32,693 nt of DNA from assembly GCA_021797495.1 (NCBI GenBank), contig JAJZZO010000001.1:47533-80225 (forward strand). The letters run 5' to 3'. This document shows, in pieces, positions 1 to 32,693 of this stretch. The notes beneath the pieces were generated by a model, which was not told where the DNA came from, made no database searches, and saw nothing but the letters and a program-made list of their open reading frames with translations. Position 1 is the first letter of the stretch. The number at the start of each line of letters is the position of its first letter. This DNA is from Microcaldota archaeon. GTDB lineage: Archaea; Micrarchaeota; Micrarchaeia; Micrarchaeales; Micrarchaeaceae. A program made the position numbers and the translations under genes.

Positions 1-169
1 CGCGCTTGTTCATCGGCACCGAGGAAAAGCTGAACACAAGTCCGTTGCACCAGTACAGCGGCATGGTCCCAGATGGCGTTATTCTCTCCCTGAGCAAATC
101 GTCCATCCCAACTTTGACGACCTCGTGAACAACGAGCTCGGTTATCGGCGAAAAGCTTATTTTTACCAT
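1..169 (-). CDS. Truncated unknown gene (N-terminal 56 codons)
   Basis: The reading frame starts at ATG 169 and runs off the left edge of the window, so only about 56 residues are visible (begins MVKISFSPITELVVHEV). It starts 7 bases after the rpl37ae stop and is the last visible gene of the exosome superoperon, so it is probably co-transcribed with it. In other archaea this slot often holds RpoP or the KEOPS subunit Pcc1. The visible residues do not show the RpoP zinc ribbon and I do not recognise Pcc1. Function unassigned. Confidence 0.55.
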   Translation of the reverse strand, partial: MVKISFSPITELVVHEVVKVGMDDLLRERITPSGTMPLYWCNGLVFSFSSVPMNKR

Positions 170-176
170 TTGAATA

Positions 177-422
177 TCACTTTTTTTCTTTGCTCATGGC
201 TTCTATCTGCCTTTTTGCCACTTCTCCCGCTGCCGTTGTCATGGTGTACGCACCTCCCGCATAAATGGTTCCGCAGTGCCTGCATCTCCATATGCTTGTG
301 CTTATCCTTTTCACCGCGACAACTCCGCATTCCTCGCATTTGTAAAGTGCTATCTTCTCGGCTTTGACAGCCTTCTGCCTCTTCCTTATCCTGGCTCCAT
401 ACCTTATATTCGGGCTTGCCAT
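177..422 (-). CDS. rpl37ae: Ribosomal protein eL43 (L37Ae)
   Basis: Zinc-ribbon protein of the large ribosomal subunit. The 81-residue product is basic at the N terminus (MASPNIRYGARIRKRQKAV) and carries two CxxC knuckles (KCEECG near residue 28 and WRCRHCG near 46) that bind one zinc, followed by the family GGAYTM segment. Length is typical for archaeal eL43. It lies 4 bases downstream of rrp42 and belongs to the archaeal exosome superoperon, where this ribosomal gene commonly follows rrp42. Confidence 0.93.
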   Translation of the reverse strand: MASPNIRYGARIRKRQKAVKAEKIALYKCEECGVVAVKRISTSIWRCRHCGTIYAGGAYTMTTAAGEVAKRQIEAMSKEKK

Positions 423-426
423 AATA

Positions 427-1212
427 TCATCTCTTTGCGCTCTCTATGTGCTTGATAAACTCCTTGTGCTTTTCAAGCGCTATGTTTACCAGCTCTTCCA
501 CTTCATTCAATGTAAAACTTCCGCTCAAGCCCTTCTGCATGGCCCTCACCACTTTTCCGTCCGTGGCTACTGTGAGCCTTGCGTCCGTCGCGGCTTCCTC
601 AGCGCCGCTTGGGTCTATGACTATGGAGTTGCCTATCTTCGCAAAGGTTGACGAAGCTACGATGCTGTTTATCTCAAGCTTCTTGCTCCTGTCATTGTAA
701 TCCGCGGAACCATCCTTGTAAGTTGGCAGCCTAGCGTTTGCGATCGCAGCCATTGCCGCAAGCGTGCTCGCATCGAAAAGGTTTCCGTCATAGTTAAGCA
801 CGTATACGTCGACATATATGGTCCAGGCCTTTCCCTCTTCCAGGAAAAGATCCTCGAGCTTGACGCAGTTGCCTGCCCTTATGCCCCTGTCCACGACTCT
901 TGCGAGCTCTATCGCTTCAGGGCTCGGCGGCCCTGTCTCGTATTCCGCAGCAGCAAGAGGCAGCAGTTCGGCAGATATGACTATATTGCCCTGATCCGGG
1001 GTATCGGAATGTACGTCGTCCACCACTATCTTAGCGCCGGCGAGCACCCTGGTATTGCCCATGTCAACCTGTGCGGATCCCTCGGCATGGTCTATTACGT
1101 CAGTTTTTACCGCTATATTCCTGTAGTCCATTGCCTTGCGCCCGTCTTCGCGTTCGCCCTTTGCAATAATTTCTCTTATATAATCGCTTTTTATAATCTC
1201 TATCGCGCCCAT
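427..1212 (-). CDS. rrp42: Exosome complex subunit Rrp42
   Basis: Non-catalytic RNase PH-like subunit of the archaeal exosome. It pairs with Rrp41 to form the hexameric 3'-5' RNA-degrading ring and helps bind RNA. The product shows the RNase PH fold signatures, including REDGRK near the N terminus and the VDMGNTRVLAGAK strand. I place the start at ATG 1212 (MGAIEIIKSD) because GGTGAT lies 5 bases upstream. The longer frame to 1230 would overlap rrp41 and lacks such a signal. The rrp41 stop TGA is embedded in this Shine-Dalgarno-like motif, so the two subunits are tightly coupled in translation. Confidence 0.93.
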   Translation of the reverse strand: MGAIEIIKSDYIREIIAKGEREDGRKAMDYRNIAVKTDVIDHAEGSAQVDMGNTRVLAGAKIVVDDVHSDTPDQGNIVISAELLPLAAAEYETGPPSPEAIELARVVDRGIRAGNCVKLEDLFLEEGKAWTIYVDVYVLNYDGNLFDASTLAAMAAIANARLPTYKDGSADYNDRSKKLEINSIVASSTFAKIGNSIVIDPSGAEEAATDARLTVATDGKVVRAMQKGLSGSFTLNEVEELVNIALEKHKEFIKHIESAKR

Positions 1213-1216
1213 GCAA

Positions 1217-1942
1217 TCACCTGCTTTCATATATTGCCTTCAAGGCATCCCTTTGCACCTTAGATATGGTCTTTCCGGCATCTATTACCATGTCCATGCC
1301 CTCCTTGAGCTGTTTTTTGTCAAGCCCTCCATCCATCTGAAGGAGCAATATCTCGTTGCTTTTCGGTGATATCGCCATAGGCATGTCGGCATCGGAGTAG
1401 TTGTCCTCTATCATGTTAACGTCGAGTACTACGTGTTCTCCTATCCTTCCAGCGCTTACAGCATATACCAAGTCCTTCATCTTTATTCCGGCGTTTGCCA
1501 ATGCAACAGCCGCAGCTGTGATGCCTGCAGCGCGCGTGCCTCCGTCGCTCTGTAGTATCTCTATGAATATATCTATCTCGCTTCCGGGGAATTCGTTGAG
1601 AAATATCACATTCTCAAAGACCTCCTTCGTGACCTTCGATATCTCTATTGCCCTTCTGTTCGGGCCGCTCCTTCCGTGTTCGCCAAGCCCCGAAAAAGGA
1701 GCCATGGAATACCTGCATTTAATAACAGCCTTCGTGGGGTCAGCGGTATGCTTTGGCATGGCCTCTTTTGGGCCGTATACCGCTGCCAATACTCTGTTGT
1801 TGCCCCATTCCAGGTATGCCGAACCCTGTGCGTTCTTGAGCACGTTGGCCTCTATCTTCAAGGGCCTAAGCTCGCCAAAGCTGCGTCCATCCAGCCTTTT
1901 GCCGTTTACTATAAGTTCTGGTTTGTTTAACGAAGAAGCCAT
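1217..1942 (-). CDS. rrp41: Exosome complex catalytic subunit Rrp41
   Basis: Catalytic phosphorolytic subunit of the archaeal exosome, releasing NDPs from RNA 3' ends or adding A-rich tails in reverse. The 241-residue protein keeps the residues known for catalysis in this family: R96-R97 (SGPNRRAIE), R137 in the phosphate-binding GGTRAAG loop, and acidic D180 and D186 (EDNYSDAD). ATG 1942 is preceded by GTGGTTTT, the ribosome-binding pattern repeated in this window. It sits between rrp4 and rrp42, 4 bases from the latter, in one transcription unit. Confidence 0.95.
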   Translation of the reverse strand: MASSLNKPELIVNGKRLDGRSFGELRPLKIEANVLKNAQGSAYLEWGNNRVLAAVYGPKEAMPKHTADPTKAVIKCRYSMAPFSGLGEHGRSGPNRRAIEISKVTKEVFENVIFLNEFPGSEIDIFIEILQSDGGTRAAGITAAAVALANAGIKMKDLVYAVSAGRIGEHVVLDVNMIEDNYSDADMPMAISPKSNEILLLQMDGGLDKKQLKEGMDMVIDAGKTISKVQRDALKAIYESR

Positions 1943-2013
1943 AAAACCACTTCAGAATCGAAAAATCACAAAAATCTGCATATCTTTTTCAACACAATAA
2001 TATAATAAGCTTT

Positions 2014-2637
2014 TTAGCCGTTTTTTATGCCAGCTTCGGCTTCAAGCATACCCTTTATCCTCTCTGTAAGGCCGCTGGTATGGGCTTCCCTTTCCACCGT
2101 CTTAATTGCCTCTATCGCTAGCGCCACGTCGCCGCCGTTGAGCCATATTATGCCGTTCCTGCCTATTATTATCCTTGAGCCTGTAAGCCTGGAAATCTGG
2201 TTTACCATAGTCTCGCTTTTGCCTATTATGCGCGGTATCCTCACCGGCTTCACATATATGGTCTGCCCCAGGGCGAGCTTCCTCGGCCTCTCCAGTATCG
2301 CCAGCCTTTTTCTTTCGACGTCGGCAACAGTTGCCTCTATTATGTCATTGGCTGCGAAGCTTGGCCCAGAGTCGAACTTGCTGGTGATTATAAGCCCCTG
2401 CGCGAACTCCGTGAGCATCACGTTGTATATTCCAGCTCTTGTGGGCCTTTCGACCACGCCTATGACGCTGTCCCCTATCCTGGGTTTCCACATCCCCTCG
2501 AGCGGCACGATGTCTTTTCTTTCAGTATCATAAAACCCCATTATGTTGGAATAAGCTTTCCCGTTGTAAACTGCGACGTACTCGTTGCGCTTGGCCTCTT
2601 TAGGGAGTTCTTCACCTGGTGTTATAAACTGTCTCAT
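2014..2637 (-). CDS. rrp4: Exosome complex RNA-binding cap subunit Rrp4
   Basis: Cap subunit of the exosome that binds substrate RNA above the Rrp41/42 ring. The order is an N-terminal domain (ITPGEEL), an S1-like central domain (IGDSVIGVVER, residues about 55-115) and a C-terminal KH domain with the GRNGIIWLNG motif. Length (207) is a little shorter than many archaeal Rrp4 proteins. It starts 4 bases after the SBDS stop. A 71-base AT-rich gap separates it from rrp41, the largest gap inside this operon, leaving room for an internal promoter or processing site. Confidence 0.93.
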   Translation of the reverse strand: MRQFITPGEELPKEAKRNEYVAVYNGKAYSNIMGFYDTERKDIVPLEGMWKPRIGDSVIGVVERPTRAGIYNVMLTEFAQGLIITSKFDSGPSFAANDIIEATVADVERKRLAILERPRKLALGQTIYVKPVRIPRIIGKSETMVNQISRLTGSRIIIGRNGIIWLNGGDVALAIEAIKTVEREAHTSGLTERIKGMLEAEAGIKNG

Positions 2638-2641
2638 GCGA

Positions 2642-3331
2642 TCATTTGCCTTCTATTATTTTCGTCTCCACCCTTCCCTGCGTCGCCTTGTTGAGCTTGT
2701 CGTAAAATTCATTCTGCATGCCTGCAGGGAATTCGACGAGGGCTTTCAAGCTGCCGTTGTTCATCCATTCCTCGGACTTGAGCCCGAATTGTTTAAGGGT
2801 GTTGTAGCACCTGTTCACCGAATCTGCTGGTATGACAACCTCTATGCGTATGTTGGTGAATTTTATCGGGAGTATAATGCTTATTTTCTTTACTACGTCC
2901 TCGACCTGTTCGTTCGCATTCTTGAACGGGTCTATGGAAACCTTCGCCTCTTTCATTGCATTTTCCACGCGCATTGCCGTGGCGGGGGCGTTGGTCCTGG
3001 GATCTATGGAGTTTCTCGCTATTATGTCGATTATCTGTTTCCTTTTCTCTTCAAGCATTTTCGCTTTTTGTTCTGTTGTTATTGGCAGATCGCCCTTTTT
3101 GAGTATCTGATCCACAACCGAAGCCAAATCCGTAGTGCCGAACACCTTCTTAAGTTTGTCATCGCTCTGGCGCTCTCCCTTCCGCGCATCCTTGAATACC
3201 TGTTCCGCTTCAAGCACCGAAAGTACTTCCTTCCTTTTTCCAGTGACGTATTCGTACGCCATGTCCGCGTCTACGAGAATCTCAAAGCTGTCTTTGCCGT
3301 TTTCATATTTTGCTATCACAGTCTTTGACAT
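2642..3331 (-). CDS. Ribosome maturation protein SDO1/SBDS homolog
   Basis: Archaeal homolog of the Shwachman-Bodian-Diamond protein, which works with EF-2-type GTPases to release the anti-association factor eIF6 from the 50S subunit. The sequence shows the N-terminal FYSH domain (VIAKYENGKDSFEILVD, with FKDARKGER), the helical middle domain (DPRTNAPATAMRVENAM) and the ferredoxin-like C-terminal domain (FTNIRIEVVIPA). I use ATG 3331 because GTGGTTTG precedes it; an upstream in-frame TTG at 3343 would touch the psmA stop. The SBDS-exosome-proteasome linkage is a known conserved archaeal neighbourhood. Confidence 0.94.
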   Translation of the reverse strand: MSKTVIAKYENGKDSFEILVDADMAYEYVTGKRKEVLSVLEAEQVFKDARKGERQSDDKLKKVFGTTDLASVVDQILKKGDLPITTEQKAKMLEEKRKQIIDIIARNSIDPRTNAPATAMRVENAMKEAKVSIDPFKNANEQVEDVVKKISIILPIKFTNIRIEVVIPADSVNRCYNTLKQFGLKSEEWMNNGSLKALVEFPAGMQNEFYDKLNKATQGRVETKIIEGK

Positions 3332-3339
3332 CAAACCAC

Positions 3340-4035
3340 TCAAAGGTACGAGTTTATGTCTTTTATGTCGAATTGCTTGTAGCCCTTAGCCTTTGTTACC
3401 GTTGATATGTCTAAATTCTCCGGAGAAAGCTTCTTCTCGTTTATTTTCTTAAGTATGCCTACCCCGAGGTTTATGGCATCGTTGAGCTTCATTCCTTCCC
3501 TGTATTCTTTTACCAATACCTCTTCTGCTACCTTTTTGCCTATTCCTATGGCATCAGCCTTGTATCCCGAGAATGAGGCTCCGGGCTCCACCTCGTAAAG
3601 CCTGTAATCGGTATCGAGCCCTCCGATAAGCAAAGAGATTGCGTAAGGCCTCAAGCCGCCATATTGCGTAGCCATCTGCATTTCCTCAGATATTTCCCTT
3701 GCAACGGTCTCTACGGATTCAGTTTCATCGTAAACCATCCTGTGCGTTTGGGTCTTCGTGCGCATCATACCTACAACGTGCAGTCCGTCTGATACGAGCC
3801 CGCTGTATGTGGTCCCTATGAACGAATCCACCTTGAAGATTTTCTGCACCGTGCTCGGTATTATAAGCGGTTCGACTATATTCTTGTGCGCTATGAGTAC
3901 AACTCCGTCATCTGCTATTATCCCTATGGATGTCGCTCCCTTCCTTACTGCTTCCTTTGCGTACTCTACCTGGAACAGCCTTCCGTCAGGGCTGAACATC
4001 ACTCCTCTGTCATAAGCTTGTATGTTCGGGTACAT
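3340..4035 (-). CDS. psmA: 20S proteasome alpha subunit
   Basis: Structural alpha subunit of the archaeal 20S proteasome; seven copies form the outer gate ring that docks PAN/Cdc48-type ATPases. The N terminus has the conserved alpha signature YDRGVMFSPDGRLFQVEYA, followed by the usual NTN-hydrolase strands (GATSIGIIADDGVVLIAHK). Length (231) is normal. It is the first gene of the superoperon. GGTGA sits about 4 bases before the ATG. No beta subunit gene is in this window. Confidence 0.95.
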   Translation of the reverse strand: MYPNIQAYDRGVMFSPDGRLFQVEYAKEAVRKGATSIGIIADDGVVLIAHKNIVEPLIIPSTVQKIFKVDSFIGTTYSGLVSDGLHVVGMMRTKTQTHRMVYDETESVETVAREISEEMQMATQYGGLRPYAISLLIGGLDTDYRLYEVEPGASFSGYKADAIGIGKKVAEEVLVKEYREGMKLNDAINLGVGILKKINEKKLSPENLDISTVTKAKGYKQFDIKDINSYL

Positions 4036-4078
4036 CTATTCACCAATTAAAACCTTTTCTTATCTATTTTAGATTACT

Positions 4079-4090
4079 GCTTTTTAAACA
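4079..4090 (-). promoter_or_regulatory. TATA-like box of the psmA-exosome superoperon
   Basis: On the minus strand this reads GCTTTTTAAACA-like AT-rich sequence (GTTTAAAAAGC core). Placed by the usual 26-base spacing, transcription would start near 4058, giving a leader of about 22 bases that contains the GGTGA ribosome-binding motif at 4040-4044. The rest of the 4036-4229 gap is AT-rich with no gene I can support. Confidence 0.45.
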
Positions 4091-4229
4091 TGACACTTAA
4101 AAAATTTTATCTTCCTGCGCACACACAAAACGGAAATGGGCTTTGTATCTTAAAACTAAGTCACATACCCTAAAATACAGTTGGTATTATAAATTTTTAA
4201 CTGTTTGCGGAGTAAGGCCCAAACATGCA

Positions 4230-4751
4230 TTAATCCTGGTAACTCAATCCTGATAGCTTATGTATCCTATCCTTGAGCCCTTCGTAAGCTATTGCCGCCA
4301 GTTCATCGAATGAAGCCGCGTTCGCTGTGGCCATTTTCGTCTCCTTCAGGATGTCAGAAAAATTCTTATATATTTTTTCCGCTTCTTGCCCTATCCTTTT
4401 TACCGATTCGCCTTTGTCCGCCACGCTTTTCATGTATGTTTTGTACAGGTTTGATATTTCTGCTTCAAAAACAAGCTTTATGTAATTTGTGTAAAGCGAC
4501 TCCTCGTTGCTCAGTATTCTCTTAGCTACGCTCTCAGGTACCCCTAATCTGGCCATGCTACTGCCAAAACTGGAATTCAAATCTGCAAATTCTTCTTCAA
4601 GCCTGGGCCTGAACTCCTCCAGAAGCCTAGTTTTTTCCTTATAAATGGCAATATCTTCGGGGTTCATAGCCGTTCCGTAAGTCCTTCCTCTAATCATTAT
4701 GCTTACGTTTTCGTCAACGCTACGCTCATCTTTAGATTTTGAACGATCCAA
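4230..4751 (-). CDS. Unknown helical protein
   Basis: A 173-residue charged, probably all-helical protein with no signal peptide or membrane segment. Residues about 30-140 are rich in Glu, Lys and Leu with long stretches compatible with coiled coil (KEKTRLLEEFRPRLEEEF). I do not recognise a family. The start is uncertain: the frame opens at TTG 4751, and the first in-frame ATG is at 4697 (MIRGRTYG). A TATA-like stretch near 4796-4804 on the minus strand fits transcription starting around 4770. It stands alone between the psmA promoter region and a plus-strand rhodanese gene. Confidence 0.6.
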   Translation of the reverse strand: MDRSKSKDERSVDENVSIMIRGRTYGTAMNPEDIAIYKEKTRLLEEFRPRLEEEFADLNSSFGSSMARLGVPESVAKRILSNEESLYTNYIKLVFEAEISNLYKTYMKSVADKGESVKRIGQEAEKIYKNFSDILKETKMATANAASFDELAAIAYEGLKDRIHKLSGLSYQD

Positions 4752-4911
4752 GCAAAAACCTACGAGAAGCCTGTATCATTGTAATGACGCGAATAAATAT
4801 ATAAAATATCCTGAAACAGGCATATGCCAAAAACTGGACGATTCTCGCAATTTTACCTGATTCCCTTAATTTCAAATGAATTTTTAAAAACAAACAGGTA
4901 AGAAAACTAGT

Positions 4912-5226
4912 ATGCAGGAAATAAGATTCGAAGAAGCCATAGAAGCAGCACGGAAGAACGGGACGAAGATAGTCTGGCTCGGGTCCGAACCTGTGGACTA
5001 CATAAACAGTCTGCTGGAACTTGAAGCAGGCATCATAAAAGCCGCAAACCCTATGGAGATGCTCAACGCGCCGAAAGAGGAGGCGCTGGAATACCAAGGC
5101 ACGATACTGATGTGCTACCACGGCAATACTTCGGCTTTCGTTTCGGAGATGCTGAAAGACAAGCACGGCGTGGAAACATTCAACCTAAAAGGAGGCATAA
5201 CCTCTGTTGTCGGGGAGATTTTCTAG
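4912..5226 (+). CDS. Short rhodanese-like domain protein
   Basis: Single compact rhodanese fold (104 residues), a family that carries persulfide on an active-site cysteine for sulfur transfer or thiol chemistry. The active loop is CYHGNTS, with the candidate catalytic Cys at residue 68, followed by the usual helix (AFVSEMLKDKHG) and the closing strand and loop (VETFNLKGGITSVV). An HGNTS loop instead of the common GxRS loop suggests altered substrate preference. It ends 4 bases before the convergent pop5 gene. Substrate unknown. Confidence 0.8.
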   Translation: MQEIRFEEAIEAARKNGTKIVWLGSEPVDYINSLLELEAGIIKAANPMEMLNAPKEEALEYQGTILMCYHGNTSAFVSEMLKDKHGVETFNLKGGITSVVGEIF

Positions 5227-5230
5227 CGGT

Positions 5231-5533
5231 CTATTTCAACAGCGCTTTCAATGTACCCGAGCTTTTCAGCGTATAAATCCCAGTCTCCATGCTTCCAAGC
5301 CTTTTTATCAGTGAGAAGACAAGCAGCATTCTCTTGTAGCCCCTTAACCTGCACCTCATTACGATATGGTTCTTGTCAACAACGCTTATGAGCTTGGGCG
5401 ATATATCGTAATATCCGAGCTGACCCACTAAAGAGAGCACGGCCTGTTTCACCAACCGCTCAAGCTCTTCCTTTTCCACCACGATATCTGCCGTAGTCTC
5501 AAGCAGCATGTAGCGTTTCTTATCTCTTATCAC
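5231..5533 (-). CDS. rnp2: RNase P protein component 2 (Pop5)
   Basis: Protein subunit of archaeal RNase P, which with Rpp30 supports catalysis of tRNA 5' maturation. The 100-residue product has the Pop5 pattern: KRYMLLET first strand, LVGQLGYYDISPKLISV, an RCRLRGYKRMLLVFSLI core and the terminal SSGTLKALLK. It starts at GTG 5533, preceded by GGTAAT at 7 bases, inside the last 14 bases of rpp30, so the two subunits are translationally coupled as in other archaea. Symbol follows the archaeal Rnp2 naming. Confidence 0.88.
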   Translation of the reverse strand: MIRDKKRYMLLETTADIVVEKEELERLVKQAVLSLVGQLGYYDISPKLISVVDKNHIVMRCRLRGYKRMLLVFSLIKRLGSMETGIYTLKSSGTLKALLK

Positions 5534-6065
5534 TTGAATTACCTTTTCCCACGACTATGTGCTTGTTCGAAGAGACCGCTTTCCTTGCCTCGTCCTCTTC
5601 CAATCCTAAGGCTTCACCTATGGCAATCAGCTGTACTGCCGCAAGGTTCTCAATGCTGCTTTTTGCAAGGGTAGCCAAGCATATGTTTACATTTCTTTTT
5701 ATCATCAACTCCGTGCATTCGGCCATTTTTCCCATGAGCAGTGCCCTGTACGTGCCATAAGCCATTTCTATGATCGAAGCGTCTATCACGAATGCCGTAC
5801 CGTAATCCACCATGTCGCGCACGTATTTCTGAAGCTCCTTGACAGATTCCAAATCCTGCGGCGCTATTGCCCGTATGCCGTTTTTGAGGTACGGTCCGGC
5901 CCCCTCCTTTTGCGAGGAATAAAGCATCACGTTTCCGTTTGCCGTCCCAGGGTCCCTGGAAAAATAGAAATCCTTTCCCTCGACAAAAATAGATTTGAAA
6001 CCCAGACGCTTTGCAAGGCTTTCGTCCATGCCAGTGCTTGTCCGCACCAAGTCGTAATAATCCAA
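5520..6065 (-). CDS. rnp3: RNase P protein component 3 (Rpp30), divergent
   Basis: Probable Rpp30 subunit of archaeal RNase P (TIM-barrel-like fold). Identification rests partly on context, since Rpp30 normally overlaps Pop5 in archaea, and partly on the N-terminal YYDLVRTSTGMDESLAKRLGF segment and the C-terminal RNVNICLATLAKSSIENL stretch. At 181 residues it is shorter than typical (about 210-230). It uses a TTG start at 6065 with AGGTG a few bases upstream. That motif overlaps the TAG stop of the preceding orc1/cdc6 gene. Confidence 0.72.
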   Translation of the reverse strand: MDYYDLVRTSTGMDESLAKRLGFKSIFVEGKDFYFSRDPGTANGNVMLYSSQKEGAGPYLKNGIRAIAPQDLESVKELQKYVRDMVDYGTAFVIDASIIEMAYGTYRALLMGKMAECTELMIKRNVNICLATLAKSSIENLAAVQLIAIGEALGLEEDEARKAVSSNKHIVVGKGNSSDKR

Positions 6066-6073
6066 CGAAGCAC

Positions 6074-7306
6074 CTACCCGACGCCTGCGGCGTCTTCCTT
6101 CTTATCCATCGGGCCGTTCAATCCGAATATGTTCCTTTCGAGCACAGCCCTTGTCTTCTGCGTCGGGTACAAAAGCTTTATCAGCTTGGTGTGCCCGCGT
6201 ATGCCCTTGCTCGAATCGAATGATGCGATGAGCCCCTGCATCTCCAGCTCGGATATGTAGTTCCTGTACCAGCGCTCGCTTTTCGGCACCCTTTTCAGGC
6301 TTTCAGATATCGATTTGTACCTATTGTAGACCTCGCCGCTGAAAAGATAAGTATCTATCCCGTCAGTCAGTTTCTTGTAGGAACCTCCGCTCTGCGCAAG
6401 CAGTACTATCGAATACAAGACGAGCTTCTGATGCTCCGGAAGCGACGATATGAGCTCGTACACTATCTCGCTTTCCGCTATCTTCACCGCTTCCTCGGCC
6501 TCTTCCATCGTTATCCTATCCTTGCCATGCTCCTCTGCAATCTCTCCGGATTTCGAAAGTATCTTCAGCGAAAGCCTTGCGTCCCCTCCCTCTTTTGCCG
6601 CAGACGCCGCAATGAAATGGAGTATGTCCTCTGTAACTGTTCCGTTCTTGAAGCCCTTCATGGCCCTGTCTTTCAGTATCGCATAAATCTCATCCGAATA
6701 ATACGATGGGAAAACGAGCTCGCTTTCGTAAAGCGCAGACAGGCTTCTTGGATCAAGCTCCTCCTTGAACGACACCTTGTTGGATATGCCTATCATCGCT
6801 ACGCCTCCGGCCCTTATGTCGCTGTTTATCCTTGTCATCGTGTAGACAAGGTCGTCAAGGTCTTTTACCATGTCTATCTCGTCAAGCACCAGAACAAGTA
6901 TCTTGTTGTCCTCTTCTATCCAGTTGGTCAGTTTTTCATACAGGTCAACGGTGCCGTAGCCCCTTCTGGCATAGTTTGGCATGTGTTCCGCTATAACCTT
7001 GTTGAGAACCCTGAAGCGCGTGTTGTACATCCTGCAGTTAACGTAAGAAACCCTGGCTTTGGTATTCGGTATTTCTTTTATCTCTGTTATGACGTATTTA
7101 GTGCATGTGGTCTTGCCTGTGCCCGTTCTTCCGTATATGAAAAGGTTCCTGCCCTTCTCCCCTTCTAGAGCTGGCTTTATCGCCTTCTCGATGTTGTTTA
7201 TCTCCTTCTCCCTGAATATGAGCTTTTCCGGGGTATAATGCGGTGACAATACCTCACGCTGGGCAAATATCTTTGATTCGCCTATAAGGTCCTTCAAGGT
7301 CTGCAT
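6074..7306 (-). CDS. cdc6: Replication initiator Orc1/Cdc6
   Basis: AAA+ origin-recognition and helicase-loading protein. From ATG 7306 (410 residues) it shows Walker A GRTGTGKT at 59-66, Walker B with D142-E143 (LVLVLDEID), sensor 1 around IGISNKVSFKEELDPR, and a C-terminal winged-helix domain (EMQGLIASFDSSKGIRGHTKLI). I chose ATG 7306 because GGGGGT lies 5 bases upstream; the longer frame begins with TTG 7324. It lies between aIF1A and rpp30, an information-processing cluster. Archaeal origins often flank this gene, but I see no clear origin repeats here. Confidence 0.95.
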   Translation of the reverse strand: MQTLKDLIGESKIFAQREVLSPHYTPEKLIFREKEINNIEKAIKPALEGEKGRNLFIYGRTGTGKTTCTKYVITEIKEIPNTKARVSYVNCRMYNTRFRVLNKVIAEHMPNYARRGYGTVDLYEKLTNWIEEDNKILVLVLDEIDMVKDLDDLVYTMTRINSDIRAGGVAMIGISNKVSFKEELDPRSLSALYESELVFPSYYSDEIYAILKDRAMKGFKNGTVTEDILHFIAASAAKEGGDARLSLKILSKSGEIAEEHGKDRITMEEAEEAVKIAESEIVYELISSLPEHQKLVLYSIVLLAQSGGSYKKLTDGIDTYLFSGEVYNRYKSISESLKRVPKSERWYRNYISELEMQGLIASFDSSKGIRGHTKLIKLLYPTQKTRAVLERNIFGLNGPMDKKEDAAGVG

Positions 7307-7348
7307 GTTATACCCCCGTTTCAAGCATGCATCATGTGCATCGGATGC

Positions 7349-7669
7349 TTAACTTATCATGTTCATGCTCTTAAGCTTGCCTATGTCCATAAGGCTGTAG
7401 CGCCAGACTATGTCCCCCCTTTCGTTAGCCTGAACGCTCCACGGCTTTACAAGCACCACGTCGTTTTCCTTTATCCAAAACCTCCTCCTGAGCCTCCCAG
7501 GTATTATGCAGAGCCTCTGGTTTCCGTCACTGCAATCCACCATGAACCTTGTGGCTCCGACGAGTTTCAACACCCTGCCGACGACCTCGCCGTTCTGCGG
7601 CATCTTCGTCTGGTAGGATATAGGAGCGCCCCTCCTGCTGTCATGAGTCCTTCCTTCGTTTTTTCCCAT
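7349..7669 (-). CDS. eif1a: Translation initiation factor aIF1A
   Basis: OB-fold factor that binds the ribosomal A site during initiation. The 106-residue product carries the family core in order: MPQNGEVVGRVLKLVGATRF, VDCSDGNQRLCIIPGRLRRRFWI and VLVKPWSVQANERGDIVWRY. Basic N-terminal tail as usual. The start (ATG 7669) is 9 bases after the aIF2-beta stop, so both initiation factors are in one unit that continues into orc1/cdc6. Confidence 0.95.
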   Translation of the reverse strand: MGKNEGRTHDSRRGAPISYQTKMPQNGEVVGRVLKLVGATRFMVDCSDGNQRLCIIPGRLRRRFWIKENDVVLVKPWSVQANERGDIVWRYSLMDIGKLKSMNMIS

Positions 7670-7678
7670 ATTAAACCA

Positions 7679-8104
7679 TCAATAGTTCTTCAATCCGTAT
7701 CTCGCGCCGCACGCCTCGCATACAAGCATAAGCATGCCTCTTCCGGCATTCTCCAGATGCGTATCGGGCTTGTGGCATTCCCTGCATATGACGTAGGTCT
7801 CGAAATACTTGTGCACCTCCTTGTCGAGCTGTTCCTGTGCGAACCTGCCCGTAAGCACGAGCCTCTGGTCCTCCATGCTCGTCGGCACTCCGAACTCTTT
7901 GCTTAAATACCTGGCTATGTCGGTCACTTCCCTCCTTGCCTTGTCAGCTATGCTCGCTATGTTTCTTATCATCGTCTTGTTTCCCTGCACTATGGACTCT
8001 ACTGAAGGTATGACAAAATCCGATTTTTCGGCTTCAAGCGTAGGGAGTTTTGAAAACGCCCTATCGAGCAATTCCGAGTATTCCTTGTCATCTATTTGAA
8101 TCAC
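7679..8104 (-). CDS. eif2b: Translation initiation factor aIF2 subunit beta
   Basis: Beta subunit of the aIF2 ternary complex that delivers initiator tRNA. It has the N-terminal helix, the central alpha-beta domain (SVESIVQGNKTMIRNIASIAD) and a C-terminal zinc ribbon with CRECHKPDTH and CEACGARYG knuckles. About 141 residues, normal length. No clean ATG exists: the frame opens at TTG 8107 or GTG 8104. A minus-strand TATA-like AAATATTTTA lies about 27 bases upstream of GTG 8104, so I favour leaderless initiation there. Confidence 0.92.
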   Translation of the reverse strand: MIQIDDKEYSELLDRAFSKLPTLEAEKSDFVIPSVESIVQGNKTMIRNIASIADKARREVTDIARYLSKEFGVPTSMEDQRLVLTGRFAQEQLDKEVHKYFETYVICRECHKPDTHLENAGRGMLMLVCEACGARYGLKNY

Positions 8105-8180
8105 CAATTACTATATTTTCAAGAATAAAATATTTAGCATATGCCATCTTAACATATACCTATTCTTATTTCCGCAAACC

Positions 8181-8189
8181 TATTTATAA
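8181..8189 (+). promoter_or_regulatory. TATA box of the SRP RNA gene
   Basis: TATTTATAA preceded by a purine-containing BRE-like stretch (CGCAAACC). Its centre is about 25 bases upstream of the deduced 5' end of the SRP RNA at 8208, the standard archaeal spacing. Confidence 0.75.
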
Positions 8190-8207
8190 CTCTTTATTGA
8201 ATATTAG

Positions 8208-8478
8208 CCTTGGCGGATAGGCTGGGGAGCTAAGGGTTTCCCGCTCGCAAATCCCTTTCTGGCGGGCCAATGCCGGTTGCGTTATGCGCGCTGTCGCTGC
8301 GCCCACACAGAAGCTTTGAAGTCTTGCCCTAGGTGGTAGCCTAGTGCGTGAACCAGGCCAGGCCGGAAGGAGCAACCTTAAGCACATTTAGACTACGCTC
8401 CAAGGATACGGGGCTGAGCTGAAGTATGGTCTACGTGGCTATAGCGTGCATGGCAACGCCGGCTTCCGCCGCTAAGGT
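8208..8478 (+). ncRNA. ffs: Signal recognition particle 7S RNA
   Basis: About 271 bases with the conserved helix 8 region GAACCAGGCCAGGCC, GGAAGGAGCA and CCTTAAGCAC, which contains the GGAA tetraloop and the asymmetric loop bound by SRP54. The 5' end (CCTTGGCGGATAGGCTGG) pairs with the 3' end (GCCGGCTTCCGCCGCTAAGG) to form the long archaeal terminal helix, which fixes both ends to within a few bases. Length is close to the usual archaeal 300. A TATA box sits upstream, and the 3' end runs into the promoter of tRNA-Ser. Confidence 0.92.
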
Positions 8479-8486
8479 TTAAAAAT
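8478..8486 (+). promoter_or_regulatory. TATA box of tRNA-Ser
   Basis: TTTAAAAAT centred about 29 bases before the first base of the tRNA. It directly abuts the 3' end of the SRP RNA, so its T-rich start may also serve in SRP RNA termination. Confidence 0.55.
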
Positions 8487-8510
8487 GTCCGAAGCATAAA
8501 TGAATAGCAT

Positions 8511-8612
8511 GCCGGGGTCGCCTAGAGGTATGCGCAAGCACTCTAAAGGGCGGCAGCCTGCTAAGCTGTTTGGCCGTATAAGCCTTCGTGGGTTCGATTC
8601 CCACCCCCGGCG
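8511..8612 (+). tRNA. tRNA-Ser(GCU) with a 15-base D-loop insertion
   Basis: Acceptor stem GCCGGGG (8511-8517) pairs with CCCCGGC (8605-8611), discriminator G 8612, no encoded CCA. Anticodon stem GCAGC/GCTGT encloses the loop CTGCTAA with anticodon GCT at 8560-8562. A long variable arm with GGC/GCC stem and a GTGGG/CCCAC T stem confirm a class II serine tRNA. The D arm is too long: between stem halves GCC (8520-8522) and GGC (8549-8551) lie 26 bases instead of about 11. Removing 15 of them restores a normal loop TAGAGGTAAAG. The extra segment can fold as TAGAG/CTCTA with TGC-GCAA-GCA inside. Confidence 0.9.
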
Positions 8613-8625
8613 CTTTTCAATATGC

Positions 8626-9717
8626 CTAACCTGTTTTTGCATAAACGCATGCGTAATCCGTCCCCAGAGCGTTTCCGCTGTACGCATATGACCTTGCCCT
8701 GCTTCCGCCGCAGTTTACCGAAAATTCGCATTTGCCGCAACTCCCGTCAAATTTCCTATTGCGTATGTTTTTCAGGATCTCGTTTTCCCTGTATACTGCA
8801 ACAATATCGTCTTTCCTGACGTTACCTAATTTTATCGGCAGGAACCCTCCGGGATATATGTCTCCTACGTCAGATACGAATATTATTCCGTCTCCGTCAA
8901 GCGTGCCCCTGCTTCCAATGCTGTTTTGTTTTGTCGGGGTTCCGCACAATTCCAATAAACGATCGCGCATATCCTTGTATAACTCCGAGCCTGGAGGTTT
9001 TTCGCCCCTGGATCTAAGCAATGCCACGCGCCTTATGAACGGCGCTTCCACGCTTCTTATAACCGTCCCGTATCCGGCAGCGTCGTAAAGGAAGTTGCAT
9101 GCTACTTCATACTCTTCTGGGCTCATATCATATTGCTCCTTACTCCTGCCTGTTACGATTAGGAAAAATACCTCCCATGTTTTGACCCCTAAACTCCTTA
9201 TAAGGTCAAACAGTTCCGGGAGTTCTCTTTCATTTTGCTTCATAACTGTGCTGTTTACCTGCACATTAAGCCCTATGTCAACCGCAGCCTTTATCGCCGC
9301 TAGGGTCTTATCATACGTGCCTTTTATCTGTCTTATCCTGTCATGGACTTCTGCGCTCGGGCTATCCAAGCTTATCGAAATAGAAGAGACCCCAAGTGCC
9401 TTCAACGTGCGCAGTTTTTCTCTTGTTAGGTTTTCCGAAACTGCAGGCGATATTGCAACAGACACTCCCTCGGAACGCGCATAAGCTACGAGTTCTTCCA
9501 AATCCGTTCGCATCAACGGATCTCCGCCTGTCATAATCAATACTGGAGCTGGCTTTCCAAATCCTGCTACTTGCTTTATCAACCTAAATCCCTCAGTAGT
9601 ACTGAGCTCGCCCCCACGCGGCTTTGTCATGGCTTCCGCCCTGCAGTGTATGCAGCTAAGCCCGCATGCCTTTGTAAGCTCCCAGAAAACCAGCACGGGC
9701 TTATTGTCGAAGTTCAT
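8626..9717 (-). CDS. Radical SAM/SPASM-type protein (AhbC/AhbD/NirJ-like)
   Basis: Iron-sulfur enzyme that makes a 5'-deoxyadenosyl radical. From ATG 9717 (363 residues) the SAM cluster motif is C18-x3-C22-x2-C25 (CGLSCIHC), then the GGDPLMR loop. The C-terminal SPASM-like region has clustered cysteines (CGKCEFSVNCGGSRARSYAY, then a distal C) for an auxiliary cluster. The layout resembles heme-pathway enzymes (AhbC, AhbD, NirJ) and peptide-modifying enzymes such as PqqE; the substrate is not decided by sequence. ATG 9717 is chosen over GTG 9726 because GTGGTT lies upstream. A small membrane protein precedes it in the same unit. Confidence 0.85.
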   Translation of the reverse strand: MNFDNKPVLVFWELTKACGLSCIHCRAEAMTKPRGGELSTTEGFRLIKQVAGFGKPAPVLIMTGGDPLMRTDLEELVAYARSEGVSVAISPAVSENLTREKLRTLKALGVSSISISLDSPSAEVHDRIRQIKGTYDKTLAAIKAAVDIGLNVQVNSTVMKQNERELPELFDLIRSLGVKTWEVFFLIVTGRSKEQYDMSPEEYEVACNFLYDAAGYGTVIRSVEAPFIRRVALLRSRGEKPPGSELYKDMRDRLLELCGTPTKQNSIGSRGTLDGDGIIFVSDVGDIYPGGFLPIKLGNVRKDDIVAVYRENEILKNIRNRKFDGSCGKCEFSVNCGGSRARSYAYSGNALGTDYACVYAKTG

Positions 9718-9728
9718 GGAAACCACAG

Positions 9729-10223
9729 CTACATTATCACAGCAATTACTGTTATTGCCACCATTATCGTGAGATTTGTGTAAGAAACGATATTGCTTTT
9801 TCTCCTAACCTTTTTCAAACCGTTGATGTCTTTTTCTTTAGCCAATTTCGCTATCTGCCTCCCATAATGCCTTCCCGGTCCATAGAGCATCGTTATCAAA
9901 GCGATAGTAAGTGCAATCATCGCGTATGTAAGGTAAAGCCTAGCGCTGCCGCCAGCCGTACCCGGTGCAACATACCAAGTTGCGTTTATCGCTCCTGTTA
10001 TTATCAAAGTAACCAACAACATCCATGTGAGCCTTGCAAATCGTTTTGAAATCCTTGCAACCAAGGCGGTTCTTTCGGCCTCGTTTCCAATGGCTTCCTT
10101 CGTGGCGGGAACCAATACCAGCCACATAAAAAACGAACCTCCTATGAAAAGTATTGCGCTGAACAAGTGCAGCCAAAGAAAAAAGTATTTCAGCAGATAT
10201 ATTGTTGCAGGGTAATTCGTCAT
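9729..10223 (-). CDS. Four-helix membrane protein, CopD/HemJ-like
   Basis: About 164 residues with four predicted membrane helices (residues about 10-38, 68-90, 98-118 and 145-164). Helix 1 contains LHLFSAILFIGGSFFMWLVLVPA with a histidine, as in CopD/DUF2269-type and HemJ-like membrane proteins. A conserved R-rich cytoplasmic loop (KRFARL) follows. It ends just before the radical SAM gene, which hints at a shared, possibly heme- or metal-linked role, but this is inference from position. Start taken as ATG 10223, probably leaderless; an upstream in-frame TTG at 10229 is the alternative. Confidence 0.75.
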   Translation of the reverse strand: MTNYPATIYLLKYFFLWLHLFSAILFIGGSFFMWLVLVPATKEAIGNEAERTALVARISKRFARLTWMLLVTLIITGAINATWYVAPGTAGGSARLYLTYAMIALTIALITMLYGPGRHYGRQIAKLAKEKDINGLKKVRRKSNIVSYTNLTIMVAITVIAVIM

Positions 10224-10257
10224 AACCAAAACCGCAAGTGTCTAAATCTATCGCTCA

Positions 10258-10848
10258 TTAGTGAAGCATTTCAAGCGTTTCGCTTGTTTTTCTTACCAGT
10301 CCTATCATCGGGAATATATTTTTCACGCTTGATTCATGCTCCTCTTTTGTCATGGCGCTCATTGCATCCTCAACGAATATCTGGTTGTAGCCGTTCTGAT
10401 AAGCCTCTCTTGCTGTTGACTCAACACCTATGTTGGTTGATATTCCGCAAAGTACTATGTTTTTTACTTTCCTCCTGCGCAGCTGCAGATCCAGTTCGGT
10501 TCCGTGAAAAGCTCCCCAATGCCTTTTTGTTATTATTATGTCGTCCTTACGCATAGCTAATTCAGGGACAAATTCGTCCCAATCGCTGCTTCTTTCTCCG
10601 CCCCACTGCGGTGCATTGTCGACTATTGGGTTGAGCATGTCCTTGCCGTCTATAGACGAAACATGCACCAAACAAACAGGTGCACTAGCTTCCCTGAATT
10701 TTTCTGCGAGTTTTGCAGTATTTGATATCACTTCAGAAACTGAATGCGGTTCCGTTTTCCTTCCCTGGGCAGCTATTCCTTTCTGCAAATCTATAACAAC
10801 AAGCGCGGTGTCTTTAAATTCAAAATTTTTTTCCTGAACTTCTGCCAT
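10258..10848 (-). CDS. Isochorismatase-family hydrolase with Cys-to-Gly change
   Basis: Alpha/beta hydrolase-like protein (196 residues) of the isochorismatase superfamily. The catalytic Asp is D20 (VVIDLQKG) and the Lys is K108 (ITKRHWGAF, with GTELD following). Where cysteine hydrolases such as nicotinamidase carry the nucleophile (TxxCV), this protein has STNIGVESTA, so position 141 is glycine. True isochorismatases (EntB, PhzD) also lack this Cys, so a vinyl-ether hydrolase-type reaction or a non-amidase role is likelier than nicotinamidase. GTGATTTT before ATG 10848 acts as the ribosome-binding site. Substrate unknown. Confidence 0.85.
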   Translation of the reverse strand: MAEVQEKNFEFKDTALVVIDLQKGIAAQGRKTEPHSVSEVISNTAKLAEKFREASAPVCLVHVSSIDGKDMLNPIVDNAPQWGGERSSDWDEFVPELAMRKDDIIITKRHWGAFHGTELDLQLRRRKVKNIVLCGISTNIGVESTAREAYQNGYNQIFVEDAMSAMTKEEHESSVKNIFPMIGLVRKTSETLEMLH

Positions 10849-10919
10849 AAAATCACAAGCTATTTTACGGTTAAACTATTTACGGATATCGTAAACGCTA
10901 ACGTTATCTGCAAAAATGG

Positions 10920-10994
10920 CGGGCTCGGAGGGATTTGGACCCTCGACTTAGAGGTTAAAAGCCTCCCACTCTGGCCAAACTGAGTTACGAGCCC
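10920..10994 (-). tRNA. tRNA-Lys(UUU)
   Basis: Acceptor GGGCTCG/CGAGCCC, D stem ACTC/GAGT with loop AGTTTGGCCA, anticodon loop CTTTTAA (anticodon TTT), T arm GAGGG-TCCAAAT-CCCTC, discriminator G, no CCA and no intron. A TATA-like TTTTATATATTTC lies upstream on the minus strand and a T-run follows the gene. Confidence 0.93.
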
Positions 10995-11091
10995 AAAAAG
11001 ACAGAATATTTTACCCTGAAATATATAAAAGCCTTAATACTTATTTTTTACAATACTCATTAAAGGAATATTACTGGAAAGCGTCTTATTC

Positions 11092-11940
11092 ATGAGGAAG
11101 ATATTACTTATCGGTGGCTATGGTTTTTTGGGCAGCAACGTATACAATGCCCTTTCTAATGAATATTCTGTCGAAGTAATGTCAAGGTTCAAGCACGGCG
11201 GTACAAACATACAAGGCAAGGATTGGATAGAAGGCGATATCACATCAAAAGCCGATATGGAGAGGGTGATGGGTCGCGGCTACGACTATGTGTTTGATTT
11301 CGTTGGCCTAATAAACGAGAAAGAGCAGAAACATTACGATGTCAATGTTAAAGGCATGCAAAACATAATCGATGCGATAAACGCCACAGGCACAGATCCA
11401 AGAGTGGTATACGTATCTGCTATAAATGCCGAGAACGGTACAACTGCTTATTTTATTGCGAAGTACGAAGCCGAAAAGATACTTAATAGATATAGCAAAC
11501 ACACGATAATAAGGCCTTCTATACTGTATGGCAAATACGATTTCCTTACTATGCAATTTTACGAACTGCTAAAGAGGCGCATACCAGTTTTCCCTAAGTC
11601 AGGTTTAATGTATCCTGTATATGTCGGGGATGCGGTAAAAGTCATAAAGGAGGAGATGCACAAGGATGGTGCTTTCAATATCTGCAGCGATGAAAAACTA
11701 AGGTTCGGAGACATGTTCAATATGTTCGGTAAAAAATTCGGCAAGAAGAAAATAAGACAAGCCCCGATAAAAATTTTCAAGATGTTGGCACCAATTCTTG
11801 AACGCGCAGGCGCAATAACTTCTGAACAGATCAAGATGCTCGAATACGATTTTTATAGGGACGACAGCGTCCTAAAAAACGTGGTTGGTAATCCAATGCA
11901 TTATTCAGAATTTGTAGGTTCGCTGGAACTACGAAGCTAG
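11092..11940 (+). CDS. NAD(P)-binding SDR-type protein, NDUFA9-like
   Basis: Extended short-chain dehydrogenase (282 residues). The N-terminal Rossmann motif is GGYGFLGSN (residues 8-16), the dinucleotide region DFVGLINE follows, and the active-site helix is VSAINA...YFIAKYEAEKI with a YxxxK-like arrangement. The closest general resemblance is to atypical SDRs such as NDUFA9-like proteins and nucleotide-sugar epimerases; the substrate cannot be told. It is followed 13 bases later by an OB-fold gene with a GGTG ribosome-binding site, so the two are likely an operon. Confidence 0.82.
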   Translation: MRKILLIGGYGFLGSNVYNALSNEYSVEVMSRFKHGGTNIQGKDWIEGDITSKADMERVMGRGYDYVFDFVGLINEKEQKHYDVNVKGMQNIIDAINATGTDPRVVYVSAINAENGTTAYFIAKYEAEKILNRYSKHTIIRPSILYGKYDFLTMQFYELLKRRIPVFPKSGLMYPVYVGDAVKVIKEEMHKDGAFNICSDEKLRFGDMFNMFGKKFGKKKIRQAPIKIFKMLAPILERAGAITSEQIKMLEYDFYRDDSVLKNVVGNPMHYSEFVGSLELRS

Positions 11941-11953
11941 CCAAGGTGCAAAC

Positions 11954-12712
11954 ATGATGAAGAATCCGAAAGAGATAATAGATGGCTTCGACGGCCTTCT
12001 CACCAAAGAGCAAGCGCTTGCTCTTTATTCAGAATCGCGTTTAGAGGCGATGCCAAAAATGCCGTTGTCTGCTGAATATGTTTCAAGGTTGCTCTCCAAT
12101 GACGCGAAAGGCATACTAAGCGGTTTGGCAAAAGAAAAAATAGACCTGCAGGATGAAGTGTACCGTGTGTTCAATCCATCGACGAAAAACTTCGGCGAAA
12201 GCGAAACCTTTTCCAGAACGGTTGTCTTGGGCTCGGAGGGATCAACTGTGAATATTTCCCTAAACAAAAAAACATCTGATATGCTGGATTCATTGAAGAT
12301 AGAAAGGGGTGATACGATTCTTTTCAAATCCTTAATCATAGACATCAAAACTGCTTCGTTTAAATCCACTCCAGCAACGTCCATAGACAAACTGGCACAG
12401 TCGCACAGCGGCATAAACGATTTCTCCAGGATAAAGAGTAATATGAATGCCGTAGACGTGGTCGGCAACGTTATCGAGGTAGATTCCATAAGGCATGTAA
12501 GCAGAGCCAATGGCTCGTCAATCCCGGCAGTCAAGATTGTATTAAGTGACGGCAAGACGACGCTAAATGTGGCGTGTTGGGGCCAATCTGCATTGGTTGC
12601 TGCATCGCTGCCGCTTAATCTAAAAGTGAAGCTGGAATTCTGCAAGGCAATAGATAGAAGCGGCATCATTGAGATGCGCGCCGACGAATTATCAAGGCTG
12701 CTTGTCCTTTGA
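11954..12712 (+). CDS. RPA-like OB-fold single-strand DNA-binding protein
   Basis: 252 residues with a helical N-terminal region (1-60) and probably two OB folds: residues about 65-130 and a clearer RPA-type fold at about 145-240 (VVGNVIEVDSIRHV, then VKIVLSDGKTTLNVACWG). The pattern of V-G-V, a basic turn, a polar loop, then DG-x-V-x-W is typical of archaeal RPA. No zinc finger is seen. It would coat single-stranded DNA in replication and repair. GGTG is 5 bases before ATG 11954. It converges on the AAA ATPase gene with a gap of 7 bases. Confidence 0.75.
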   Translation: MMKNPKEIIDGFDGLLTKEQALALYSESRLEAMPKMPLSAEYVSRLLSNDAKGILSGLAKEKIDLQDEVYRVFNPSTKNFGESETFSRTVVLGSEGSTVNISLNKKTSDMLDSLKIERGDTILFKSLIIDIKTASFKSTPATSIDKLAQSHSGINDFSRIKSNMNAVDVVGNVIEVDSIRHVSRANGSSIPAVKIVLSDGKTTLNVACWGQSALVAASLPLNLKVKLEFCKAIDRSGIIEMRADELSRLLVL

Positions 12713-12719
12713 ATTATAA

Positions 12720-15473
12720 TTACCTTTGACCATATTTCGCGTAGAAAGATAAGTACTGGCTCATAACTACATCAGGAGCCGACGGTTTCGTTGTCTTTAT
12801 TATATTCTGCAAATCATCTGTCGTTATCACGGACTCGCGACCGCTTTTTAACGTGCGTTGCATCGCCCTTGTCTTTGCCTCCCTGCATATGCTTGCGATG
12901 TCGGCGCCCGTATAATTCTTTGTCATTTCCGCCAAAAGCCTGAAGTCTATACTGCTGTCCTTCGGCGCTTTTTCAAGATATTCTTCAAATATCTTCGCGC
13001 GCGCATCTTCGTCCGGAGGTTTTATGAATATTAGTTTATCGAATCTTCCGGGCCTCAATATTGCAGGATCAAGGATGTCCGGCCTGTTTGTTGCGCCTAC
13101 AACTATGACATTGTTCATTTGTTTGAGGCCGTCCATGTCTTTGAGCATTTCTGTGGTGATCTGTGCGCTTATCTCACTGGCGTTTTGCCTGTTTATTATT
13201 ATCCCGTCTATCTCGTCTATAAATATTATGGCGGGCTTGTTTTCTATTGCCCTGTAAAATATGGACTTCAGTTTTGTATTCGCATTTTCTATTCCTTCAT
13301 TTTGCAGCGTCGGTGCGTCTATTTCAAGCATGGTTACTCCTTTAAGTTCGTTTGCAACAGCGCGCATCAGCATTGTTTTTCCGGTTCCCGGCGGTCCGAA
13401 AAGCAACATTCCATTTATGGTTTTTATGTCATATTTTTCCAGCAAGTCAGGATGCATCAAAGGTATCTGTATGGCTTCTACTATGGCCTTTTTCGCCGTT
13501 TCCAAACCAATAACCTTATCAAGGCTTAGTTCATCGTCGTTTTTCGATGTCGTGTCATTTCCCATGCGTCGTTCGAAATCCACCTTGAAAGTATTGTATC
13601 TTTCTATCTGGGCTAGTGTCGTAGAGGGTTTTGTAGATTTTATAACGCTCAATATGTCATCCATGGTTATTTCAAGTATCTTGTGTTCGTTGGCAGCTTC
13701 CTGGGCAACCATTTGCGCTACGCTTTGGCATACTGCCTTTATGTCTGCTCCGCTATATCGTGGCGTTTTTTCAGCCAACGTGTCTAAATCCATGTCTCCA
13801 GAAATCGGCAGTTTTTTAAGATAAATTTCGAATATTTTCTTCCTGCCATTGAAGTCTGGCAGTTGCATATATATCGCCCTGTCTATTCTTCCGGGTCGCA
13901 TCAAGGCCGGATCTAGTTTGTCTGGTGTGTTCGTCGCGCCAACGACGATCACGTGTTCCAGTTTCTGGAAACCGTCAAGCTCCTGTAGGAGTTGGGAGAG
14001 TATGTGCTTATGTACCTCATCGGTTTCGGAATCCCTGCCTGTGGCTATGGAGTCTATTTCGTCTATGAACAGCACGCAAGGAGTGTTCTTGTTTGCAACG
14101 CTGAATACATTGCTCAGTATCTTCTCTGATTCCCCTGTGTACGAAGATATTATGTTTGTTCCTTTCACATAGAAAAAGTTCGCGTGTATCTCATTCGCTA
14201 GAGCTCGCATCATCATTGTTTTTCCGGTTCCCGGCGGTCCGAAAAATATTATCCCCTTTAATGGCTTTATATTATAAGCTCTTGATATGCCTTTTTGTTC
14301 AAGAGGCGCTATTATTGCTTCTTTTAGCTCGGATTTTGTATTCTCGTAGTTCCCTATGTCATCGAACGTCTCTGTCACATTGCCCTGCTGCAAATCTTCA
14401 AACGCCTCCCCAAATTTCATGCGCGTGTCCTGCTTCTTTACATCCAATGCCTTTACTACTTTTATATTGTAAAGCTCCATGAAACCGAGCGCTATCGGAG
14501 CTACGGCAAAGCTCAGGAACGGATAGACATAATCAAGGCTTATTGGTTGTATATATGCGGTTAATACATACCCTACTGGTATGATTATTCCGAATATGGC
14601 GGCTCTGCTTCCTCTCATTTTCGACCTACTGTTTATCGCGAACCTTTCCACAATGAAAGCAGCAAGTACGTAAACAGGTATCACAAGAAGGTAAGCCGAC
14701 TCTTGGGCAAGCGAACTGGCCATCATGGCAAAGGTAAGGTCTATGCTGCTTATGGCATTATGTGATCCGAATGTTTGCAGAGCTAGAATTGCGTTCTTTG
14801 GGAAATTGAACACATTAATTATCTGTAAGTGTTCATAAGTGTAATTCAATTCGCCTCCGAAGGCTGTTGTTGTGAAAGATTGGTGTACCAAATAGCCGTT
14901 GTAAGGAACAAGGGCACTGGCGCTAATCCCCATGACTCCAGAAAGCGCAATTATCCCAAAAACTACAAGAAGTAACATAACTGTTGCACGCTTGAATCCT
15001 ACGGTTAATATAGCAAATATTACAACAGGTATTGCTATTATCGCCCCCAAGACTGAAAAAGCTGAAGCTATCAATATGTATGCAAAAAGTATGGTCCTGT
15101 AATGCAGGTAGCCGTATATAAGCGAAAAACTGAATATAAACAGGAATATCCACGCTAAAGCGGGGGTCTGATACATAAGAATTGGCAGCATCAGGAGCAT
15201 TAACAGTATGAACCCTAAAAATGGGTGGAATTCAGTAGCCGCAAACAAGCCTATCAGTATGAGCAGTATCAAGACATACGGATAAAAGGGAAACGCGAAA
15301 ACTACAGATAAAAAAGCGGCTACCACCAAAATGGCATCAAGGAAATTCTTGTTGGACCTTATATTCAAAAGCAAATCCTTTATCTTGTAATACCATATGG
15401 GCGCGTGCTTGGACTGCTTTAGTATCTTGCGAACCCTTTCGCTTTTTATTTCGTCGCTCTTGGTTCTTGGCAT
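12720..15473 (-). CDS. Multi-pass membrane protein with two Cdc48-type AAA domains
   Basis: 917 residues. Residues 1-40 are basic and cytosolic; about 44-184 and 257-336 contain nine or ten hydrophobic helices, with a polar non-cytosolic loop at about 185-256. Two AAA+ modules follow. D1 has Walker A GPPGTGKT 412-419, Walker B D471-E472, sensor ATN 514-516 and RPGRID fingers. D2 has Walker A 693-700, Walker B D753-E754, ATN 794-796 and RPGRFD. The N-terminal double-psi barrel of Cdc48/VCP is absent and the membrane domain takes its place. Both ATPase sites look intact. No protease motif (such as HExxH of FtsH) is seen. A role in extracting or remodelling membrane proteins, perhaps with the proteasome, is inference. 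Confidence 0.88.
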   Translation of the reverse strand: MPRTKSDEIKSERVRKILKQSKHAPIWYYKIKDLLLNIRSNKNFLDAILVVAAFLSVVFAFPFYPYVLILLILIGLFAATEFHPFLGFILLMLLMLPILMYQTPALAWIFLFIFSFSLIYGYLHYRTILFAYILIASAFSVLGAIIAIPVVIFAILTVGFKRATVMLLLVVFGIIALSGVMGISASALVPYNGYLVHQSFTTTAFGGELNYTYEHLQIINVFNFPKNAILALQTFGSHNAISSIDLTFAMMASSLAQESAYLLVIPVYVLAAFIVERFAINSRSKMRGSRAAIFGIIIPVGYVLTAYIQPISLDYVYPFLSFAVAPIALGFMELYNIKVVKALDVKKQDTRMKFGEAFEDLQQGNVTETFDDIGNYENTKSELKEAIIAPLEQKGISRAYNIKPLKGIIFFGPPGTGKTMMMRALANEIHANFFYVKGTNIISSYTGESEKILSNVFSVANKNTPCVLFIDEIDSIATGRDSETDEVHKHILSQLLQELDGFQKLEHVIVVGATNTPDKLDPALMRPGRIDRAIYMQLPDFNGRKKIFEIYLKKLPISGDMDLDTLAEKTPRYSGADIKAVCQSVAQMVAQEAANEHKILEITMDDILSVIKSTKPSTTLAQIERYNTFKVDFERRMGNDTTSKNDDELSLDKVIGLETAKKAIVEAIQIPLMHPDLLEKYDIKTINGMLLFGPPGTGKTMLMRAVANELKGVTMLEIDAPTLQNEGIENANTKLKSIFYRAIENKPAIIFIDEIDGIIINRQNASEISAQITTEMLKDMDGLKQMNNVIVVGATNRPDILDPAILRPGRFDKLIFIKPPDEDARAKIFEEYLEKAPKDSSIDFRLLAEMTKNYTGADIASICREAKTRAMQRTLKSGRESVITTDDLQNIIKTTKPSAPDVVMSQYLSFYAKYGQR

Positions 15474-15539
15474 CTAAAATACCTGTGCAGGGCCATTTCC
15501 CGTGAAGTCATGCGGGCCGTACATATTCACACCATGCAT
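15474..15539 (-). CDS. Possible 21-residue ORF directly before the AAA gene
   Basis: ATG 15539 opens a frame (MHGVNMYGPHDFTGNGPAQVF) whose TAG stop directly abuts the ATG of the membrane AAA gene with no gap. A TATA-like stretch (TTTAAAGC / AATAAATATAAG) lies about 26 bases upstream of its start, so the transcript would begin at or near this ATG. It may be a leader peptide coupling translation into the AAA gene, or just a leader without coding function. Confidence 0.3.
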   Translation of the reverse strand: MHGVNMYGPHDFTGNGPAQVF

Positions 15540-15583
15540 TAATTCTTATATTTATTAAGCTTTAAACTCTTTTGCAGTTTCTT

Positions 15584-16099
15584 CTACCACGGAACCTCCT
15601 TGAGCTTTAGCCTGTACGCACCAATGTTTGTCAAAAGGTGCATTGCGCCAGTGAGTATTGTTATGAATATCAAGCCATAAACATTCGGGATTCCTACCCT
15701 GTAAAAAACGAAAACAAAAGCCAGTGCGAATACGAAAAACCCGTACTGGTCCATTATTGGGAAACTCTTTCCGGATTTTACTCCTAGCTGCCTTTTCACG
15801 AAACTGCCGAAAAGGTCCCCTACGTTAGCGCCTATTGTAAGAAGCACGGCAGCAAAAATCATGTAGTGGAAAAATGGGTATTCTATCACTCCAACCGCAA
15901 TGCCTGCAATAAGGCTAGACACAGTACCGCGCACCGTCTTATGGTTTCCAAATATCCTTCTGCCTCTCAATTTTCTGCCGCGGTCAAGCGGCGTACCTCC
16001 GCCGAAAAGCACTGGAGCGCCGTTTGCGGCGTAAGCAGGAAAAATGTAAATTATGGGATATATTATTATCGCATAAATCGCATAGAGCAGCGAGTACAT
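15584..16099 (-). CDS. carS: CDP-archaeol synthase
   Basis: Integral membrane CTP-transferase that activates digeranylgeranylglyceryl phosphate for polar head-group addition in archaeal lipid synthesis. The 171-residue product keeps the family landmarks: PAYAANGAPVLFGGGTPLDR, RRIFGNHKTVRGT, NVGDLFGSFVKRQLGVKSG and PIMDQYGFF. About five membrane helices. ATG 16099 is preferred over the in-frame TTG at 16111. It is transcribed divergently from pth2 across an AT-rich promoter region. Confidence 0.93.
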   Translation of the reverse strand: MYSLLYAIYAIIIYPIIYIFPAYAANGAPVLFGGGTPLDRGRKLRGRRIFGNHKTVRGTVSSLIAGIAVGVIEYPFFHYMIFAAVLLTIGANVGDLFGSFVKRQLGVKSGKSFPIMDQYGFFVFALAFVFVFYRVGIPNVYGLIFITILTGAMHLLTNIGAYRLKLKEVPW

Positions 16100-16154
16100 G
16101 GTAACACTCAAGTAATTGCATACCTTTTTAGTAGAAAACCCTTATAAATTCAAG

Positions 16155-16163
16155 GTTTATAAA
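16155..16163 (+). promoter_or_regulatory. TATA box for leaderless pth2
   Basis: GTTTATAAA, centred near 16158, about 26 bases before TTG 16182. The symmetric AT-rich block (TTTATAAATTAATAAACC) could also drive carS on the other strand. Confidence 0.5.
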
Positions 16164-16181
16164 TTAATAAACCGGCGTTGC

Positions 16182-16553
16182 TTGATTGGTGTTTATCTGG
16201 GAGAAATAAAACAGGCTATAATAATAAGATCCAATCTCGAAATGAGTAAGGGCAAGATTGCGGCACAGGCAGCCCATGCGTCTTTGATGAGCTATTTTGA
16301 AGCAGAGAGGCAGGATAAGCAAGTGGCTAGGGAATGGCTCGATACCGGGGAAAAGAAGATAGTCTTAAAAGTGAGCGATGAGGACTCACTGGTAAAACTA
16401 TACAACGCTTTCAAATTCAAGAAGGTCCCATGTGCACTGGTGACGGATGCCGGCCTTACGGAAATACCTCCTGGGAGCAAAACCGCGCTAGGCATAGGGC
16501 CATGGAAAAGCGAGGAGATAGACATATTCACCAGACAGCTTAAGCTGCTTTGA
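16182..16553 (+). CDS. pth2: Peptidyl-tRNA hydrolase, Pth2 type
   Basis: Releases peptides from peptidyl-tRNA that dropped off the ribosome. Archaeal Pth2 signature: IKQAIIIRSNLEMSKGKIAAQAAHAS near the N terminus, then KKVPCALVTDAGLTEIPPGS and the terminal TALGIGPW. The open frame extends to ATG 16116, but that would add 22 residues unlike the family and would place the start upstream of the TATA box. TTG 16182, 26 bases after the box, gives 123 residues, close to the usual Pth2 length, and leaderless initiation. Confidence 0.9.
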   Translation: MIGVYLGEIKQAIIIRSNLEMSKGKIAAQAAHASLMSYFEAERQDKQVAREWLDTGEKKIVLKVSDEDSLVKLYNAFKFKKVPCALVTDAGLTEIPPGSKTALGIGPWKSEEIDIFTRQLKLL

Positions 16554-16583
16554 TTTTCTACGCGGTCGCAGAAGGCAAAGGGG

Positions 16584-17498
16584 TTATATGCTCGTAAGCC
16601 AATCCATATATTCGCTGTCGTTTCCGCTTATTATGTCCCTGTATCTTGTAGCCAGCCTCTTTGTAATCGGCCCTGGCGCGCCGTCTGCTATAATGGTGCC
16701 GTCGATATTTGTTATCGGGGTTATTTCTGCCGCAGTGCCGGAGAAAAACACCTCGTCCGCTATGTAGAGCTCTTCCCTATGCAGGCTTGTCTCAACGACT
16801 TCCATGCCCTCTTTTCTAGCTATTTTTATCAGGCTGTCCCTTGTTATCCCAAAAAGTATGTCTGATTCTCCTCCAGGGGTCAGAAGCCTCCCGTTTCTCA
16901 CCACAAATATGTTTTCTCCAGGTCCCTCCGCTATATACCCGTTGTGCGACAGCAATATCGCCTCGTCAAACCCTGCGGCATGCGCTTCGTTCCCTGCTAT
17001 TATCGAGTTCAGGTAGTTGCCGCTGGCTTTAGCCCTTATGGGCAATATGTCGGAATTTATCCTGCGCCAGGAAGATGTCTTACACCTTATGCCCTTCTCA
17101 ATCCCGCCTCCAAAATAGGCACCGAAAGGCACTGCGGCAATGAACACGCTCACGTGCTTTCCTGCTGTGTTCATTCCTATCCCATCGTCGCTATAGAAGG
17201 CAAAAGGCCTTATGTAGCATGATTCCAGCTTGTTTGTCCTTACCACTTCAACTATTGCCTTTTCCAGTTCTTCCGCTGAAAACCCGAGCTTCATCGAATA
17301 TATTTTGGCTGTTTCAAAGAAGCGCTTTACATGATCTTTGAGCCTGAATACGGCAACGCCCGAATTCGTCTTGTAAGCCCGTATCCCCTCAAAAATGCCG
17401 CTGCCGTACTGCAGAGAATGCGTGAGTATCGGGACCTTTGCTTCGTTATAATTCATCATCTTTCCATCAAGCCATACGCTGAGGTTGCCTGTTTCCAT
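16584..17498 (-). CDS. ilvE: Branched-chain amino acid aminotransferase
   Basis: PLP-dependent fold-type IV transaminase for Val, Ile and Leu with 2-oxoglutarate. 304 residues from ATG 17498, preceded by GGGTG. It keeps the early HSLQYGSGIFEGIRAY segment, the PLP lysine K157 (IRAKASGNYLNS), the IAEGPGENIF loop, and the SGTAAEITPI phosphate-binding segment. No other branched-chain synthesis genes are nearby, so it may act in salvage or degradation. It is divergent from ogt. Confidence 0.92.
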   Translation of the reverse strand: METGNLSVWLDGKMMNYNEAKVPILTHSLQYGSGIFEGIRAYKTNSGVAVFRLKDHVKRFFETAKIYSMKLGFSAEELEKAIVEVVRTNKLESCYIRPFAFYSDDGIGMNTAGKHVSVFIAAVPFGAYFGGGIEKGIRCKTSSWRRINSDILPIRAKASGNYLNSIIAGNEAHAAGFDEAILLSHNGYIAEGPGENIFVVRNGRLLTPGGESDILFGITRDSLIKIARKEGMEVVETSLHREELYIADEVFFSGTAAEITPITNIDGTIIADGAPGPITKRLATRYRDIISGNDSEYMDWLTSI

Positions 17499-17552
17499 TA
17501 TCAACACCCAATCTTATTATTAATGAAAAACTAATAACATTATATTGATTGC

Positions 17553-17888
17553 ATGCGTAAAATTATCATGGATTCCGCAATAAGGCGCAAGCTTATCCAA
17601 AAAGGCATGACTAATTTCCAGATAAAAGTCCTTGAGGCTACGTCAAAGATACCTAAGGGCCAAGTCCGCACCTATAAGCAGATAGCCATGGCTGCAGGGT
17701 TTCCGCACGCGTACAGGGCTGTCGGCACCGTACTCAGGAAAAACCCTTTTCCGATTACAATCCCTTGCCACAGGGTAATAAAGAGCTCCGGCTCATTGGG
17801 GAAATACTCCGGGAAATCTTCAAAGCGCAAAGCCGAACTTCTAAAAGCAGAAGGCGTAGCCATATCGTTAGGCAGGGTCTCAAAATAA
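17553..17888 (+). CDS. ogt: Methylated-DNA-protein cysteine methyltransferase
   Basis: Suicide DNA-repair protein that removes alkyl groups from O6-alkylguanine. This is a minimal form (111 residues) with only the C-terminal catalytic domain: TNFQIKVLEATSKIPKGQVRTY, the helix-turn-helix with YRAVGTVLRKNPFPI (Arg finger), and the acceptor C72 in IPCHRVI, followed by GSLGKYSGK. Short forms may instead be alkyltransferase-like, but the Cys is present here, so activity is expected. An alternative start is ATG 17568. Confidence 0.9.
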   Translation: MRKIIMDSAIRRKLIQKGMTNFQIKVLEATSKIPKGQVRTYKQIAMAAGFPHAYRAVGTVLRKNPFPITIPCHRVIKSSGSLGKYSGKSSKRKAELLKAEGVAISLGRVSK

Positions 17889-17898
17889 AAATAAGAAA

Positions 17899-17919
17899 CC
17901 CGGCGGAAGACCCGCCGGG
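17899..17919. terminator. GC-rich hairpin between convergent genes
   Basis: CCCGGCGG (17899-17906) and CCGCCGGG (17912-17919) form a perfect 8-bp stem with loop AAGAC. It is flanked by A-rich sequence on the left and CTATTTT on the right, in the 49-base gap between ogt and the winged-helix gene. Its symmetry would serve both directions. Confidence 0.6.
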
Positions 17920-17937
17920 CTATTTTCCACCCAAGGC

Positions 17938-18300
17938 TTAAAACCTGTAAGCTCCAAAACTCTCGTTTTTGGCGTTGTACATCAGGGATACGCTCTCGTA
18001 TCTGGCCATAAGCTCCTTCTTGCCGTTGTCGACATGCCCAAAGACCTCCGCACCAACGCCTGTAAGCTTTAATGGCTTACCGTGCTCGTCCTTGCTCGCA
18101 AAATCAAGGAGCTCTTTCTCCTTGAGCCTGTTGAGCAGGTACCACACAGAGCTTTTTGATATGTTGTAAGTATCGCTTATATACCCAACGAAACTGCTTG
18201 CGCTGTCTATGGAATCAAGACCTATCTCCAGTATTACCAACTGCTCACGCTCCGTAAGTCTTAACAAACCCTTCTCTAAACTAACTACCATTTGGCCCAC
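17938..18300 (-). CDS. Winged-helix DNA-binding protein
   Basis: 120-residue predicted regulator. Residues about 14-80 form a winged helix: LTEREQLVILEIGLDSI, then the recognition helix region YNISKSSVWYLLNRLKEKELL and a wing (FASKDEHGKPLKLTGVGAEV). It resembles MarR/PadR-like archaeal transcription factors but has no metal or ligand motif I recognise. GTG 18300 is used, with GAGGTG 5 bases upstream. The 300 bases upstream hold a large inverted repeat that may be part of its leader or operator. Confidence 0.7.
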   Translation of the reverse strand: MGQMVVSLEKGLLRLTEREQLVILEIGLDSIDSASSFVGYISDTYNISKSSVWYLLNRLKEKELLDFASKDEHGKPLKLTGVGAEVFGHVDNGKKELMARYESVSLMYNAKNESFGAYRF

Positions 18301-18335
18301 ATAAACACCTCAAAAATTTTTTAAAGGGAGTTTAC

Positions 18336-18468
18336 GCAGCCAAATGGTTCAATGGTGTGTACTTAATCATTGAATTATTTGCAATGCAGTCGCTGCCTAT
18401 AAAGGATGAGACATATCTTCTCCACAGCCCTGCGAATTGCATTATTTCACACCAGTTCCATTTGCCGC
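18336..18468. ncRNA. Long imperfect inverted repeat, candidate structured RNA
   Basis: A rod-like fold can be drawn over 133 bases: CAAATGG (18341-18347)/CCATTTG (18458-18464), TGGTGTG (18353-18359)/CACACCA (18448-18454), TGCAAT (18380-18385)/ATTGCA (18436-18441), GCAG (18386-18389)/CTGC (18430-18433), GCTG (18392-18395)/CAGC (18425-18428), and an apical GGATGAGA/TCTTCTCC stem with loop CATA. A T-run (18469-18473) follows on the plus strand, and AT-rich promoter-like stretches flank it on both sides, so either strand may be transcribed. No coding frame is convincing here. The rest of 18301-18597 holds only AT-rich promoter-like sequence. Confidence 0.45.
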
Positions 18469-18606
18469 TTTTTACTAAAGCACATATTGTGTTATGTTTA
18501 AAACAAGGTAACAATATTTAAACCTTATGTACAGCAACGACGATACCTAAACAGTGAAAAACCCAAGTAATAAATATCTGGAGCTGGAAACAAGTGCTTG
18601 GATTGT

Positions 18607-19653
18607 ATGGAAGCAAACAAGGAATCGGCGTTTTCCCCAAACGATGGAACGGAAATAAAGTCCCTTGCACGCAAGGACGAAAAGACGCCAAAGAGGGAGT
18701 TCATTTCATGGATGCAAGAGCAGGGTTACATAATAAGGGATAAAAACGGCACTCTAAAATCTAATACTAAATGGAACAATAAGGAAGACAGGATAAAAGC
18801 AGTAAGAAAGATGGTAGATATTTTAGGCAAATCCCCGTTGTATCTCAAAAATGAGGATTTCTTTAATATGGGGCTTTTTGAAGTTCTTAAAATTTATACA
18901 ACGAAAAAAGGTTCATTTCCCGCTGTTTTCAATGCATTGAAAGAGGCTTACCCAGAATTGAATGTGAATGTATGGGACATACCGTTACCGAAAAATATCA
19001 TTTCCAAAAACAAGGAGACCGCTGACGAGGCAACAAGGTGGCTCGTAGCAAACAAAAACGGTATCGTAAAAGAATCCGACTTTTCCGAATCAAGCATAAG
19101 TTTCGTACTGTCCTTCTATAAAAATCCATTCGACGCAATAATATTCTCGCGGGCAAATAAAATCGACAAGCAGTCAATAAAAGCGCTCGCCGAGGAATAT
19201 CTTGACGACCCATTCGTACAAAACGTAAACAAACGACGTGCAGCCATAAAGTTTGTTGCTACAACCAAAGATTCGCTAAAGCAAGTCTCTTATCGGGATT
19301 TTGAGGAACTGGGCTTTGCAAAGATAATAGATTTTTATAACAGCAACCCAGTAGCCATGAAACCAGTAATAAAACAAGAGGACGTGAAAAAGGTTCTTAC
19401 GTGGCTGGCACTCTCTGATATAGTTAAAGATTTCAATGTATGGGAGATGGACAACCCTCCGAAATCGCTTTTTCTTGATAATCAGATTAGGATTAGCTCA
19501 ACCCTATGGCTATCTAAAGTTACTGGCAAAAGTATCATCAAGTTATCGCGTGTTGATTGGCAACTGCACGGAATATACTGGATACTGAACGAATTCTACA
19601 GAGGTTCGGAATACAGCGCTATAAAGGAAGCTGAAGATTCACCAGTATCATGA
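18607..19653 (+). CDS. Unknown protein with about four 75-residue repeats
   Basis: 348 residues, not recognised by family. It contains four degenerate units ending in a similar pattern, D-F/W...G-x-x-x-[VI]-L-x-x-[YF]...A: about residues 83-116 (DFFNMGLFEVLKIY), 157-184 (DFSESSISFVLSFY), 230-255 (DFEELGFAKIIDFY) and 316-342 (DWQLHGIYWILNEFY). Each is preceded by a helix with W/F-L-K. Such short helical repeats resemble DNA-binding repeats seen in phage and plasmid proteins, but this is only a resemblance. Start ATG 18607, with AATAAATATC about 27-33 bases upstream suggesting a leaderless message; TTG 18598 is the alternative. Its stop overlaps the pelota stop from the other side. Confidence 0.6.
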   Translation: MEANKESAFSPNDGTEIKSLARKDEKTPKREFISWMQEQGYIIRDKNGTLKSNTKWNNKEDRIKAVRKMVDILGKSPLYLKNEDFFNMGLFEVLKIYTTKKGSFPAVFNALKEAYPELNVNVWDIPLPKNIISKNKETADEATRWLVANKNGIVKESDFSESSISFVLSFYKNPFDAIIFSRANKIDKQSIKALAEEYLDDPFVQNVNKRRAAIKFVATTKDSLKQVSYRDFEELGFAKIIDFYNSNPVAMKPVIKQEDVKKVLTWLALSDIVKDFNVWEMDNPPKSLFLDNQIRISSTLWLSKVTGKSIIKLSRVDWQLHGIYWILNEFYRGSEYSAIKEAEDSPVS

Positions 19654-20670
19654 TATTGAAGCAACATTCTTGAACGAGGCAAGTTGCGTTCCAACTTCGT
19701 CCGTAGAATTAAAAATTTCTATTTTTAGGTGCATAGATTCAGCCTTTGCAAGCAGCTCCTGAACTGCGGGATCGCCCAACACAGAATCGTTCACTATTAT
19801 GATGCTAACCCTATAATCTTCTACTGCTTCCTTGACATTTTCTATTCCGTACTTCGATATGCCTGAAGAAAGCCCCTTAAGGAATTCTTCCATTATCGCG
19901 AATTCTTTCCTTATGTGCTCGCTGCGGAGAAGATTTTCCACTTCAGGGCTGCGTATTATCTCGTATGTCCCTGAGCGTTCCGTGTTGCTCGCCTGCTGAT
20001 AAATTATGCGCTTCTCGATCTTCTCCTGCTTGGACTCTATATAAGTTCTTATATCATCTTTCGTGAAGCCAGGCCCAGCGACTATAACGGTATCTACATC
20101 CATGCTTTTTACGGTTTTGACAATGTTCTCGTAAAATTTCTTCTGCTGCTCCTGAAAATCCTTTTGCGTCATTCTTTTGCTCAGGTTGCTGTAAATCTCG
20201 TTCCTAAATTCTATCCCGTAGCCCAAAAGATATGCTGGGAGCGCCTTTTCGTCATCCACAACAATTATCCCGAGCTTCGGCTTTTTTGTGTCCCCGACGG
20301 CGTTCTTTACCACTTCCAACAGGTAGTCAGGCCATGACTGTTTTATTATATCTAGCGTATCGGAAGGAGCTATGTTGAGCGTATGGTAACTGTTAAGGCG
20401 TATATACTGCTCCGGTTTTCCTTCCACAATTTTTCCCATTATCCTAAGCCTCAGGGCATTCTTGTCAAGCTCTGTCTTTTCAACACGAAGCGTTATCACC
20501 ACCTCTTTTAATTCTCCGATATCGCTTTCGCTCGCCTTGAACTTTCTCAGGCTCTTGGATTTTACCAGGTCGTTGGGGAACACTATGCGCTGCACAGTCC
20601 AAAGGTCTTCGAGCGTGTCCAGTTTGAGCCTAATGACGCCCTCACCATGGTAAAACTTCACTATGTGCAT
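19648..20670 (-). CDS. pelA: aPelota (Dom34) ribosome rescue factor
   Basis: Recognises stalled ribosomes with aEF1A and triggers subunit splitting by ABCE1. 340 residues in the usual three-domain order: N-terminal Sm-like domain (EDLWTVQRIVFPNDLVKSKSLR), an eRF1-like middle domain (KPKLGIIVVDDEKALPAYLLGYG, VIVAGPGFTKDD) and a C-terminal domain (SIIIVNDSVLGDP, KIEIFNSTDEVGTQL). No GGQ motif, as expected for Pelota. Good match to family length. GGTTTTGC precedes ATG 20670. It ends in a TCATGA palindrome shared with the stop of the convergent unknown gene. Confidence 0.93.
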   Translation of the reverse strand: MHIVKFYHGEGVIRLKLDTLEDLWTVQRIVFPNDLVKSKSLRKFKASESDIGELKEVVITLRVEKTELDKNALRLRIMGKIVEGKPEQYIRLNSYHTLNIAPSDTLDIIKQSWPDYLLEVVKNAVGDTKKPKLGIIVVDDEKALPAYLLGYGIEFRNEIYSNLSKRMTQKDFQEQQKKFYENIVKTVKSMDVDTVIVAGPGFTKDDIRTYIESKQEKIEKRIIYQQASNTERSGTYEIIRSPEVENLLRSEHIRKEFAIMEEFLKGLSSGISKYGIENVKEAVEDYRVSIIIVNDSVLGDPAVQELLAKAESMHLKIEIFNSTDEVGTQLASFKNVASIS

Positions 20671-20749
20671 TGCAAAACCTTACTCTAATGTTGGTTTATT
20701 TATATATGCCCGCAATAATAAATATTGCGCTGCGGCACGGGCTATATGT

Positions 20750-21649
20750 ATGGGGAAAAACGTAAACAATGATTCTTCATACTTGTTTATAGCAGTGATA
20801 ATACTATTGGCTATGGCGTTGGCCGTTTTATCAATTGGTTTTTACCAATCCCAGCATTCTACTGTCACGACTACCACAACAATCACAAAAGCCGTTGGTT
20901 CTGCCTCATTGTATGTTAAGATAACCGCCCCTGAATATGTTGTGGAAGAATTCAGGCTAACCTTTTTCGGCCCATCGACTGAAGAATCGGGCTATTTCAG
21001 GCTCGGCCCACGTATCTATAATCTTACCGCTACCGGTGTAAACGGTGAATACGCAGTTTCTGGACCTATAACTCTAAATTCAACAACGAAACCAAATAGC
21101 ACAGTAATAGTTCCAGATAATTCTTCAAGCATATTCTTTTCTGGTTTGGTTCCGGATTCAAATTATACAATAACTATCAACGGCTCAGAATCACCGTACT
21201 GTTTTCCAGGCCTTCTGTGCCCTATGTTCATACTCAAGCTTTTCAGGACCTATACTGTGCATACTGGACCGGCAAATTCTACAACAAACATAACCATAAA
21301 CGTAATTCCAGAACCTCAGTCAAGCAATTCAACAAGCACAAGCTGTAGTGTAAATTTACCTGTTGTCGTAAACGAAAGTTCTTATGTAAAATGCTATGAT
21401 GGCTCAAGGCTGTTGAATTTTGTGCTTTCCCATGTAAATAATAACGCAACAGTAACAGGGTTTGTTTATCCATACCTGATTAGCATAAATAAAAGCATAA
21501 AGCCTTACAAAGAGGTGCTCCATTATGGTCAAGAAGCAAGTTTTTTCTGCAGCGGTTATGTCGCATACCTGAACTCGGCAAACTATACAAACCAGTATGC
21601 AGTCTTCAAAGTTACACGGATCCACCCAATACTGTGCCCTGCAGCATAA
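20750..21649 (+). CDS. Predicted membrane-anchored surface protein
   Basis: 299 residues with one N-terminal hydrophobic helix (about 13-33, LFIAVIILLAMALAVLSIGFY), then a Thr-rich linker (TVTTTTTITK) and an outside domain rich in Asn, Ser, Thr and Val. It holds many N-x-S/T sequons (for example NSTT, NSTV, NSTS, NITI, NYTI), so N-glycosylation is likely. A few cysteines may form disulfides. No enzyme motif. The open frame reaches 20663, but AATAAATATT centred near 20722 places a leaderless start at ATG 20750. Function unknown; a pilin-like or S-layer-associated role is only a guess. Confidence 0.7.
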   Translation: MGKNVNNDSSYLFIAVIILLAMALAVLSIGFYQSQHSTVTTTTTITKAVGSASLYVKITAPEYVVEEFRLTFFGPSTEESGYFRLGPRIYNLTATGVNGEYAVSGPITLNSTTKPNSTVIVPDNSSSIFFSGLVPDSNYTITINGSESPYCFPGLLCPMFILKLFRTYTVHTGPANSTTNITINVIPEPQSSNSTSTSCSVNLPVVVNESSYVKCYDGSRLLNFVLSHVNNNATVTGFVYPYLISINKSIKPYKEVLHYGQEASFFCSGYVAYLNSANYTNQYAVFKVTRIHPILCPAA

Positions 21650-21705
21650 GCTATAAAAAGTGCTTTCAGCAAAACTTAATCTGTAAACAATCCAACTGAT
21701 AAATT

Positions 21706-22329
21706 ATGTTTTTCGAATTAGCAATACTTTCAATATTAACTAACGCCTACGGCACGATAAATGCATTGATGGTTGAATATGGTTATTTTGCCATATTCGG
21801 CTTGATGCTGCTGGAAGGCTCTTCGCTTCCGGTGCCAAGCGAGGTGGTGCTGCCGCTCGCCGGGGTTCTGGTAGCGCAGCATACGCTGTCATTCGTACCT
21901 GCTTATCTAGCAGCATTGCTCGGCAGCATAGGCGGCCTTGCAATAGACTATTACATAGGCTATTTCCTTGGCAAAGACGTGGTGTACAAGCACTTGAAGG
22001 TTTTCCGCATTAAGCAGGAACAGCTCGACGCGTTCGACAAGTGGTTTGACGAGAACGGCGTCGCTTCGGTATTCTTCACCAGATTTATACCTGTATTCAG
22101 GACAATAATGAGCCTCCCCGCGGGTTTCGCAAAAATGCCCCAGAAAAAGTTTTATGCCTACTCCATACTGGGAACAGGGATTTATGATATTGTGCTCATA
22201 GTATTCGGAATGAAGGCGCTAACTACAAACAATGCAGTAGTAACACTAACCGCCATAGGTGTCTTTGCAATAGCGCTATATGTGGTATACAGGTTTGCAA
22301 TGTCAAAGATTATGCGCAAAAAGGCCTGA
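21706..22329 (+). CDS. DedA-family membrane protein (VTT domain)
   Basis: 207 residues with the DedA/SNARE-associated (VTT) fold: FGLMLLEGSSLPVPSEVVLPLAG near the N terminus, a GSIGGLAIDYYIGYFLGKD re-entrant segment, the FFTRFIPVFRTIMSLPAGFAKM signature, and terminal helices ending in a basic tail. Members are linked to membrane lipid translocation and proton-motive-force maintenance. It lies alone between the surface protein and the nuclease gene. Confidence 0.9.
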   Translation: MFFELAILSILTNAYGTINALMVEYGYFAIFGLMLLEGSSLPVPSEVVLPLAGVLVAQHTLSFVPAYLAALLGSIGGLAIDYYIGYFLGKDVVYKHLKVFRIKQEQLDAFDKWFDENGVASVFFTRFIPVFRTIMSLPAGFAKMPQKKFYAYSILGTGIYDIVLIVFGMKALTTNNAVVTLTAIGVFAIALYVVYRFAMSKIMRKKA

Positions 22330-22343
22330 ATATACCACAAAAC

Positions 22344-22353
22344 CTATTTATAA
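22344..22353 (+). promoter_or_regulatory. TATA box before the C/D sRNA and EXO5-like gene
   Basis: CTATTTATAA with its centre about 27 bases before 22376. The predicted transcription start therefore coincides with the first base of box C of the sRNA candidate, and the nuclease mRNA would carry or overlap the sRNA. Confidence 0.6.
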
Positions 22354-22375
22354 CCTATAATGCAATTCATAGCAT

Positions 22376-22430
22376 ATGATGAATGAGGTAATCGCTGAGC
22401 TAAGGCTATGACGATAGGTAGGCGGGCTGA
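22376..22430 (+). ncRNA. C/D box guide sRNA candidate targeting 16S C1402
   Basis: Box C ATGATGA (22376-22382), 12-base guide, box D' CTGA (22395-22398), 9-base spacer, box C' ATGACGA (22408-22414), 12-base guide, box D CTGA (22427-22430). Both guide spacers have the 12-base length typical of archaeal double-guide C/D sRNAs. In the second guide, GGTAGGCGG (22417-22425) is complementary to nine contiguous bases of the 16S in this window (E. coli 1399-1407). The fifth base before box D (22422) pairs with C1402. The first guide (ATGAGGTAATCG) has no target in the visible rRNA. The 3' half overlaps the first codons of the nuclease gene; C' contains its ATG. Confidence 0.7.
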
Positions 22431-23301
22431 TATATTGGACGCTTTGCAAAGATTGGGCAAGAAAAGCATTCGCGCGACAGACATAGCGGCGCAGTACTGG
22501 TGCGAGAAGCAGATGGAGCTCAATTACTTGAAAGGACCCGAGATTACCAAGGAGATACTAAAAGGCAAGGAGATACATGAGGAACTCGAAAACGAGACCA
22601 ATATCCCAATAGTACTGCAAACGAAAAGCTATGCGGACTTCATGTACAAAAGTCTGTACACAACCTACAAGGCCCTCGAAACCCTGAAGAAAAACAAGAA
22701 ATCAAGGGAACTGCTGCTTTATGGCAACCTCGGAAAGTTCAGGGTTGTCGGAAAGATGGACGAATTACTGGTGTCCAACGGTAATGTTGTAATAGTTGAG
22801 GACAAGACTAGGGCATCTGACAAAATGCCGTCGGCAGCGCAGACAAAATCCCACAGGGCGCAAGTTATATTATACAAGAAACTTCTACGCGATATGATAT
22901 CTGGAATATACAATGAGGATCTTTTCTCCAGGGAGTACGGCATCAACAGGCTAAGCGTCACAAAGGAATTTGAAAGGCAGCTTGACGCACTCGGGGTGGA
23001 AAAAGGCATACAAACACTGCCTGAAATAACGCTGAAATTCTTCAGGGAGTACAGGAGCATAGGACGCCTCAGCGACACAATGGTCATAAGGTACATAAAC
23101 CAGTATACCGGAAAAAGGATAGACAACTACAAGTTCAAGGCGAGTGATGAGGAGTTAGACGGAACAATAAGTTTTGCCTTGAAATATTGGAACGGGGAGA
23201 GGGAAGCCCTGCCAGTGCCTTACGAGGAAAAATGGAAATGCGAATACTGCATGTTTTTCGGAAAGGAATGCAAGGTGTGGTCGCCGCAGAGAAAACTTTG
23301 A
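22408..23301 (+). CDS. EXO5/Cas4-like iron-sulfur PD-(D/E)XK nuclease
   Basis: 297 residues. The fold order is that of exonuclease V and Cas4: first cluster cysteine C32 in AAQYWCEKQMEL, GKEIHEELE (H57), then the nuclease core with D118 (VVGKMDELL), E131 and K133 (VIVEDKT) and the QVILYKKLL helix (Q152, Y156). The C terminus closes with C278-x2-C281-x6-C288, the remaining 4Fe-4S ligands. It would degrade or trim single-stranded DNA ends. No cas1/cas2 or repeats are near, so EXO5-type repair is more likely than CRISPR adaptation. ATG 22408 lies in box C' of the sRNA candidate; TTG 22435 is an alternative start that would put the sRNA wholly in the leader. Confidence 0.85.
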   Translation: MTIGRRADILDALQRLGKKSIRATDIAAQYWCEKQMELNYLKGPEITKEILKGKEIHEELENETNIPIVLQTKSYADFMYKSLYTTYKALETLKKNKKSRELLLYGNLGKFRVVGKMDELLVSNGNVVIVEDKTRASDKMPSAAQTKSHRAQVILYKKLLRDMISGIYNEDLFSREYGINRLSVTKEFERQLDALGVEKGIQTLPEITLKFFREYRSIGRLSDTMVIRYINQYTGKRIDNYKFKASDEELDGTISFALKYWNGEREALPVPYEEKWKCEYCMFFGKECKVWSPQRKL

Positions 23302-23310
23302 GTGGTTGCA

Positions 23311-23381
23311 ATGATAAGAGTTCAGAAGCCCGCAAACTCCTATCCTTCAGATAGGAGTAAGGGCGTGGAGGAAGGTATATA
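23311..23381 (+). pseudogene. Stranded start codon, likely original 5' end of alaS
   Basis: Directly after the nuclease stop, GTGGTTGCA then ATG 23311 reproduces the ribosome-binding and start pattern used by genuine genes in this window. The frame opened there (MIRVQKPAN...) runs into the left end of the TnpB element and stops after 23 codons. The simplest reading is that this is the original alaS start, now separated from the gene by the inserted element. Confidence 0.45.
23336..23358 (+). repeat. Left-end hairpin of the TnpB element
   Basis: ACTCCTATC (23336-23344) and GATAGGAGT (23350-23358) form a perfect 9-bp stem with loop CTTCA. Flanking GCCC (23328-23331) and GGGC (23361-23364) could extend it. 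It shares stem pattern and loop with the right-end hairpin. Confidence 0.85.
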
Positions 23382-23405
23382 AACATGGAATGCAATATAA
23401 AAAGT

Positions 23406-24677
23406 ATGGACTGCGTAAGGGCATACAAGTTCAGGCTATCTCCAGACAAAAAGAGGCAGGATGCGATAGACAATGCGCTCATTCTCTCTCAGCAACTCTA
23501 CAACAAACTCCTCGAAAAGACGATAGAGGCACATAAAAGGGACCCAGAATCAAAAATATCCCAAAGGACAATAAATCTGTTCATGAATGAGATACTCAAT
23601 GAGGATAAACGGTATTATGAATTGTATTCGCATGTTCGTGTAGACATACGAAACAGGATGTTGAGAACATACCAGAATTTCTTCAGAAGAGTGAAAGAGA
23701 AACACAACGGAAAGAAAATGAAGGCTGGCTTCCCACGATTCAAGTCAAGGGACAAATACAAGTCAATAATGCACATAGAGAACAACAGCTCGTTCTCAAT
23801 AGAGAAAGACAGATTGAGGATTTCAAAGATAGGAACTATGAAGATAATTCAGCACAGGAATATCGAAGGAACTATAAAGACACTAACCATAAAGAAGGAG
23901 GCAGGAAACTATTATGCGATATTCATGACAACAAAGGAGGCTACCCCTCCTGAGATAAAAGACACCAACCCAATCGGCATAGACCTGGGGCTGAACAACT
24001 TCATCGCCCTCTCCGACGGGAAGACAATACAGAAACCAAAGTTCTTCAAGAAGAAGGCAAAGAGGATTGCGAGGTGGCAGAGGATAGTCGCAAGGAGGAC
24101 AAAATGGCAGGGAAGGAAGAAGGCAGAGAAGCAATCAAAGAGGAGGGAAGATGCAAAAGCGCATCTCTCCCAAGAATGGGCAAATGTAACAAACCAATCA
24201 AACGACTTTGCGCACAAACTTGCAGACTGGCTCATAAATTCAGGATATACCTCATTCGCGGTAGAGAGACTCGAAATAAACAACATGGTAAAGAACCATA
24301 ATCTTGCACAATCGATATATAACGCTTCGTGGAGAAAATTCATAGATTTCCTCTTATACAAGGCTGAAAGTGCTGGTATGAGAATGGTAAAGGTGGATCC
24401 AATAGACACTACGCAGGAATGCAGCAGTTGTCATAACGTAAAAAGAGGGAAAGAGAAACCGACTCTGAAGGACAGAGTATACAACTGCTTTGTCTGCGGT
24501 CTGGTAACGGATAGAGACATAAACACATCAATAAACATACCCAATAGAGCTAGGGAGGGGCACTCCCGAAGTCACGCTCAGGGAGATACGACCTCTGCAG
24601 TGCAACATGCACTGAAAAGTCGAGTCGACGAACTGAGAACTGTAAAAAATATCTTTTCTGGTGCAGTCCATGTATGA
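23406..24677 (+). CDS. tnpB: TnpB RNA-guided nuclease
   Basis: 423 residues from ATG 23406. Order: N-terminal WED/REC-like region (RAYKFRLSP, FPRFKSRDKYKS), then a split RuvC nuclease with D193 (GIDLGLNNF), E287 (FAVERLEINN) and D371 (DRDINTSINI), interrupted by a zinc ribbon C339-x2-C342 and C361-x2-C364. All catalytic and zinc residues are present, so the nuclease should be active, cutting DNA matching a guide carried by an RNA made from the element's right end. ATG 23406 is chosen because GTATATAAAC is centred about 27 bases upstream (leaderless); ATG 23385 is possible. Its stop overlaps the present alaS start by 8 bases. Confidence 0.92.
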   Translation: MDCVRAYKFRLSPDKKRQDAIDNALILSQQLYNKLLEKTIEAHKRDPESKISQRTINLFMNEILNEDKRYYELYSHVRVDIRNRMLRTYQNFFRRVKEKHNGKKMKAGFPRFKSRDKYKSIMHIENNSSFSIEKDRLRISKIGTMKIIQHRNIEGTIKTLTIKKEAGNYYAIFMTTKEATPPEIKDTNPIGIDLGLNNFIALSDGKTIQKPKFFKKKAKRIARWQRIVARRTKWQGRKKAEKQSKRREDAKAHLSQEWANVTNQSNDFAHKLADWLINSGYTSFAVERLEINNMVKNHNLAQSIYNASWRKFIDFLLYKAESAGMRMVKVDPIDTTQECSSCHNVKRGKEKPTLKDRVYNCFVCGLVTDRDINTSINIPNRAREGHSRSHAQGDTTSAVQHALKSRVDELRTVKNIFSGAVHV

Positions 24678-27381
24678 AAAGAGAAGCTCCCAACCTTCAG
24701 TTGGGAGAGGTGTCACTAACAAAGAATCCCTAAGAAAGGAGTTTTCCGAAAAACCGAATCTCTATTACAATACTAAACTTTTCGAGAGCGAGGGTTTTGT
24801 CCGCAAACAATGCAGTGGCTGCGGGAAATTTTTCTGGACTGCAGACGAATCAAGAGCTTACTGTGGCGATTCGGAGCACGAAGGCTACAGCTTCATGAAA
24901 AAAACGGCGGAAGACATATCGCTTGAAGGTTTCTGGTCAAAGTTTTCAAAATTTTTTGAGGATAACGGCCATACAGTAATCGAAAGGTATCCTGTAGTCA
25001 GCAGGTGGCGCCAGGATCTTTATTTCACGATAGCGAGCATACAGGATTTTCAGAGGATAGAAAATGGAACCATGAGCTTTGAGTACAATGCCAACCCGCT
25101 GTTGGTGCCGCAGATGTGCTTAAGGTTCAACGATATACCAAATACCGGGGTGACCGGGAGGCATTTCACCTCTTTTGTAATGGTAGGACAGACGGCATTC
25201 AACTATCCGAAAGAGGGCTATTGGAGGGACAGGACCATAGAACTTAACTATAATGCGCTTAGAAAGATTGTAGGCGTAAAAAAAGAGAGTATTACGTATG
25301 TAGAAGATGTTTGGGCCATGGGCGATTTCTCGGAATTCGGCCCAAGTTTAGAAGCATTTTCAGGCGGTCTTGAAATGGTCAACAACGTATTTACGCAGTT
25401 TGAATATTCCAACGGCGCAACTAAAGAGCTTAAGGGGAAGGTAGTCGATGTCGGCTGGGGTCTCGAAAGGCTTGTATGGTTTAAGAGCGGCGCTCAAACA
25501 GCATATGATCCTGTATTCAAGGACGCTCTCGCGTATATACATAAAAAGGCTGGAATTAAACCAAATATAGCGCTATACTCCAAGGTCGCCAGCCAGTTCG
25601 GTATGGTAGACTTAAGCGAAACAAAGTCATTCGGGGATGTAGAGCTAAAGGCTGTCGAAACCGCAGGGATAAGCCAAAAGGACTACAATGAAATAATAAG
25701 GCCAATGCAGGCTTCGTATGCAATAGCTGACCACGTAAAAACGTTGTTATTTGCAATAACCGATGGTGCGCTGCCGAGCAATGTGGGAGGCGGCTATAAC
25801 CTAAGGATACTGCTGAGGAGAATTTTCGATTTCCAAAACAGATATAAAATCAACTTCGATATGCATGAATTAATGTCGATAATAGCCGAATCCATGAAGC
25901 ACATGTATCCTGAGCTAAGCAGCAGCATAAGCGAAATGGATATGATAATCGAAGTTGAAAGGAAACGCTATGAAAACACAAGGGCATCTGCGGTAAAGAC
26001 TATAAACGGCATAATAGAAAGGCACGAAAAGATAACCCCGGAGCGCATGCGCGTGTTGTACGAAAGCAACGGAATAACTCCGGACCTGATAAACGGCGTC
26101 GCGGCAACAAAAGGGATAGCCCTTGAGCTTCCTGATAGCTCCTATTTGAGCATAATAAAAGGGGATTTCACAGAAAAAGAGAAGAAAAAGGCGCACGCAA
26201 AAATCGACACCTCGGGCATAAAACCTACGTCAAAGCTTTTCTACGATTTCGCGTTGGAATCAGATTCTAAGGTTCTTCTTTGCAGCTCAAACGTGGTTGT
26301 ACTGGACAAGACCCCTTTCTACGCTGAAAGCGGCGGCCAGGAAGCCGACCACGGTACAATAAACGGAATAAAAGTGCTGGATGTCCAATCTGAAAACGGT
26401 GTAATATTGCACACGCTTGAAAAGCCTGCAACATTTAAGCCGGGAGATAAAGTGCATTGCAAAGTTGACGAGAAGAGGAGATTACAACTTATCGCCCATC
26501 ATACTGCAACGCATCTGATGAGCGCGGCTGCAAGGCAGGTCCTCGGAAAGCACGCATGGCAGGAGGGCGCGCACAAGGGCGTTGCAAAAGCTCACATTGA
26601 CGTAGCGCACTACGAGAAACTCAGCAACGCGCAAATAAAGGAAATAGAATCGACTGCAAATTCATACCTCCAGAAAGGTATAAAAGTCGTAATGCACGAG
26701 ATGGACAGGCGCGAGGCGGAATCAAAGTTTGGCTTTTCTATTTATCAGGGTCACGGGGTTCCTGTAAGCAGACCACGCATAGTCGAGATAACCGACATGA
26801 ACGGGAACCTCATAGACGCAGAAGCATGCGGCGGCATCCACGCAATGGGTCGCGAGTCTATAATAGGTATGATAAAAGTCATAGCAGCGCAGAGGATACA
26901 CGACGGCATAGACAGGCTTGAATACGTTGCAGGGGAGGCAGCATACAAATACACAAGCGCAATGGAAGAAAAGATAATAAGCGCATCAGCCGCACTGAAC
27001 ACCGATGGCTCAAAGCTCATAGAAACCGCAGAACAGCTTTCAAAGCAGCTAGAACTATACAAAAAGAAACTTCAGCATGCAAAGTCGGATACCGCAGGCA
27101 ATGAGGCCTCGAAGCTTTCCGCATCCAAAGAAAAGGAAATAATAATGAAGATGGAGTTTGACTTCGGAACGCTTAGGCAGATAGCTACAAACGTAGCTGA
27201 GAAATCTCCCGATAAAGTTGTTTTCCTTTACAACGCGGAAGGCAATGCGGTTTGCATAGCAGGCAACGACTCCGGGAAAGATGCAAGCGAGTTCATAAAA
27301 GCGCACTTGGCAAAAGCAAAGGCCAAGGCATTCAAGGGCGGCGGCTCAAAGCGCATAGCACAGGGAATGCTGGTGCTCTGA
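24670..27381 (+). CDS. alaS: Alanyl-tRNA synthetase (start supplied by the TnpB element)
   Basis: Charges tRNA-Ala and edits mischarged Ser/Gly. Archaeal-type class II enzyme, about 903 residues: N-terminal zinc-like segment (CSGCGKFFW, YC near residue 65), catalytic core (RYPVVSRWRQDLYFTIASIQDF, DVGWGLERLVWF), editing domain with HHTATH (about 610) and CGGIHA (about 720), then a C-terminal oligomerisation domain. The first residues (MYEKRSSQPSVGRGV) are encoded by the right end of the TnpB element; family-like sequence begins at about TNKESLRKEF. No other in-frame ATG, GTG or TTG lies between the element and the conserved region. GGTG at 24659-24662 is suitably placed for ATG 24670; GTG 24661 is an alternative. 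Confidence 0.93.
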   Translation: MYEKRSSQPSVGRGVTNKESLRKEFSEKPNLYYNTKLFESEGFVRKQCSGCGKFFWTADESRAYCGDSEHEGYSFMKKTAEDISLEGFWSKFSKFFEDNGHTVIERYPVVSRWRQDLYFTIASIQDFQRIENGTMSFEYNANPLLVPQMCLRFNDIPNTGVTGRHFTSFVMVGQTAFNYPKEGYWRDRTIELNYNALRKIVGVKKESITYVEDVWAMGDFSEFGPSLEAFSGGLEMVNNVFTQFEYSNGATKELKGKVVDVGWGLERLVWFKSGAQTAYDPVFKDALAYIHKKAGIKPNIALYSKVASQFGMVDLSETKSFGDVELKAVETAGISQKDYNEIIRPMQASYAIADHVKTLLFAITDGALPSNVGGGYNLRILLRRIFDFQNRYKINFDMHELMSIIAESMKHMYPELSSSISEMDMIIEVERKRYENTRASAVKTINGIIERHEKITPERMRVLYESNGITPDLINGVAATKGIALELPDSSYLSIIKGDFTEKEKKKAHAKIDTSGIKPTSKLFYDFALESDSKVLLCSSNVVVLDKTPFYAESGGQEADHGTINGIKVLDVQSENGVILHTLEKPATFKPGDKVHCKVDEKRRLQLIAHHTATHLMSAAARQVLGKHAWQEGAHKGVAKAHIDVAHYEKLSNAQIKEIESTANSYLQKGIKVVMHEMDRREAESKFGFSIYQGHGVPVSRPRIVEITDMNGNLIDAEACGGIHAMGRESIIGMIKVIAAQRIHDGIDRLEYVAGEAAYKYTSAMEEKIISASAALNTDGSKLIETAEQLSKQLELYKKKLQHAKSDTAGNEASKLSASKEKEIIMKMEFDFGTLRQIATNVAEKSPDKVVFLYNAEGNAVCIAGNDSGKDASEFIKAHLAKAKAKAFKGGGSKRIAQGMLVL
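24687..24707 (+). repeat. Right-end hairpin of the TnpB element, inside alaS codons
   Basis: CTCCCAAC (24687-24694) and GTTGGGAG (24700-24707) form a perfect 8-bp stem with loop CTTCA, matching the left-end hairpin. It lies 17 bases after the alaS ATG and is translated as part of the new N terminus. It probably also forms the last scaffold hairpin of the guide RNA used by TnpB. Confidence 0.85.
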
Positions 27382-27444
27382 ATACAATATACAGGTTTTC
27401 CTTCGACCTCATCAATCCTGCTTTTCAGAACAGAACACCTGCAA

Positions 27445-28659
27445 TCAAAGGCACATTCTGGCGAATACCTTTGTATCGGCTACTATGTCTTCAATCTTAC
27501 AGTACTCGTTGGGCTGATGTGCCATATCTTCCATCTCGGTTCCCCATGCCACTGAAGGGAATCCCTTATGCCTGAAGAAAGCAGCACAAGTACCTCCTCC
27601 AACTCCCATGGGCTTAGCATCAATCCCGCGAAGCTCCTTTATGCTACTTAAAAGCAGTTTTACTACTTCAGAATCCATTTTCGTGGGTTCCGCCGGGTCT
27701 TCCCTGCTGAATGTCTCTACATCTACCTTTACCTTCGAAAATTCTTCGGAAGCGCACACGGTTTTTACGTCGTTCAACACATCATCGAGTTTATATTTTG
27801 GCAAAACCCTACAATCGAAATAAAACACATCAGACCCAGGCACTATATTTACGCTGTCCACGTTCTTTTCCCTTTTTGTGGGCTCGAATGTGGAATATTC
27901 TGGCTGGTAAATTGTGTCTGTGGCATTATATTTCCCATGGAGCATATCGTCTATCATAGTTATGAGCTTTGATGCGTATCTGTTCGCATTGACTCCCAGT
28001 GCAGGCGTGCTTGCGTGAACCTGCTTTCCATTTACCTTTATCTTAAGCCACAGCGAGCCCTTCTCAGCTATCTCTAACATCGTACCATCCTTGCTAAGGT
28101 AGTCAGGCACAACGAACATGTCGTCATTCCCAAATATCCCGCTCTCCTCCAAAAGTTTCTGTATTCCGTACTTGCTGCCAAGTTCCTCGTCAGCCACCAA
28201 TGCAATCCCGATCGAAAACCTCATCTCTAGTCCAGATTCCTTGAGCGCTTTCAACGCATAAATCGAGGCTATGAGATCCTGGCCGTTGTCGTTTGTTCCT
28301 CTTCCATATATCTTTCCGTCCTTTATTTCCGTTTTAAACGGGTCTGTGTTCCATAGCGACAGATCCCCGGGTGCAACCGTATCTATGTGCGCAACGAACC
28401 ACACCCTCTTCTGGTTATCGCCATATTTTACTATAAGGTTTGGCCTTTTTGTTTTTGTTTCATCTTCATACTCAAATCTGTTTACCTCAAATCCCCAGCT
28501 CTTAAGCAATCCCTCCAAAAAATCGGCTCTGGCGCCTTCACCTTTCCCATCGCTCAAAGGGGATATGGACGGTATCGCCACCATCTTTGACATTGTGCCT
28601 ACCATTTCATCCTTATAACCGTCTATCAAGGCCAACATTTTCCCATTATCCTGATCCAT
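27445..28659 (-). CDS. M20-family metallopeptidase (ArgE/DapE/carboxypeptidase type)
   Basis: 404-residue dizinc hydrolase. Metal and catalytic residues are visible in order: HID in VAHIDTVAP (about 91), the bridging Asp in GRGTNDNGQD, the EE pair in ADEELGSKYG, an Asp in VVPDYLSKDG, and the C-terminal His in MAHQPNEYC. The dimerisation/lid domain contains GKQVHASTPALGVNAN, typical of M20. Substrate could be a dipeptide or an N-acyl amino acid; no lysine or arginine pathway genes are nearby to decide. GTGGTTTT precedes ATG 28659. Confidence 0.9.
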   Translation of the reverse strand: MDQDNGKMLALIDGYKDEMVGTMSKMVAIPSISPLSDGKGEGARADFLEGLLKSWGFEVNRFEYEDETKTKRPNLIVKYGDNQKRVWFVAHIDTVAPGDLSLWNTDPFKTEIKDGKIYGRGTNDNGQDLIASIYALKALKESGLEMRFSIGIALVADEELGSKYGIQKLLEESGIFGNDDMFVVPDYLSKDGTMLEIAEKGSLWLKIKVNGKQVHASTPALGVNANRYASKLITMIDDMLHGKYNATDTIYQPEYSTFEPTKREKNVDSVNIVPGSDVFYFDCRVLPKYKLDDVLNDVKTVCASEEFSKVKVDVETFSREDPAEPTKMDSEVVKLLLSSIKELRGIDAKPMGVGGGTCAAFFRHKGFPSVAWGTEMEDMAHQPNEYCKIEDIVADTKVFARMCL

Positions 28660-28729
28660 AAAACCACAACCTTATTTCTGAGCCAAAAACTAAATGCATT
28701 TTACACTGAAGTGAAAATTATAATGAGTT

Positions 28730-30145
28730 TCATACTGTGCAGCAGCTTTGCTTAGAAACATCTACAAAGAATGACTGGCATGCAAGCTTAAACGCTTCAC
28801 TCATGGTTGGGAATACATGTACAGTGTCTATTATGTCCTCAAGCTTCATGTGGAATTTGACTGCAAGTACGCCCTCATGTATAAGGTCAGCAGCTCCATG
28901 GCCTAGCATATGCACGCCTAATATCTCATGCGTTTTTGGGTTTATCACTACTTTTACTACTCCGCGCGTATCCGATATTATGCTTGCTTTCGCCACAAGT
29001 CCTATTGGTAGCGCATTGCACCCGCATGTCTTAAGTTCTTTTATGACTTGCTCTTCAGTCTTTCCGACCATTGCCGCTTCTGGTTCTGTAAAAACTGCAG
29101 AAGGTACCTCATTGATATCTATCCTGCGCTTTTCACTTTTTCCGAAAGCGTTTTGAGTGGCTATGTTGCCTTCTTTCGCTGCCAAAGTTTCTAGCATTGG
29201 GTTTCCTGTCACATCGCCAGCGGCATATATGCCTTTTACGTTTGTCTCCATGCTGTTATTTATCTTTATGAATCCTTTGGGAGCTTCTACACCAGCATTT
29301 TTCAGATTTAGCCTCTCTGTGTTTGGGGCCCTTCCGGTAGCAAAAAGTATCTTTTCGGCAGAGAATTCAGCACTTTTATCTCCAACCTTAGCATTTAACG
29401 TTATCTTATTGTTATTTTTTTCTATTGCTTCAAGTTCTACTCCAGTGGCTATCTTTATTCCATCATCCCTGAAATATTTTTCCAAATGTCTGGCTATACT
29501 AGGTTCCCAGTTGGGCAATATTGTATTACTCCTTTGCAGTACAATAACTTTTGTTCCGAACATCGAAAACATCTGTGCAAATTCCAGCCCAAGGGCTCGT
29601 CCTCCTACTACAATTAAGCTTTCTGGAAGCTTTTTAAGGGAAAGCGCTTTTTCGTTATCTAGGTAGTCAACGTTTTCTATGCCTTTTATTTCAGGTATCA
29701 TAGATCGTGCTCCTGTAGCAATCAGTATTTTTGAAGCCTCTATACTTTTTCCTCCCGCGTTTATAACATTTTTATCCTCGAATGAGCCAAATTCGTTTAT
29801 GTAAGCCACATTCTCCAGTGATGCAATTACATCTTCATATTTGGATTCCTGCAGAGTTTTTACTAGTTCGTCTTTTTCGTTTACTATCTGCTCATATTCT
29901 AAGCTTCCAGCATCATAATCGAAGCCCTTGAAACGCTTAAGCCTCAAATCTCTGGCGAACCTCGCAACCGTTATCATTCTCTTGCTCGGAACGCATCCTA
30001 CGTTTATACATGTGCCTCCCAGTTTTGTTCCTTCTGTTGCGTTCTTTCCTATAATTGCTGTTTTAATACCAATCTCGTTAGCCTTTATTGCAGCTGCAAA
30101 AGCTGCCGCTCCCTGCCCTATTATTGCATAGCCGAATTTTTCCAT
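28730..30145 (-). CDS. merA: Mercuric reductase (MerA), without N-terminal HMA domain
   Basis: FAD-dependent pyridine nucleotide disulfide oxidoreductase that reduces Hg(II) to Hg(0) with NAD(P)H. 471 residues: FAD motif GQGAAAFAAA, redox pair C46 and C51 (GGTCINVGCVPSK), NAD(P)-binding VVGGRALGLEFAQ, second FAD motif IYAAGDVTGNP, dimer interface with HVFPTMSEAFKLA. The C-terminal vicinal cysteines C468-C469 (SKQSCCTV) are the mark that separates MerA from other family members, since they take Hg(II) to the active site. Lacking a metal-binding N domain is common in archaeal MerA. It is the last gene of a three-gene unit with tlpA-like and merT-like genes. Confidence 0.9.
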   Translation of the reverse strand: MEKFGYAIIGQGAAAFAAAIKANEIGIKTAIIGKNATEGTKLGGTCINVGCVPSKRMITVARFARDLRLKRFKGFDYDAGSLEYEQIVNEKDELVKTLQESKYEDVIASLENVAYINEFGSFEDKNVINAGGKSIEASKILIATGARSMIPEIKGIENVDYLDNEKALSLKKLPESLIVVGGRALGLEFAQMFSMFGTKVIVLQRSNTILPNWEPSIARHLEKYFRDDGIKIATGVELEAIEKNNNKITLNAKVGDKSAEFSAEKILFATGRAPNTERLNLKNAGVEAPKGFIKINNSMETNVKGIYAAGDVTGNPMLETLAAKEGNIATQNAFGKSEKRRIDINEVPSAVFTEPEAAMVGKTEEQVIKELKTCGCNALPIGLVAKASIISDTRGVVKVVINPKTHEILGVHMLGHGAADLIHEGVLAVKFHMKLEDIIDTVHVFPTMSEAFKLACQSFFVDVSKQSCCTV

Positions 30146-30155
30146 CGTATCACTA

Positions 30156-30722
30156 TTATAATTCGTTAGCCAGAGAACTAATCTCGTATTTTAGCTGCGG
30201 CAATGTGGCTGCCAAACTCCCGTCGTTTTCGTACAATATCTTTCCGTTCGGGCCTATCAGATAATATATGTCAAGGTAGCCCTTGCTGTCATAAGCCACC
30301 GATAAATTATAACTAGATATCGCATCGTAAAAATTGCCATATTTCGTTGCATTTGGGGCATACTCATTAACGAATGATGATATGGGTGCACCGTTATAAC
30401 CAAGGTCCTTGTAAAGTTCAACTTCTACAACGTTTATCCCGTGCTTTTGGAAGAAGCTCATATTGTAGTTAAGCTCCTCATTGCCTACTGCGCAGCCGCT
30501 ACACCATGTGGCTACGAACCATAGCAGTACCGGTTTTCCTTTAAGTGAGGCGACATTAGCCACAGTTCCGTTAGAAGCGTAAATAAATGAATAATTCGGC
30601 GCACTGAACCCTATTTTAGGTGCGGAACTATTGGAATTGCTGTTGGAATTAAGTATATAAGCGCCTATGGCAATAATTACCACTATCACTATTGCATATG
30701 CTACTTTTCTTGACTTTTTCAT
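30156..30722 (-). CDS. Membrane-anchored TlpA-like thioredoxin
   Basis: 188 residues: one N-terminal membrane anchor (about 7-24), a low-complexity Asn/Ser linker, then an extracytoplasmic thioredoxin fold with the redox pair C74-C77 (FVATWCSGCAVGNEE). ATW-CxxC and the later YYLIGPNGKILYENDG strand and cis-Pro-like region match TlpA/ResA proteins. Between a merT-like transporter and merA, it may reduce or pass metal through thiols outside the cell, although general thiol-disulfide exchange is equally possible. It starts 8 bases after the merT-like stop. Confidence 0.85.
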   Translation of the reverse strand: MKKSRKVAYAIVIVVIIAIGAYILNSNSNSNSSAPKIGFSAPNYSFIYASNGTVANVASLKGKPVLLWFVATWCSGCAVGNEELNYNMSFFQKHGINVVEVELYKDLGYNGAPISSFVNEYAPNATKYGNFYDAISSYNLSVAYDSKGYLDIYYLIGPNGKILYENDGSLAATLPQLKYEISSLANEL

Positions 30723-30730
30723 TTAATCAT

Positions 30731-31246
30731 TTAACATTTGCATGCATTGTTTTTGATTCTCACAAACGATGTGCGTATCGAATAAGCCATCAGCAATGCT
30801 GCGAACATTATAAATAAAGGGCTGAATATCGATAAAACCCCTTGCAATGCTCCTGAAGCCAGAGCTATACCTCCCGAGCCGAAAAACGCAACTGCTATAG
30901 ACGGTATTACAGGTGTGCAGCACATCGTAGACGGTATTACGCTTATTATTATTGCATATATTCCCTTGCGCTCTTTTGTTTTACTGGTGCTAATTGATTT
31001 ATTCGCATACAATCCAAGCGCAATTGAAATGCCCGCCAGAACCGCGAGCACACCTGCCGATAGCACTATATAATAAACATAGTAAGCCTCTCCAAAAAGC
31101 ACAAGACCGAAATGAAAATAACTAAATAGCGCGTAATATGCTGCAAATATCATTGCCGTTAATACAACCAATAATTTTGCCTCTAGCCGCAATACGTCCT
31201 TAAACTTTAAGCTTAAGCTTGGTAAATCTGCGTCATAGGGCTGCAT
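30731..31246 (-). CDS. MerT-like mercury transport membrane protein
   Basis: 171 residues with four predicted membrane helices (about 24-44, 54-80, 95-122 and 136-156). Helix 3 carries a vicinal pair C109-C110 followed by TP (STMCCTPVIPSI), and the C terminus ends in CKC (C169, C171). Paired cysteines within a membrane helix and in a cytosolic tail are the hallmark of Hg(II) relay in MerT/MerC/MerF transporters, though the helix order differs from bacterial MerT. Position upstream of merA supports the call. It is probably leaderless, with AAATATATG about 25-30 bases before ATG 31246. Confidence 0.7.
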   Translation of the reverse strand: MQPYDADLPSLSLKFKDVLRLEAKLLVVLTAMIFAAYYALFSYFHFGLVLFGEAYYVYYIVLSAGVLAVLAGISIALGLYANKSISTSKTKERKGIYAIIISVIPSTMCCTPVIPSIAVAFFGSGGIALASGALQGVLSIFSPLFIMFAALLMAYSIRTSFVRIKNNACKC

Positions 31247-31363
31247 AATGGTATGTTGAAACTCATATATTTAATACATTGGGGCTTCGAAATCCATTGC
31301 TTTCAGCAGTAGTTTCGAAAGGACTCTCTGTCGGTAAGAATTAGTGGAATTCCAAAACATGAC

Positions 31364-31771
31364 TTATTCATCAATGTTTTCTAATTCCTTTGCCAATGCC
31401 TCTACCTTGGCGTGCAAAAGCTCGAGGTTTTTCAACTTCGCTTCCTCGTCCATGCCTTCGAATTTGGGTATGTCCCAATGCTCTGCTTTGTACTCTTTGG
31501 GTATAAGCACGCAGTCGTTCGGGTCGCATATCGTTATTACCCTCGTTGCCCTGCGCAGCATTTCTTCCGTAAGCATTTTCGGCTTCTGTCCGCTCATGTC
31601 TATGCCATAGGCGTCTTTCAGAAGGGCTATTGCATCTTTGCTTACCTCTTTTGCGGGTTCCGCTCCTGATGCGCTTATTGCAAAGTTCCTTTTCGCCACG
31701 CTGTTGAAAAGCGCCTCGGCTATTTGGCTCCTGTATGTATTTTCCTTGCAGATGAAAAGCACTATCACCAT
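31364..31771 (-). CDS. LMW tyrosine phosphatase / ArsC-like protein
   Basis: 135 residues. The P-loop is C8-KENTY-R14-S15, the Cx5R signature of low-molecular-weight phosphatases and thioredoxin-coupled arsenate reductases, followed by the usual QIAEALFN helix. The acidic loop is HWDIP (D100). In true ArsC the loop is often CxxNxCRS; here the second Cys is Tyr, but C82 and C87 (ITICDPNDC) lie where ArsC resolving cysteines occur. Either arsenate reduction or protein dephosphorylation is possible. Closeness to the mer-like genes gives mild support for a metal role. TTTATAATC is about 27 bases upstream (leaderless start). Confidence 0.82.
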   Translation of the reverse strand: MVIVLFICKENTYRSQIAEALFNSVAKRNFAISASGAEPAKEVSKDAIALLKDAYGIDMSGQKPKMLTEEMLRRATRVITICDPNDCVLIPKEYKAEHWDIPKFEGMDEEAKLKNLELLHAKVEALAKELENIDE

Positions 31772-31810
31772 ATTGAGAAATGGAAGAAAAAGATTATAAA
31801 GGAACAGGAA

Positions 31811-32317
31811 TCAGAGCTTCGATTCCTTAAGTTCCTTCATGGCTTCCTCCTTGCTCTCGAATTTCTCGAACTTCATGAACTTGCCTTTCTCAAGCTCCTT
31901 GTAGTGCTCGAAGAAGTGCTTTATCTTGTTCTTCATGAACTCGGGTATGTCCGCAGCATCCTTGTACGATGCGTACGCTGGATCCACTTTTTCCACAGGC
32001 ACCGCTATTACCTTGTTGTCAGAGCCCTCTTCGTCGCTCATCACGGCTATGCCTATGGGCCTCACTTTTATCACCATGCCGCTGGATATCGGCACCTGCG
32101 ACATTACAAGCACATCGAGCGGGTCGCCGTCTTTTCCTTTTGTGTTTAATACGAATCCATAATTCGTCGGATAGTTCATCGACGTGAAAAGGAATCTGTC
32201 AACTACTACTGCTTCTAAGTCCTCCTTAAATTCGTACTTGATGTTGCTCCCCTGCGGTATTTCTATGAATGCATAGAAAGTTTCCGGGAAATCGTCTGTT
32301 TGCTTGGAAAAATTCAT
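31811..32317 (-). CDS. ppa: Inorganic pyrophosphatase (family I)
   Basis: Soluble Mg-dependent enzyme that hydrolyses PPi from biosynthesis. 168 residues: FYAFIEIPQGSNIKYEF, the YPTNYGFV segment, the metal-binding DGDPLDVLV signature, and the KVIAVPVEKVDPAY region with IKHFFEHYKELE. Length and order are typical of the archaeal/bacterial hexameric type. GGTGTAAGA precedes ATG 32317. It is the first gene downstream of 16S rRNA and has its own TTTTTTATAAT promoter in the gap. Confidence 0.96.
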   Translation of the reverse strand: MNFSKQTDDFPETFYAFIEIPQGSNIKYEFKEDLEAVVVDRFLFTSMNYPTNYGFVLNTKGKDGDPLDVLVMSQVPISSGMVIKVRPIGIAVMSDEEGSDNKVIAVPVEKVDPAYASYKDAADIPEFMKNKIKHFFEHYKELEKGKFMKFEKFESKEEAMKELKESKL

Positions 32318-32482
32318 TCTTACACCTTTGTGGATTGTTTATGTGAAGCAAATTATAAAAAACTTTATCGGAGTGCATATTCTCATGCAGCGCTCACGCT
32401 GGATTAAATTAAAAACAAAAATTATTGTAGTCTTGAGGATTTATGCAGGTACCGATGTCTATGGCCCGCACACTTTTATTAT

Positions 32483-32693
<211 letters not shown>

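Follow-up and report, generated by a model that had tools for sequence, protein, structure and literature searches.

C/D box sRNAs of Archaea, such as Pyrococcus sR2 and sR44 in Rfam, have a common box layout, 12-nt guides, a short D'-C' loop and a TATA box of their own. In yeast, the guide for Cm1639 of 18S rRNA is snR70. That residue, Arabidopsis 18S Cm1645 (addressed by the C/D guide AtU43) and P. abyssi 16S Cm1369 are all equivalents of 16S C1402 in E. coli numbering (PMC11542601, tables 1 and 2). Bacteria modify the same residue (m4Cm1402) with RsmI and RsmH (PMC5053481; PMC11542601), which are protein-only enzymes and, unlike the sRNA described here, use no guide RNA. No modification is listed at the C1402 equivalent of H. 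volcanii (PMC2584109). Dual guides have also been described: Nanoarchaeum equitans sR15 and sR17 address opposite strands of helices 30 and 28, so that one RNA reaches two 16S targets that are distant in sequence and near in structure (PMC4644070).

Here, we report on a conserved C/D box sRNA gene in a Microcaldota archaeon (family Micrarchaeaceae), encoded within a 32,693-nucleotide stretch of contig JAJZZO010000001.1 (hereafter, the window). Its kind and its target are known already, given the C/D sRNAs and the Cm1402 sites above, including the Pyrococcus entry. It has the common archaeal layout, but its guides and its conservation throughout a class are its own. By position, it reaches the same rRNA residue as the yeast, Arabidopsis and P. 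abyssi guides; those read the standard sequence, whereas this guide follows a variable decoding site. Like the N. equitans RNAs, it appears to have two 16S targets. One is the 5' strand of helix 44 and the other is the free 3' tail, and many families share this arrangement. Our literature search found no paper on C/D RNAs in Micrarchaeota and none joining a C/D box sRNA with the anti-Shine-Dalgarno tail. As far as the literature found shows, what therefore appears new is this family of RNAs, its distribution across the class and its co-evolution with the rRNA, with the Pyrococcus guide compared by position only. We estimate a probability of roughly 0.88 that positions 22376-22430 are a genuine archaeal C/D box guide RNA gene with C1402 as its target. 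The features are as follows, in positions of the window:

22347..22352, + strand: TATA-box-like element TTTATA, 29 nt 5' of box C
22376..22430, + strand: C/D box sRNA, entire (box C to box D), 55 bases
22376..22382, + strand: box C, ATGATGA (RTGATGA in nearly all relatives)
22385..22393, + strand: D' guide core GAGGTAATC, pairing with the 16S 3' tail GAUCACCUC with one A.C mismatch at N+5 (22390)
22395..22398, + strand: box D', CTGA (CTGA or CCGA in nearly all relatives)
22399..22406, + strand: D'-C' loop with a short GC...GC stem (some relatives have a longer, compensated one: GCCCATTCGGGC, GCGAATTTCGC)
22408..22414, + strand: box C', ATGACGA, whose ATG doubles as an ORF start codon
22408..23301, + strand: exonuclease-V-like PD-(D/E)XK nuclease ORF, overlapping the sRNA (Pfam Exo5, E 3.4e-41)
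22417..22425, + strand: D guide GGTAGGCGG, complementary to 16S 1399-1407; N+5 is 22422
22427..22430, + strand: box D, CTGA (from the sequence and relatives)
32482..32693, - strand: 3' part of the 16S rRNA gene (Rfam RF01959, 186 bits)
32484..32492, - strand: candidate D' target GAUCACCUC in the 16S 3' tail (E. coli 1530-1538)
32603..32611, - strand: D guide target CCGCCUACC, 16S C1399-C1407; C1402 is 32608

Gene structure, host locus and distribution

An earlier note, made from the letters of the window alone, had proposed the boxes, their spacings, the position of the guide and its rRNA match, and every coordinate was recovered as claimed. Box C is separated from D' by 12 nt, D' from C' by 9 nt and C' from D by 12 nt, and both guide lengths (12 nt) are kept in relatives. 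As in archaeal C/D box sRNAs generally, there is a terminal box C (RUGAUGA) and box D (CUGA), whose core is invariant in relatives, together with internal C' and D' boxes that accompany guides of about 12 nt; the D guide is complementary to rRNA with its N+5 position paired, at C1402. The strict double-module pattern TGATGA-12-CTGA-(3-24)-TGANGA-12-CTGA had a single match in the window, whereas 100 dinucleotide shuffles produced no match. The TATA box that the note had placed before the sRNA is present as listed above, and a TATA-like box lies between -36 and -22 of box C in 43 of 125 relatives (8.4 expected from shuffles), with enrichment at -27 to -30. Single-strand folding of the sRNA gave nothing stable beyond shuffles; the absence of a stable fold is usual for C/D RNAs. 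An Rfam search of the sRNA found no family at threshold, with weak matches to sR2 (26.7 bits against a threshold of 42), sR44 (19 against 45 bits) and sR3. Fibrillarin is encoded in the organism's own genome (G000:C19:36566-37210, E 1.2e-77).

The overlap with the nuclease ORF, which the earlier note did not describe, is such that in this genus the ATG of box C' is the start codon; the first nine or so codons come from box C', the guide and box D, and the D guide is translated as GRRAD. The exonuclease-V-like gene was found in 58 of 60 relatives, and a complete C/D element lies 5' of it in 42 of the 50 relatives in which upstream DNA was read, whether or not the element overlaps the reading frame. 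Downstream in the window, a TnpB-like gene (IS605 OrfB/Cas12f-like; 23385-24677, + strand) ends within the start of an alanyl-tRNA synthetase ORF at 24661.

We built a covariance model (R1) with the D guide replaced by N, avoiding circularity. This masked-guide model scores the present element at 65.3 bits (E 1.4e-13) and detected the RNA in 166 of the 245 genomes in a sample of the phylum, with matches in some 20 families of the same class outside the order. Covariance-model and pattern searches found no copy in several relatives (G010, G012, G020 and its genus, and G031), and the D guide has decayed in two more, G008 (L097, L173) and G097 (L266). The RNA is therefore not essential. In the two genomes with a decayed D guide, the boxes and the D' guide are intact, which suggests a function of its own for the D' guide. 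A pattern search of genomes lacking the locus found no D guide relocated to another RNA; three one-mismatch D-guide matches in such genomes came without box C and D' modules.

About 1.4 kb before the window lies another conserved C/D sRNA (G000:C4:46041-46093, L186; also L179, L183, L184 and L185). Its D guide is GATCTTGAGTG, and the complement CACTCAAGATC resembles the anticodon loop of tRNA-Leu(CAA), with C34 at N+5.

The D guide and the decoding site

The letters of the D guide are identical to the + strand at 32603-32611. Because the 16S gene is read from the - strand, this identity amounts to complementarity with nine contiguous rRNA bases, as had been claimed, and the N+5 base 22422 pairs with 32608, which is C1402. 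The organism's own 16S is represented by its last 212 bases, with the contig ending at 80225. When we scanned aligned 16S sequences from 30 genomes with the register fixed at N+5, the D guide scored highest at C1402 (8.05; runner-up column, 6.07). The decoding site itself is altered, as the earlier note had it, but the alteration is not this organism's alone: C1406-G1495 replaces U1406.U1495 throughout its family and in most of a sister family. The U1406.U1495 pair is near-universal in the decoding site. The further claim that the guide would not fit a standard rRNA holds in part, since five Watson-Crick pairs in a row (1399-1403) would still form at a standard site.

Covariation was assessed in the 91 genomes in which the RNA and the decoding site could both be read. 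A single register holds throughout, in which the guide pairs with 16S 1399-1407 and C1402 is at N+5. The rRNA varies at 1400, 1404, 1405 and 1406, and the guide varies alongside. At N+3, opposite 1400, the rRNA-guide pairs are C-G in 71 genomes and U-A in 7, with A opposite U1400 in 7 of 7. At N+7, opposite 1404, they are U-A in 55 and C-G in 20; A faces U1404 in 55 of 55 genomes and G faces C1404 in 20 of 36. Position 1405 forms A-U (16 genomes), G-U (52) or G-C (19) with N+8, G1405 being opposite C or U. Position 1406 forms C-G (56) or U-A (27) with N+9, where A faces U1406 in 27 of 27 genomes and G faces C1406 in 56 of 64. The guide had been said to fit its lineage, which is mostly so, although 14 relatives with C1404 retain a guide A opposite it and so carry a mismatch. 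The Watson-Crick fraction was 0.83 in register, against 0.17 to 0.51 in slid registers. When guides were permuted among distinct combinations, the observed pairing score was reached in 0 of 5000 permutations (3 of 5000 for the organism's own family alone). Together with the shuffles of the strict pattern, this rules out a chance motif, and the earlier judgment that coincidence was unlikely stands.

Changes were also mapped on a 16S tree built without the target columns. Guide changes went in the same direction as the rRNA changes or did not occur, and never went in the opposite direction; the change C1400U requires at least four events. This tree result is supportive without being significant, because no one site provides enough phylogenetically independent pairs for a sign test to reach significance. 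Taken together, the alignments support co-evolution of the D guide with the decoding site across dozens of related species, as the earlier note had anticipated for this locus.

Two features of the covariation bear on what the pairing is for. N+5 is Watson-Crick paired in 79 of the 91 genomes, this one included, and about 10 genomes have an A facing C1402 at N+5 while the flanking pairs still track the rRNA. Under the usual rule these 10 or so would not methylate, given that Dennis et al. regard a site with a mismatch as not modified (PMC4644070). Pairing may therefore be kept for its own sake, apart from methylation. In addition, no fully matching guide (N+2 to N+10) occurs among 35 genomes with C1404, the GC-rich form of the target, against 24 of 54 with U1404 (Fisher test, 8e-7); among distinct combinations the figures are 0 of 23 and 5 of 15 (P = 0.006). 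The mismatch position differs between families, and of 87 mismatches 65 set an A against a C. The pattern looks like a ceiling on duplex strength, with the number of independent lineages behind it being modest.

Relatives also vary at 16S 1404 and 1405 with compensation at 1496 and 1497, and several lineages have U for C1400. In five genomes (G014, G036, G040, G080 and G153), the 16S match is broken at the same place (query position ~47) by a few hundred extra bases, and the break looks like an intron.

The D' guide and competing readings

The D' guide, whose match the earlier note did not mention, has the core GGUGAUC, or GGUAAUC in most of the organism's own family, and complements GAUCACC in the 16S 3' tail. 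In the register-fixed scan of 30 genomes, D' scored best at 16S column C1533 (8.14; runner-up, 5.79). In nearly all genomes the tail retains seven to nine Watson-Crick pairs and no more than one mismatch; the exceptions lose N+2 and N+3 and still have seven in a row. A G at N+10, which extends the pairing to C1538, is present in 56 of 56 guides with an imperfect core and in 10 of 70 with a perfect core; this association is inflated by relatedness, and within the organism's own family five guides with a restored core have lost that G. The 16S 3' tail is thus the probable target of the D' guide, held below certainty because isolated 8-base matches to rRNA are not rare. In this genus, pairing with the tail is conserved with an A.C exactly at N+5, which makes a second methylation doubtful.

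A competing target for D' lies in 23S rRNA near the P loop (CGGUUACUUU, approximately E. coli 2258), where three genomes (G001, G023 and G027) can form ten pairs, three of them G-U, with N+5 paired A-U, and where N+5 is a G-C pair in two genomes whose 23S base is C (G015 and G089). This site would accumulate numerous wobbles and mismatches in other genera, unlike the 16S tail, and we judge it the weaker alternative and rather unlikely. Far less probable is a reading that takes the conserved stretch for part of the exonuclease-V-like mRNA, either a leader or regulatory element or no more than the N-terminal codons, and its resemblance to a C/D RNA for a coincidence. The start codon within box C' and the GRRAD reading of the guide in this genus could be taken that way, but the element stands 30 to more than 1400 nt upstream of the nuclease gene in three relatives (G055, G059 and G018) and occurs in one genome (G024) that has no nuclease gene, with all boxes intact in each. 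Where sRNA and gene are apart, protein homology begins at about residue 9 to 13, and it is the rRNA rather than the protein that guide changes track. The leader-only or coding reading is refuted as the main explanation by the elements that stand apart from the gene.

A more serious contender accepts the RNA and its pairing with the decoding site but gives it a different main job: a pairing chaperone that would prevent helix 44 and the 3' tail from coming together before late assembly, with C1402 methylation secondary, or absent in some species. Such a role for dual guides was already proposed by Dennis et al. (PMC4644070, section 11). It would account for the genomes with covarying flanks and a mismatched N+5, for the D' guide of the organism's own family, which mismatches N+5 but retains its pairing length, and for the lack of full matches to C1404, which suggests a limit on duplex stability. 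The Watson-Crick N+5 in most genomes, including this one, speaks against it, as does the 2'-O-methylation of C1402 in bacteria, yeast and plants (PMC11542601). We regard the chaperone reading as possible but clearly less likely than a guide RNA for C1402, and guidance of a methyl group onto that residue remains very likely.

Proposed mechanism and significance

From the conserved RNA gene, its fixed register on C1402, the covariation and the fibrillarin gene, all of which are direct observations, we infer the following course of events. A TATA box belonging to the sRNA, at the 5' edge of the exonuclease-V-like gene, would drive its transcription, and the RNA would form an RNP with L7Ae, Nop5 and fibrillarin. 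The D guide would pair with the 5' strand of 16S helix 44 (1399-1407), placing C1402 at N+5 for 2'-O-methylation, and the D' guide would pair with the 3' tail of the same 16S molecule at about 1530-1538, the anti-Shine-Dalgarno end. While the small subunit matures, one RNA could then hold the two sequences on either side of helices 44 and 45. More speculatively, the RNA might act throughout the class as a clamp on the two sides of helices 44 and 45, the decoding site and the anti-Shine-Dalgarno tail, and so serve as a checkpoint in assembly. Duplexes would be kept from exceeding a certain strength, and pairing would persist even where a mismatch at N+5 rules out methylation; we offer this tentatively.

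The sRNA is of an ordinary kind; what is unusual about it is how good its co-evolution record is. It extends the likely guidance of Cm1402 to an archaeal phylum with tiny genomes. In it, nature appears to have left a clean record of co-evolution between a guide RNA and its target. The site concerned, the decoding site, is among the most conserved places in biology; here even C1400, a contact of the P-site tRNA, changes, and the guide follows. Because guides are matched, mismatched or lost according to lineage, one may ask without engineering whether selection acts on the methyl group of C1402 or on the pairing.
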